Assembly (NCBI GenBank): GCA_003223645.1
Contig: QHVT01000004.1
Span: forward strand, 1 to 59,333
Reading direction: 5' to 3'
Length of the DNA: 59,333 nucleotides
Origin: Acidobacteriota bacterium
GTDB taxonomy: Bacteria; Acidobacteriota; Thermoanaerobaculia; Gp7-AA8
The notes under the pieces: generated by a model
Databases searched by the model: none
What the model was told of the DNA's origin: nothing
What the model saw: only the letters and a program-made list of their open reading frames with translations
Part shown: piece by piece, positions 1 to 59,333 of the stretch
Numbering within the stretch: position 1 is the first letter of the stretch
Layout of the letters: each line of letters starts with the position of its first letter
Program-made: the position numbers and the translations under genes

Positions 1-244
1 CCGCTCGGTTGACGGCGTCGGCTCCACGATCAGTCACATTTCGAGGCTCAATCACACAGCCTGTTCGCTCGCTATCTACGCTTCGCAGCTCGGATTGCTC
101 CGACAACACCGCGCAAGACTCGCTACCCGCTGACGGCCACTCTTGACAGGACAGGACTTTCACCTGCTGGGTTGCATCAGGAGGTTTCCACTCTGTGCTT
201 CAACTCACATCGTTTTCCCCTCCTCGAAGCTTTTCCTGGCGCAC
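1..244 (-). mobile_element. 5' part of a group II intron (domain I), truncated by window edge
   Basis: Read on the minus strand, position 244 begins GTGCGCC, matching the GUGYG 5' end of bacterial group II introns. About 90 nt further in comes GGTGAAAGTCC, a motif I associate with the domain I region of these introns, followed by structured GC-rich sequence. The reverse-transcriptase gene would lie to the left of position 1 and is not visible. The upstream exon reads ...GCGGTTG. Introns of class IIC-attC insert at integron recombination sites ending in GTT, which would fit the integrase fragment at 2541-2603, but no complete attC site could be drawn. The assignment rests on these motifs only. 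Confidence 0.55.
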
Positions 245-291
245 CAACCGCCATGACGCCGCCCACACTAGTGTGTTGACGAGCCGGCTCG

Positions 292-570
292 GCCGCATAG
301 GCACTAACTTAAGCCGTATTGTGCGTAAGTGCCTGACTGCGTAGTTCTTAACAGCATTGGAAACCTCTCATCCGACGGGTTATTGAAGTTTCCTCGGGAT
401 TCGCTGAAGCGATACTCGTCGGCGTGAGGGAAACGCTGCCGAACAGCGCCATCGAAGCGTCGAAGCACGGATTCAGACCATGCCACACGGGCTTACTGCG
501 TTCACCCCGATCTCACGTGGTATCAACTGTTTACACGAACACGCTTTTCTTAAGTTAGTGCGTATGCGGC
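292..570. repeat. 22-bp inverted repeats bounding a 235-bp segment
   Basis: Positions 292-313 and 549-570 are reverse complements at 21 of 22 bases (CTTAAGTTAGTGCSTATGCGGC). They enclose the small reading frame at 304-486. The arms could be ends of a miniature mobile element or the remains of cassette recombination sites. No flanking target duplication was recognised. Confidence 0.6.
304..486 (-). CDS. small hypothetical protein inside the inverted repeat
   Basis: A 60-codon frame from ATG at 486 whose stop codon lies inside the left arm of the inverted repeat. The product is polar with no recognisable motif, signal or membrane segment. The stop within the repeat suggests it is either a tiny cassette gene or a truncated remnant. 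There is no convincing ribosome-binding site. Function unknown. Confidence 0.2.
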   Translation of the reverse strand: MAWSESVLRRFDGAVRQRFPHADEYRFSESRGNFNNPSDERFPMLLRTTQSGTYAQYGLS

Positions 571-761
571 TCGGCCGGCGGGCCAGCGCCGGGCCGTGTC
601 GGCTTCTGGCTCGAGTTAGACGGCGCGAGTTACGGCTGCGCCCCAACTACATTTTCACAACACGTCACTCCGGCCCAGTAGCCATCCTTTACTCGTGACG
701 CTCGACCAATTTTTTCGCCGCCGCCCCCATTCTGCCGTACTGGTATGCTTGGAGCGCAACG

Positions 762-1475
762 ATGCGCAGAAAAGCCAATATGTCCGACAGACGCGATCGT
801 AAAAAGCTATTGCAACAGAACCAGCTCAACTCGCCAAAGATAAACAAGCCAGCGGCGAGGGATGAGAAGTTGGAACACCTGCGCGACCGGGTGGCACGCG
901 GCGAGCGATGGATGATAGTTCTGACCGCTTCGGCAGTGCTTATCGCCGCCATGCAATGGTATCTCGGTACTCAGCAGCGCGCGGATTCACGCGAATCAAC
1001 GCAACTGGACCAGCGAGCATGGATTGGAATTAAGGAAATTAGAGGGTGGCCTATAGTTGATCAATCATTTCGCGTCACGGCAATATTTGAAAATACGGGC
1101 AAGACACCGGCACGCAATCTTTCCACGGTTATCGGACAGGCGGTGAGACGTCGAGGCGACAAACTCCCGCCCTTGGCTGACGGTCTTGCTGGTGGGATTT
1201 CTGAAATTCCGACCGTGCTCGCACCGGGCGCGACGATTCATGCACCCTACATCATTGATGTCACAGGGCTTGATAGTCGTTCTGTACCTGTTACGCGACC
1301 ACTATTGGAGGCATACCGCTCGGGCGAACTGATTGCTTATATTTTCGGCCGCGCTGATTACCGCGACGTCTATCAACAAAAGCACTGGCTTGAATTCTGT
1401 TACACATTCAATCCACGCCCGCAAAGCTGGGTACCTTGTGATCAATACAACGATTTTGATCCCATGTCGCGTTAG
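762..1475 (+). CDS. hypothetical single-pass membrane protein
   Basis: A 237-aa protein with a basic N-terminal cytoplasmic segment (about 1-48), one hydrophobic helix at about 50-68 and a roughly 165-residue outer domain. That domain contains an FENTGKTPA stretch of a type common in small anchored bacterial proteins with an Ig-like outer domain. An internal ATG at 780 (MSDRRDRKK) is an equally plausible start. The gene is visibly less GC-rich than the ribosomal genes to the right and lies in the region with intron, repeat and integrase debris, so it was probably acquired horizontally. No enzymatic motif is visible and I do not recognise a named family. Confidence 0.65.
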   Translation: MRRKANMSDRRDRKKLLQQNQLNSPKINKPAARDEKLEHLRDRVARGERWMIVLTASAVLIAAMQWYLGTQQRADSRESTQLDQRAWIGIKEIRGWPIVDQSFRVTAIFENTGKTPARNLSTVIGQAVRRRGDKLPPLADGLAGGISEIPTVLAPGATIHAPYIIDVTGLDSRSVPVTRPLLEAYRSGELIAYIFGRADYRDVYQQKHWLEFCYTFNPRPQSWVPCDQYNDFDPMSR

Positions 1476-1502
1476 CAGAATCTGGTAGGCGCGAGCCGGC
1501 GG

Positions 1503-2030
1503 TCACGAGGACTGCTGCGTCGTCGGGGCCGGATTCGCCGGGGGCGCCGGCGCGAGTTTCGCCGCCTTCGCCGTCGCCTTGGCCACCTTGGCCGTTGCCT
1601 TCGCCGCTCGTTCCGTTGCTTTTTGCGTGGCTTCCTCGGGCGTCAGTTTCCTGAAGCGTCCGAGTGCGCGGCGCATGTCGGCCACGTACGGGACGAGGTG
1701 GGCGTGCTGGGACTTTTCGGCAGTGGCTGTGCGAGCGTAGGTCGTCAGGGCTTCGCTGCCGGCCGTGTTGCGGGCGGGCGGTGACGCTGTGGCGGACGAA
1801 CTGCGCGAGCGCCTCGAGCTCATCGGCGACGGGGCTGTATGCGTCGGCATAGCTCATCAGGTCGCGGATCTCGGCCGGGGGGACTCGCTCCTCGCGCACG
1901 AGCGCCTTCTGGTTGGTGACCGCCACGTTCGTCAGCTCGATGAACGCCGCCGGGACGGATGCGGCGATGCTCAGCCGCTGTGTCGCGTCCGAGGTCGCTC
2001 GAGCCGAAAGGCTGCTAAAGATCTCAAAAT
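1503..2030 (-). pseudogene. frameshifted hypothetical gene
   Basis: Two adjacent minus-strand frames each look like half of one protein. The first (visible from about 2030, with a GTG at 1926) runs through an acidic helical stretch ending ...FVRHSVTA near 1777. The second continues ARNTAGSEALTTYA and ends in a long Ala/Lys/Thr coiled tail at 1503. Removing one C from the CCC run near 1775 joins them seamlessly. The upstream end has no good start and abuts the 41-bp array, so the gene is probably also truncated at its 5' end. Either a true pseudogene or a one-base assembly error could explain the shift. Product unknown; the tail resembles low-complexity Ala/Lys linkers. Confidence 0.55.
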
Positions 2031-2067
2031 ACGTAGCTTGTTATCCTTCGCCGCGCTCGGGGAAGGC

Positions 2068-2434
2068 AAATTGACTTCACCGAAAGGATCGATGAATTCG
2101 CCGAGCTCAAATTGACTTCGGCGAAAGGATCGATGCATTCGCGGAAAGCAAATTGACTTCGCCGAAAGGATCGATGCTTTCGCGGAAAGCAAATTGACTT
2201 CGCCGAAAGGATCGATGCTTTCGCCGAAAGCAAATTGACATCGCCGAAAGGATCGATGCTTTCGCCGAAAGCAAATTGACTTCGCCGAAAGGATCGATGC
2301 TTTCGCCGAAAGCAAATTGACTTCGCCGAAAGGATCGATGCTTTCGCGGAAAGCAAATTGACATCGCCGAAGGATCGATGCTTTCGCGGAAAGCAAATTG
2401 ACATCGCCGAAAGGATCGATGCTTCGCGGAAGTC
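2068..2434. repeat. tandem array of nine 41-bp units
   Basis: Nine head-to-tail copies of a 41-bp unit beginning AAATTGACTTCGCCGAAAGG. Copies start at 2068, 2109, 2150, 2191, 2232, 2273, 2314, 2355 and 2395, and the last two are 40 bp. Middle copies are nearly identical and the leftmost is the most diverged. Each unit contains a short palindrome, CTTTCGCCGAAAG. Because 41 is not a multiple of three, all minus-strand frames stay open, but the translations are an artefact of repetition. There are no spacers, so it is not a CRISPR. It sits between the frameshifted gene and the integrase fragment. Confidence 0.9.
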
Positions 2435-2540
2435 AAAATGGTCCGGGTCGAGCTGTGCGGCGTGCTCGAACGGGAGGCCCGGGACGAGCATGATGGCGGG
2501 GGCCGATGCGCACATGCCCGCGATCACGTCGCGCGACACT

Positions 2541-2603
2541 GCCGAAGTGGCGGACGCGGATGGCTTCGCGGACACGGTCGAGCAATTTCGGCTTCTGTTC
2601 CAT
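2541..2603 (-). pseudogene. N-terminal fragment of an integron-type tyrosine integrase
   Basis: From ATG at 2603 the minus strand encodes MEQKPKLLDRVREAIRVRHF. This matches the opening of IntI-like integron integrases, which typically start KPKLLD-VR-AIR-RHYS. Similarity ends after about 20 residues and the frame then runs into unrelated sequence before the 41-bp array. Only the first helix of the core-binding domain survives, so the fragment cannot be functional. It supports reading 1-2.7 kb as integron wreckage. The identification depends on 20 residues. Confidence 0.5.
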
Positions 2604-2680
2604 CGACGGCGAGCGTCCCTCGGAAGAAGGGAACTTCCAAGGACTTCTGCATTGCGTAGACGCTTATAAGGCTCGCATTA

Positions 2681-2709
2681 AAATCGGGCGGCCGGGAGGC
2701 CGCCGATTT
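2681..2709 (-). terminator. hairpin terminator after the aldo/keto reductase
   Basis: AAATCGGGCGGCC and its complement GGCCGCCGATTT form a strong stem just after the reductase stop. On the minus strand it is followed by TTTT. A very similar palindrome lies before the gene at 3710-3733, so it may also belong to a repeat family. Confidence 0.6.
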
Positions 2710-2710
2710 G

Positions 2711-3691
2711 TCAACGATTTACGGCAGCCATCGAGGCCGCTGGATAGCGCTCGCCTGACGGCTGTGGAACCCGCTCACTCAGTGCCTTCGCTTCGTCTTT
2801 TGTGAGCTCGATGCCGGCCGCTGCTGCGTTTTCTTCGAGGCGCGAGATTTTGCGTGTGCCGGGGATGGGGACGATGTCCGGGCCCTGCGCGAGGAGCCAG
2901 GCCAGGGCGAGTTGGGCGGGGGTGCAGCCTTTCGCCTCCGCGGCTTCGGTGATGCGGTCGGCGAGGACGAGGTTGGCGTCGAAGTTTTCGGCTTGGAAGC
3001 GGGGGTTATAGCGGCGCCAGTCATCGGCGGCGAGATCGTTTACGCCGCGGAATCGTCCGGTGAGGAAGCCGCGGCCGAGGGGGCTGTAGGCGACGAGTGC
3101 GATTCCCAGTTCGCGCAGCGTGGGAAGAATTTCGTTTTCGACGTCGCGCGTCCAGAGTGAATACTCGGTCTGGAGCGCCGCGATCGGATGCACGCTGACG
3201 GCGCGGCGGATCGTGCTCACGGATGCTTCCGACAGTCCGAGCGCTTTCACTTTTCCTTCGCGCACGAGCTCGGCCATCGCACCGACGGTCTCTTCGATCG
3301 GTACGTTGGGATCGACGCGGTGTTGATAGTAGAGATCGATCTGTTCGACACCGAGGCGCCTCAGGCTCGCATCGGCGGCCTGTCTCACGTATTCAGGGCG
3401 TCCGTTGATGCCGAGGAAGGAGCCGTCGGGACCGCGGACGTTGCCGAATTTCGTCGCCAGCGTCACCGCGTTTCTGCGCGTCTTCAGGACTTTCGCGAGC
3501 AGCTTTTCATTTTCGCCGTTGCCGTACATGTCGGCCGTGTCCCAGAACGTGACGCCGATCTCGATCGAGCGCTCCAGGGTGTCGATCGATTCGGTCTCGT
3601 TCGTCGCGCCGTAGAACTCGGACATGCCCATGCAGCCGAGCCCGATCGCGGAAACGGAAAGTCCACTGTTGCCCAAGTTTCGTGTTTGCAT
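2711..3691 (-). CDS. aldo/keto reductase
   Basis: A 326-aa NADPH-dependent oxidoreductase of the aldo/keto reductase superfamily, expected to fold as a (beta/alpha)8 barrel and reduce carbonyl compounds. The catalytic tetrad is visible: Asp51 and Tyr56 (in DTADMYG), Lys81 (ATKFGN) and His124 (YYQH). The C-terminal PIPGTRK segment near residue 276 is the usual NADP-phosphate binding loop. The length is typical and the ATG at 3691 fits the family N terminus. It is monocistronic, bounded by hairpins on both sides and unrelated to the downstream rpo genes. The physiological substrate cannot be told from sequence. Confidence 0.93.
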
Positions 3692-3709
3692 CGATTGCCT
3701 CCAAACGTT

Positions 3710-3733
3710 TCGGGCGGCCGTGAGGCCGCCCGA
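3710..3733. repeat. GGGCGGCC palindrome (possible rpoC terminator)
   Basis: TCGGGCGGCCGTGAGGCCGCCCGA is a perfect 10-bp stem with a four-base loop. It lies between rpoC and the reductase and closely matches the palindrome at 2681-2709. There is no T run on the minus strand, so it may be a REP-like element that doubles as a weak terminator for rpoC. Confidence 0.6.
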
Positions 3734-3759
3734 TGTGCACTATAGACAACTGTAAGCTA

Positions 3760-7992
<4,233 letters not shown>

Positions 7993-8006
7993 TCAGTGCC
8001 TCCCTT

Positions 8007-8038
8007 GTGAGGGACAGGCAAGAGTGCCTGTCCTCCAC
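8007..8038. repeat. REP-like palindrome, GGACAGGCA family (A)
   Basis: GTGAGGGACAGGCA and TGCCTGTCCTCCAC form a 14-bp stem with one mismatch. It lies between the 61-aa gene and rpoC, ending next to the rpoC ribosome-binding site. Related copies occur at 18817-18846, 24218-24288 and 40826-40880. Confidence 0.85.
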
Positions 8039-8046
8039 AGGTTTCG

Positions 8047-8232
8047 TCAGTTATCGGTCGTGTTCGGTGAAGGGAAGTTCACTTTGACGTCGTTGCCGTA
8101 ACACTCCCAGCATGGCGCTTCCCATTCCTGGTCGCCGCTGTAGAAATGCACGGTCATGCGGATCGCGCCCATGCCGTGACAGGCACGGCATGAGGTGTTC
8201 GGCATGCGAGACAGCGTCATTTTGCGTCCCAT
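8047..8232 (-). CDS. 61-aa zinc-ribbon-like protein between rpoB and rpoC
   Basis: A small soluble protein starting at ATG 8232, seven bases after the rpoB stop. It has Cys15/Cys18 (SCRACHGMG) and Cys41/Cys44 (APCWECYG), a CxxC-x22-CxxC spacing expected to bind one zinc. CxxCxGxG resembles one repeat of the DnaJ zinc domain. Position, spacing and codon usage favour a real translated gene co-expressed with RNA polymerase. It could be a small polymerase-associated factor, or merely a passenger. An alternative start is Met5. I know of no named family. Confidence 0.7.
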   Translation of the reverse strand: MGRKMTLSRMPNTSCRACHGMGAIRMTVHFYSGDQEWEAPCWECYGNDVKVNFPSPNTTDN

Positions 8233-8239
8233 GACTCAC

Positions 8240-12526
<4,287 letters not shown>

Positions 12527-12650
12527 TCGATGGAACTCCCTATGTCGCGTTCTAGGTGAGGCCGCGCTGCAGGCGACGCAGCACGGTGTTCACGCGATTT
12601 GCGGGCGCTATGAGAAGGCCGCTCCCCCCCTCTCTGGCCCGGTGAGATGT

Positions 12651-12753
12651 TGAACGCAGAACGCAGAGCGCAGAATGAAGAATTAAGAAAGAAGCGCAGC
12701 GGGAGCCGAGCCTTTTCTCAATTCTACGTTCTGCGTTCTGCGTTCTGCGTTCA
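12651..12753. repeat. mirrored tandem-repeat hairpin (GAACGCA unit)
   Basis: The left arm (12651-12685) is tandem GAACGCA units and the right arm (12720-12753) is their reverse complement. They form a long imperfect stem with about 35 bases between. It lies between rplL and rpoB. The same unit recurs in the hairpin at 56374-56431. Confidence 0.85.
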
Positions 12754-12770
12754 TTTTGTCTAACAAAACG

Positions 12771-12806
12771 CCATTCCGGGCGATGCAAATTGCACCGCCC
12801 GGAATG
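12771..12806 (-). terminator. hairpin after rplL, possible attenuator for rpoBC
   Basis: CCATTCCGGGCG...CGCCCGGAATGG with an inner self-complementary TGCAAATTGCA gives a near-perfect 36-nt palindrome, 12 nt after the rplL stop. On the minus strand the stem is followed by CGTTTTG. In E. coli the rplL-rpoB junction has a partial terminator; this hairpin is placed to act the same way. Confidence 0.6.
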
Positions 12807-12818
12807 GTTGAAACCGAA

Positions 12819-13202
12819 CTATTTGACCGTGACTTTGGCGCCGGCGTCTTCGAAGGCCTTCTTGATCTTCTCGGCCTCTTCCTTGGAGACACCTTCTTTG
12901 ATGGTCTGTGGCGCGCCTTCGACGAGGTCCTTGGCTTCCTTCAGACCGAGCGAGGTGACCTCGCGGACGGCTTTGATGACGTTGATCTTCTTGTCGCCCA
13001 CTTCGCTGAGCGTGACCGTGAACTCGGTCTGCTCTTCCACCGGCGCGGCCGCGGCAGCGGCAGGCCCGGCGGCAGCCGCGACAGGCGCGGCGGCGGCAGC
13101 GGAAACACCAAAGCGATCTTCCAGCGCCTTCACGAGGTTGGCGAGGTCGAGCACCGTCATCGACTCAACTTGCTTCACGAAATCTTCAGTGGAAACGCCC
13201 AT
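12819..13202 (-). CDS. rplL: 50S ribosomal protein L7/L12
   Basis: The 127-aa stalk protein bL12, which recruits translation GTPases. An N-terminal dimerisation domain (about 1-33) is followed by an Ala/Pro-rich hinge (34-58) and the C-terminal domain. The latter contains [20 protein letters not shown] and ends in the usual ...[11 protein letters not shown]. The ATG at 13202 has GGAGG seven bases upstream. A TTG four codons earlier overlaps that ribosome-binding site and is unlikely. It follows rplJ closely, as expected for the L10/L12 stalk pair. Confidence 0.97.
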
Positions 13203-13231
13203 TTCTTCCTCCAATTTTTTCCTTGACGGCG

Positions 13232-13756
13232 CTAAGCCGTCTCTTTCTGTTTTGCGATTTGGTCGATGACGACCGCAAGATTGCGAATGTTCGCCGCGAG
13301 CACGGTCGCGAGACCGCGGATCGGCGACTGCAGCAGGTACAACAGCTTGGACACGAGCTCTTCGCGCGACGGCAGGTTCGCGATGTTCTGCACCTCGGTC
13401 GCGGCGACGACCTGTCCGCCCAGCATCGCTCCCTTGAACTGCACGGCGGGAACGTCCTTGGCGAACCTGGTCAGCACTTTCGCCAGCGCGACCGCGTCGG
13501 TCGTGTTGTAGGCGACCGCGGTCATGCCGCTGAAGTGTCCGCTGAGCTTCGTCAGCGGCGTGTCTTTGACGGCGATGAGCGCGAGCGTGTTTTTGATGAC
13601 GACGTATTCCGATCCCGACTCACGGACCTGCTTGCGCAGCTCGGTGACCTGCGGAACGGTGATGCCCTTGAAGTCGAGCACGAACGCGTTCGTGGCCGAG
13701 CCGATGCCTTCGGTGAATTCAGAGATCGCTTCCGCTTTTTCCTGGCGTGTTTTCAT
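13232..13756 (-). CDS. rplJ: 50S ribosomal protein L10
   Basis: The 174-aa uL10, which anchors L7/L12 dimers to the large subunit. The start [14 protein letters not shown] at 13756 matches the family. [19 protein letters not shown] and the C-terminal L12-binding helix are evident. Only 10 nt separate it from the rplA stop, leaving no room for the long autoregulatory L10 leader found in many bacteria. Control must act elsewhere in the operon. Confidence 0.97.
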
Positions 13757-13766
13757 GCGGTCTCCC

Positions 13767-14468
13767 CTATTCCGTCTTGGCCTCGGCGATGGCCGTGTCG
13801 ATCGCAACCGACGGGCTCATCGTCGACGAGATGTAAATCGAGCGGACGTACTTCCCTTTCGCCGCCGGCGGCTTCGCCTTGCGAACGGCGTTGATGATCG
13901 CCGAGGCGTTGTCCTTCAGCTGATCGGCGGAAAACGAGATCTTTCCGACCGGAACGTGAATGATCGACGTCTTGTCGACGCGGAACTCCACCTTGCCGGC
14001 CTTGATCTCCTGAATTGCCTTGGTGATGTCGAACGTGACGGTGCCGGTCTTCGGATTGGGCATCAGTCCGCGCGGACCGAGGACCTTTCCGAGCTTGCCG
14101 ACGGAGCGCATCATGTCGGGCGTCGCGATGACGGCGTCGAAGTCAGTCCAACCGCCCTGAATCTTCTCGACCATGTCGTCGCCGCCCACGAGATCCGCGC
14201 CGGCGTCCTGCGCCTCACGCTGTTTATCGCCCTGTGCGATCACGAGCACCCGCTTGGTCTGGCCGGTTCCGTGCGGAAGCACGGTCGTTCCTCGGACCAT
14301 CTGATCGGCGTGCTTGGGATCGACGCCGAGGAGCATGGAGAGCTCGACCGTCTCATTGAACTTGGCGTAGGCGAGTTGCTTGAGCAACCCGAACGCCTCG
14401 TCCAACTGATACGGACGCTGCTCGACCTTCTCCGCGGCAGCACGATACTTCTTGCCGTGTTTGGCCAA
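13767..14468 (-). CDS. rplA: 50S ribosomal protein L1
   Basis: The 233-aa uL1 of the L1 stalk, which helps release deacylated t[14 protein letters not shown] at the start and the signature region with [12 protein letters not shown] are intact. The length is typical. It lies between rplK and rplJ, and the gap before it (14469-14588) carries two palindromic repeats. Confidence 0.98.
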
Positions 14469-14478
14469 ATTTCCTCCT

Positions 14479-14512
14479 TGTAGTGTTAGCGGCTGTCGCC
14501 AGCCTCCTACAT
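14479..14512. repeat. REP-like palindrome (GGCTGTCGCCAGCC)
   Basis: TGTAG/CTACA outer and GGCT/AGCC inner pairs form a hairpin just upstream of rplA, overlapping the region before its ribosome-binding site. Confidence 0.55.
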
Positions 14513-14544
14513 TGGTTGCCGCAGCTACGCGCTGTGGCGTTTCT

Positions 14545-14590
14545 CATAGGACCTATAGGTCGTACAGGACCTGTAGGACCTATAGGTCTT
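14545..14590. repeat. mirrored tandem-repeat hairpin (AGGACCTAT unit)
   Basis: Repeats of AGGACCTAT/TATAGGTC with near-perfect self-complementarity, directly abutting and overlapping the rplK stop codon region by a few bases. Same architecture as the other mirrored hairpins in the window. Confidence 0.7.
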
Positions 14591-15014
14591 AGTCGACGAC
14601 TTCCATCCCCATGGAACGGGCCGTGCCTTCGACGGTCTTCATGGCCGCTTCGACGCTTGCGGCGTTGAGGTCGGGCATCTTGAGACGGGCGATGTCCTCG
14701 ACCTGCTTGCGCGTCACCTGACCGATCTTGTTCTTGTTCGGGACGCCGGAGCCCTTCTGAATGCCGGCGGCCTTGAGCAGCAGCACCGCCGCGGGCGGCG
14801 TCTTGGTGATGAACGTGAACGTGCGGTCGGAGTAGACGGTGATGACGACCGGGATGATGAGTCCCTGGTCCTTCGCCGTGCGCGCATTGAACGTCTTGCA
14901 GAACTCCATGATGTTCACGCCGTGCTGACCGAGCGCGGGACCGACGGGCGGGGCGGGAGTGGCCTGGCCGGCGGGGATCTGGAGCTTGATATATCCGGTA
15001 ACTTTTTTTGCCAT
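14589..15014 (-). CDS. rplK: 50S ribosomal protein L11
   Basis: The 141-aa uL11 of the GTPase-associated centre, which binds 23S rRNA with L10/L12. The proline-rich N terminus ([19 protein letters not shown]) and the [15 protein letters not shown] segment are intact. The start at 15014 gives the standard [11 protein letters not shown]. Confidence 0.98.
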
Positions 15015-15033
15015 GATTAAACTGTCCTGTTAG

Positions 15034-15110
15034 AAGTTCGAATTTCGAGGTTCGAATTAAGAGCTAACAATTCGTCATTCTTAATTGGCACCTCGAGCTT
15101 CGAACCTTCT
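15034..15110. repeat. mirrored hairpin between nusG and rplK
   Basis: GAAGTTCGAA...CGAGGT...GAATTAAGA on the left is answered by TTCTTAATT...ACCTCGAGCTTCGAACCTTC on the right. The arms are about 30 nt and built from repeats of TTCGAA/TTCGAG-type words. It lies within the nusG-rplK gap. Confidence 0.7.
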
Positions 15111-15112
15111 CG

Positions 15113-15691
15113 TTACCGCTTCGGCGCGCCTGCCGGCTCCTCCGTCGCGTCGTATCTCGTCACCTGCAGGAAATCCAGCTCGACCGGCGTCGACCGGCCG
15201 AAGATCGTGACCATGACTTTCAATGTGTTGCGGTCGAGGTTCACTTCCTCCACCACGCCGGTGAAGTTGGTGAAGGGGCCGTCGATGATGCGCACGTGCT
15301 CGCCGTGCTCGTAGACGTGCTTGGGCTTCGGCTTTTCCTTCGTCGTCACGACCTGCGTCAGGATCTGGTCGACCTCTTCCGGCGTGAGCGGCGTCGGCTT
15401 CTTGCCGGTGCCGACGAAGCCCGTCACCTTCGGCGTGTTCTTGACCAGGTGCCACCCCTCGTCCGACATCTCCATCTCGACGAGGATGTAGCCGGGGAAG
15501 AACTTGCGCTGCACTTCGCGCTTCTTGCCCGACTTCATTTCGACGAGCGTTTCGGTCGGGATCTTGATCTCGCCGAACTTCTCGCGCATGCCGAGGGCGT
15601 CGATGCGCTGGGTGAGGTTCTCCTTCACCCGCTCCTCGAAACCGGAGTAGGTGTGGACGATGTACCACTGCTTCTGACCCGCTTCTACCAT
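15113..15691 (-). CDS. nusG: transcription termination/antitermination protein NusG
   Basis: A 192-aa NusG, which bridges the RNA polymerase clamp and couples to Rho or the ribosome. The N-terminal NGN domain begins at about residue 8 ([18 protein letters not shown]) and the KOW domain is near 137 ([19 protein letters not shown]). The N-terminal domain is slightly expanded relative to E. coli. The start at 15691 lies 4 nt after the secE stop, so the two are translationally close. Confidence 0.97.
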
Positions 15692-15695
15692 TGCG

Positions 15696-15944
15696 TTAGC
15701 TGCCTGAGAACTTCGTGAAGATGAAGTTGGTGGCCTTGAAGAAGAAGACGTCGCAGCCCCAGAGGAACACCGCGAACACGAGCGTCGAAACGATGACGAC
15801 CGCGGTCGTGCCGACGACTTCCGAGCGCGTCGGCCACGTGACCTTCTTCATTTCCGCCGACACGTCGCCGAAGAACTCGCGCGTCGAGGCCACCCACTGC
15901 TTCGGTTTCGCCACCAGCTTGTTGTCGTTGTTGTCTTCTGCCAT
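15696..15944 (-). CDS. secE: preprotein translocase subunit SecE
   Basis: An 82-aa single-span SecE. An amphipathic region with [13 protein letters not shown] (about 34-46) precedes a hydrophobic helix at about 49-75. The short form is standard outside enterobacteria. It forms the SecYEG channel. ATG 15944 is chosen over an adjacent TTG. It lies between tRNA-Trp and nusG in the conserved order. Confidence 0.96.
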
Positions 15945-16004
15945 CAAAAACCCCGAGACAGTTCTCGACTGTGCCTACCACAGCGGAGAACTGCCGATGA
16001 AATT

Positions 16005-16080
<76 letters not shown>

Positions 16081-16129
16081 GCAGTTGCCGCAAATGGCTG
16101 AGAAAGCATTGCTTTCCCGTGAAATTCCC

Positions 16130-16288
16130 TTACTTGGTTTCGCGATGAACAGTCCGCTTCCGATCGTGCCGGCAGAACTTCTTCAGCTCCAGCTTCTCGG
16201 TCGTGGTCTTCTTGTTCTTCGTGGTCGTGTAATTACGCCGCTTGCACTCGGTGCACTGGAGCGTGATGATCTCGCGCTGCGCTGCCAT
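16130..16288 (-). CDS. rpmG: 50S ribosomal protein L33
   Basis: A 52-aa bL33 read from ATG 16288 to TAA at 16130: [20 protein letters not shown], then a TTT-K-NKK segment and a C-terminal [16 protein letters not shown]. Three of the four zinc-ligand positions are cysteine (C12, C15 and C39); the fourth is Asp in CRHD. It lies between tRNA-Thr(GGU) and tRNA-Trp, the usual place upstream of secE-nusG. No tuf gene is present in this cluster. Confidence 0.95.
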
Positions 16289-16319
16289 GGCTTACTCCGT
16301 GGTTCGAACGATTTTGAAC

Positions 16320-16394
16320 TGGAGCCCTCGACGAGATTTGAACTCGTGACCCCGTCCTTACCAAGGACGTGCTCTACCCCTGAGCTACGAGGGC
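16320..16394 (-). tRNA. tRNA-Thr (GGT)
   Basis: Acceptor GCCCTCG/CGAGGGC, anticodon arm CGTCC-TTGGTAA-GGACG (anticodon GGT) and T-loop GTTCAAATC. CCA is encoded. Confidence 0.96.
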
Positions 16395-16420
16395 ACCTAC
16401 TGCGTCGCTTCGCGCCGCAG

Positions 16421-16508
16421 AATTGAGAATGGAGAATTGAGGACTGTGAATTGAGCGAGCTTGCCGTTTTCCTCAATTTACCATTCCCAATTCTCAATTC
16501 TCAATTCC
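16421..16508. repeat. mirrored tandem-repeat hairpin (GAATTGAG/GAGAATTG words)
   Basis: Left arm AATTGAGAATGGAGAATTGAGGA and right arm TCCTCAATTTACCATTCCCAATTCTCAATTCTCAATT pair over about 30 nt. It lies between tRNA-Gly and tRNA-Thr(GGU) in the tRNA cluster. Confidence 0.8.
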
Positions 16509-16523
16509 GCCGTGAGCGGCTTT

Positions 16524-16599
16524 TGGAGCGGGAGACGGGGCTCGAACCCGCGACCAACAGCTTGGAAGGCTGTGACTCTACCAACTGAGTTACTCCCGC
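16524..16599 (-). tRNA. tRNA-Gly (TCC)
   Basis: Acceptor GCGGGAG/CTCCCGC, anticodon arm ACAGC-CTTCCAA-GCTGT (anticodon TCC) and T-arm CGGGTTCGAGCCCCG. CCA is encoded. Confidence 0.96.
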
Positions 16600-16601
16600 A
16601 T

Positions 16602-16688
16602 TGGTGGAGAGTGGAGGATTCGAACCTCCGTAGGGCGTGGCCCGGCAGATTTACAGTCTGCTGCTTTTGACCGCTCAGCCAACTCTCC
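16602..16688 (-). tRNA. tRNA-Tyr (GTA)
   Basis: Class II tRNA with a long variable arm (CCGGGCCACGCCCTACGG). Acceptor GGAGAGT, anticodon arm GCAGA-CTGTAAA-TCTGC (anticodon GTA). CCA is encoded. Confidence 0.96.
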
Positions 16689-16701
16689 GCTGTGCTTTCT
16701 C

Positions 16702-16777
16702 TGGAGCTGGCGACGGGACTCGAACCCGCGACCTGCTGATTACAAATCAGCTGCTCTACCAACTGAGCTATGCCAGC
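16702..16777 (-). tRNA. tRNA-Thr (TGT)
   Basis: Acceptor GCTGGCA, anticodon arm GCTGA-TTTGTAA-TCAGC (anticodon TGT) and T-arm CGGGTTCGAGTCCCG. CCA is encoded. It is the first gene of the tRNA-rpmG-secE-nusG transcript. Confidence 0.96.
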
Positions 16778-16865
16778 ACCGACTTCTCACGTTTTCAAAG
16801 ACACATTCAGCCTGTACCGGTAAAGCAGAAGGTGGAGCTGCAGCGCGGCGGCCGAAGAACTGCGG

Positions 16866-16895
16866 GTTATAGCAGAAAGGCTGAACGGGAGGCAA
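16866..16895 (-). promoter_or_regulatory. sigma-70-like promoter of the tRNA/secE/nusG operon
   Basis: On the minus strand TTGCCT (16895-16890) is followed after 18 nt by an extended -10, TGCTATAAC. This places transcription about 80 nt upstream of tRNA-Thr(UGU). The same 14-mer TGCTATAACCCGCA occurs before pyrH. Confidence 0.6.
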
Positions 16896-16950
16896 GTAAC
16901 TGATATTTCATCCGGGTAGCGGGCGGATCACACCGTAAATCGGCGACCCT

Positions 16951-17543
16951 GATCGTGACATCGACGGACCTCAACCGTGAGATCGCGACCTCAACCGTGA
17001 GGTCGGCGGACCTCAACGCGAGGTCAACGGACCTCAACGCGAGGTCGGCGAACCTCAACGTGAGGTCGAAGGACCTCAATCGTGAGGTCGACGGACCTCA
17101 ACGCGAGGTCGACGGACCTCAATGGTGAGGTCGACGGACCTCAACGCGAGGTCGACGGACCTCAATCGTGAGGTCGACGGACCTCAACGCGAGGTCGAAG
17201 GACCTCAATCGTGAGGTCGACGGACCTCAACGCGAGGTCGACGGACCTCAACGCGAGGTCGAAGGACCTCAATCGTGAGGTCGACGGACCTCAACGCGAG
17301 GTCGAAGGACCTCAATCGTGAGGTCGACGGACCTCAACGCGAGGTCGACGGACCTCAAACGTGAGGTCGGCGGATCTCAACGCGAGGTCGACGGACCTCA
17401 ACGTGAGGTCGACGGACCTCAACGTGAGGTCGGCGGACCTCAACGTGAGGTCGACGGACCTCAACGTGAGGTCGGCGGACCTCAACGCCAGGTCGACGGA
17501 CCTCAACGCGAGGTCGAAGGACCTCAACGCGAGGTCGACGCAC
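16951..17543. repeat. array of about 28 palindromic 21-bp units
   Basis: Head-to-tail copies of GAGGTCGACGGACCTCAACGC. Each unit contains GAGGTC-GACG-GACCTC (6-bp stem, 4-nt loop). The junction GACCTC-AACGC-GAGGTC is also a stem, so the array can fold in two registers. Variation is confined to the loop (GACG, GGCG, GAAG) and linker (AACGC, AACGT, AATCG), with the arms kept. All frames stay open on both strands because the unit is 21 bp. No spacers, so not a CRISPR. It lies between the rlmB stop and the tRNA operon promoter. Confidence 0.92.
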
Positions 17544-17556
17544 CACTGAGAAATCA

Positions 17557-18270
17557 CTATTTTCGCGTTTGTCGCACGACCTCGTAACACAAAACCGCCG
17601 CGGCGGACGCGACGTTGAACGAATCGACGTGGCCAAACATCGGGATCGAAACGACACGATCACAGTGCTCGAGCACGTTTCGCCGCACGCCTTTCCCCTC
17701 GCTCCCCATGACGAGCGCGACTTTCCCGCTGAAATCGATCTTGTCCGCGCGGTCGCCGTTCGCCGCGGCCGCGTAAACCCAGTAGTCGCGCTTCTTCAGC
17801 GCCTCGATCGTGCGCGCGAGATTCGTGACTTGAGCGACCGCGACCCACTCCGACGCACCCGCCGATGCTTTGACGGCCGCCGGTGTCAAGCCGACGCTGT
17901 CGTGCTCGGGGATCACGACGAGATCGACGGCGAAGCCGTCGGCAACGCGCAGAATCGCGCCGAAGTTTTGCGGATCGGTGATGCCGTCGAGGATGAGAAC
18001 GAACTTCGTTTCGTCGCGCGCGATCACGTCGTCGAAGTCGGCGTACGCGGCCTCATGCACTTCGGCGACGACGCCGTTATGCACGCCTCGTCCGGCGAGC
18101 TTGTCGATCTGCTGCGCCGGCAGCGTGCGCACGGCGACATTCGATCGCTTCGCTTCCTCGATCACTTTCTGCAGGCGTGCACTCTGTTCGCGCGCGACCG
18201 CGACGTAGCGAAGGCGATCGGGATGCGAGCGAATCGCTTCGAGAACCGGGTTCACGCCGTAAATAATCAC
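17557..18270 (-). CDS. rlmB: 23S rRNA 2'-O-methyltransferase of the SpoU/TrmH family (RlmB-like)
   Basis: A 237-aa SPOUT methyltransferase. The N-terminal substrate-binding domain starts IIYGVNPVLEAIRS (about 2-15). The three SpoU motifs are present: LDGITDPQNFGAILRVAD (about 94-111), VALVMGSEGKGVRR, and IPMFGHVDSFNVASAAAV near the C terminus. RlmB methylates G2251 of 23S rRNA in E. coli. The start is GTG 18270, overlapping the pyrD stop by four bases. It is the last gene of ispD-ispF-gltX-pyrD-rlmB, with the 21-bp array directly downstream. Confidence 0.9.
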   Translation of the reverse strand: MIIYGVNPVLEAIRSHPDRLRYVAVAREQSARLQKVIEEAKRSNVAVRTLPAQQIDKLAGRGVHNGVVAEVHEAAYADFDDVIARDETKFVLILDGITDPQNFGAILRVADGFAVDLVVIPEHDSVGLTPAAVKASAGASEWVAVAQVTNLARTIEALKKRDYWVYAAAANGDRADKIDFSGKVALVMGSEGKGVRRNVLEHCDRVVSIPMFGHVDSFNVASAAAVLCYEVVRQTRK

Positions 18271-19229
18271 GCCAGCCTCTTCGCGATCATCGGGCCTTCA
18301 TAAATGAAGGATGTGTAAAGCTGCACGAGATTCGCTCCCGCGGCGATCTTCTCGCGAACGTCGTCCTTCGTGAAGACACCGCCCACGCCGATGAGCGGAT
18401 ACTCCGCGCCGACGCGAGCGCGCACTTTCGCGAGCACATCCGTGGATTTTCGCAGCAGCGGCTTGCCGGAGAGTCCGGCGGGCTGAGAGCCCGCCGCTCC
18501 ACTGATCATCGTCGTGTTCGTGCAGATGATGCCGTCGGCGAGTCGCACGCAGATCTCGCAGATCTCCGCGATCTGCACGTCGTCGAGATCGGGCGCGATC
18601 TTGATGAGGATTGGTCCGCTACGCACGGATCGCACTGCATTCAACAGCGTTTCGAGATGTTCGGGCTTTTGCAGATCGCGCAACCCCGGCGTGTTGGGCG
18701 AGGAAAGATTGAGCACCGCTGCGTCCGCGTGCGGCGCCACGCGGCGATAGCATTCGACGTAATTCTCGACCGCGCCTTCCAGGGGGACGTCCCGGTTTTT
18801 TCCGACGTTGACGAAGAGAGGACAGGCAGGATTGGCTGTCCTCCACTCTCGCAAGCGTTCGGCGATCGCATCGGCGCCATCGTTGTTGAAGCCCATCCGG
18901 TTGATCAACGCCTCGGGACCACGAAAGAGGCGCGGCCGCGGATTGCCCGGCTGCGGGCGCAGCGTGACGGTGCCGACTTCGACGAATCCGAATCCGAGCG
19001 CAGCGAGGAACGGCATCAGCAGCGCGTTCTTGTCGAAGCCGGCAGCGATCCCGATCGGCGTGCGGAAGCGCAGGCCGAACAACGTCCGCGGGTTTTCCGC
19101 GCGGCAGATCCGCGAGATCGCGCGCATCACGATCGGAATCTCCTGCAGCGCCATCATCTGACGCGTCGTGAATTCGTGCGCTTCTTCCGCGTCGAGGCGG
19201 AAGAGAAGCTCGCGAATCAGGCGATACAT
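18267..19229 (-). CDS. pyrD: dihydroorotate dehydrogenase (quinone), with two repeat-derived insertions
   Basis: A 320-aa class 2 dihydroorotate dehydrogenase, a membrane-associated step of pyrimidine synthesis. AAGFDKNA (62-69), the catalytic NLSSPNTPGLR (174-184), NTT (238-240) and the FMN phosphate site GVGGVF (281-286) are intact. Residues 129-137 (WRTANPACP) are encoded by a family A palindrome, where other PyrD proteins have a short loop before the NIGKN motif. Residues 243-252 (SGAAGSQPAG) are encoded by a family B palindrome in the loop before LSGKP. Both insertions keep frame and fall in surface loops. The start overlaps the gltX end by 13 bp. Confidence 0.93.
   Translation of the reverse strand: MYRLIRELLFRLDAEEAHEFTTRQMMALQEIPIVMRAISRICRAENPRTLFGLRFRTPIGIAAGFDKNALLMPFLAALGFGFVEVGTVTLRPQPGNPRPRLFRGPEALINRMGFNNDGADAIAERLREWRTANPACPLFVNVGKNRDVPLEGAVENYVECYRRVAPHADAAVLNLSSPNTPGLRDLQKPEHLETLLNAVRSVRSGPILIKIAPDLDDVQIAEICEICVRLADGIICTNTTMISGAAGSQPAGLSGKPLLRKSTDVLAKVRARVGAEYPLIGVGGVFTKDDVREKIAAGANLVQLYTSFIYEGPMIAKRLA
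18475..18502. repeat. REP-like palindrome family B inside pyrD
   Basis: CCGGCGGGCTGAGAGCCCGCCGCTCCAC, a palindrome related to 27700-27727, lying in frame within pyrD (codons about 243-252). Confidence 0.8.
18817..18846. repeat. REP-like palindrome family A inside pyrD
   Basis: GAGAGGACAGGCAGGATTGGCTGTCCTCCAC matches the intergenic family A elements and lies in frame within pyrD (codons about 129-137). One base in the right arm has diverged. Confidence 0.8.
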
Positions 19230-20572
19230 CGCTCGACTCGTGAAAGCGGCGAGAGCACGCGCGAATCGACTTCGCTCGCGTGCCGCAGCAGCGGAATCGA
19301 GCGCACGAGCTCCGGCCCGTGATCGAGCCCCGTGATCGCGAGGCGCAGCGGCATGAACAGCGCCTTGCCTTTCAATCCCGTCGCGGCCTTCAGCCTCTCG
19401 ACCATCGCGTGATACGTGTCCGCGTCCGTCGGTGTGCCGTTCGTGCGCAATTCGTCCGCAAGCTTCGTCGCAAACTCGCGATCGACCGAGGGCGGCGTGT
19501 ATTCGACGACGAACTTCAGCGCATCCGAGAACTGCGTGAGCCGATGCACGCTCGTCTTCACGACGTCGATGCCTTCTTCGAGCCACGGCGCGTCGAAGAA
19601 TTTGCGTACGAGCGGCACGAGGTCGCTCGCGCTCATCGCGTGAATGTACTGTCCGTTCAGCCAATCGAGCTTCTGCGAGTCGAATACCGCCGGCGCGGAA
19701 TTCACGCGATCGAGTGAGAAGCTCGCGATCGCTTCGTCGCGCGAGAACACTTCCTTCGCGTCGGGCGACGACCAGCCGAGGAGCGTGAGGTAGTTGAACA
19801 TCGCGTCGGGCAGATAGCCTTCGTCCGCGTATGCATTCACGGAAGTTGCGCCGTGGCGCTTCGAGAGCTTTGACCGGTCCTGCCCGAGGATCAGCGAGAC
19901 GTGCGCGAACTCCGGCACGTCCCAACCCATCGCGCGATAGATCAGCACCTGGCGATGCGTGTTCGTCAGATGCTCCTCGGCGCGAATGACGTGCGTGATC
20001 CGCATGTCGTGATCGTCGGCGACGACGCAGAAGTTGTAGATCGGAAAACCGCCGGAACGGATCAGGATGAAATCGCCGAGCGATTCCTTGCGCCAGGTGA
20101 TCTCGCCGCGAATGAGATCGTTGATCGTGACGTCTCCGTCGTCAGGCACGTGAAAACGGATCGCGTGCGGCGCGTCGTCGTCTCGTCGATTGAACCAGCA
20201 CTTCAAGTCGTAGTGCGGCGGACGTCCGTCGATCTCCGCCTGCTTGCGTTTCTGCTCGAGCTCTTCTTCGCTGCAGTAGCAGCGATATGCGACGCCGCGC
20301 TCGAGCAGCTCGCGGCTGAGGCGCGCGTAGAAATCGAGACGCTCGCTCTGGCGGTACGGACCTTCGTCCCACGCGAGGCCGAGCCAGCGCAGATCATCGA
20401 GCACCATCGCTTCCGACTCGAGCGTCGAGCGCGCCTGGTCGGTGTCCTCGACGCGGATGATGAACGTGCCGTCGTGATGGCGCGCGAAGAGCCAGTTAAA
20501 AATCGCGGTGCGCGCGCCGCCGACGTGCAAGTGTCCCGTCGGCGAAGGTGCGAAGCGGACGCGAACGCTCAC
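19217..20572 (-). CDS. gltX: glutamate--tRNA ligase
   Basis: A 451-aa class I aminoacyl-tRNA synthetase charging tRNA-Glu. The N terminus has the HIGH-equivalent PSPTGHLHVGGART (9-22), the KMSKS-equivalent is KLSKRHG, and the YNFCVVADDHDM region is typical. A Cys-rich segment (YRCYCSEEE...LKC, about 97-124) is placed as in other GluRS. The length is slightly short. Start ATG 20572 overlaps the ispF stop by four bases. Confidence 0.95.
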   Translation of the reverse strand: MSVRVRFAPSPTGHLHVGGARTAIFNWLFARHHDGTFIIRVEDTDQARSTLESEAMVLDDLRWLGLAWDEGPYRQSERLDFYARLSRELLERGVAYRCYCSEEELEQKRKQAEIDGRPPHYDLKCWFNRRDDDAPHAIRFHVPDDGDVTINDLIRGEITWRKESLGDFILIRSGGFPIYNFCVVADDHDMRITHVIRAEEHLTNTHRQVLIYRAMGWDVPEFAHVSLILGQDRSKLSKRHGATSVNAYADEGYLPDAMFNYLTLLGWSSPDAKEVFSRDEAIASFSLDRVNSAPAVFDSQKLDWLNGQYIHAMSASDLVPLVRKFFDAPWLEEGIDVVKTSVHRLTQFSDALKFVVEYTPPSVDREFATKLADELRTNGTPTDADTYHAMVERLKAATGLKGKALFMPLRLAITGLDHGPELVRSIPLLRHASEVDSRVLSPLSRVERCIA

Positions 20573-21060
20573 GCTCCCACCTCGATCGCAATAATCGCCA
20601 TCGCGCAGATTCCTTCGCCCCGGCCGATGAAGCCGAGGTGATCGGTGGTCGTCGCTTTCACGTTCACGTGACCTTCCGGCAAGTCGAGCAGTTGCGCGAT
20701 CGACGCCACCATCGCGTCGCGATGCGGCGAGAGCTTCGGCTGCTGCGCGATAACCGTAATGTCGAGATTCGTGATCTCCGCCTCCATCTCGTCGAGAATG
20801 CGCCGCGCTTCGATGATGAACACGCGCGAGTCCGCGTTGCGCCAGCGCTCATCGGTCGACGGGAAGTATTGGCCGATATCGCCGGCGCCGGCGGCGCCGA
20901 GGATCGCGTCGGTGATCGCGTGCAGCACGGCGTCGGCGTCGGAGTGACCGGCGAGGCCGTTCGTTTCGGAGATGCGCACGCCGCCGAGGATCAGCGGACG
21001 GGACGCATCGAACGGATGAATGTCGACGCCTTGGCCTATTCGTATTACAGGGCGGATCAT
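20569..21060 (-). CDS. ispF: 2-C-methyl-D-erythritol 2,4-cyclodiphosphate synthase
   Basis: A 163-aa MEP-pathway enzyme. The metal ligands are in GQGVDIHPF (D13 and H15 region) and the AGHSDADAVLHAITDA signature is complete. The C-terminal ATTTDHLGFIGRGEGICAMA binds CDP. It overlaps ispD upstream by four bases and gltX downstream by four, so all are translationally coupled. Confidence 0.97.
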   Translation of the reverse strand: MIRPVIRIGQGVDIHPFDASRPLILGGVRISETNGLAGHSDADAVLHAITDAILGAAGAGDIGQYFPSTDERWRNADSRVFIIEARRILDEMEAEITNLDITVIAQQPKLSPHRDAMVASIAQLLDLPEGHVNVKATTTDHLGFIGRGEGICAMAIIAIEVGA

Positions 21061-21713
21061 GCGAGGTACGACTCCGCGATCGCGAAATCCTCGGGGATCG
21101 TGATCTTCAAGTTGCGCGGGTCGCCCGTGACCGCGCGCACGCGATAGCCGAAGCGCGCGGCGAGTCCCGCTTCGTCGGTGCCCTCGATGCCTTCGCGCTG
21201 CGCGCGCGCGAGGACGTCGCGCAGGATCTGCGCGCGAAATACCTGCGGTGTCTGCGCGGCGCCGAGCATCGAGCGGTCGAGTGTCTGCGCGACCGTGCCG
21301 TCCGTGTTCATCCGGTGAATCGTATCCGCGACCGGAATCACCGGCAGCGCGGCACCGAACTCGCGCGCCGCGTCGACGACCGCGTGGAACAGCTCGATGC
21401 TGAACAGCGGACGCGCGGCGTCGTGGACCGCGATCAACTCCGCGTCGTCCGCTTCCGCGAGTCCGCGAATCACCGACTGCATTCGCGTCTCACCGCCGGC
21501 GACGAATCGCACTCGATCGCTGCTCTTCATTTTCGCGAGCAGGACATCGGCGACCGGCACGATGACGCGCGACACGAGCGCGTCATGCATGAAGCGCTCG
21601 GTGACGTGCTGGATCATCGGCTTGCCGGCGAGGGTCTGGAATTGTTTGGGAAGCGCGCCGCCGAAACGGGAGCCGGTGCCGGCGGCGGGAACGATCACTA
21701 CGACGCCGCTCAT
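21057..21713 (-). CDS. ispD: 2-C-methyl-D-erythritol 4-phosphate cytidylyltransferase
   Basis: A 218-aa CTP-dependent transferase of the MEP pathway. The N-terminal VIVPAAGTGSRFGGALPKQF holds the nucleotide-binding loop. LIAVHDAARPLF and GTDEAGLAARFG are also characteristic. It is the first gene of ispD-ispF-gltX-pyrD-rlmB and is preceded by a mirrored hairpin separating it from frr. Confidence 0.97.
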   Translation of the reverse strand: MSGVVVIVPAAGTGSRFGGALPKQFQTLAGKPMIQHVTERFMHDALVSRVIVPVADVLLAKMKSSDRVRFVAGGETRMQSVIRGLAEADDAELIAVHDAARPLFSIELFHAVVDAAREFGAALPVIPVADTIHRMNTDGTVAQTLDRSMLGAAQTPQVFRAQILRDVLARAQREGIEGTDEAGLAARFGYRVRAVTGDPRNLKITIPEDFAIAESYLA

Positions 21714-21727
21714 TGCGACGGCGCCGG

Positions 21728-21814
21728 ATTGAGGATTGAGGATTGAAGATTGGGGAAGAACACGATCACGTGCGTCGCGCCTCCTTTCTCAATCCTCAAT
21801 TCTCAATCCTCAAT
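21728..21814. repeat. mirrored tandem-repeat hairpin (GAGGATT unit)
   Basis: The left arm is tandem GAGGATT (21728-21755); the right arm is CTCAATCCTCAATTCTCAATCCTCAAT (21787-21814). About 30 bases form the loop. It lies between frr and ispD. Confidence 0.85.
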
Positions 21815-21829
21815 CCCGTCTGGCGCGCG

Positions 21830-22390
21830 TCAGACGGCCAGGATGTCCTGTTCCTTCTGCTTCAACACGTTCGCGACGTCGTCGATGTGCTTATCGGTCA
21901 GCTTCTGAATCTCGTCGAGCGCGCGCTTCTCGTCGTCCTCGGAGATCGTGTGGTCCTTGAGCATCTTCTTCAGCTTGTCGTTGCCGTCGCGGCGCACCTG
22001 GCGGATCGCGGTGCGCGACTCCTCGGCCATCCCGTGCGCCTTCTTCACGAGGTCTTTGCGGCGCTCTTCGGTCAGCATCGGGACGGGGACGCGAATCACT
22101 TTGCCGTCCGACGCGGGATTGAATCCGAGGTCCGAATTGCGGATTGCCTTCTCGATCACTGCGGCCATCGACTTGTCCCACGGCTCGACCACGATCAGCG
22201 CGGACTCGGGAATCTTCACATTCGCGGCCTGCGCGATCGGCGTAGGCGTGCCGTAGTAGTCGACGAGAACGCCGTCGAGCATCGCCGCGTTGGCGCGGCC
22301 GGTGCGCAGCGTTTTGAAATGCGTGTGCAGCGACGCGATGGCGCTGTCCATTCGGTGTTTGACGTCATTGATCACTTCATTCGCAGCCAT
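21830..22390 (-). CDS. frr: ribosome recycling factor
   Basis: A 186-aa RRF, which splits post-termination ribosomes with EF-G. The three-helix bundle is represented by LRTGRANAAMLDGVLVDYYG (about 28-47). The LIVVEPWDKS core and the C-terminal KKMLKDHTISEDDEKRALDEIQKLTD helix are also clear. It lies 10 nt after pyrH, in the common pyrH-frr order. Confidence 0.97.
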   Translation of the reverse strand: MAANEVINDVKHRMDSAIASLHTHFKTLRTGRANAAMLDGVLVDYYGTPTPIAQAANVKIPESALIVVEPWDKSMAAVIEKAIRNSDLGFNPASDGKVIRVPVPMLTEERRKDLVKKAHGMAEESRTAIRQVRRDGNDKLKKMLKDHTISEDDEKRALDEIQKLTDKHIDDVANVLKQKEQDILAV

Positions 22391-22400
22391 GCTTCACTCC

Positions 22401-23132
22401 TCACGCGGCCGGCAACTCGTCGGAGACGATGGAGCCGACGTCTTCCCCCAGCAATGCGCGTTTGATGTTGCCCTTATCGCGCAGCGAGAAAATATAGATC
22501 GGAATCTTGTTGGCGCGTGCCAGGTCGATCGCCGACGCGTCCATCACTTCGAGGCGATCGGTGAGCACGCGCTGATATGTAACGTGCGGCAGCCGCTCGG
22601 CGTCGGGATGCTTCTCCGGATCGGCCGTGTAGATGCCGTCGACTTTCGTCGCCTTGAAGATGATGTCGCACTTCAACTCGGCGGCGCGCAGCGCGGCGGC
22701 GGAGTCTGTGGTGAAAAACGGATTGCCGGTTCCGGCGGCGCAGATGACGACGCGCCCTTTTTCGAGATGGCGAATCGCGCGGCGGCGGATGAACGGCTCC
22801 GCAACCTCGGCCATGGTGATCGCGGTCGTGACGCGCGTGTTCACGGATCGACGCTCGAGCGCATCCTGCAGCGCGATCGCATTGATCACGGTCGCGAGCA
22901 TGCCCATGTGATCGCCGGCGACGCGATCGATGCCTTCGGTGGCCGCGGTCACGCCGCGAAAAATATTGCCGCCGCCGATGACGATCGCGATCTCGATGCC
23001 GAGGCGTTGCACGTCGGCGATCTCGTCGGCGATGTCGGAGAGCGTTTCGGCGTCGATGCCCGTCCGCCGCCCGCCCATGAGCGCTTCGCCGGAGAGTTTG
23101 AGGAGGATGCGCTTGTACTTGGGGTCGGGCAT
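22401..23132 (-). CDS. pyrH: uridylate kinase
   Basis: A 243-aa bacterial UMP kinase of the amino-acid-kinase fold. [14 protein letters not shown] (about 7-20), the IGGGNIFRG nucleotide loop and the [20 protein letters not shown] stretch are typical. An extended -10 element ends only eight bases upstream of the ATG, suggesting a nearly leaderless transcript. It is co-oriented with frr downstream; tsf upstream ends in its own terminator. Confidence 0.97.
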
Positions 23133-23140
23133 TCGTGCGG

Positions 23141-23149
23141 GTTATAGCA
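23141..23149 (-). promoter_or_regulatory. extended -10 element immediately upstream of pyrH
   Basis: Minus-strand TGCTATAAC ends eight bases before the pyrH ATG, identical to the tRNA operon -10 including its flanks (TGCTATAACCCGCA). No clear -35 is visible; that position is inside the GAAGGCA hairpin arm. Transcription would start at or within a few bases of the start codon. Confidence 0.45.
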
Positions 23150-23150
23150 G

Positions 23151-23231
23151 ATGAAGGCAGAAGGCAGAAGGCAGAAGGCAGAACTGAGAACTTCTTCGTT
23201 CTGCCTTCTGCCTTCTGCCCTCTGCCTTCAT
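23151..23231. repeat. mirrored tandem-repeat hairpin (GAAGGCA unit)
   Basis: Four GAAGGCA units on the left and their complement on the right (TTCTGCC words, ending TGCCTTCAT) form a roughly 33-nt arm stem. It directly abuts the tsf terminator and the pyrH -10 element. Confidence 0.88.
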
Positions 23232-23232
23232 G

Positions 23233-23263
23233 AAAAAGGCGACCCGAAGTCCCGGGGTCGCCT
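23233..23263 (-). terminator. rho-independent terminator after tsf
   Basis: Minus strand AGGCGACCCC-GGGACTT-CGGGTCGCCT followed by TTTTTC. A strong GC stem with a T run, 24 nt after the tsf stop. Confidence 0.85.
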
Positions 23264-23286
23264 CGTCATGCTACGCGTGCTTACGA

Positions 23287-24198
23287 CTACTTCATGTAGC
23301 TCGCAACTTCCGCCGCAAAATCTTCAGACTTTTTCTCGATGCCCTCGCCGAGCTTGTAGCGCGTGAAGCGCGTCACGACGAGCTCGCAGCCCGCGTCTTT
23401 GCCGCGGCGCTGCACGTACTGCGACACCGTCGACTTGTCGTCGCGGATGTACGGCTGCTCGAGGAGGCACGCCTCGGCGTAGAACTTCTCCATCTTGCCG
23501 GCGACCATCTTCTCGGCGATGTTCTGCGGCTTGCCGGACTTGAGCGCGGCGTCGAGCGCGATCTCGCGCTCGGTGTCGAGGTCCTTCTGCGTGACGTCGG
23601 CGCGGCTGAGGAAACGAGGCTCCGCCGCGGCGATGTGCATCGCGATGTCTTTCGCCACTTCGGCCGTCGCGGTGTTGCCGGCGACGCCGATGACTTCGAC
23701 CATGACGCCGATCTTGCCGCCGCCGTGGATGTACGTGCCGATCACCGCGCTCTGCGGCGACTGGTAGCGCGCGAAGCGGCGGATGGAGATGTTCTCCTTG
23801 ATCGACGCGATCTGCTCGGCGACTTTCTGACCGACCGTCTCACTGCCGCCCGGCCACGTCTCGTTGAGAAAGTCCTCGACCGTCGACGCGCTGCTCTGCG
23901 CGACCGCCTTCGCGACTTCACCAGCGAACGCACGGAAGTTCTCGTTGCGTCCGACGAAATCGGTCTCGCAGTTCACTTCGACGAGCACACCGGTATCGCC
24001 CGCGACGTGCGCGACGACCGTGCCTTCCGCGGTCACGCGTCCGGCCTTCTTGCTCGCGGCGGCGAGTCCCTTCTTGCGAAGGATCTTCGTCGCCTCTTCC
24101 ATGTTTCCGTTGGCTTCGGTCAGCGCGGACTTCACGTCGCCGAATCCGGCGCCGGTCTGCTCGCGCAGCTCCTTGATCATGGCTGGAGTGATGCTCAT
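23287..24198 (-). CDS. tsf: translation elongation factor Ts
   Basis: A 303-aa nucleotide exchange factor for EF-Tu. The N-terminal UBA-like domain (MIKELREQTGAGFGDVKSAL) and the catalytic TDFVGRNE segment are intact. The C-terminal coiled part is of the longer type. It follows rpsB after a gap holding two family A palindromes, and a strong terminator closes the transcript. Confidence 0.97.
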   Translation of the reverse strand: MSITPAMIKELREQTGAGFGDVKSALTEANGNMEEATKILRKKGLAAASKKAGRVTAEGTVVAHVAGDTGVLVEVNCETDFVGRNENFRAFAGEVAKAVAQSSASTVEDFLNETWPGGSETVGQKVAEQIASIKENISIRRFARYQSPQSAVIGTYIHGGGKIGVMVEVIGVAGNTATAEVAKDIAMHIAAAEPRFLSRADVTQKDLDTEREIALDAALKSGKPQNIAEKMVAGKMEKFYAEACLLEQPYIRDDKSTVSQYVQRRGKDAGCELVVTRFTRYKLGEGIEKKSEDFAAEVASYMK

Positions 24199-24217
24199 TT
24201 CAACACCTCAGTGTGGA

Positions 24218-24288
24218 GTGGAGGACAGGCAATCCTGCCTGTCCGCGGGAAGGAACGTGGAGGACAGGCAGGATTGCCCGTCCTCCAC
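24218..24288. repeat. two tandem family A palindromes between rpsB and tsf
   Basis: GTGGAGGACAGGCAATCCTGCCTGTCC (24218-24244) and GTGGAGGACAGGCAGGATTGCCCGTCCTCCAC (24257-24288). The second is a complete palindrome; the first lacks the outermost right bases. Both lie in the spacer of the rpsB-tsf operon. Confidence 0.88.
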
Positions 24289-24308
24289 CAATGAAAGTCA
24301 GGTTGGAA

Positions 24309-25097
<789 letters not shown>

Positions 25098-25149
25098 GTG
25101 AACCCTCCTTCCGAAATTGAAAATTGAACATGGAGCATGTGAAAGAAAC

Positions 25150-25177
25150 AAAAAGACAGGAGCCGTGGCTCCTGTCT
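25150..25177 (-). terminator. rho-independent terminator after rpsI
   Basis: AGACAGGAGCC-AC-GGCTCCTGTCT with a following TTTTT on the minus strand, 40 nt after the rpsI stop and upstream of rpsB. Confidence 0.85.
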
Positions 25178-25216
25178 CGATTTACAAACGTTGCGACCGG
25201 AGAATCATGGAACCGA

Positions 25217-25609
25217 CTAGCGCTTGGAGAACTGGAACCGCGCACGCGCGCCGCGCTGGCCGTACTTCTTGCGCTCCTTCATGCGCGGGTCGCGCGTGAG
25301 GAGTCCGGCCTTCTTGAGGCGCTTGCGGAGCTCGCTGTTGTAGACCTGAAGCGCGCGGGAGATGCCGTGACGGATCGCGCCGGCCTGGCCGCTCGGACCG
25401 CCGCCGTCGACCGTGACGACGATGTCGAACTTGTCGACCGTCTCAGTGAGCGAAAGCGGCTGTTTGATGATCATCTTCAGCACTTCATTGCCGAAGTAGT
25501 CGTCGAGCGAGCGGCGGTTCACCGTGATCGCGCCCGATCCCGGACGAATGTGCACACGCGCCGTCGACGTCTTCCGTCTTCCCGTTCCGTAGTATTCGAC
25601 CAAAGCCAA
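25217..25609 (-). CDS. rpsI: 30S ribosomal protein S9
   Basis: A 130-aa uS9 whose C-terminal tail (...ARFQFSKR) reaches the P-site tRNA. The start is TTG 25609 after GGAGG, giving the standard [37 protein letters not shown] is the family signature. Co-transcribed with rplM upstream. Confidence 0.97.
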
Positions 25610-25624
25610 GGAATCCTCCGTTGT

Positions 25625-26059
25625 TTACTCTTTGACGTCGAGAAGCTCGGGCTTCTGCGCCTCGTGCGGATGATTTCCGCCGCGATAGACTTTCAATTTC
25701 TTCAGCATCTTCCTGCCGATCTTGTTCTTCGGCAGCATGCCCCAGACCGCTTCTTCGATCATCGTCTCGGGCTTTTCGGCGCGCACGAAACGAGCCGCGC
25801 GCTCCTTCAGTCCGCCCGGATAGAGCGAGTGACGGCGGTACAGCTTGTCCGTCTCTTTCTTTCCGGTCAGCAGGATCTTCTCGGCGTTGATCACGATCAC
25901 GTGATCGCCGGTGTCGAGGAACGGCGTGTACGTCGGCTTCGCCTTCCCGGTGATGATGTTCGCGATGGTCGTCGACAGACGGCCGAGAACTTTGCCTTCG
26001 GCGTCGATGATGAACCAGCGCGGCTTGATGTCATCCTTCTTGGGGAAATAGGTACGCAT
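25625..26059 (-). CDS. rplM: 50S ribosomal protein L13
   Basis: A 144-aa uL13, an early assembly protein of the large subunit. The [19 protein letters not shown] start region and the [21 protein letters not shown] signature are intact. It is the first gene of the rplM-rpsI pair, 15 nt upstream of rpsI. Confidence 0.97.
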
Positions 26060-26174
26060 GACTCTCCCTGAAACTATTCACTGCCTTGACAGATCAGCGG
26101 CTAAGAGGTGGACCGCAGACGCCGCGGATCGCTCAAAGACGAAACACACTCTCCCTCACGGGAAAGGGCCAAAA

Positions 26175-26203
26175 CGGTAACACTGCCCAACAAGGGGTGT
26201 CAA
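26175..26203 (-). promoter_or_regulatory. candidate sigma-70 promoter for rplM-rpsI
   Basis: On the minus strand a perfect TTGACA (26203-26198) is followed by 17 nt and TTACCG (26180-26175). The -10 is weak but spacing is optimal. It lies about 115 nt upstream of rplM within the divergent rplM/folD spacer. Confidence 0.45.
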
Positions 26204-26207
26204 GGAA

Positions 26208-27101
26208 TTGATTCCCGCCCAACGGTTTAGCGTGGTACAACCGCCCGCCGTGACGGCCCAAATCATCGACGGAAAATCCGTGGCCCGCGCCCTTGAACAA
26301 GAAGTCGCGGCAGCAATTTCCCGACTTTCATTTCGGCCAGGCCTCGTGGCCGTGCGCGTCGGCAGCGATCCCGCCTCCGAGGTTTACGTGCGCAACAAAG
26401 CGAAGAAGGCGCGCGAGCTCGGACTCGAGGGAACGGAGCTCATCCATCCGGAGACGATGAGCGAAGCGGAATTGCTCGCGGAAGTGGAGCGGCTGAACCG
26501 CGATGACGACGTCGACGGCATTCTCGTGCAGCTCCCGCTGCCGAAGCAGATCGATCCGATGAAAGTGATCGACGCGATCGATCCCGCGAAAGACGTCGAC
26601 GGGTTTCATCCGATCAACGTCGGCATGCTCCACCTCGGCCGTCCGTCGCTCGCGCCATGCACTCCCGCCGGCGTGATTCGTTTGATTGAGTCGACGGGAC
26701 AGCCGATCGAAGGGAAGCACGCGGTCGTGATCGGACGCAGCGACATCGTCGGGAAACCGGTCGCCGCGCTGTTGCTGCAGCGCCATGCGACCGTGACGAT
26801 CTGTCATTCGCGCACGCGCGATCTCGCGGCGATCGCACGCGAAGCGGACGTTCTCGTGGCCGCGATCGGCAAGGCGCGCTTCGTCACCGCGGACATGATC
26901 AAGCCGAGCGCGATCGTCATCGACGTCGGCATCAATCGCCTTATCGTAGACGGCGCCGGCAAGCTCGCAGGCGACGTCGACTTCAACGCAGCAAGCGAAG
27001 TCGCGGGATGGATTACGCCCGTGCCGGGCGGAGTCGGACCGATGACGATCGCGATGTTGATGAAGAACACAGTCACCGCTGCGGAGCGGAGACGCGCGTG
27101 A
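26208..27101 (+). CDS. folD: bifunctional methylenetetrahydrofolate dehydrogenase/cyclohydrolase
   Basis: A FolD enzyme interconverting methylene-, methenyl- and formyl-THF with NADP. The catalytic region is [14 protein letters not shown], followed by [15 protein letters not shown] and the [15 protein letters not shown] cofactor motif. [15 protein letters not shown] is near the end. TTG 26208 has an AAGGA four bases upstream and yields 297 aa. GTG 26250 starts exactly where the family does ([11 protein letters not shown]) but has no clear ribosome-binding site, so the start is undecided. Its stop overlaps the coaE GTG start. Confidence 0.93.
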
Positions 27102-27712
27102 TTCTGCGCGTCGGTCTGACCGGAGGAATCGCGACCGGCAAGTCGACGATCATGCGCAACTTCGCGAAGCTCGGCGCGGTGACGATCGATGCGGACGCGG
27201 TCGTCGCGAAGTTGTACCGGCCGGGCAACGCGGGACACGACGCGATCATGCGAACGTACGGCGATGGCATTCTTCTGCCGAACGGCGAGATCAACCGGAA
27301 GAAGCTCGCCGACATCGCGTTCGCGAACGCGGCCGAAGCGAAGAAGCTGAACGCGCTCATTCACCCGATCGTGATCGCGGAAGAAGAGCGGATGATGCGC
27401 GAGCACGCGGACGGCGATGCGATCCACATCGTCGAAGCGACGCTGCTGCTCGAAGCGGGCGGCAGGCAACGCTACGACAAGATCGTGGTCATCGACGTTG
27501 CGCCGGCCGTGCAGATCGAGCGTGCGATCTCGCGCGGGATGTCGCGCGAAGAAGTGACGAGGCGGATCGCGCATCAGATGCCGCGCGAAGAGCGGCTGCG
27601 GCAGGCCGACTACGTGATCGACAACAGCGGCGACGAGCGCGAAGGCGAAGAAGAAACGCGGCGCGTGTACGAACTGCTGCGACGCGATCTGAAAGAAAAA
27701 GCGGCGGGCTGA
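27098..27712 (+). CDS. coaE: dephospho-CoA kinase
   Basis: A 204-aa P-loop kinase completing coenzyme A synthesis. [12 protein letters not shown] (about 6-17) is the Walker A site and [12 protein letters not shown] is the substrate region. The C-terminal third carries the usual ADYVIDNSG. The start is GTG 27098, overlapping the folD stop (GTGA). The last codons and stop lie inside a family B palindrome, so the C-terminal AAG is repeat-derived. Confidence 0.95.
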
Positions 27713-27727
27713 AGCCCGCCGCTCCAC
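27700..27727. repeat. REP-like palindrome family B spanning the coaE stop
   Basis: AGCGGCGGGCTGAAGCCCGCCGCTCCAC, a perfect 10-bp stem with TGA of coaE in the centre. It lies between convergent coaE and the lipoprotein gene and may act as a bidirectional terminator. Confidence 0.85.
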
Positions 27728-27743
27728 TTCGCAAACCAGCGAA

Positions 27744-28043
27744 CTACGTGTGCGTCGTCGTCGTGGACGACGTGCCGGATGTGCCGGTCGTCGTCGTAGT
27801 CGTCGTCGTGCCGTTCGTCCCCATCGTGTCGGTGGTCGTACCGGTGCCCATCGTGTCGGTGGCCATCGTGTCGGTGCCGGTCGTCATCGAGGTGTCGGTG
27901 GTCATCGCGCCGGTGTCGGACGTCGACGACGTCATCGACGTGTCTGTCGTTTCGGTGGTGCTGGTCTCGGTCGTCTCTTTCTTGCAGGCGACGAACATCA
28001 CGAGCGTCAGTGCCGCGAGAAGAGCCAGAAGTTTCTTCGTCAT
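27744..28043 (-). CDS. Thr-rich small lipoprotein
   Basis: A 99-aa predicted lipoprotein. A lysine start, hydrophobic helix and lipobox ending FVAC (Cys20) are followed by KKE. The remaining 77 residues are almost only Thr, Asp, Ser, Met and Gly, with repeated TDTMATDTMGT-type words. This is a disordered, possibly outer-membrane-attached tail. A GGAAG ribosome-binding site precedes ATG 28043. It is a paralogue of the gene at 28247-28525. Function unknown. Confidence 0.8.
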   Translation of the reverse strand: MTKKLLALLAALTLVMFVACKKETTETSTTETTDTSMTSSTSDTGAMTTDTSMTTGTDTMATDTMGTGTTTDTMGTNGTTTTTTTTGTSGTSSTTTTHT

Positions 28044-28192
28044 TGCTTCTTCCTCATTTCGAGTTGTTTGTTTTTGTCGGGTTACCGCGTGCGCAAAACT
28101 CTTCTGAGTGCCAGCTCACCTCCCTCTCATATTTGACAGTCGATTCCCCTGAAGAAAAACCGAAGTCAGGAGTGAGCACAACGAGTGCCAGC

Positions 28193-28223
28193 AAAAAAAA
28201 CGCCCCGCTTGCGCGGGGCGTTT
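28193..28223 (-). terminator. rho-independent terminator between the two lipoprotein genes
   Basis: Minus strand CGCCCCGC-GCAA-GCGGGGCG followed by eight T. Strong, 24 nt after the stop of the upstream lipoprotein gene. Confidence 0.88.
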
Positions 28224-28246
28224 CGGGGTACAGCTCAGGGATCGAA

Positions 28247-28525
28247 CTAGGTGTGGGTGGCGGTGGTGGCCGTCGTCGCGGACGTCTCGGTCGTCGCCGT
28301 CGTGCCGGTGGCGGCGGTGTCCATCGTCGCGCCCGTGTCGGTCGAACCGGCGGTGGTCGTCGCCGTGTCGGTCGCCATCGTGTCGGTGGCCATCGTGTCG
28401 CTGGAGCTCGTCATCGAGGTGTCGGTCGAAGCCGTGTCAGACGTGGCCTCTTCCTTCTTGCAGCCGACGGCGAGCATGCCGATCACGAGCAGCGCGATCA
28501 GCGTCAGAACTAGGGATCTCTTCAT
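28247..28525 (-). CDS. Thr-rich small lipoprotein (paralogue)
   Basis: A 92-aa predicted lipoprotein from ATG 28525. The hydrophobic signal ends in the lipobox LAVGC (Cys22), then KKEE. The rest is a Thr/Ala/Asp/Ser tail with TDTMATDTMATDT. It shares the signal-KKE-TDTM architecture with the neighbouring gene, so a tandem duplication is likely. A 5' extension of 12 codons is possible but would disrupt the signal peptide. Function unknown. Confidence 0.8.
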   Translation of the reverse strand: MKRSLVLTLIALLVIGMLAVGCKKEEATSDTASTDTSMTSSSDTMATDTMATDTATTTAGSTDTGATMDTAATGTTATTETSATTATTATHT

Positions 28526-28725
28526 TGCGTACTTTCTCCTTACGTTTTTCGGATGAAACATCCGGATCTTGTGATGATGCGGTCTCAGACGAAACAGTTT
28601 GTCTGGGTTGCCCGACTCACCTCACTTTGCGTCTCGATTCGAGGAACTTTTCAGCGCGCCGGTTGCGCGCAAGGGCTGGGGAACTATTTTGTACTGCGGG
28701 CGATATCATAGAGACGACGTCATCT

Positions 28726-29508
28726 ATGTCAAGCATGCCCGCGATTCGCCCGGTTCCGGAACCTGTCACCGGCACCGTCCTTTCCTTCGACGGGACGGCG
28801 ATTCACTACGACGTCTACGACGCTCCCTCGCCGTCGATCGTGCTCGTGATTCCGGGCTTTTGGCGCGATCGCCGGCATCCGTCGATGCTCCGTCTCGCGC
28901 AGTTCATCCACGCGCAGGGCTACCGCACCGCGATCATGGATCCGCGCGGACATGGCGAGAGCGAAGGGAAGTTCGCGTTCAACACGAACGAGCATCACGA
29001 CGTGTTCGCGGTCGCATCCGAGCTGCTGAAAGTCTCCACGATCTCCACGATCACGCTCCTCGGCTTCTCCTACGGCGGCGCGATCGCGATCTCGACCACC
29101 GCGCGTCACGATCTTCCGATCGGGTCGCTGCTCCTCGTCTCCCCCGTCGCCGACTTCGCGATGATCGTTCCGCGCATCAATCCGCTGACGATCCATCGCC
29201 ACATCGCGATGTCGAATGCGCTGCATCGTCCGCGCATCGCCTGGAGCACGAAGCGCAACGACAAGATCCGCGCGGTCGACGACATCGTGAACGTGCGCGT
29301 GCCGAAGTGCTTCATCCACGTGAAGAACGACTGGCTGATTCATCATCGCCACTCGGTCGCGCTGTACGAAGCGGCGAGCGAGCCGAAGGAGCTGCACATT
29401 CTCGACATCGAGGGGAACTTTCACTCCGACCGCATCTTCAATTACCACCCCGATGAGATCGAGCCGCTGATGTCGGACTTCCTCGCGCGCTACACGCCGG
29501 CGCGCTGA
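28726..29508 (+). CDS. alpha/beta hydrolase
   Basis: A 260-aa soluble alpha/beta-hydrolase-fold protein. The oxyanion strand is VLVIPGFWRDRRHP and the nucleophile elbow is GFSYGGA. DPRGHGESEG resembles esterases and lysophospholipase-like members. Late Asp (KNDW) and His (GNFHSD) provide the rest of a triad. The start at ATG 28726 is chosen because upstream codons do not resemble the family; a second ATG lies three codons on. Substrate unknown. A family C palindrome overlaps the stop. Confidence 0.85.
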   Translation: MSSMPAIRPVPEPVTGTVLSFDGTAIHYDVYDAPSPSIVLVIPGFWRDRRHPSMLRLAQFIHAQGYRTAIMDPRGHGESEGKFAFNTNEHHDVFAVASELLKVSTISTITLLGFSYGGAIAISTTARHDLPIGSLLLVSPVADFAMIVPRINPLTIHRHIAMSNALHRPRIAWSTKRNDKIRAVDDIVNVRVPKCFIHVKNDWLIHHRHSVALYEAASEPKELHILDIEGNFHSDRIFNYHPDEIEPLMSDFLARYTPAR

Positions 29509-29535
29509 GAACGCAGGCTGGAAAGCCTGCGCCAC
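29507..29535. repeat. REP-like palindrome family C
   Basis: GAGAACGCAGGCTGGAAAGCCTGCGCCACAC, a GCAGGCT/AGCCTGC stem at the 3' end of the hydrolase gene. Confidence 0.7.
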
Positions 29536-29542
29536 ACGAGAC

Positions 29543-29570
29543 AAAAAGCCGCGCGTTTTCACGCGCGGCT
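29543..29570 (-). terminator. rho-independent terminator of the 56-aa gene
   Basis: Minus strand AGCCGCGCG-TGAAAA-CGCGCGGCT followed by TTTTT, 27 nt past the stop at 29597. Confidence 0.85.
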
Positions 29571-29596
29571 CATCAGTGTAGGGAATGAGTCGAGGC

Positions 29597-29767
29597 TTAC
29601 GGCATAGGCAACGGCGGCACGTCCGTCTTCTTGCGTACCGGGACGATTTCGATCACCTGCAACTCCGGCATGAGCTCATCCCAGCGAAGCGGCGGGATTT
29701 CCGGCTTTGCCCGCGATTGCTCGCTGCCGTTGTCCTGCGTCCATTCTTCTCCGTCGTAGACCCACAT
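29597..29767 (-). CDS. 56-aa hypothetical protein
   Basis: A small acidic protein starting MWVYDGEEWTQDNG at ATG 29767 and ending in a Pro-rich tail PPLPMP. Its own strong terminator just downstream argues that it is expressed. No Cys, signal peptide or membrane segment. A longer in-frame reading to 29983 would overlap the rdgB-like gene and lacks character. Family unknown. Confidence 0.6.
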   Translation of the reverse strand: MWVYDGEEWTQDNGSEQSRAKPEIPPLRWDELMPELQVIEIVPVRKKTDVPPLPMP

Positions 29768-29924
29768 AGTTGCCTGCCTTTCGTCACTGGCCAATATTTC
29801 AAGCGGCCTGCCAGGCATTCGTGACGTCGTGCGTTGCGTCACATCCTTCAATACGCAGGAGTTGCAAGCGAGGTTTGCTGTTCGGGGTAGCGGTTTTGCA
29901 ACAGGCAGGTGTCCAGATTCCGGT

Positions 29925-30488
29925 TCACTTTCGTCCGGATTCCTGTTCAAGGTGCGCGGCGAGCTGACGGTAGGCCTTGCCACGATGCGAGATCGTGTCC
30001 TTCTCTTTCGCGCTCAACTCCGCGAAGGTCTTCTTCGACTCGCGCGGAAGAAACCACGCATCCCATCCGAACTTCTGTTCGCCGCGCGGCTGCACGAGGA
30101 CTTCGCCGGCCGTCTCGCCGAGGAACAGATGAACCTGCGAGCCGTCCCAGTAGCCGACGCAGCATTGCGCTTTGGCCGCGCGATTGTTGAGCGCGTACGC
30201 GATTGCGGCGAGGCCTTTTCCGCCTGCGGCTTCGAGCAGCCACTTCACGAACGGACCGGGAAAGTTGCCGAGCTCGTCGAAGCCGAGGGAGACGTCTTCG
30301 ACGATGAGACGCGCGTAGCCTTTCGTCTTCGCGGTCTCGAGTTTGTAGCGCGTGATCTCTTCGACGTCGCCGGCCTGGATCTCCGGCAGCGCGATGGAGA
30401 CGCGCAGCAGCGGAACGCCGAGGATGCGCTCCGCTTCGATTCCCTTGTTGGGATTCGAGGAGACGAGAATCAGCGCGTCGTTCGCCAA
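29925..30488 (-). CDS. rdgB: Ham1/RdgB-type non-canonical purine NTP pyrophosphatase
   Basis: A 187-aa ITPase-fold enzyme expected to hydrolyse XTP/ITP and protect nucleotide pools. It starts with VSSNPNKGIEAERIL (9-23), the substrate loop of this family. VEDVSLGFDELGNFPGPFVKW and GWDAWFLP...KTFAELSAKEKDTISHRGKA are also conserved. It is somewhat closer to the eukaryotic ITPA form than to E. coli RdgB. It lies ten bases after the anti-sigma gene. Confidence 0.85.
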   Translation of the reverse strand: MANDALILVSSNPNKGIEAERILGVPLLRVSIALPEIQAGDVEEITRYKLETAKTKGYARLIVEDVSLGFDELGNFPGPFVKWLLEAAGGKGLAAIAYALNNRAAKAQCCVGYWDGSQVHLFLGETAGEVLVQPRGEQKFGWDAWFLPRESKKTFAELSAKEKDTISHRGKAYRQLAAHLEQESGRK

Positions 30489-30498
30489 GACGGCGATG

Positions 30499-30726
30499 TT
30501 ACTCCGCGATGCGGAGCGACTGCACGAGCCGCACTTTCAAATGCTCCGGCGCGCTGATCGGCGCAAGGCGCTTCTTCACGAAGTCGCGGAGCTTGCGATG
30601 AACCAGCGTGCGCTCATCGCAGTCGTGACAATCCCTGCGATGCGTCTCGAGCTCCACAGCCCTGCGTTGACTGACCGAACCGTCGAGGAAAAAGTAGACC
30701 ACTCGTTTGTAATCGTCACAAAGCAT
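30499..30726 (-). CDS. anti-sigma factor, zinc-finger (RsrA-like)
   Basis: A 75-aa protein with the ZAS motif ETHRRDCHDC (His-x3-Cys-x2-Cys), preceded by FLDGSVSQRRAVELE. It is about the size of minimal RsrA/ChrR-type anti-sigma domains and presumably sequesters the ECF sigma encoded directly upstream, possibly in response to thiol oxidation. ATG 30726 is chosen; upstream codons lie in a different context. A terminator separates it from the sigma gene, so expression of the pair may be unequal. Confidence 0.8.
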   Translation of the reverse strand: MLCDDYKRVVYFFLDGSVSQRRAVELETHRRDCHDCDERTLVHRKLRDFVKKRLAPISAPEHLKVRLVQSLRIAE

Positions 30727-30811
30727 TTCTGCTTGTTCCTTCCGCTGGCATGAGGTGCGACGCGGTGATTGCAACTGAGCAACCAACAAGTGAATTCCTC
30801 GCAACGGCAAT

Positions 30812-30839
30812 AAAAAAAGGCCGCGCTCGGCGCGGCCTT
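30812..30839 (-). terminator. rho-independent terminator between sigma and anti-sigma genes
   Basis: Minus strand AAGGCCGCG-CCGAG-CGCGGCCTT followed by TTTTTTT, 20 nt after the sigma gene stop. Confidence 0.88.
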
Positions 30840-30859
30840 CAAGGATCGGTGTCGTTTTC

Positions 30860-31633
30860 TTACTCGACTTCGAACCGCTCTTCTTCTTGCTCTTCCACTT
30901 CGAACTCGAACTCTTCGTCCTCGGCCTCGGCGAACAGCACTTCCTCTTCGCTCTCCTCCGGCTCCTGCACGTCGGTCTCTTCGCCCTTTTCGTCTTTCTT
31001 CTTGCGGCCCTTCACTTCATCCTTGCGCGAGCGCATCTTGGCCGGCTCAGCTTCACCGCGGATGTATCCATACTTGCGGGCATAGTCGAGCAGCGTGCGC
31101 TCGAGCATCTTGCGCCCGCGATACAGACGCGACATGACGGTGCCGACCGGGCAGTCGAGGATCTCGGCGATCTCCTTGTACGAGAAGCCTTCGATGTCCG
31201 CGAGCAGCACGACCATCTTGTAGTCGTGCGGCAGCGAGTCGAGCGCGCGCTTGACGTCCGCGTCCATCATGTCCTGGAAGATCTCGCTCTCCGGATCGCG
31301 AATCAGGTCCGGCGCGTTCTTCTGGATCACCCGCTCGTACGACTCTTCGATCTCCGAGAAGTCGATCTTGTGAGGGGTGAGCTTCTTCTTCCGGTAGTTG
31401 TTGATGAACGTGTTCTTCATGATCTTGAAGAGCCACGCCTTGAAGTTCGTTCCCTCTTCGAACTTGTCGTAGTACTTGTAGGCCTTGAGATACGTCTCCT
31501 GTACGAGGTCTTCAGCGTCCTCGGAGTTTCGCGTCATGCGGTAGGCCGTGTTGTACAGGGAGTCGACGTACGGCATGGCCGCCTTCTCGAAATCCCATCC
31601 CTGTTCGTGCTCGTAAGCTTCCGCGGTCTTCAT
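30860..31633 (-). CDS. ECF sigma factor with acidic C-terminal tail
   Basis: A 257-aa sigma-70 family group 4 factor. Region 2 ([22 protein letters not shown] and [18 protein letters not shown]) and region 4 ([29 protein letters not shown]) are complete, and resemble the SigR/RpoE group that pairs with RsrA-type anti-sigmas. After residue 190 there is an unusual tail of about 65 residues: a Lys/Arg block ([15 protein letters not shown]), then a very acidic Glu-rich end. ATG 31633 is chosen. It probably controls a stress regulon. Confidence 0.92.
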
Positions 31634-31800
31634 GGCTTCTCCCGTACGACAACGACTGAAAACTTCAACCTTCGTGCCGTGTGCAGATTTAGATGCATGA
31701 TCAAATAAAATAGTTACTGCCGGCCGGACACGTTTCCCCAAATCAGTCCAGCACAGCGGGTTAGCGAGAGGAGTGCGCCTGTTTGAGACCCGGCTGCAAC

Positions 31801-31822
31801 GAGACGCGGGTGCCCGCGTCCG
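31801..31822. repeat. GACGCGGG palindrome in the sigma-gene upstream region
   Basis: GAGACGCGGGTGCCCGCGTCCGTC, a perfect 8-bp stem. It is the only structured element in the 328-base gene-free stretch 31634-31961. That stretch also holds GGGAAACGTG about 90 nt before the sigma ATG, a possible ECF -35, but no confident promoter could be assigned. Confidence 0.5.
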
Positions 31823-31961
31823 TCATCGCTGCCGGACACGTCCGTCCACTTAAGCGACTCTTCTCAATGAAATACTACGGTAAACTGGAGGGAACTGCTG
31901 GCAAAACGGCTGCAAACAAACAGTGAACTGCCGGTATTCCCCGAAACCGACGCAGAATAGA

Positions 31962-32699
31962 TCATTCGCGATAAATAAGCAATAGCTCTTCGTAGGCCCT
32001 CGTGATTTCGATGAAACGAGCGGCCGCGTCCGCCTGCTCGCGCTCCGACGCCCCGTAAAACCTGTCGGGATGATGCTGCGCGACGAGACGCCGGTACGCG
32101 GCCGTGATTTCCTGCCGCGACGGCGTCCCGGCAATTCCTAAAACATCGAGCAATTCCGAGCACTCGCGCTTCTCGCGCACGAACAACGGCGCGCCGCCGC
32201 CCGCGCGATCGGCGTGACGCGGACGCGCGTCCTTCGCGTGATCGGCGTATTCGAATCCGTAGACCTCGCGCAGCTTCGCGAGCGCGTCGGTGTGAAATCC
32301 GAGGCCGAAGCTGAGATCGAGGAGCGCCGCATACTGCCGCACGGGAACGGGCGAACGGAGGAGCTGGACCGCCGTCTCGAGCAAACCCATCCGCTGGTGT
32401 GGAGTCGCGAGCTGCGCATAGCGATCGGCCCAGTTCGCGACGTCGATGCCTCGCGTGACCGGCGCCGCGATTCCTGCTCCGCGCCGCACTGCGCGCATCG
32501 CGTCCTCTGACGACGCGCCGCTCGCTGCGACGATGTGAAAGAGCAGCGACGCTGCGATCTGATCGCGTTCCTGCGACGGCATTTGCGCAGTCGAAGCACG
32601 CTGTTCGTTTTCGCGGCGCGCGATCGCGAACGCGATCATCACGAACACGGCGATCGCGCCGCCGGCGAGGACCATGAGAACGACGGCGATCAGTTCCAC
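31962..32699 (-). CDS. DjlA-like membrane J-domain co-chaperone
   Basis: A 245-aa protein from GTG 32699. One N-terminal transmembrane helix (about 2-28) is followed by an all-helical TerB/DjlA-like domain (about 45-150) and a C-terminal J domain. The J domain runs CSELLDVLGIAGTPSRQEI...AYRRLVAQHHPDRF, with the HPD motif intact. It should stimulate DnaK ATPase at the membrane. The start overlaps the DUF1802 stop by ten bases. Layout matches E. coli DjlA. Confidence 0.8.
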   Translation of the reverse strand: MELIAVVLMVLAGGAIAVFVMIAFAIARRENEQRASTAQMPSQERDQIAASLLFHIVAASGASSEDAMRAVRRGAGIAAPVTRGIDVANWADRYAQLATPHQRMGLLETAVQLLRSPVPVRQYAALLDLSFGLGFHTDALAKLREVYGFEYADHAKDARPRHADRAGGGAPLFVREKRECSELLDVLGIAGTPSRQEITAAYRRLVAQHHPDRFYGASEREQADAAARFIEITRAYEELLLIYRE

Positions 32700-33205
32700 A
32701 GCGAAGCGATCGAGGCGAGTCTGGACTGCAACTCCGCTTCTCCAAGAACGGCCGACGAGCCTTCGACGTCGATTTCTTCGTCGACGCTGACCCAGCTCCT
32801 GCAGCCGCCGTATTCGTCGCGATAATGCACGTCCGCCGCCCGCGCGAGCTTCCACGCGCGGACGCCGATCACGTACAGCGCCTGATCGGGACGAAAGCGG
32901 TAGCGCGCGTCGAGCGTGTCCGGCGGCAACGCGACTTGCGGCGCGAGTTGTTCGAGCACGGCGGCGTCGCGCGTCGTCCACGTGCGCACGACTTCGCACC
33001 AATGCGTGATCGTCACGCGTGGACGCGACTCCGACTCGCCCTGATGAAAGTACGTCGGATAGAGATAGAAGCGATCGGCGTCGACGCCGAACGACGGATC
33101 GGCGATGCCGCCTTTGCGAATGAGGATGACCTGCCGTCCCGACGCGAGCGCGTCGACGACACTCGACCACTCTTTCAATGCAGTGTGATTCGGGAGCTTG
33201 TTCAT
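32690..33205 (-). CDS. DUF1802 family protein
   Basis: A 171-aa protein matching the DUF1802 pattern: ALKEWSSVVDALASGRQVILIRKGGI at 9-34 and FYLYPTYFHQ at 46-55. Function of the family is unknown, and it is not enzymatic by any visible motif. The start MNKLPNH at 33205 fits. It is translationally coupled to the DjlA-like gene. A TATAAC-like -10 occurs at 33253-33258, but its -35 is poor. Confidence 0.8.
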   Translation of the reverse strand: MNKLPNHTALKEWSSVVDALASGRQVILIRKGGIADPSFGVDADRFYLYPTYFHQGESESRPRVTITHWCEVVRTWTTRDAAVLEQLAPQVALPPDTLDARYRFRPDQALYVIGVRAWKLARAADVHYRDEYGGCRSWVSVDEEIDVEGSSAVLGEAELQSRLASIASLWN

Positions 33206-33218
33206 GGGGTCTCTTTTA

Positions 33219-33325
33219 GTTTATCCCTCGCGCAGACGAGGGATCTCCGGTTATACCGCGCTCACCGTGCGATTGGCGTGGATCGCGCGGCCGCACCGGA
33301 GATGCCGTCTGCGCGCGGCATAAAC
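33219..33325. repeat. 20-bp inverted repeats upstream of DUF1802
   Basis: GTTTATCCCTCGCGCAGACG (33219-33238) and the reverse complement of 33306-33325 match at 18 of 20 bases. A smaller stem ATCCCTCG...CGAGGGAT lies within the left side. About 67 bases separate the arms. Confidence 0.65.
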
Positions 33326-33444
33326 TAGCCGCCACGGGCGGCTGCGTGGATTGCTCCGCCTTGCGGCCTGCTTGTCGCCACGCCACGACCTGCGGCTTCG
33401 AGCGGCGCAACGCGCCTGAGATCTCGTTTCTGCAGCGCAAGCTC

Positions 33445-33834
33445 CTAGGGGAAGGGCTGAAACTTCACCGAATTCACCGGCCCTTCCCAAATGGTGATCG
33501 ACGTGACGAGCGCGTTCTCATCGTCGACAGCGCGCTGCAATTCACGCGCGAACCACTCGGCGATGTTCTCCGCGCTCGGATTCACCTCCGTGAACGGCGG
33601 GACGTCGTTGATGCATCCGTAGTCGAGTTTTTTCGCGAGCGTCTCGAGTTTTTTCTTCGCGCTCACGAAGTCGACGGCGATCGCGTCGGCATCGAGTCCG
33701 CCGCCGCGCGCGATCAAATCCGCTTCGACTTTGTACGAATGGCCGTGCAGCGGCTCGGAGATGCCGCGGTACTCGCGGAGAAAATGTGCTGCTTCGAAGC
33801 GCGCTTCGACCCTCACCGTGAACTTAGCAGGCAT
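33445..33834 (-). CDS. 6-pyruvoyl-tetrahydropterin synthase / QueD family protein (PTPS-III-like)
   Basis: A 129-aa T-fold enzyme. Zinc ligands are His17 (FEAAHFL), His30 and His32 (LHGHSY). DFVSAKKKLETLAKKLDYGCIND and PSAENIAEW are conserved. The catalytic Cys that precedes HGH by four residues in QueD is absent. Instead, Glu27 gives an ExxHGH motif, which I associate with PTPS-III enzymes that can replace FolB in folate synthesis. Start ATG 33834 overlaps the stop of the upstream small gene. Confidence 0.85.
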   Translation of the reverse strand: MPAKFTVRVEARFEAAHFLREYRGISEPLHGHSYKVEADLIARGGGLDADAIAVDFVSAKKKLETLAKKLDYGCINDVPPFTEVNPSAENIAEWFARELQRAVDDENALVTSITIWEGPVNSVKFQPFP

Positions 33835-34015
33835 GCGGCTCCGCGTAGATGTGCGCGATGAGCGCCTCGTCCGCGCCGGCCTCGCGCAGCTCGTCGGCGG
33901 TGGCCTGCGAGCGCAACAGCGCCATCGCACGCTCATCGCCCCAACACGCCGTCGGCGCGGATTCGCTGGCGATCCCGATCAGCGCCTGCAGCGTTTTGCG
34001 CCGGTTTTCATCCAC
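33824..34015 (-). CDS. 63-aa hypothetical protein upstream of the PTPS gene
   Basis: From GTG 34015 a frame encodes DENRRKTLQALIGIASESAP... and ends HIYAEPHAC, with its TAA inside the first codons of the PTPS gene (11-bp overlap). The overlap and helical composition suggest a translationally coupled small protein. No motif recognised. Start choice is uncertain. Confidence 0.45.
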   Translation of the reverse strand: MDENRRKTLQALIGIASESAPTACWGDERAMALLRSQATADELREAGADEALIAHIYAEPHAC

Positions 34016-34046
34016 GATCCGAAGTGTACAATGCGCGCCGATTTCG

Positions 34047-34655
34047 ATGCCGCTGCCCAAAAGTGTCCTCTGCACGTCGTGCAAACGAACGTATCCCGAA
34101 GGGTGGAAGCGCTGCCCGTATTGCGGACACGACGAGACGCGCAACAAACAGGAGCAGCAGACGCGCCGCTTCATGGACAAAAAGATGCGCGAGTTCGAGC
34201 AGCGCACCGGCGCGAGCCCGCGAAAGGAAGAGCGTCCGCCGCGCGAAGAACGTTCGCGGCGCGGCGAGCGTCCGCAGCGTCGCCGTGGTGGTGCGCGCGT
34301 CCTGCGCCCCCCTCAGGGCGCGTCGGAGGCGCGCACCACTCCACCGCCACGACCGCCGCAACCGCAGCCGCAGCAACCGCGAGCCGAAGGCGACCAGGGC
34401 GCGCGGCGCAGACGGCGCCGCCGCGGACGCGGCGGTCGTCCGGCACAGGAGGGGCAACCGCAACAACCACAGCAGCAGCAGTCGAGTGGTGCGCGCGTCC
34501 CGCGCGCACCACGAGGCGCGCCGGAGGCGCGCACCACTCCACCTCCGGCAACGCAGCAGCAAGGCGAAGGTGCCGCCGCGCGCAAGCGTCGTCGTTTTCG
34601 GAGAAAACGCCGGCCGGGCGGTGGTGGCGGCGGGAACGAACCGCCTAAGGAGTGA
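34047..34655 (+). CDS. zinc-ribbon protein with Arg/Pro/Gln-rich tail and repeat-derived segments
   Basis: A 202-aa protein. A single zinc ribbon is at the N terminus (LCTSCK...RCPYCG, residues 8-28). A charged helix follows, then about 140 residues rich in Arg, Pro, Gln and Gly, ending GGGGGGNEPPKE. The tail looks disordered and nucleic-acid binding. Two near-identical segments (GGARVLRPPQGASEARTTPPP and SGARVPRAPRGAPEARTTPPP, quoted in part) are encoded by palindromic repeats at 34288-34343 and 34484-34538. ATG 34047 is the start that includes the zinc ribbon. Function unknown; RNA or ribosome binding is plausible. Confidence 0.65.
   Translation: MPLPKSVLCTSCKRTYPEGWKRCPYCGHDETRNKQEQQTRRFMDKKMREFEQRTGASPRKEERPPREERSRRGERPQRRRGGARVLRPPQGASEARTTPPPRPPQPQPQQPRAEGDQGARRRRRRRGRGGRPAQEGQPQQPQQQQSSGARVPRAPRGAPEARTTPPPATQQQGEGAAARKRRRFRRKRRPGGGGGGNEPPKE
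34288..34343. repeat. GTGGTGCGCGCG palindrome, first copy inside the Arg-rich gene
   Basis: GTGGTGCGCGCG on the left and CGCGCACCAC on the right, about 55 nt overall, in frame in the zinc-ribbon gene. Confidence 0.75.
34484..34538. repeat. GTGGTGCGCGCG palindrome, second copy inside the Arg-rich gene
   Basis: GAGTGGTGCGCGCG...GCGCGCACCACTCC, the same element as at 34288-34343, again in frame. Confidence 0.75.
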
Positions 34656-35571
34656 TCGGCGCTTCGGACGGCAACGACGCAGGAGCGGCAGCAGGCGCCG
34701 TTGATTCCGGCCGGTTCATCTTGAGATAGCGCGCCGTGCATTCGGCGAATCCCTCGCAGTGAATGCAGTAGCCGTCCGCGTTCTCCGGCTTGTAATCGGC
34801 CGGCGGGCAGATGTTCACGCCCTTCACGATGTCGCGCTCGCTCTGCGCGAGAACATGATCGATGTCCGCGTCGCTGCGCCGCGCGAGCGCCTGCTTCACC
34901 GCCGCGTAACGCGCACCGTTCTGAATCGCCGTCGTGTCGATGCGCACCGGCGGCACGTCCGATTGCTTCTGCTGTTCTTCCTCGACGGTGACGAAGCGGA
35001 TGCGGATGCGGTGCGAGAGGTAGTAGAGATATCCGACCGCCGCACCCGCAAGCGCCGCGATGTTCGACGGCGCGCCGCCGATGGCGCCGTAGATGAGAAT
35101 CGCCAGCAGGAACACAGCGATCAGGCGCATGCGCAGCGGAATCGCGCCGAAGAGCAGGAATGTCTGCTGCGGAAACGCGGACGCGTACACGAACAGCAGC
35201 GTGAAGTAGACGAAGTAGGTCGCGAGAAGCGGAATGCCGAGCCACGCCGCGACGCCGGCCGATGTCGCAGTCGACAGCGTGAAGAGCATGACGAAGTGGA
35301 ACGTTCCCCACTCTTCTTCCAGCGCCGATCCCATCATGTAGAGGAGCAGCAGCGTGACGAAGAGCGCGAGCGCTTCCATCATGCCGTCGCCCGCCTGCGT
35401 GAACTGCCACGTCGCGAGGCGCCACCATTCGCCGGCCTTCACCGCGTCCCAGCGGAAGGAGAAGAGGCGCGCGTACTTTTCGCCGTCCTGGTGCTCGAGC
35501 AGAAAAAGCGCGACGTTCAGGAAACAGAGAACGAACACGCTTCGGAGGTTTTCACCGCGCGACCGGAACAT
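34645..35571 (-). CDS. rhomboid-like polytopic membrane protein with C-terminal Cys motif
   Basis: A 308-aa protein with a cytoplasmic start and about six hydrophobic helices between residues 10 and 190. Segments such as GEWWRLATWQFTQ and ALEEEWG..HFVMLF resemble the rhomboid N-terminal half. The GxSG catalytic serine motif is not found; the equivalent helix reads STATSAGVAAW. A soluble C-terminal region of about 110 residues includes CPPADY...YCIHCEGFAEC. It is probably a catalytically inactive rhomboid relative. It lies 22 nt after DUF192 in the ntrC operon. Confidence 0.65.
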   Translation of the reverse strand: MFRSRGENLRSVFVLCFLNVALFLLEHQDGEKYARLFSFRWDAVKAGEWWRLATWQFTQAGDGMMEALALFVTLLLLYMMGSALEEEWGTFHFVMLFTLSTATSAGVAAWLGIPLLATYFVYFTLLFVYASAFPQQTFLLFGAIPLRMRLIAVFLLAILIYGAIGGAPSNIAALAGAAVGYLYYLSHRIRIRFVTVEEEQQKQSDVPPVRIDTTAIQNGARYAAVKQALARRSDADIDHVLAQSERDIVKGVNICPPADYKPENADGYCIHCEGFAECTARYLKMNRPESTAPAAAPASLPSEAPITP

Positions 35572-35592
35572 GATCTGCAGTCTCGGAACCTT

Positions 35593-36084
35593 CTATTGGG
35601 CGACAACATTCTCCGTGCCGGCGAACTGCAACTGATCGCCATTCTTCAGCGCGTGCTGCTTCGCCACGCCACCGGCGACCTCGAGCACGTAGCGCGCCGT
35701 CGCATTCGGCGGATAGTTCGGACAATCGTCGATCTTGCACGGCGGCACGTCATGCGCGATGTGGGCGATCTTTTTGTTCGAGTCGATCCAGATCATGTCC
35801 AGCGGGATGTGCGTGTTCTTCATCCAGAACGGATAGTCGCCATCCTCGGGAAAGAAAAAGAGCATGCCCGTTCCGGGGCGCAGCTGATCGCGAAACATCA
35901 GCCCCTGCGCGCGCAGCTCTTCGTTGGCCGCGATCTCGACATGCACGACAAATTTGTCGGGAAAAATCACGCGCGGCCCGCCGGCCTGCGTTTGTGTCTG
36001 TGTCTGCGTCGTCTGCACGGGAGTCGTCGCCGGCGTCCTGTTGCACGCGAACATCAGCATCGTCACCATCAACGCCTTACTCAT
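35593..36084 (-). CDS. DUF192 family lipoprotein
   Basis: A 163-aa predicted lipoprotein with short signal MSKALMVTMLMFAC (Cys14) and a Thr/Gln linker. The DUF192 domain has ELRAQGLMFRD, GMLFFFPED, FWMKNTHIPLDMIWID and NATARYVLEVAGG. The family is envelope-associated, with function unsettled. The start overlaps the end of the regulator gene by eight bases, indicating co-translation. Confidence 0.88.
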   Translation of the reverse strand: MSKALMVTMLMFACNRTPATTPVQTTQTQTQTQAGGPRVIFPDKFVVHVEIAANEELRAQGLMFRDQLRPGTGMLFFFPEDGDYPFWMKNTHIPLDMIWIDSNKKIAHIAHDVPPCKIDDCPNYPPNATARYVLEVAGGVAKQHALKNGDQLQFAGTENVVAQ

Positions 36085-37471
36085 CGTGCACCAAATCCTC
36101 CGCCTCCGCGCGCGGGATGAGATCGTATTTCTTCGCGTAGTACCGGAACGAGCGGAAGGACATCCTCAGCAGCTCCGCGGCCTGCGTCTGCACGCCGCCG
36201 CACCGCTCCAGCGCCTTCAGCATGAACACTTTCGCAATCGCCTCCAAATGTTCCTCCAGGGCGATCCCCTCGGGCGGCAGATCGAATGTCGAATCCGGAA
36301 TGCGGCCGCCGAGGAGGACGTGCTCGGGTAACGATTTCGTGGTGAGCACGTCCGACGCTTCGAGCGCGATCATCCGCTCGATGACGTTCTCCAGCTCGCG
36401 CACGTTGCCGGGCCAGTGATACTTCTCGATCGAGCGCATCGCGTCGGCGGAGATCTTCTTGCGCGGCACGCCCATCTTTGAGCAGAACTTTTCGATGAAG
36501 TGATCGACGAGCAGCGGGATGTCTTCCTTGCGCTGGCGCAGCGGCGGGAGCGTGATCGGGATGACGTTGATGCGATAGAAGAGGTCTTCGCGAAACGTCC
36601 CCTCGCGGATCGACTCGCTGAGATCGCGATTCGTCGCCGCGATCACGCGCACGTCGACTTCGTTCTCGACGTTCGATCCTACTTTGCGCACGATGCGGTC
36701 CTGCAGCACGCGCAGCATCTTGATCTGCATCGCCGTCGAGGTCTCGCCGATCTCGTCGAGGAAGATCGTGCCGCGATCGGCTTCGTGAAAGAGTCCGCGC
36801 TTGTCGCGCACCGCGCCGGTGAAGGCGCCGCGCTCGTGTCCGAACAGTTCCGACTCCAGCAGCGTCTCCGGCAGCGCGCCGCAGTTGATCGACACGAACT
36901 TCCCGCGGCGGTCGGAGTTGTAGTGAATCGCGCGCGCGATCAGCTCCTTGCCCGTGCCCGACTCGCCGGCGATGAGCACGGTCGACGTCGTCTTCGCGAT
37001 GCGCTGGATGATGCCGAAGATCTCCTGCATCTTCGGGCTTTTGCCGAGGATATTGGCGAAGGTGAAACGTTCCTCGAGGGCGGAGCGGAGGTGGAGGTTT
37101 TCGTCTTCGAGCTCTTTGCGCTCGACGGCCTTGCGGACGACGATCTTCAGCTCTTCGATGTCGAACGGCTTGGCGATGTAGTCGACCGCGCCGGCTTTCA
37201 GCGCCTCGACCGCGGAGCGCGTCGAAGTGTGGGCGGTGATCATCACGAACGCGATCGAAGGACTGGCCGCCTTCACGTCGCGAATGAGATCGATGCCCGA
37301 GCCGTCGGGAAGCATGAGATCGCACAGCACGACGTCCGGCTCGGTCCGCTGAATCGCCGCGCGCCCGTCCGCGAGCGACGGGGCGGACTCGACGCGCCAG
37401 CCTTCTTCCTCGAATACGATGGTGAGGAAGTCGCGAAGCGAGGCCTCGTCGTCGATGATGAGCAAGTTCAC
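36077..37471 (-). CDS. sigma-54-dependent response regulator, NtrC family
   Basis: A 464-aa regulator. The receiver domain has Asp7/Asp8, phosphoacceptor Asp51 and Lys101. The AAA+ domain has GESGTGKE, the sigma-54 contact loop GAFTGA, GTIFLDEIGE and FREDLFYRINV. The C-terminal Fis-type helix-turn-helix is QTQAAELLRMSFRSFRYYAKKY. GTG 37471 is chosen because it begins NLLIIDDEAS, the receiver start. No paired histidine kinase is in the window. Its start region overlaps the divergent glycosidase gene on the other strand. The layout resembles PilR-type regulators. Confidence 0.93.
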   Translation of the reverse strand: MNLLIIDDEASLRDFLTIVFEEEGWRVESAPSLADGRAAIQRTEPDVVLCDLMLPDGSGIDLIRDVKAASPSIAFVMITAHTSTRSAVEALKAGAVDYIAKPFDIEELKIVVRKAVERKELEDENLHLRSALEERFTFANILGKSPKMQEIFGIIQRIAKTTSTVLIAGESGTGKELIARAIHYNSDRRGKFVSINCGALPETLLESELFGHERGAFTGAVRDKRGLFHEADRGTIFLDEIGETSTAMQIKMLRVLQDRIVRKVGSNVENEVDVRVIAATNRDLSESIREGTFREDLFYRINVIPITLPPLRQRKEDIPLLVDHFIEKFCSKMGVPRKKISADAMRSIEKYHWPGNVRELENVIERMIALEASDVLTTKSLPEHVLLGGRIPDSTFDLPPEGIALEEHLEAIAKVFMLKALERCGGVQTQAAELLRMSFRSFRYYAKKYDLIPRAEAEDLVHDE

Positions 37472-38435
37472 CGGGGCGATTTTAGTCCTTGTCGCTCTCA
37501 GCATGTCCGCCGCCGACAAGCAGCGCGGGATGTCGTACGCCTGCGCGTTCTCACGCGAGCGCGACGTGCGCTACGGCTCGCCGGCGTCTGCCGAAGCGCT
37601 GCGGGATTTGAAGGCCATGGACGTGAACTGGATCTCGATCATGCCGTTCGGATTTCAGCGCGGCGGATCCGAGATTCGCTTCGGGGGCGAGCGGATGTGG
37701 GAAACGGACGACTCGCTCGCCGCCGTCACGAAGCAAGCGCACGACCTCGGCATCAAGGTGCTGCTCAAGCCGCACCTCTGGGGACACGGCGAGTTCGAGA
37801 GCGGCGCGTACACCAGGTTCATCGAGCACTACGCGACGATCGCGCGCGATGCGAAGGTCGACGCGTTCTCGATCGGCAATGAACTGAAGACGGCGTCGAG
37901 CCGGGAGGCGGAGTGGCGCGCGATCATCGCGCGCGTTCGCTCGATCTATCGCGGACCCATCACGTACGGCGCGAATTTCGACGAGGTTTTCGACGTGCCG
38001 TTCTGGGATGCTCTCGATTGGATCGGCGTCAGCGCGTACTTTCCGCTCGTCGATGCGCGCACGCCGTCGAAGAAACAGCTGATTCGCGCGTGGCAGCCGA
38101 TCATCGAGCGACTGGCGAAGTTGTCGACGGAGAAAAAGAAGCCGGTCGTCTTCACCGAGATCGGCTATCGCAGCGCGGACGGCGCGGCGTGGCGGCAATG
38201 GGAGATTCCGCGCGACGCGGCGCCGAATCTCGACGCGCAGCGCGTCGCCTACGAGGCGTTCTTCGAGGCGGTGTGGCCGCAGCCATGGCTCGCGGGAGCG
38301 TATCCGTGGAAGTGGTATTCGTATCCGCATCACGCGGGCCGCGACGACAACGACTACGAATTCGAAGACAAGCCGGCAGCGGACGTCGTGAAACGCAATT
38401 ACTCGAAGAGCGCGAGCAAATCGGCAAGGCGCTGA
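37458..38435 (+). CDS. secreted glycoside-hydrolase-like TIM-barrel protein
   Basis: A 325-aa protein with an N-terminal signal (KFTGAILVLVALSMSAAD). It then has a barrel resembling GH113/GH5-type enzymes: MSYACAFSRERDV, KPHLWGH, the putative acid/base Glu142 in DAFSIGNELK and the putative nucleophile Glu234 in VVFTEIGYRS. ATG 37458 (or 37455) lies within the opposite-strand regulator gene, so the two divergent starts overlap by 14 bp. The 3' end overlaps the convergent helicase gene by 37 bp. Substrate unknown, perhaps a beta-mannan or beta-glucan. Confidence 0.8.
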   Translation: MSKFTGAILVLVALSMSAADKQRGMSYACAFSRERDVRYGSPASAEALRDLKAMDVNWISIMPFGFQRGGSEIRFGGERMWETDDSLAAVTKQAHDLGIKVLLKPHLWGHGEFESGAYTRFIEHYATIARDAKVDAFSIGNELKTASSREAEWRAIIARVRSIYRGPITYGANFDEVFDVPFWDALDWIGVSAYFPLVDARTPSKKQLIRAWQPIIERLAKLSTEKKKPVVFTEIGYRSADGAAWRQWEIPRDAAPNLDAQRVAYEAFFEAVWPQPWLAGAYPWKWYSYPHHAGRDDNDYEFEDKPAADVVKRNYSKSASKSARR

Positions 38436-39979
38436 CGGTCGAGGTACTCGCCGCTCATTTCATTCATCAGCTGTTCGATGCCGGCGGAGTGTTTGCGCGC
38501 GAGCGCGTCGGGGAGCGTGAGGCCGGCGCGTTCAGCGGCGTTCTGGAGTCGCAGGAACGCTGCGGATCTGGTGAGGCGCGGTCGCAGGGTCGGTTGCGCG
38601 GTTGCGCAGTCTCGCGGTTGCACGGCGAGTGCTTTGCGGCGGATGCGGTTCTTGCGTGCGATCGTCTCGATGATTCTGGTCTCGCGGCTTTGCGGGAGAA
38701 AGTAAATCGCGCGCACGCTCGGGCGCTGTTGGCCGATGCGATGCGCGCGGCCGTTGCGCTGGTCGAGCTTCACCGGATTCCACGGGAGGTCGTAGTGCAC
38801 GACGACGCCGGCGCGTTGCAGGTTCAGTCCTTCGGCGGCCATGTCCGTCGAGACGATGCGATCGATGCGGCCGTTGCGAAACGCGCGCAGCACGTCGTCG
38901 CGCGATCGCTCGCGTGCGCTGATGACGGCGCAACGCAGCGTTGCGCCGAGGTCGCGGGCGGTGGCGGCGGCGCCGGCGAAGATGAGGAGCGGCTCGGTTT
39001 CGCTCGCGAGCAGATGCACGAGCATCTGCCGCTTCTCGTTCGTCGACGTCTGCGCCTGCGCGAGCACGATTTCGAGTCGCGACATTTCCTCGCGAATCGC
39101 GTTCGGGTCCGCTTCGCCGACCGGTGCGAAGAGATCCCAGAACAACACTTCCTGAAACGCGTCGCGGTCTTCTTCGTGTGCGAATGCGCGGCGGTAGTCG
39201 CGTTTCGGCAGCGTGCGTCCCGCGGCGATGCAGGCCAGCGCGCGTTCGTAGTAGCGAAGCTGTCGACGCACGGATTCGATCAGCGCCGCTTCGCTCGACT
39301 CGAGCCTTCGCCACAGAAACTTTCGCAGGAGCGCAGCACACCCAAGCGGAAATTGCAGCTCGTCAATCACAGCGATCGCGGGAACGGGATGACGAATCAC
39401 GCGTCGATCGAGCTCGCCGAAGCGAAGCGTCTCCGGCAGCACGCTGCGATCGCGGCGGATCACCAGCGTCGACACAATCCGCTCGACGTCGCGCTGCGCG
39501 AACGCCTCTTCGATCGATGGCACGCCGATCGTCGCCAGGAGATCGTCGCGTGCGATCAGATTCACGAGCGCTTCGAGGTCCGCGAGCGAGTTGCAGACGG
39601 GCGTCGCGGTGACGAGCATCGTCCGCGCGCCGGCGCTGCGGCGCGCGAGCGCTGCATAGCGCCGCGTTTTCGGATTGCGGAACGCGTGCGCTTCGTCGAC
39701 GACCACGAGCCGTTCGCGCCGCGGAATGAATCGCTCGCTGACGATCTGATCGTGCGTGAGCACGCGCGCGTCCACCTCGAATTGCGCGAGCGTTTCGCGC
39801 CACTGCTCGACCAGCGCGGCCGGCACGATCAGCTCCGCTTCGCAGTTCATCCGCCGCATGACTTCCGCGGCCACGAACGACTTGCCGAGACCGACGTCGT
39901 CGGCGAGGAGGACACAGCCGAGGGTGCGAAGCAGCGTGACCGCGCGATCGGCCGCTTCGCGCTGGTGCTCAGCAAGCAC
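38399..39979 (-). CDS. SNF2-family helicase paired with a DNA methyltransferase
   Basis: A 526-aa superfamily 2 ATPase from GTG 39979. Motif I is LLADDVGLGKS (24-34), motif II DEAH (95-98), motif III TATP (124-127). The C-terminal lobe has STDMAAEGLNLQRA and DQRNGRAHRIGQQR, the Snf2/RapA signature. It is compact, with no nuclease or extra DNA-binding domain seen. The start overlaps the methyltransferase stop by 11 bp, so the two are made together. DISARM-type systems pair an SNF2-like helicase with a methylase, but the other DISARM genes are absent. Confidence 0.88.
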   Translation of the reverse strand: MLAEHQREAADRAVTLLRTLGCVLLADDVGLGKSFVAAEVMRRMNCEAELIVPAALVEQWRETLAQFEVDARVLTHDQIVSERFIPRRERLVVVDEAHAFRNPKTRRYAALARRSAGARTMLVTATPVCNSLADLEALVNLIARDDLLATIGVPSIEEAFAQRDVERIVSTLVIRRDRSVLPETLRFGELDRRVIRHPVPAIAVIDELQFPLGCAALLRKFLWRRLESSEAALIESVRRQLRYYERALACIAAGRTLPKRDYRRAFAHEEDRDAFQEVLFWDLFAPVGEADPNAIREEMSRLEIVLAQAQTSTNEKRQMLVHLLASETEPLLIFAGAAATARDLGATLRCAVISARERSRDDVLRAFRNGRIDRIVSTDMAAEGLNLQRAGVVVHYDLPWNPVKLDQRNGRAHRIGQQRPSVRAIYFLPQSRETRIIETIARKNRIRRKALAVQPRDCATAQPTLRPRLTRSAAFLRLQNAAERAGLTLPDALARKHSAGIEQLMNEMSGEYLDRQRLADLLALFE

Positions 39980-42900
39980 CGAGTCTCCGCTCGAGAAACG
40001 CGCCGAGTAAATCGAGCTCGTCTTCGCTCACGCCGTACAAACGCGCGACGATCGCGTCGACGTCGTGCTGCCTCCGCCGCGCGGTGCGCACGAGGTTGTC
40101 CCACTCCGCGCGGCTGTCAGGAAACGGCATCGCCGCGACGGTGCGGCCGAAATAGCGGTAGTGCGCGTCCTTCGCGCGCTCGGCGACCGCGACGAGCAGC
40201 GCGCCGGCAATCGTCGAGTTGAGAATCGCGGCGATCACCCAAGCCTCGTCGAGCGAGACCGCGTCGAGCATGTACAGCGTTTGATTCGGCACGAGCGGAA
40301 ACGAGCGGCCAGCGATGTTGATCACGTCGGGCAGCACCGCGGCTGCGACTCCGCGAGAGAGATCCTTCCACGCGACTTTCACTCCCACGTGCTCGGGCTT
40401 CACGAACGAGAGTCGAAAATCGCGCACATCCATCTCGCGCAGTTGCGCGAGATGCTGCAGCCATCGCGACGGCTTCTTCCATCCGCCCGCGGGCGGCCAG
40501 AGCATCCACTGCGACTCACCGACGCTCCAGCGCTGCAGATCGCGCCCGCGCACGCAGCGGCACACCGCGTCGAGCGGCACGTTCACGCCGTCGGCCGTGA
40601 CGAGCCGCCCGTTGCTGATGCGCTGTTCGTCGAGAAAGAAATTGCGGTTGTCGCCGGTCTTCACCCCCATGATCGGCTTGCGGCCGAGGTTCTGCGCGAG
40701 CGGCGCGTGTTGCGCGCGCAAGCGCCGGAGAACCGCTTCGACGTTGGGCGGAACAAGCGACCATTCCGACGTGGGCCCGAGATCGTCGAGCACGAATTGT
40801 TCGCCGCTCGTGGTGACGGAGATCCGTGGAGGACAGGCGATCTTGCCAGTCCCGGACAGGCAGGATTGCCTATCCTCCACTTGGAACACGATTCCCATCG
40901 GGAACGTGTCGGCATCGAACCAGCGGTGACGGCGCGGATCGTCGCTCCAGTCGTCGATCGCGACGATGCGCGCGTGCTGCTGTGCATAGCGCCGCAGCGG
41001 TGCGGCGTACGCGGCGTTCGCGATCTTCGACGGCATCAACAGCGCGACGACGCCTCCCGGCTTGGCGAGCGACAGCGCGCGCTCGAAGAACGCGACGCTC
41101 AAGTCCGGCTGATGAAACGCCGTGCCGTCGCGTCGTCCGCTGAAGAGCGCGTAGCGATCGCGGTACATCCGCCGCGCGCGCGGATCGATGCGGTTGTTGC
41201 GCACCCACGGCGGGTTGCCTGCCACGACGTCGAATCCGCCATCAGCCATCACGTGCGCGAAGTGAACGTCGTACGAGAAAAAATCGAGCGAGCCGTCTTC
41301 AACGCGCTCGAGCATCCGTCGCGTTTCGGCGATGCGCTGTTGCAACTCGCGGCATGCTTCCGCGTCGGCGGTGATCGCGCGGCCGAACAAATCGCGCTGC
41401 GGCGCCATCAGCGTCTGCAGCTCGCGCTCCGCGGCGTCAATTGATTTCGCGAGCAGCTCGCCCGCGAGGCGCTGGTCGTTGCCGCGAATGATGCGATAGA
41501 GCGCGGGCCGATGCGCGTGCGGCGCGGAGCGATAGCGCTCGAGCAGATCGCGCTGCGCGTGCAGCGCGACGACCCAGTCCCGATAAATGTCGGCGCGCGC
41601 GTCGCCGAGAAAGTCGGCGGGTCCGAGGAGGGAGTTGCCCTGGAGAATGTTGCGGTCGAGATTCGGCAAGGGCTGCACGGTTTCGATCGACGCGTCGCTG
41701 CCGGAGACGATCGCGAGCCAGAGTCGCAGCTCGCAAAGGCGCACCGCCTCCGGCTTCAGGTCGACGCCATGCAACGACCGCGCGACGATGCGCTGGCGCA
41801 GGTCACGCGGCACGTCGTTCGTGAGCGAGCGATAGAGACGCTCGATCACGCCCAACGCGGAGAGCAGAAACGCGCCGGAGCCGCAGGCGGGATCGAGGAT
41901 CGTGATGGATTCCAGCTTCGACAATTGCTCAGCAGGGCCGCCGTCGCCGAGCCACTCCGTGATCGCGCGCTCGGTGAGCTGGTCGACAATCTCTTTCGGC
42001 GTGTAGAAGCTGCCGCTGGCGGCACGCTCGTCGGCGGCCATGAGCGACTCGAAGACGCGGCCGAGCATCTCCGGATCGACGTGCGTCCCGGCGGCGTCGC
42101 CTTCATCGATGCGGAAGTCGAACTTCTCGAACACCTCCTCGAGGACGCGCTGCATCAACTCGTTCGGCAGATAAAGATCGCGGTGCCGCTGCTCGAACGC
42201 GGACGGCTCGAAGAGACCGCCGTTGAGATACGGGATGTCGCCGAGCTTGCGCGCGGCGAGCTTGCGCTCGTGGAGCGGCGTGTTGAGGGAGCCGAAGAAG
42301 AGCGGAAGAAGAATGCCGGAGAAGAACTCGCGTCCGCGCGCGATCTCGCGCTGCAGGCGGTCGACGAGAAAGCGCCGCTCGCCGTTCAGCCAGCCCTTTT
42401 CCTGGACGAAGGAGAGGAACAGCAGTCGTGAGAGGATCAGCAGCGCTTCGTCGTCGAGCGCCTCCTGCGGTTCGTTCGCGCAGGTTTGGGCGAGCGCAGC
42501 GGAGACGTCGCGTACGGCGGCGCGGAAGCGCTGGAAGAACTGGCGCGTGACGCTCTCGCGATCGAGCGCGCGGTCGAAGATGCGCGGCAGCGACGACTCG
42601 TCGCCGATTGCGAGAAGATTGAGCCGGTCGATCGCGTGCGGCGTCGGATCGTGCAGATTTACGTCGAACCTGCGTAGTCCATTGTGATAGTCGAATACGG
42701 ATAGCGAATGCTCATATTCGTAAATGAGTGCTGATTTAGTTAGTAAATTATATTCTGCGTAAGTGCTCAGAAATTGAGAGACCATTTCCTCCGACACATT
42801 CCCGGTCAGCAGAAACAGATCGAAGTTGCGGATGCGCGCGGCCAGCTGCAGCTTCGCCTCCCCGTTCCACGGCAGCGGCACGCCTCCCCTTCTCCACTCC

Positions 42901-42992
42901 TCGGGGTCAACGTCAATAGGCTCGATCGGATACCCGAGCTCGCGCAGCAGCTCCGCTGCGCTGCGGTTGCGGACGCGCTCGCGGGTTAGCAT
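39969..42992 (-). CDS. large class I DNA adenine methyltransferase (Eco57I/PglX-like)
   Basis: A 1007-aa protein. An N-terminal helical region (about 1-330) has FVQEKGWLNGERRFL, PYLNGGLFEP and GSFYTPKEIVDQL, as in PglX and type IIG enzymes. The methylase core has motif I DPACGSGAFLLS (about 362) and motif IV NPPW (about 592, adenine specific), followed by a C-terminal target-recognition half. No PD-(D/E)XK nuclease motif was recognised at the N terminus. Residues about 704-722 (VEDRQSCLSGTGKIACPP) come from an in-frame family A palindrome. The start faces a divergent membrane gene 14 bp away. Confidence 0.88.
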   Translation of the reverse strand: MLTRERVRNRSAAELLRELGYPIEPIDVDPEEWRRGGVPLPWNGEAKLQLAARIRNFDLFLLTGNVSEEMVSQFLSTYAEYNLLTKSALIYEYEHSLSVFDYHNGLRRFDVNLHDPTPHAIDRLNLLAIGDESSLPRIFDRALDRESVTRQFFQRFRAAVRDVSAALAQTCANEPQEALDDEALLILSRLLFLSFVQEKGWLNGERRFLVDRLQREIARGREFFSGILLPLFFGSLNTPLHERKLAARKLGDIPYLNGGLFEPSAFEQRHRDLYLPNELMQRVLEEVFEKFDFRIDEGDAAGTHVDPEMLGRVFESLMAADERAASGSFYTPKEIVDQLTERAITEWLGDGGPAEQLSKLESITILDPACGSGAFLLSALGVIERLYRSLTNDVPRDLRQRIVARSLHGVDLKPEAVRLCELRLWLAIVSGSDASIETVQPLPNLDRNILQGNSLLGPADFLGDARADIYRDWVVALHAQRDLLERYRSAPHAHRPALYRIIRGNDQRLAGELLAKSIDAAERELQTLMAPQRDLFGRAITADAEACRELQQRIAETRRMLERVEDGSLDFFSYDVHFAHVMADGGFDVVAGNPPWVRNNRIDPRARRMYRDRYALFSGRRDGTAFHQPDLSVAFFERALSLAKPGGVVALLMPSKIANAAYAAPLRRYAQQHARIVAIDDWSDDPRRHRWFDADTFPMGIVFQVEDRQSCLSGTGKIACPPRISVTTSGEQFVLDDLGPTSEWSLVPPNVEAVLRRLRAQHAPLAQNLGRKPIMGVKTGDNRNFFLDEQRISNGRLVTADGVNVPLDAVCRCVRGRDLQRWSVGESQWMLWPPAGGWKKPSRWLQHLAQLREMDVRDFRLSFVKPEHVGVKVAWKDLSRGVAAAVLPDVINIAGRSFPLVPNQTLYMLDAVSLDEAWVIAAILNSTIAGALLVAVAERAKDAHYRYFGRTVAAMPFPDSRAEWDNLVRTARRRQHDVDAIVARLYGVSEDELDLLGAFLERRLGAC
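40826..40880. repeat. double family A palindrome inside the methyltransferase gene
   Basis: GTGGAGGACAGGCGATCTTGCC...GGACAGGCAGGATTGCCTATCCTCCAC. Two nested copies of the 8007-8038 element, in frame. Confidence 0.85.
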
Positions 42993-43006
42993 AGGCGCGC
43001 CTCGCC

Positions 43007-44590
43007 ATGCCGGTTCGTTGGGCTTACCTGAAACGCGTGCTCGCTGGAGCGATCTTCGGCCTCTACATGGCCCACCTGCTGTACTTCTTGAATCCGCAGA
43101 TCGACATCACGCCGCTGCGCCTCGTGACGGTAACGATCGTCTACGGCGCGATCTGCGGACTGCTCTTCGGCACGGCCTTGTGGCTGCTCCGCGTCGCGCG
43201 CGTGCGGCTCATCGGGCGGCCGGAGGGCTTTCGCACGCACGGATTCGGCTTCGTCGTCTTCGCGGCGTTCATCTCGTCGTTCATTTACTTTCTGCACCTC
43301 ACGGCCGTGCAGATCTACCTGCCGCGCGGCGCGGTGCGCATCCTGTCCAAGGCCACGAATGCGATCACGCTCACGGCGTTCATCCTTCTCGCGCTCTGGG
43401 TGCTCGAGCGCAACGCCGACCGCCGCACGTCGCGCATCATTTTTCTCGCCGGCGTCGTGCTGATCGCGCTCTCGTCGGTGCTGCTGTACCAGCGGCGCGA
43501 AAGCTATCGGATAGAACGGAAGAACGTCGTCGTCGCGACGATCGGCGCGGTCGCGGGACACCGGCCGGTGATCCTCGTCGCGATCCGCAATCTTCCGTAC
43601 GACTGGATCGTCACGATGAACGGTGAAGGGCTGCTGCCGTTCTTCGAGCAGCATTCCGAGCACGCCTACTTCACGCGCCTCGAGCCGTTTCCGACGACGA
43701 GCTCGAAGTCGCTGTGGGCTTCGCTCGCGACCGGGAAACTCCCGTATCGCCACGGCGTCACGGGACGCTTCTCCTATCGCACGCCGCTCAATCGCGAAGA
43801 TCCGTTCCTGCTGCTCCCCGAAGGCGTCGGCTTTCGCGCGTGGGGATTGATCCCGCCGGTCACGCGAATCTCCGCTCCGCTTCCGGCCGGACACGCGCTG
43901 CCGCTCTGGTCGTTGTTCCAGCGGCTGCAACTCGACGCGCGCGTGGTTGCCTGGCCGTCCCTGAAAACGCAACTGCGTCCCGTCGCGATCGAGCAGCGAT
44001 TCCAGGGCACGGGCAAAGCGCGCGACGCGATCGTGCAGGCGCTCGCGGCCGACACCGCGGCCGCGTCGTCGATCGACAATCGCGCACTGTCGGTCGTCGC
44101 GCTGGAAGGATTCGAGAAGGCGCAGCGCGCGCTGCACATTTTTTCCAACGAACTGCCGCCGCGCATTGCGATGAAAGGCGAAGCGCTCCGCGCGTACGCG
44201 CAGCAGCTCGACAAGCTGCTCGCTGCCATCGCGCGCGCGCATCCCGATCATCTGATCGTGATCTGTTCGCCGTCCGCGGTCGTGCCGCCCCAACTTCCCG
44301 CCAACGCGCACGCGTGGGCGATGAGCCTCGTCTCGCGCGACGATCCCGGCGCGGATGATGGATTCGTCTTGATCAGCGGACCCGGCACCGCGCATCGCGA
44401 CAATCCGCCGCCCGCGTACGCGATCGACGTCGTACCGACGATCCTCTTCGCCGCGGGACTGCCGGTTGGCCGCGACATGGATGGCCGCGCGCTGACCGAG
44501 GCATTCGATGATGAGACGCTTCGCGGAAGCGTGCTCTCCGCGATTCAAACCTACGAGGCGGAGCGGGTGGTGGTGAGGCGTTCCGGTTGA
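43007..44590 (+). CDS. membrane-anchored alkaline-phosphatase-superfamily-like protein
   Basis: A 527-aa protein. Four N-terminal hydrophobic helices (about 8-165) precede a periplasmic domain with the phosphatase/sulfatase-fold segment PFPTTSSKSLWASLATGKLPYRHGV, where a Thr or Ser would be the nucleophile. The C-terminal PAYAIDVVPTILFAAGLPVGRDMDG is typical of sulfatase/phosphodiesterase relatives. The usual first metal-binding Asp pair is not evident (VILVAIRNLPYDW), so activity is doubtful. Start 43007 is divergent from the methyltransferase. Confidence 0.7.
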   Translation: MPVRWAYLKRVLAGAIFGLYMAHLLYFLNPQIDITPLRLVTVTIVYGAICGLLFGTALWLLRVARVRLIGRPEGFRTHGFGFVVFAAFISSFIYFLHLTAVQIYLPRGAVRILSKATNAITLTAFILLALWVLERNADRRTSRIIFLAGVVLIALSSVLLYQRRESYRIERKNVVVATIGAVAGHRPVILVAIRNLPYDWIVTMNGEGLLPFFEQHSEHAYFTRLEPFPTTSSKSLWASLATGKLPYRHGVTGRFSYRTPLNREDPFLLLPEGVGFRAWGLIPPVTRISAPLPAGHALPLWSLFQRLQLDARVVAWPSLKTQLRPVAIEQRFQGTGKARDAIVQALAADTAAASSIDNRALSVVALEGFEKAQRALHIFSNELPPRIAMKGEALRAYAQQLDKLLAAIARAHPDHLIVICSPSAVVPPQLPANAHAWAMSLVSRDDPGADDGFVLISGPGTAHRDNPPPAYAIDVVPTILFAAGLPVGRDMDGRALTEAFDDETLRGSVLSAIQTYEAERVVVRRSG

Positions 44591-44621
44591 GATCACGCTG
44601 ACTCCTTTCGCATTGGGGAGG

Positions 44622-44826
44622 CTGGGGCCGCCGCGCCGCAGACGGCGGCCCCGGTGGGTTGGGTGGTGGGCGGCGTCGACAGACGCCGTGGGGTGGGATG
44701 TGCGCGCTGCGGCGACGCGGGCGTTCTGAGTCTCCTAGTCTCCTGGTCTCCTAGGAGACTAGGAGGCCGGGAGGCCAGGAGGCCGGGCACTGCGGGACCG
44801 CCGCGCGTTGCGACGGCCCCGCAGCT
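44622..44826. repeat. cluster of GC hairpins and a mirrored repeat between genes
   Basis: The 240-base stretch 44591-44830 has no gene. It holds GGGGCCGCCG/CGGCGGCCCC, GGCGTC/GACGCC, a mirrored block (44728-44788) of TAGTCTCCTGG-type repeats with complementary CTAGGAGAC and GAGGCC words, and CTGCGGG/CCCGCAG. Confidence 0.7.
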
Positions 44827-44830
44827 GGGA

Positions 44831-45199
44831 TCAGTTGGACGCCGTCGCTGCGGCCGGCTTCTTCGTGCGCGGGCGCTTCGGGCCGTGGACCTTTGCGCTC
44901 AGCGTCGTCTTGCCTTCGACGCTCACGTACTGCGAGAGGCCTTCGAACGTCTTCGCGCCGATGCCTTTCACCTGCATGAGATCACTGGTCTTCTTGAAGG
45001 GACCGTGCTCGGTGCGGTACGCGATGATGCGCTCCGCGGCCTTCGCTCCGACGCGCGGGAGCAACGAGAGCTGCGACGTATCGGCGGCGTTGATGTTGAC
45101 GACGCCGGACGGCTGCGCGACCGGCGCCGCGTCTGCGAATGCCGCCGACGAAACGGCAGCGAGGATGAGAGCGAGAGTGATGATCAGGGACTTCCGCAT
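44831..45199 (-). CDS. secreted ComEA-like helix-hairpin-helix protein
   Basis: A 122-aa protein with a signal peptide (about 1-24). The HhH domain has VVNINAADTSQLSLLPRVGAKAAERIIAYR and DLMQVKGIGAKTFEGL. A basic tail KVHGPKRPRTKKPA follows. ComEA-type HhH domains bind double-stranded DNA at the cell surface during uptake, but no other competence gene is here. An AGGAG ribosome-binding site precedes ATG 45199. Confidence 0.85.
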   Translation of the reverse strand: MRKSLIITLALILAAVSSAAFADAAPVAQPSGVVNINAADTSQLSLLPRVGAKAAERIIAYRTEHGPFKKTSDLMQVKGIGAKTFEGLSQYVSVEGKTTLSAKVHGPKRPRTKKPAAATASN

Positions 45200-45415
45200 T
45201 GGGTCTTTCTCCTTTTCTTTCTATTTTTTTGTTTGGGTCAGGACCTTGGTTTGGCTGTTTTCGGTCTGTTCCACACGGACCGTGCTACTTCGTCCTTTTC
45301 GTTTCGCGTCTGACGATTTCCTCGGCAACCACCTCCTTTCGCCGGTCCGTTAGTTCAAGCGGACCGCCACTTGGCAGCAGTTGTTAAGTCGCTGAAAGAA
45401 AGGCGTTTAGGCGAA

Positions 45416-45825
45416 ATGCGGAGATGGAGGGATGTACAAATTTTTTGCAGCTTTGCTAGGCTTCGGAGAAATGCAGCGCTTTCTTCGCTCGCGGTGTGCC
45501 TGGCGGCACTCTCTCTGCGCGCGCAGACGTTGATGCCGCTCCCGCAGTGCGACGCGCGCACGAAATCGCTTGTCGATCGCGTGACGAATGCGTACGGCGG
45601 CGCCGAACGGCTCGCAAACGTTCCGTTCAAGTCGACTGCACGGCTTCCGATGGTGAACGTCAGTCGACGACGCTCGTCACTTGCGAGTTCGATCGCACCG
45701 TGGACGAGGCGAGGCTCTTCGACACTCCGAAGTTCTGGTACGACCCCAAGATGGATCTCGCGAAGACGTATGGCGCTTACTTCGACATGAGGACCGGCCT
45801 GGTCATCTACCGCGGCACCGCGTGA
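45416..45825 (+). pseudogene. frameshifted small secreted protein
   Basis: One frame supplies a signal-like N terminus (AALSSLAVCLAALSLRAQ) and a domain ending NAYGGAERLANVPF near 45635. Another supplies VDCTASDGERQSTTLVTCEFDR through the C terminus ending GLVIYRGTA at 45825. Together they would make a roughly 130-residue secreted protein. The switch falls between about 45600 and 45650. A real frameshift or an assembly error could cause this. Product unknown. Confidence 0.55.
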
Positions 45826-45886
45826 TGTACGCCAGCCGGTAAACGGTCGCTCGTGCCGGCCGTGCTATCCTCGATGGCAAGCCACG

Positions 45887-46927
45887 ATGAAGGAAAAGCG
45901 CGAGATCTACCGCTTTCTCCACGTCACGCCGCGGCGCATCTTCGAACAGCTCGATCAATACGTCATCGGGCAGCGGCACGCGAAGGAAGTGCTGGCCATC
46001 GCCGCGTACAACCATCTCAAGCGCATCGAGTACCTGAAATTCGGCGGCGATGTCTCGATCCGCAAGTCGAACATCCTGATGATCGGTCCTTCGGGAAGCG
46101 GGAAGACGTATCTCGCGCGGACGCTGGCGAAGATTCTCGATGTTGCGTTTGCGTACAACGACGCGACTGCATTCACCGAGGCTGGCTACTACGGAGAAGA
46201 CGTCGAAGTCGCGATCGGGCGATTGCTGTACGCGACCAATCAAAACGTGAACGCGGCCGAGAACGGGATCGTCTTCATCGACGAGATCGACAAGATCGCG
46301 CGGCGCGGCGGCAGCGCACGCACGGGCGCGGGGCCGCGCGACATCGGCGGCGAAGGCGTGCAACAGGCGCTGCTGAAGATTCTCGAAGGCGAGAAGATCT
46401 TCGTTCCGCTGAACGTGACGGCGCACTGGAACAAGTACGACTATGTCGAGATCGACATCTCGAACATCCTATTCATCTGCGCGGGATCGTTCTCGGACAT
46501 GGACGAACCGACGGAAGGGAAAACCGCCGGCTTCTTCGAGTCCGCGCCTCCTCCGCATCACGAGATCGGCACCGAAGAATTGGTGAAGTACGGATTCGTC
46601 CCGGAGCTGTTAGGCCGTTTGCCGCTGCGCGTCGAGCTCGATGAGCTGACGGCCGACGATCTCGTGTCGATTCTCACCGAGCCGCGCGAGGCGATGATCC
46701 CCGAATATCAACGTCTCTGCGCGCTCGATCAGATCCAGCTCGAGTTTTCGCGCGGCGCGCTCCTCGAAGTCGCGCACGCCGCGATGAAGCAGCGCCTCGG
46801 CGCACGCGCCCTCCGCGCCATTCTGGAGAAAGTCCTCCACCCGATCCTGTTCGTCGGTCCCGAGCGTGCAGGAGAGCGGATCGTGATCGAGCCCGACGAC
46901 GTCCGTCGCGCCGTCGCCCAACTCTGA
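45887..46927 (+). CDS. ClpX-like AAA+ ATPase lacking the zinc-binding domain
   Basis: A 346-aa unfoldase-type ATPase. It starts at the ClpX AAA region ([16 protein letters not shown]) without the N-terminal C4 zinc domain that normally dimerises and binds substrates. Walker A GPSGSGKT (67-74), Walker [11 protein letters not shown] (128-137), sensor/box VPELLGRLP and GARALR are present. The pore loop is GYYG (100-103) instead of GYVG, and the RKH-loop region differs. No clpP is nearby; nadK follows after one base. It may be a second ClpX-type unfoldase or a chaperone. Confidence 0.88.
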
Positions 46928-46928
46928 C

Positions 46929-47756
46929 ATGCGCACGATCGGCATCGCCGCGAAAAACACCGCCGAGGCGCACGAGTACGCCGGCAGCGTCGCCGCGGAT
47001 TTGCGGGCGCGCGGATTCACCGTCATCTTCGACAGCGACACGGACTCGAAGCAGGAGCTCGCGCGGCGCAGCGATCTACTGATCACCTTCGGTGGCGACG
47101 GCACGCTGCTCTCCGTCGCACGCCATGCACCCGAGCACGTTCCCGTCGTCGGCGTGAACATGGGCACCCTCGGCTTTCTCACCGAGATCCGCGTCGAAGA
47201 GTTCCCGGCGGTGCTGGAGAAAGTGTTGGAAGGCGACTACCACGTCGAACCGCGCGTCACGTTCAGCGTGTCGGTCAGCGGACCGGAGCGCGATCCGAAC
47301 AAACACTATCGCGTGCTCAACGACATCGCGATCAACAAGAGCGCGGTCGCGCGCATCATCGAGATGCGCGTCAGCGTCGCCGGCCTCTTCGTGTCGACGT
47401 TTCGCGGCGACGGATTGATCGTCGCGACGCCGACCGGATCGACGGCGTACAACTTGTCCGCGGGCGGCCCGATCATTTATCCGACGATGGGCGCGGTCGT
47501 GATCACGCCGATCTGTCCGCACATGCTCACCAACCGTCCGCTCGTCCTGCCCGACGAGCTCGACATCGAGATCGGTCTCATCACCCAGGACGCGAAGGAC
47601 ATCTTCCTGACGATGGACGGCCAGGAAGGCTTCGAGCTGAGCCACCACGACAGAGTTTGTGTACGAAAGTCGGAGGAACGGGTACTCTTAGTGCAGTCAC
47701 CCGACAAGAATTACTTCGACGTCTTACGCAACAAGCTGAAGTGGGGCGAAGGATGA
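46929..47756 (+). CDS. nadK: NAD kinase
   Basis: A 275-aa ATP-NAD kinase, source of NADP. The GGDGT motif is at about 55-59, with VNMGTLGFLTE, an ND motif in VLNDIAINKS and TPTGSTAYNLSAGGPI further on. It starts one base after the ClpX-like stop, and its TGA overlaps the next gene's ATG. Confidence 0.96.
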   Translation: MRTIGIAAKNTAEAHEYAGSVAADLRARGFTVIFDSDTDSKQELARRSDLLITFGGDGTLLSVARHAPEHVPVVGVNMGTLGFLTEIRVEEFPAVLEKVLEGDYHVEPRVTFSVSVSGPERDPNKHYRVLNDIAINKSAVARIIEMRVSVAGLFVSTFRGDGLIVATPTGSTAYNLSAGGPIIYPTMGAVVITPICPHMLTNRPLVLPDELDIEIGLITQDAKDIFLTMDGQEGFELSHHDRVCVRKSEERVLLVQSPDKNYFDVLRNKLKWGEG

Positions 47757-48241
47757 GAGGCTCGCTCAAACTGCTTTCGTTGCTCCTCGTCGCGTTTGCG
47801 GCGAATGCCGCCGATCCGCTGTATCTCGATCAGTTGATGGAGACGCCGGCGTCGGCGCTGCACTCGATGTTCCCCGATCTGAAAAAAGAAGGCTGCTATC
47901 AGATCGCGGAAAGCCGCTATCTCCTCATGACGATCGAGAAGAAGGATCAGAAGCCGTGGCGCATCGTGCTGGCGTCGGCGCCGCCGTGCAAGCGCGCGGA
48001 AATCGGACCGCAGCTCGACGTGCGCGAGCGCGCCGGCGCGGAGCTCGGACAGTCGCAGCTCGAGGTCATCCAGAAGATGGGTCGCCCCGAAACCGCGCTG
48101 CCGTCCGATCAGGAGATGAAGAAGTTCGGCGACATGGAGTACTTCTACGTCTGCCGCGTGAGCGAAGGCTGCGCGCGACACACGAGCGTCTTCATGAAGG
48201 GCGGCTTCGTGTCGGCGGTCGCGGAGTGGTATTCGCAGTAG
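47753..48241 (+). CDS. secreted hypothetical protein
   Basis: A 162-aa protein with a signal peptide (MRGSLKLLSLLLVAFAANAADP). A mixed alpha/beta domain with four Cys (KKEGCY, APPCKR, YVCRV, EGCAR) follows, suggesting periplasmic disulfides. The ATG overlaps the nadK stop (ATGA). No family recognised. Confidence 0.75.
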   Translation: MRGSLKLLSLLLVAFAANAADPLYLDQLMETPASALHSMFPDLKKEGCYQIAESRYLLMTIEKKDQKPWRIVLASAPPCKRAEIGPQLDVRERAGAELGQSQLEVIQKMGRPETALPSDQEMKKFGDMEYFYVCRVSEGCARHTSVFMKGGFVSAVAEWYSQ

Positions 48242-48244
48242 AGG

Positions 48245-48320
48245 AGCGCAGGCGCATAGGCTCATGGGCTCATGGGCGCATAGAAGCTGTGAGCCTATGA
48301 GCCCGTGAGCCTCTGAGCCT
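48245..48320. repeat. mirrored tandem-repeat hairpin (GCTCATGG unit)
   Basis: GCGCATAGGCTCATGGGCTCATGGGCGCATAG followed by complementary GTGAGCCTATGAGCCCGTGAGCCTCTGAGCCT. It lies between two convergent genes and may terminate both. The same words recur at 52258-52349. Confidence 0.82.
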
Positions 48321-48322
48321 TG

Positions 48323-48976
48323 TCAGCGCAGCGCCCTTTGATACGTGGCCTTCACGGCCGCGACGTACGCCTGCGTCTCGCGATACGGCGGAACGCCGCG
48401 ATATTTCTCGACCGCGCCGGGGCCCGCGTTGTACGCGGCGAGTGTGAGATCGAGATCGCCGTTGAACGTGTCGAGCAGCGTGCGCAGATAGCGCGCGCCG
48501 CCGAAGATGTTCTCGCGCGGATCAAAGACATTCGTGACGCCGAGGAAGCGGGCGGTTTCGGGCATGAGCTGCATGAGGCCGCACGCGCCGGTGCGCGAGA
48601 TCGCGTTCACGTTCCATGCGGACTCGCGGCGCGCGACGGCAGCGACGAGACGCGGATCGACGCCGTGTGTGCGTCCGGCCTCTTCGATTGCGGACGCGAA
48701 GTCGTCCGGCGCGATGACCGATGCGCGCGAATCGAAGACGGCGGGACCGAAGGGATTCGTCGACAGCACGCGCGAGCTGCGAAGCGACACGAGCGACTCG
48801 CGGATGTTGCCGAAGAAGCGATACGCGGTGATCGAGTGACTGTCGTTGGTGATGACGACGCGTCCGCTTTGCTTGAGATGCACGGAGGGAAGAGCGGATG
48901 CCGTGAAGCGCCGATCGTCAGCCGATGCGACGGCCGCGACGACGAGCGTGAGCGCGATCACACTTCCAATTTTCAT
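48323..48976 (-). CDS. lytic transglycosylase, SLT domain
   Basis: A 217-aa secreted murein hydrolase from ATG 48976, with a signal peptide (MKIGSVIALTLVVAAVASADD). The SLT domain has the catalytic Glu in AVARRESAWN, GACGLMQLMPETARFLGV and LAAYNAGPGAVEKY. It should cleave glycan strands to 1,6-anhydro ends. The upstream 75-residue region is family-variable. Confidence 0.92.
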   Translation of the reverse strand: MKIGSVIALTLVVAAVASADDRRFTASALPSVHLKQSGRVVITNDSHSITAYRFFGNIRESLVSLRSSRVLSTNPFGPAVFDSRASVIAPDDFASAIEEAGRTHGVDPRLVAAVARRESAWNVNAISRTGACGLMQLMPETARFLGVTNVFDPRENIFGGARYLRTLLDTFNGDLDLTLAAYNAGPGAVEKYRGVPPYRETQAYVAAVKATYQRALR

Positions 48977-49020
48977 GAGGCGATCACGAAACGCCGCCTG
49001 CTTGTGTAGCATTCCGCGTC

Positions 49021-50685
49021 ATGCGGAATTTCGTTGCGATACTCTTCCTCGCTCTGCTCGCCTGCGCACCCACGCAGCAGCCCGCGAAATCTATGACTGA
49101 GCCCGGCACACTCTTCATCGCAGGCACGGTCCTCTCCGGTCCCGAACAAACGCCGCAGAAAAACTGGGGCGTGTACGTGCGCGACGGCGTGATTCGCGAA
49201 GTCGGGCCCGCCGTCGATCTGCAGCGGGCGCATCCAGCGGTCAACGTGCGCGCGATGCTCAACGCGACGATCCTTCCCGGCCTCACCGACGCGCACGGAC
49301 ATCTCTACGGCCTCGGCCTTTCGCTCGACGTCGTGAAGCTCGTCGACACGAAGTCGTACGACGAAGTGATCGCGCGCGTGAAAGAGCGCGCGGCGAACAC
49401 GCCGGCCGGCGAATGGATCATCGGACGGGGGTGGGACCAGAACGACTGGGCGGTGAAAGAGTTCCCGACGAAAGAAGCGCTCGACGCGGCAGTGCCGGAT
49501 CATCCCGTGTTCGTGCGACGCATCGACGGACACGCCGCGCTCGCGAACTCGGCCGCGCTGAAAGCCGCGGGCGTGACATCGGCGACGAAAGATCCGGAAG
49601 GCGGACGCGTGATTCGCGACGCGAACGGCGCACCGACCGGAGTGTTCGTCGATGCAGCGATGCATCTCGTCGAGGACGTGATCCCCGCACCGTCCGCGGC
49701 GACGCGCAAGGCGCGCGTGCTCGCGGCCGCGCTGAACATCGCCGCAAACGGACTCACCGAAATGCACGACGCCGGCATCGACGCGGAAACGATCGCCGCC
49801 GTGCGCCAACTGATCGACGAAAAGCATTTCCCGATCCGCGTCTACGCGATGCTCGGCGACAATGACGCGTTGCTCAAAGAATGGCTGAGCAAGGGAACAC
49901 TCGTCGACTACGGCGGACACCTCACCATCCGCTCGATCAAGCTCTACGCGGACGGTGCACTCGGCAGCCGCGGCGCGGCGCTGCTCGAGCCGTACAGCGA
50001 CGATCCCGGCAACTCGGGATTGATGCTCGCCCGGCCCGAGCACATGACCGACGTCGCGACGCGCGCGCGCTCGAAAGGATTTCAGGTCAACACGCACGCG
50101 ATCGGCGACCGCGGCGTGCGCAACGTCATCGACTCGTACAGCGCGGCCGGCGTAACCGCGAGCGATCGCTTCCGCGTCGAACATCTGCAAGTCATCTCGC
50201 CATCCGACATCCCGCGCCTCGTCTCGCACGGCATCATCGCGTCGATGCAGCCGACGCACGCCACCTCCGACATGCCGTGGGCCGAGCGCCGCCTCGGACC
50301 GGAACGCATCAAAGGCGCCTACGCGTGGCGTACTGTGCTCAACGCCGGCGGCCGCTTAGCGCTCGGTTCCGATTTCCCCGTCGAAGACGTGAACCCATTC
50401 TTCGGCATCTACTCCGCGGTAACGCGGCAGGACCACGAAGGCAACCCGCCCGGCGGCTGGTACCCCGACCAACGCCTGACGCTTGCCGAAGCCATTCGCG
50501 GATTCACGAAGGATGCCGCGTACGCCGCGTTCGAAGAAAACTCGCGCGGAACCATTGAGCCAGGCAAACTCGGCGATCTCACGATCGTCGAAGGCGATCT
50601 GCCGACGATGCCGTCGAAGGATTTGTGGAAAGCGAAAGTGCTGGCGACGGTGGTGGGGGGCGAGGTGGTGTACCAGCAGCGTTAG
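49021..50685 (+). CDS. YtcJ-like metal-dependent amidohydrolase, lipoprotein
   Basis: A 554-aa amidohydrolase-3 type enzyme with a lipoprotein signal (LFLALLAC, Cys15). Metal site DAHGHLYG (about 91-98), IDGHAALANSAAL, THAIGDRG and ALGSDFPVE are the family motifs. ATG 49021 is divergent from the transglycosylase by 44 bp. Substrates of this group are mostly unknown. Confidence 0.9.
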   Translation: MRNFVAILFLALLACAPTQQPAKSMTEPGTLFIAGTVLSGPEQTPQKNWGVYVRDGVIREVGPAVDLQRAHPAVNVRAMLNATILPGLTDAHGHLYGLGLSLDVVKLVDTKSYDEVIARVKERAANTPAGEWIIGRGWDQNDWAVKEFPTKEALDAAVPDHPVFVRRIDGHAALANSAALKAAGVTSATKDPEGGRVIRDANGAPTGVFVDAAMHLVEDVIPAPSAATRKARVLAAALNIAANGLTEMHDAGIDAETIAAVRQLIDEKHFPIRVYAMLGDNDALLKEWLSKGTLVDYGGHLTIRSIKLYADGALGSRGAALLEPYSDDPGNSGLMLARPEHMTDVATRARSKGFQVNTHAIGDRGVRNVIDSYSAAGVTASDRFRVEHLQVISPSDIPRLVSHGIIASMQPTHATSDMPWAERRLGPERIKGAYAWRTVLNAGGRLALGSDFPVEDVNPFFGIYSAVTRQDHEGNPPGGWYPDQRLTLAEAIRGFTKDAAYAAFEENSRGTIEPGKLGDLTIVEGDLPTMPSKDLWKAKVLATVVGGEVVYQQR

Positions 50686-50694
50686 AATGCTTCA

Positions 50695-51321
50695 ATGGGT
50701 CGCGTCGTCACAGATCGATCGGCGGACGAGATTCTTCAGCTCATCGGCGATTTCTTTATGAAACGGGACGACGTTCACGACACGATGTACCGGGTCGTGC
50801 AGCGGCTAAAGGACGCCAACATCCCATACGCGCTTGCCGGCGGAATGGCGCTCGGTCTGCACGGATACGTCCGCGTTACCGGCGACGTCGATATCCTAAC
50901 GACTCGCGAAGGCCTCGAAGCCGTTCATCAACAACTCATCGGACGGGGATTTCTACCGGCATTCACAGGTGCTCGTAAACGGCTGCGCGACACGCAAAAC
51001 AACATTCCAGTCGATTTCATCGCGACCGGCGAATACCCCGGCGACGGTAAGCCGAAAGACGTGCGATTTCCTGATCCCGCGACTGCATCAGTCGACATCA
51101 ACGGCATCCAGGTCGTTACTCTGGAAAAGCTCATCGAGCTCAAACTGGCGTCCGGCCTTTCGAATCCTGATCGCCTGCGTGATCTCGCCGACGTGCAGGA
51201 CTTGATTGCGCATTTGGATCTCCCGCTCGATCTTGCGGACAAGCTCGATCCGTCCGTGCGCGATACGTACATCAAGTACTGGCATGGACATCAGAACGCC
51301 ACCGGCCCCGATCGCGAGTAA
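50695..51321 (+). CDS. nucleotidyltransferase-fold protein (AbiEii/MNT-like)
   Basis: A 208-aa protein with the minimal nucleotidyltransferase motif GGMALGLHGYVRVTGDVDIL (49-68), including the G-G and DxD pattern. Members include toxin-like AbiEii proteins and solitary enzymes. No antitoxin partner is adjacent. It lies nine bases after the amidohydrolase gene and ends flush against the convergent kinase gene. Confidence 0.75.
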   Translation: MGRVVTDRSADEILQLIGDFFMKRDDVHDTMYRVVQRLKDANIPYALAGGMALGLHGYVRVTGDVDILTTREGLEAVHQQLIGRGFLPAFTGARKRLRDTQNNIPVDFIATGEYPGDGKPKDVRFPDPATASVDINGIQVVTLEKLIELKLASGLSNPDRLRDLADVQDLIAHLDLPLDLADKLDPSVRDTYIKYWHGHQNATGPDRE

Positions 51322-52257
51322 CTAAATCGACAGCGCCCCGAAATGCTCCTCGTATCGTGACCGGAACTCGTCCGCCGTGTACGAATGACTCGAGCCGCCG
51401 AGGTGCTCGAGGGCGTAGGCAGCGGCGACGCTGCCGAGTTGCGCGCTGGTCTCGTAGTTTGCGCCGGTCGCCATTCCTTTCATGAGGCCGCCGCGGAAGG
51501 CGTCGCCGACTCCGGTGGGATCGACGATGCGATGCGGGGCGACGGCTTTCACGTCGGCGCGGCGGTCGCGCGTGTAGATCGTCGATCCGTTTTCGCCCTT
51601 CGTCACGATCAGCGCTTCGGCTTTTTCGAGCACGTCAGCTTCGCTCATGCCGGTCTTCTGTCGAAGCAGCTCGAATTCGTAGTCGTTGGCGATGACGAGG
51701 CACGCGCCGATCAAGCCGTCGCGTAATTCGTCGCCTCCCATGCGCGCACACTGCTGCCCGGGATCGAAGATGAACGGAATGCCCAGCGTGCGGCATTCTT
51801 CCGCGTATTGAATCATCGCCGCGGGATCGTTGGGCGAAATGATGACCAGGCCCGCGTCTTTCACCGTGCGAAAGGACAGCTCCGATGCGTGCGCCATCGC
51901 GCCGGTATAGAACGACGCGATCTGGTTGTTGTCGACGTCGGTGCTGCAGAAGAACGACGCGGTGAATTTGTCCGCCACCTGTTTCACGAGCGACGTGTCG
52001 ATGTTCGCCGCTTCGAGCCACGTGCGGTAGTCGCCGAAATCCTGGCCCGCGGTGCCCATCAGGAACGGGCGCTCGCCGAGGAGCGCGAGCGTGTAGGCGA
52101 TGTTCGGAGCGCAGCCGCCGCGGCGCTTGTCCATCGTGTCGACGAGGAAGCTGAGACTGACGCGCTGCATGTGCTCCGGCAGGAAGTGCTCGGTGAACTT
52201 GCCGGGAAACGACATCAGGTAGTCGAAGGCGATCGATCCGGTGACGATGATTTTCAT
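51322..52257 (-). CDS. PfkB-family sugar/nucleoside kinase
   Basis: A 311-aa ribokinase-fold kinase. GGCAPNIAYTLALLG near residue 48 and the catalytic DPTGVGDAFRGG near 253 are intact. The N terminus (KIIVTGSIAFDYLM) is typical of adenosine-kinase-like PfkB proteins. Location beside the MTAP-type phosphorylase suggests purine-nucleoside salvage, but sugar specificity cannot be excluded. Start ATG 52257. Confidence 0.85.
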   Translation of the reverse strand: MKIIVTGSIAFDYLMSFPGKFTEHFLPEHMQRVSLSFLVDTMDKRRGGCAPNIAYTLALLGERPFLMGTAGQDFGDYRTWLEAANIDTSLVKQVADKFTASFFCSTDVDNNQIASFYTGAMAHASELSFRTVKDAGLVIISPNDPAAMIQYAEECRTLGIPFIFDPGQQCARMGGDELRDGLIGACLVIANDYEFELLRQKTGMSEADVLEKAEALIVTKGENGSTIYTRDRRADVKAVAPHRIVDPTGVGDAFRGGLMKGMATGANYETSAQLGSVAAAYALEHLGGSSHSYTADEFRSRYEEHFGALSI

Positions 52258-52349
52258 GGATAGGCTCCCAGGCTCATCGGCGCACAGGCTCACAGTGGAA
52301 CGGTCATGAAGAAGACTCCATGAGCCTCTGCGCCCGTGAGCCCGTGCGC
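52258..52349. repeat. mirrored hairpin (GAGCCT/GGCTCA words)
   Basis: GGCTCCCAGGCTCATCGGCGCACAGGCTCAC on the left pairs with GTGAGCCCGTGCGCC and GAGCCTCTGCGCC on the right. It fills the mtnP-kinase gap. Confidence 0.75.
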
Positions 52350-53240
52350 CTACTTCACGTACTTTCCAATCAGCGGTGCGAGATGTTGTTTCGTGGTCTC
52401 CGGAATCACGGCGTGATCGGTGAGGATCGCGAACTGCAGCGCGTTCACGCACGCGCAGTCGCGCTTGCGCGCGGCGATGCGCGGGATCGAGTTGCGCAGG
52501 ATCTTCTGCGCCATCGCGGCGTTCGCGCGCAGGTAGCCGAGGATCTGTTCGATGTCGACGTCGTCGTGGGCGGGATGCCAGCAGTCGTAATCCGTCACGA
52601 GCGCCATCGTCGCGTAGCAGATCTCCGCTTCGCGCGCGAGCCTGGCCTCGGTCAGATTCGTCATGCCGATCACGTCGACGTTCCACGAGCGGTACAGCAG
52701 CGACTCCGCGCGCGTCGAGAACTGCGGCCCTTCCATGTTCACGTAGACGCCGCCCATGTGCGTCGTCGCGCCGGCGTCGCGTCCGACTTCGCCCATCAGA
52801 AACGACACGGATGCGCAGATCGGATCGGCGAACGCGACGTGCGCGACGATGCCGTCACCGAAGAACGTGTCGGGACGATGCCGCGTGCGGTCGATGAACT
52901 GATGCGGAAAGACAATGTCGGTCGGCTTGTAGTCCTCTTTCATCGATCCGACCGCGCTCGCGGAGAGGATCGTGTGCACGCCGAGGAGCTTCATGCCGAA
53001 AATATTCGCGCGGTAGTTCACCTCGGTCGGCGTGAAGCGATGGCCGTGGCCATGACGCGCGAGGAACGCGACGCGCGTGCCCCCTGCTGGAGTATCAATC
53101 TCGCCGATGACGAACGGATCGGACGGATCGCCGAACGGCGTTTTGATTGCGCGCTCTTCGATCACGGTGAGGCCTTCCATCGCGTAAAGGCCGGAGCCCC
53201 CTATGATTCCGATATCGATGCCGATGCCGACGTCAGTCAT
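52350..53240 (-). CDS. mtnP: S-methyl-5'-thioadenosine phosphorylase
   Basis: A 296-aa purine nucleoside phosphorylase of the MTAP type. IGIIGGSGLYAME (9-21), SASAVGSM, FIDRT, NMEGPQFSTRAE and GMTNLTEARLAREAEICYA are signature regions. TDYDC carries the base-binding Asp. It recycles MTA from polyamine or AI-1 synthesis. The start overlaps the upstream oxidoreductase stop by four bases. Confidence 0.92.
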   Translation of the reverse strand: MTDVGIGIDIGIIGGSGLYAMEGLTVIEERAIKTPFGDPSDPFVIGEIDTPAGGTRVAFLARHGHGHRFTPTEVNYRANIFGMKLLGVHTILSASAVGSMKEDYKPTDIVFPHQFIDRTRHRPDTFFGDGIVAHVAFADPICASVSFLMGEVGRDAGATTHMGGVYVNMEGPQFSTRAESLLYRSWNVDVIGMTNLTEARLAREAEICYATMALVTDYDCWHPAHDDVDIEQILGYLRANAAMAQKILRNSIPRIAARKRDCACVNALQFAILTDHAVIPETTKQHLAPLIGKYVK

Positions 53241-54166
53241 ACCTTGAAGTTCCTCACCGATTCATCGATCGCCGCGCGAATGCGCAGCGCCAACTCGACC
53301 GCGGCGAGTCCGTCTTCCCCTGCGACGATCGGGCGCGTGCGAGTTTCGACGCAGTGCGAGAACGAATCGAGCTCCGCACGCAGAGGCTCTTTCTTTTCGA
53401 CGTTGATGCTCGCCGGCTGAATCGCTCCGTTTGCGAGGCGATAGCCCTTCACTTCCTGTTCGTTCGTGTCGACGGAGTAATAGAAGTCGCCGCCGAAGAA
53501 ACGTACCTTTTTCACGCGCTCCTGCGAGACGCGGCTGGCGGTGAGATTTGCCACCGCGCCGTTCGCGAACGCGAGACGCACGTTGGCGATGTCGACTTTG
53601 TCGGTAAGCGCGGCAACGCCGACCGCGCGGATCTCGACGACTTCCTCGTGCAGCAGCGAATGCGCGAGGTTGAGATCGTGAATCATGAGATCGAGCAGCA
53701 CGTCGATATCCAGCGAGCGCGGGACGAAGACGCCCAGGCGCTCGGCTTCGAAGTAGCGGGTACCGCGGACGAGATCGGCAACCGCGGTGATCGCCGGGTT
53801 GTACCGCTCGGAATGACCAACCTGGATGATGCGGCCATGCTTCGCGGCGAGATCGACCAGTCGCTTTGCTTCATCGACCGTCGCCGTCATCGGCTTCTCG
53901 ATCATCACGTCGCATCCCGCGGCGAGGAGCTCCGCCGCGACTTCGCAATGCGATGTCGTGGGCGTGGCGATGACCGCGCATTCAATGTCTTTCGCCAGCG
54001 CGGCGACGGACTCGTAACGCTTCAGTTTGAGGTTGCTCTCGATTGCGGCGGCGTTGGCGTCGCTCGCATCGACGAAGCCCGCGACCTGCACCGACGGCAT
54101 CTCGGTGAGGATGCGCGCGTGATGGCGGCCCAGCGAGCCGGTGCCGACGATTCCCGCTCGAATCAC
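53237..54166 (-). CDS. Gfo/Idh/MocA-family oxidoreductase next to lpxA
   Basis: A 309-aa NAD(P)-dependent dehydrogenase. Rossmann GTGSLGRHH (8-16), IATPTTSH and the EKP motif (MIEKPMTA) with the catalytic Lys. The GTG 54166 start overlaps the lpxA stop (GTGA). Such a gene beside lpxA is GnnA in Acidithiobacillus and Leptospira, where it oxidises UDP-GlcNAc for GlcN3N lipid A, but the partner aminotransferase gnnB is not here. Identity as GnnA is therefore only a possibility. Confidence 0.82.
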   Translation of the reverse strand: MIRAGIVGTGSLGRHHARILTEMPSVQVAGFVDASDANAAAIESNLKLKRYESVAALAKDIECAVIATPTTSHCEVAAELLAAGCDVMIEKPMTATVDEAKRLVDLAAKHGRIIQVGHSERYNPAITAVADLVRGTRYFEAERLGVFVPRSLDIDVLLDLMIHDLNLAHSLLHEEVVEIRAVGVAALTDKVDIANVRLAFANGAVANLTASRVSQERVKKVRFFGGDFYYSVDTNEQEVKGYRLANGAIQPASINVEKKEPLRAELDSFSHCVETRTRPIVAGEDGLAAVELALRIRAAIDESVRNFKV

Positions 54167-54945
54167 CGAATCACACCCCGCTTCGACGCCCGCACGAACT
54201 CCGCGAAGTACTTCGCTTCCGGAAATTGTCCGAGCTCCTCTTCGATGCGCGCGAGCGCGTCGGCCGCTCTCAGCTTCGAGCGAACGAGAATGCGATACGC
54301 GCGCTGCAGCGCCTCGATCGTCTCTTTCGAGAGTCCTTTTCGCTCGAGACCGATCGTGTTGATGCCGTACGTTTTCGCGGGGCGGTTGCCGACGGTTTTC
54401 ACGAACGGCAGCACGTCCTGCGTGCAAATCGAGCCGCCGCCGATGAATGCGTGATCGCCGACGTGACAGAACTGATGCACGGCCGAGAACGCGCCGATGG
54501 TCGCGAAGTCGCCAACGTCGACATGTCCGGCGAGCGTGGCGCTGTTCGCGAAGACGGTGCCCGAGCCGACGTGGCAGTCGTGTGCGACGTGCGAGTAGGC
54601 CATGAAGAAATTGTTCGAGCCGATCGTCGTGATACCGCCGCCGCCGCTGGTGCCGCGGTTGATGGTGACGAACTCGCGGAAGAGATTATCGTCGCCGATG
54701 CGCAGCTCGGTCTTCTCAGCCTTGAACTTCAAGTCCTGCGGATCGGTGCCGATCGAGCATTGGCCGACGAAGCGATTGCGCGCGCCAATCGTGGCCGGAC
54801 CTTCGATGCGCGCGTGAGGACCGATCACCGTTCCCGCGCCGATCGTGACGTTCGCGCCGATGACGGCGTACGGTCCGACGACGACGTCGGGCGCGAGGAC
54901 CGCGTCGGGACTGATGATCGCGGTTTCTTTGATGTCGATCGCCAT
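54163..54945 (-). CDS. lpxA: acyl-ACP--UDP-N-acetylglucosamine O-acyltransferase
   Basis: A 260-aa left-handed beta-helix enzyme, the first step of lipid A synthesis. Hexapeptide repeats span about 10-185, with the catalytic His in YSHVAHDCHVG. IGTDPQDLKFK and the GLERKGLSKE C-terminal region are typical. The start ATG overlaps the fabZ TAA by one base. Confidence 0.97.
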   Translation of the reverse strand: MAIDIKETAIISPDAVLAPDVVVGPYAVIGANVTIGAGTVIGPHARIEGPATIGARNRFVGQCSIGTDPQDLKFKAEKTELRIGDDNLFREFVTINRGTSGGGGITTIGSNNFFMAYSHVAHDCHVGSGTVFANSATLAGHVDVGDFATIGAFSAVHQFCHVGDHAFIGGGSICTQDVLPFVKTVGNRPAKTYGINTIGLERKGLSKETIEALQRAYRILVRSKLRAADALARIEEELGQFPEAKYFAEFVRASKRGVIR

Positions 54946-55376
54946 TACGGACGGTCCACCATCACGCTGAGCAGCTCCGCTTCCGCGACGATCACGTCGC
55001 CGACTCTCGCGACGCCTTTCACCTTCACGGTGTTCGCGCGGCGCTGCAGCACTTCGCATTCGAGGATCAGCTGATCGCCGGGAATGACCGGCTTGCGGAA
55101 GCGCGCCTTGTCGACGCCGCCGAAGAGGAAGAGTTTCTTGTCGCGGTCTTCGATGTCGCGGAGGAACAGCACTGCCGCGCACTGCGCCATGGCCTCGACG
55201 ATCAGCACGCCCGGCATCACCGGCGCGCCGGGAAAGTGTCCCTGGAAAAACTGTTCGTTCGCCGATACGTTCTTGATGCCGGTGATCTTCTTCTCTTCGA
55301 TCTCGAGAATGCGATCGACGAGCAGCATCGGGTAGCGATGCGGCAGCAGTTTCATGATCTCGTTGATGTTCATCAT
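54945..55376 (-). CDS. fabZ: 3-hydroxyacyl-ACP dehydratase
   Basis: A 143-aa hot-dog-fold dehydratase. LLPHRYPMLLVDRI (10-23), the active-site GHFPGAPVMPGVLIVEAMAQ (with His and Glu) and the KARFRKPVIPGDQL segment are intact. It lies two bases after lpxD. Confidence 0.97.
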   Translation of the reverse strand: MMNINEIMKLLPHRYPMLLVDRILEIEEKKITGIKNVSANEQFFQGHFPGAPVMPGVLIVEAMAQCAAVLFLRDIEDRDKKLFLFGGVDKARFRKPVIPGDQLILECEVLQRRANTVKVKGVARVGDVIVAEAELLSVMVDRP

Positions 55377-55378
55377 GT

Positions 55379-56356
55379 TCAGCCCGTCTTCTTCCCCAGC
55401 CTCCGCAGCGCCGCTTCGCGCCGCGCGAACTCGCGGAACGGAACGGCGGGGATGCCCATGACTTTCGTGCCGTCGGGAACGTCTTCCAGCACGGCGCTCT
55501 TCGCCGCGACCTGCACGCGGTTGCCGATTTTCAGATGTCCGGAAAATCCCGACTGCCCCGCGACGGCGACGTAGTCGCCGAGCTCCGTCGAGCCGGCGAT
55601 ACCGACCTGCGCGACGATAAAGCAGTGCTTGCCGATCTTCACGTTGTGCCCGATCTGCACGAGGTTGTCGATCTTCGTTCCTTCGCCGATGACCGTTTCA
55701 CCCAATGCCGCGCGATCGATAGTCGAGTTCGCGCCGATCTCGACGTCGTCTTCGATGCGCACGATTCCGATCTGCGGAATCTTGTGATGCCGCCCGCCTT
55801 CGGTCGCGAATCCGTAGCCGTCGGAGCCGATGACGACGCCGCTCTGGATGATGCAGCGGCGCCCGATCCTGCAGCCGTAGTAGATCGAGACTTGCGGGTA
55901 GAGGATGCAGTCGTCGCCGATCGTGACGCCGTTCTCGATGGTGACGTTCGGGAAGACGACGACGTTGTTGCCGATGACGACCTGCTCGCCGATCGACGTG
56001 AACGCGCCGACGGCGACGTTGCGTCCGAGGCGCGCGGAGGAGGCGATCGATGCGTGCGGAGAAATGCCGCGCGGCATCGGCTTCTGATCGAAGTAGCGCG
56101 CGACGATGCGCGCCATCGCGAAGTACGGATTGTCGACGCGGATCCAGCGCGGCGACTCGATCGCGAGATCGTTGCCGACCAGCACCGCCGTCGCGCCCGT
56201 CGACGCGAGCTCGGCGACGTACTTCGGATTCGCGAGAAAGCTGATCTGCCCGTCCGTCGCATCCGCAAGCGAAGCGACGCCGGTGATCGTGCCGTCCGGA
56301 CCGTCGTAGCGGCCGGAGACATAGCTCACGATTTCTGACAGAGGGACGGCAGGCAC
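55379..56356 (-). CDS. lpxD: UDP-3-O-acylglucosamine N-acyltransferase
   Basis: A 325-aa third-step lipid A acyltransferase. The uridine-binding N-terminal domain has [10 protein letters not shown]. The beta-helix includes [11 protein letters not shown] and the catalytic His region [14 protein letters not shown]. The start is GTG 56356; an AT-rich TATAAAAT lies eleven bases upstream, and no ribosome-binding site is seen. First gene after the skp terminator. Confidence 0.95.
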
Positions 56357-56373
56357 GGCGGGCGGATTTTATA

Positions 56374-56431
56374 TGAACGCAGAACGCAGAGCTTTTCTGA
56401 CTCTTCGTTCTGCGTTCTGCGTTCTGCGTTC
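56374..56431. repeat. mirrored tandem-repeat hairpin (GAACGCA unit)
   Basis: TGAACGCAGAACGCAGAG is answered by TCGTTCTGCGTTCTGCGTTCTGCGTTCA. Same heptamer as 12651-12753. It sits between the skp terminator and lpxD. Confidence 0.88.
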
Positions 56432-56433
56432 AA

Positions 56434-56461
56434 CAAAAAAGCCTCCCGTGCGGGAGGCTTT
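56434..56461 (-). terminator. rho-independent terminator after skp
   Basis: AAGCCTCCCG-CA-CGGGAGGCTT followed by TTTTT on the minus strand, 28 nt after the skp stop. Confidence 0.85.
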
Positions 56462-56488
56462 CGGTAGAAGCGCGCGAGCGCAGAAGCG

Positions 56489-57040
56489 TTACGGCTTCTT
56501 CGCCGCCGCGGCCGCGGGCGCGGCTCCGGGGTTGGCTTCGTTGAATTTCTTGATGACGGTGTCGGTGATGTCGATCGCGTCGGACGCGTAGACGAGGCCG
56601 GACTCGAACTTGTTGAAGATCGCGGCGATGCCCATCTCCTTGCCGATCGCGTCGATGACGGGCTTGATCTTCACTTCGAGCGCCTGCAGTTCGCGGTCGC
56701 GCGCCTCGCCGATCTCACGGTCGGCGTCCTGCGCGTAGCGCTGCATCGCGATCTTCTTCTCGTTGAGCTGCTTCTGCATGTCCGCGAGCTTGTCTTCGCT
56801 CAGCGAGATCTTCTTGGTGTTGATGTCGGTGTCGAGCTTGCGAATCTCGTCGTCCATCGTCTTCGCCTTCTCGACCCGGTCGTCCTGCATCTTCTTGAGC
56901 TTGTCGTACGCCGCCTTGCCGGACGTCGACTGAGTCAGGACTTTCTGCACGTCGATCACAGCCACACGTGCGGGCGTGTTCTGCGCGAACACCGGCGCCG
57001 CCAGGGCCGCCACAGCAATCAAAACCAGCAACTTCTTCAT
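56489..57040 (-). CDS. skp: periplasmic chaperone Skp/OmpH
   Basis: A 183-aa secreted chaperone that carries outer-membrane proteins to BamA. Signal peptide MKKLLVLIAVAALAAPVFAQ, then VAVIDVQKVL and a long charged coiled coil (about 45-130), then a body strand and an Ala/Pro/Lys-rich tail. GGAG precedes ATG 57040. It is directly downstream of bamA, as usual. Confidence 0.93.
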   Translation of the reverse strand: MKKLLVLIAVAALAAPVFAQNTPARVAVIDVQKVLTQSTSGKAAYDKLKKMQDDRVEKAKTMDDEIRKLDTDINTKKISLSEDKLADMQKQLNEKKIAMQRYAQDADREIGEARDRELQALEVKIKPVIDAIGKEMGIAAIFNKFESGLVYASDAIDITDTVIKKFNEANPGAAPAAAAAKKP

Positions 57041-57105
57041 GGGAGTCTCCTTCGTGTGTTGCGTCAGGACCTCTCTCGACGCAACCGCTCTTAATCCAAG
57101 GTCGA

Positions 57106-59333
57106 TCAGAACGTATTCCCGATCGTGAACTGGAACGACTCGAATTTGTCGAAAGTCTTGTCGTCCGGCTCCGGCCGTGGGTTGAACGCGTAGATGAACC
57201 GCAGCGGGAACTGGAAAACCGGGAGGAAAATGCGCAGCTCGGCTCCGAAGGTGTAACGCAGTTTCCCGAAGTCGAACGGCTCGTGATAGCCGTACGCGCG
57301 GCCCGCGTCCGCCCACAGAACCAGGCGCAGCGGATCGTTCACGCGGTAGATGTATTCGCCGTTGTACACGTGGTACTTGTAGCCGCCGCGCGGACGCGGC
57401 ACGCCGCCGAACGTCTCGTACGGTCCGAGCGTTCCATACTGGAAGCCGCGCACCGAGAACTCGCCGCCGACGATGAAGCGATCGGAGTCCTGCACGCAAA
57501 GCTCGGTGACGTCCTTCGTCAGCTCTTCGTAGGTGTACGCGCAGTTGTCGCGGAAGGGCTTGATGTAGCCGCCCTCGACGTTGAAGCTGAGCGACGTGCG
57601 GCGCGACATTTTGATCATGCGCGTGATGCCGAGCGTCGGCTTGAGCATCTCGACCGTTCCGCCGAGCGGACCGCCGGCGTAGGCCATCGAGAATGTGAAG
57701 CGCGAGCCGCGCGTCGGATCGTACGGATGATCGCGCGAGTCGTAGCGATAGGACGGGATGATCGTCGACGTCGTGAAGTCGAGGATCTGCGCGATGCCGA
57801 TCGGGATGTTGCCGTTCGCATCGGGGATTTCGTTGACGTCGTAGCGATAGTGCGACTTGTCGTAGCCGTACACCATCGAGAGGCTGTCGAAGCGATGGAG
57901 GCGATAGCCGTAGGCGAGCGTTCCGCCCTTCGCGGTGCGCTCGTAGCCGAAGGAGCGCGGCGGCGTCTGCTGAGTGTTGTACAGCGAGATGCCGAGGCTG
58001 TTCGGCGTGTCCATGAACCACGGATCGGCGTAGGAGATCGAGAAGAAGTTCGTGCGGCGTCCGCGCTGATAGCTGAGGCCCAGGTTCTCGCCTTCGCCAA
58101 GGAAGTTGCGCGTCGCAAACTGCGCCTGCACGAAGAAGCCGCCGCCCTCGGAGTAACCGCCGCCGAACTGGATGTCGTTCTTCCCTTCCTCTTGACCTTT
58201 GACGAGGATGTCGACGGTCTTCGAGTCGGGATTCACGCGGAAGTCGGGGTTGTCCGTGACCTTGAAGTATCCGAGCTGGCCGAGCTTGTAGAGGCTCTGC
58301 TTGAACACTTCCATGTTCATGATCTGACCTTCCTCGAGGAAGATCTCGCGGCGCAGCACTTTGTCTTTCGTCGTGGTGTTGCCTTCGAACTCGAGACGTC
58401 CGAGGCGGAACTGATCGCCTTCGAAGACGTGCATGCGGACGTCGACGACGTTGCCCGGCTTGATCACGTATTCGGGATCGACGTATGCGTAGATGTAGCC
58501 GCGGATGCGGTACGCCTCGCCGAACGCATCGACGCGCGCCTGGATCGGCTTGCGGCGCAGCGTCTCCCCTTTCTTCAAAGGCCAGTCGCCGATGATCTGC
58601 TGATCGGTGAAGACCTTGTTGCCCGAAACGGTGACTTCACCGAACGTGTGGATCTCGCCTTCCTTGACCGGAATCGTGATCTTCACGCGCGGCTTTTTCT
58701 TGCCGATGGTGGTGATCTGCGGATCGCCGAACGCGACGGCCTGATAGCCGTGGTCCTGGTAGAAGTTCTTCACGTGCTCGAGGTCTTCGTCGAGCTTCGA
58801 GGGAATGTAGAGGTTCTTCTTGCGCAGCCAGGTGATGATGTTGTTCTTCTTGACGTTCTTCATCTCCGAGCGCAGACGGCGGTCGGAGAAGTGCGCGTTG
58901 CCCACGAAGTCGATGCCGGCGACTTTCGCCTTGATGCCTTCGTTGATGATGAAGACGATCTTCTTCTCGCCCGGCTCGAGCATGTCTTCGGTGATGGCGT
59001 CGACCTGCACGCCTTCGAAGCCGCCCTCGGTGTACGCGCGCTTGATCGTTTCCGCGGCGCGCTTCACGAGCGTCTGCTCGATCGTGTTGCCGACGTGCAC
59101 GTCGATCTTCTCGCGCTCGAGCGCCTCGGTGACCTTCTGATTGTTCAGTTCCTTGTTGCCGCGGAACTCGACGGCGCCGATGCGCGGACGCTCTTTCACC
59201 GTCACGCGAATGACGACGCCCTTTTCGCCGCGATCCGCTTCGACGCGGATGTCATCGAAGAGACCGGTTTGCCAGAGGTTCGAGAAATTGCGCCGGATGA
59301 CCTCGGGCTGATACGCCTCGCCGGGAACGACGC
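57106..59333 (-). CDS. bamA: outer membrane protein assembly factor BamA (5' end beyond window)
   Basis: At least 742 codons of the Omp85 insertase; the frame stays open to position 59331, so the signal peptide and first POTRA domain lie outside. Several POTRA units are visible (GAVEFRGNKELNNQKV, AGIDFVGNAHFSDRRL, GEVTVSGNKVFTDQQI, LGRLEFEGNTTTKDKV). The barrel has the lid motif EFSVRGFQYGTLGPYE and ends in FQFTIGNTF with the terminal Phe typical of barrels. Upstream of skp and the Lpx genes. Confidence 0.95.
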   Translation of the reverse strand, partial: VVPGEAYQPEVIRRNFSNLWQTGLFDDIRVEADRGEKGVVIRVTVKERPRIGAVEFRGNKELNNQKVTEALEREKIDVHVGNTIEQTLVKRAAETIKRAYTEGGFEGVQVDAITEDMLEPGEKKIVFIINEGIKAKVAGIDFVGNAHFSDRRLRSEMKNVKKNNIITWLRKKNLYIPSKLDEDLEHVKNFYQDHGYQAVAFGDPQITTIGKKKPRVKITIPVKEGEIHTFGEVTVSGNKVFTDQQIIGDWPLKKGETLRRKPIQARVDAFGEAYRIRGYIYAYVDPEYVIKPGNVVDVRMHVFEGDQFRLGRLEFEGNTTTKDKVLRREIFLEEGQIMNMEVFKQSLYKLGQLGYFKVTDNPDFRVNPDSKTVDILVKGQEEGKNDIQFGGGYSEGGGFFVQAQFATRNFLGEGENLGLSYQRGRRTNFFSISYADPWFMDTPNSLGISLYNTQQTPPRSFGYERTAKGGTLAYGYRLHRFDSLSMVYGYDKSHYRYDVNEIPDANGNIPIGIAQILDFTTSTIIPSYRYDSRDHPYDPTRGSRFTFSMAYAGGPLGGTVEMLKPTLGITRMIKMSRRTSLSFNVEGGYIKPFRDNCAYTYEELTKDVTELCVQDSDRFIVGGEFSVRGFQYGTLGPYETFGGVPRPRGGYKYHVYNGEYIYRVNDPLRLVLWADAGRAYGYHEPFDFGKLRYTFGAELRIFLPVFQFPLRFIYAFNPRPEPDDKTFDKFESFQFTIGNTF

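Follow-up and report, generated by a model that had tools for sequence, protein, structure and literature searches.

Descriptions of bacterial satellites usually proceed one family at a time, on the basis of sequence. Multicopy intergenic direct repeats are known from Geobacter, both in G. bemidjiensis (PMC2996986) and in G. metallireducens (PMC2700814). Across the G. bemidjiensis genome, the section on repeats describes palindromic families as well as direct repeats of 6 to 42 nt between genes (PMC2996986). The array studied here is of this already known intergenic kind; what it adds is a period shared among arrays without a shared sequence, together with a tendency to dyad symmetry. Sequence-based repeat annotation would overlook a class whose main marks are its period and its dyads. 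It also raises the question whether a step of two helical turns is inherited, mutational, or selected by a protein that reads the helix. A literature search whose scope left out most subscription papers found no report of fixed-period, sequence-diverse bacterial arrays.

The focal array and its neighbourhood

The window is the whole 59,333-nucleotide stretch analysed, from an Acidobacteriota bacterium (contig QHVT01000004.1). It has the following features around the focal array.

16954..17544, no strand: focal tandem array, ~21-bp units of the form GACCTC-loop-GAGGTC-linker, 27.8 units (TRF and arm parse)
17072..17350, no strand: core with mostly alternating 22- and 21-bp units (unit listing and the TRF period-43 row)
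16890..16895, minus strand: -35 hexamer TTGCCT of the tRNA operon promoter (read from the sequence; TTGC in 7/7 aligned loci)
16866..16871, minus strand: -10 hexamer TATAAC, 18 bp from the -35 (read from the sequence; TGCTATAA in 7/7 aligned loci)
16702..16777, minus strand: tRNA-Thr(TGT), first gene of the tRNA operon
17557..18270, minus strand: rlmB-like SpoU methyltransferase gene, its stop codon 12 bp from the focal array

The focal array (16954-17544) was resolved by TRF into 27.8 copies of period 21 with 88% match, and in part into a 43-bp higher-order unit (21+22); the mean step is 21.27 bp. A parse that tolerated at most one mismatch per arm, and is thereby biased toward arms, gave 28 GACCTC-type arms, exact in 25, and 27 GAGGTC-type arms, exact in 25, with a single irregular spot at 16957. 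The loops (AACGC x13, AACGT x5, AATCGT x5, AACCGT x2, AATGGT and AAACGT) and the linkers (GACG x14, GGCG x5, GAAG x5, AACG and GC) vary in both letters and length. When the array was set out in 21 fixed columns, a cruder test than the arm parse, paired columns scored 0.94 and unpaired columns 0.92 (p 0.38), and the arms were not set apart. The claim of the sequence-only reading that loop and linker vary around preserved arms thus holds in the arm parse and fails in the fixed-column test.

The units are self-complementary. Pairing on the best dyad axis was 0.88 as against 0.57 with the columns permuted (z 4.0, p 0.002, 400 permutations) in a row-based test, which replaced a circular-consensus test (p 0.118) and is the more favourable of the two. 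The repeat array of about 28 self-complementary 21-bp units, as first read from the letters, is therefore confirmed. Its folding in two registers is true and uninformative, any tandem dyad unit having two dyad axes per period. The further claim that pairing is preserved was borne out between loci, where two families keep their arms and differ in their loops: GACCTC/GAGGT arms are common to the focal array (C29:16954) and C21:360571, and ATCCC/GGGAT arms to C29:100863 and C21:183950. It did not extend to compensatory change inside the focal array, where covariation reached z 1.4 and ranked third of 21 axes.

The focal array overlaps none of the genes called by a simple codon-usage caller, and its mixed 21- and 22-bp steps would shift any reading frame, which argues for a noncoding location. 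Rfam gave six matches in the window, five tRNAs and a piece of a group II intron, and none in the focal array; the intron match (D1D4-6, 1-160, minus strand) is cut by the window edge. The letters of the array are rare, since 4 of 147 genomes match it at E <= 0.001. Its own genome matches at four places, two of which (C21, C1) extend over 415-490 bp at 67-72%; G014 matches three times (89-202 bp, 70-78%), and the matches in G010 and G095 span 35-36 bp. A search of plasmids, phages and viral contigs with the focal sequence gave no match.

The array had been read as standing before the tRNA/nusG promoter, and so it does: it starts 58 bp upstream of the -35, and the operon context is tRNA-Thr/Tyr/Gly/Thr/Trp, NusG and L11. 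The comparison with relatives covered 14 acidobacterial loci (L101-L114), 11 of them with tRNA-Thr downstream of rlmB; no tRNA was seen there in L101, L108 and L112. The rlmB-tRNA gap is 138-211 bp long and free of arrays in L102, L105, L106 and L113. In L103, L104, L109, L110, L111 and L114 it measures 855-2556 bp, and a search for tandem arrays of 100 bp or more found none in it. L111 is the locus of the same-genus genome G001 (its coordinates equal the G001 match), and its gap resembles, by eye, a gene for an ATPase-like protein. In L107 the gap is 599 bp and holds an array with a 21/22-bp step (mean 21.50) and strong dyads (z 4.0). Orthology of this array with the focal one was rejected, their units being alike at 10/21 positions against a shuffled mean of 9.7 (p 0.55).

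A role as regulator of the tRNA operon was rejected as the main reading, since four relatives keep the operon and its promoter and lack the array. A tie to this operon is also not supported by the other arrays, which lie beside unrelated genes. Proteins flanking five other arrays of the genome are aldo/keto reductase, metallophosphoesterase, sulfatase, carbonic anhydrase, succinyl-CoA ligase, nucleotidyl transferase, histidine kinase, acyl-CoA dehydrogenase and HMG-CoA reductase, and one of the ten is without a family. In relatives the tRNA/nusG operon thus does not require the array, which probably has no function in this operon. Between tRNA-Thr and tRNA-Gly (16419-16507) there is a separate inverted pair of 7-bp repeats, AGAATTG then CTCAATT, and other heptamer sets occur in neighbouring tRNA gaps of L008 (G014) and L012 (G012).

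Arrays with a step near 21 bp

Tandem arrays of at least 100 bp were collected by TRF from an 800-kb sample of the window's genome (G000), and 17/22 had a period of 20-22 or 41-43. The same period class held 7/9 arrays of G014 (220 kb) and 3/4 of G005 (134 kb), where one is really a 7-bp array (lag-7 identity 0.55). Eleven other genomes, 1.22 Mb together, gave 1/14 (in G049), and the same-genus G001 gave 0/3 in 300 kb. The distribution is therefore patchy. The focal array belongs to a class spread over the genome and most constant in its period, which the sequence-only reading missed; if the density of 17 per 800 kb holds, G000 would carry about 136 such arrays. A second member lies in the window.

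2062..2431, no strand: second array of the window, 41-bp unit (20+21 bp), arms GCGAAAG/CTTTCGC (dyad p 0.062, row-based test)

Its neighbouring called genes are 135 bp away on one side and 279 bp on the other, and it has a relative at C29:211677 (75% over 344 bp). Shorter units also occur, as an inverted pair of 7-bp arrays at 23153-23229 (GAAGGCA then CTTCTGC) and as short arrays of 7- or 8-bp units at C29 81710, 125754, 272541 and 382897 of G000, which are another common repeat class.

The mean unit step was 20.44-21.62 bp in 22/22 measured arrays, a narrowness that comes partly by choice, from selection on TRF period; the period excess in the census does not. The measured set consisted of 14 of the 17 G000 arrays, 6 of the 7 from G014, and one each from L102 and L107. 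C21:241060 and C29:299470 were left out as copies of others, and C29:267421 (102 bp) after its period fit failed. Most arrays are intergenic: 12/17 in G000 overlap no called gene, in a sample of which 90-91% is called coding. The other five overlap ORFs made largely of array (scores 10-42 with the simple codon-usage caller); among them C29:211677, where the ORF score is 42 and each of the 25 steps is exactly 21, may code for protein.

The arrays share little besides the step. Among 15 family representatives the best common motif had an IC of 9.79 against a null of 9.58 (sd 0.32), a value reached by 22/100 shuffles. An apparent shared motif in all 22 arrays (IC 9.48 vs 8.65, sd 0.26) was rejected, since related arrays were included and it vanished with one array per family. 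Ancestry from a 7-bp unit (21 = 3 x 7) was also rejected, lag-7 identity being 0.14-0.37 in arrays with a period near 21. Dyad pairing exceeded column permutation in 10/22 arrays at p<0.05 (Fisher 2e-9, a value too small because related arrays are in the set), and 12/22 had no significant dyad. Dyad symmetry is thus a tendency of the class and no rule. Paired columns were more conserved by Fisher's method (0.003; 5/22 arrays at p<0.05) and not by Wilcoxon (p 0.14; 12/22 positive). High pairing came together with clear covariation only in L107 (z 3.0, first of 21 axes); in C29:62830 covariation also ranked first of 21 (z 2.2), yet pairing was just 0.40.

Arrays of similar step are present in another lineage. 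In 400 kb of Geomonas edaphica Red53 (L126), 4/8 array places of at least 100 bp had periods of 21, 41, 22 and 21, with mean steps of 20.6, 41.0, 22.0 and 21.0 bp; the 41-bp unit has no visible half-repeat. The other four places had periods of 6/13, 6, 24/48 and 153. The dyad test gave 0/4 of the Red53 arrays of similar step at p<0.05 (best 0.056). In Geomonas limicola (L119:6777-7081) a 122-bp higher-order unit contains, by eye, ~20-bp steps with CGGTTT...AAACCG dyads.

Proposed growth of the arrays and competing readings

The focal array can be placed, with confidence that is about evenly balanced, in a lineage-specific intergenic satellite (minisatellite) class of sequence-diverse ~21-bp arrays that grow by whole units. 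Array families across loci are 71-95% identical. One copied pair was observed: C21:60681 and C21:241060 share 415 bp at 95%, which takes in the array together with 97 bp of its flank; the two copies are oppositely oriented, and the array is 437 bp long at the first and 318 bp at the second. A palindromic MITE-like element (91.5% over 71 bp) adjoins C21:60681 (L157:607-677) and C21:360571 (L172:405-475).

On this satellite reading, whole units would be gained and lost by slippage or unequal exchange, as the 43-bp higher-order units and the unequal lengths of the copied pair indirectly indicate. Arrays would be copied into other intergenic gaps, sometimes with flanking DNA as in that pair, and their sequence would drift freely while the ~21-bp step persists. 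The self-complementary arms probably reflect a copying bias, in which units that form hairpins as single strands slip and spread, so that arms would persist and loops wander. The failure of arm conservation in the Wilcoxon test and the 12/22 arrays without a dyad mean that such hairpin-driven copying cannot be the whole story.

The period is most likely held by descent, by the DNA helix, or by both. First, decayed array edges may keep the step and then be re-amplified. The 97-bp flank of the copied pair contains degenerate 21-mers and matches the C21:318850 array (59 bp at 83-85%), and over 44 array edges the identity at lag 21 was 0.294 (SE 0.012), a weak autocorrelation, with the other 19 lags between 12 and 31 giving 0.244-0.276. 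The degenerate 21-mers and the edge autocorrelation suggest cycles of decay and re-amplification in which the step would be retained and the letters lost. Under descent some motif should be common to the arrays, and the absence of one counts against descent as the cause of the period. Second, two helical turns may be physically required for growth or binding, an option favoured by arrays that have steps near 21 bp and yet are unrelated, those of Geomonas included.

One rival, possible and rather unlikely, is a phased protein-binding array. Half-sites would alternate every ~10.5 bp and place the dyads on one face of the helix, where a dimeric protein would form a cooperative filament like that of ParR on plasmid centromeres; ParR wraps tandem repeats and makes contacts per 10-bp repeat (PMC5016525). 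A step near two turns whatever the sequence, the dyad tendency, and the arms kept between copies at different loci agree with it. Predicted curvature, calculated with wedge values, is high in the focal unit (z 3.1) and in its relative C21:360571 (z 4.3), a feature that a neutral satellite does not need; it points the opposite way from the fixed-column arm test. Over the 22 arrays, however, curvature from the same wedge values is not raised (mean z 0.43, SE 0.32), and A/T phasing at 21 or 10.5 bp is absent. No single sequence-reading protein fits arrays without a shared motif; with array-specific sequences, several paralogous proteins or one that reads shape or spacing would be needed. The lack of such an array in 300 kb of the same-genus G001 also argues against a phased protein array.

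Somewhat more doubtful is a structural satellite independent of sequence, in which spacing (two helical turns) and dyad geometry would be kept and the letters not. One architectural protein or topological mechanism would then serve the many arrays of the genome that have no motif in common, at the number per genome estimated above, and the arrangement would have arisen separately in Acidobacteriota and Desulfuromonadota.

An RNA-level device is improbable. Transcripts reading out of rlmB would form chains of hairpins that terminate, stabilise or insulate, and so shield the tRNA operon. RNA folding was strong in 10/10 segments (five 150-nt stretches from four arrays, both strands; z -3.0 to -8.5), although the dinucleotide shuffles used as reference break the periodicity and exaggerate these z values, column permutation being the fairer test. 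Folding of single-stranded DNA was likewise strong in 9/10 segments, and C29:211677 did no better than shuffles (z 1.6). Divergent gaps make up 64/329 gaps of at least 60 bp and contain none of the 17 G000 arrays (p about 0.025 by hand), which fits a device acting on transcripts; in G014, however, 1/5 placed arrays is in one (one of six was unplaced). Folding of the focal array is about equal on its two strands, it has no run of four T or A, and the operon gap is array-free in four relatives, all of which count against an RNA device.

An assembly or sequencing artefact is very improbable, for although the copy number of such arrays is uncertain without long reads, the focal units differ from each other, three assemblies of the family carry unrelated arrays, and Geomonas edaphica Red53, which is recorded as a strain, has arrays of similar step.

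Comparison with known systems

The Geobacter repeats cited at the outset belong to another phylum, and in the section of PMC2996986 that deals with them neither a fixed ~21-bp period nor a dyad tendency of tandem units is reported. REP/BIME elements with RAYT, as usually defined, are alike in being small intergenic palindromes of many copies. They differ in not being tandem 21-bp arrays of changing sequence, and an origin by a RAYT-type transposase was rejected here because counts of the Y1 transposase family PF01797 do not follow the arrays. In a search that left out G014, the array-bearing G000 and G005 had 1 and 15 matches, and genomes without such arrays in the sampled stretches had 14 (G009), 8 (G018), 8 (G004), 7 (G011) and 0 (G001).

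ParR-bound parC centromeres are closer in geometry, with tandem helix-phased sites and dyad-related half-sites (PMC5016525). Iterons, by their spacing, resemble them in this. The arrays described here differ from both in being many, chromosomal, diverse in sequence and placed beside unrelated genes. Bacterial minisatellites or VNTR loci are alike in their tandem intergenic units, their higher-order units and the length differences between copies. They differ in one respect: here most of the long arrays sampled in one genome share a period and not a sequence.
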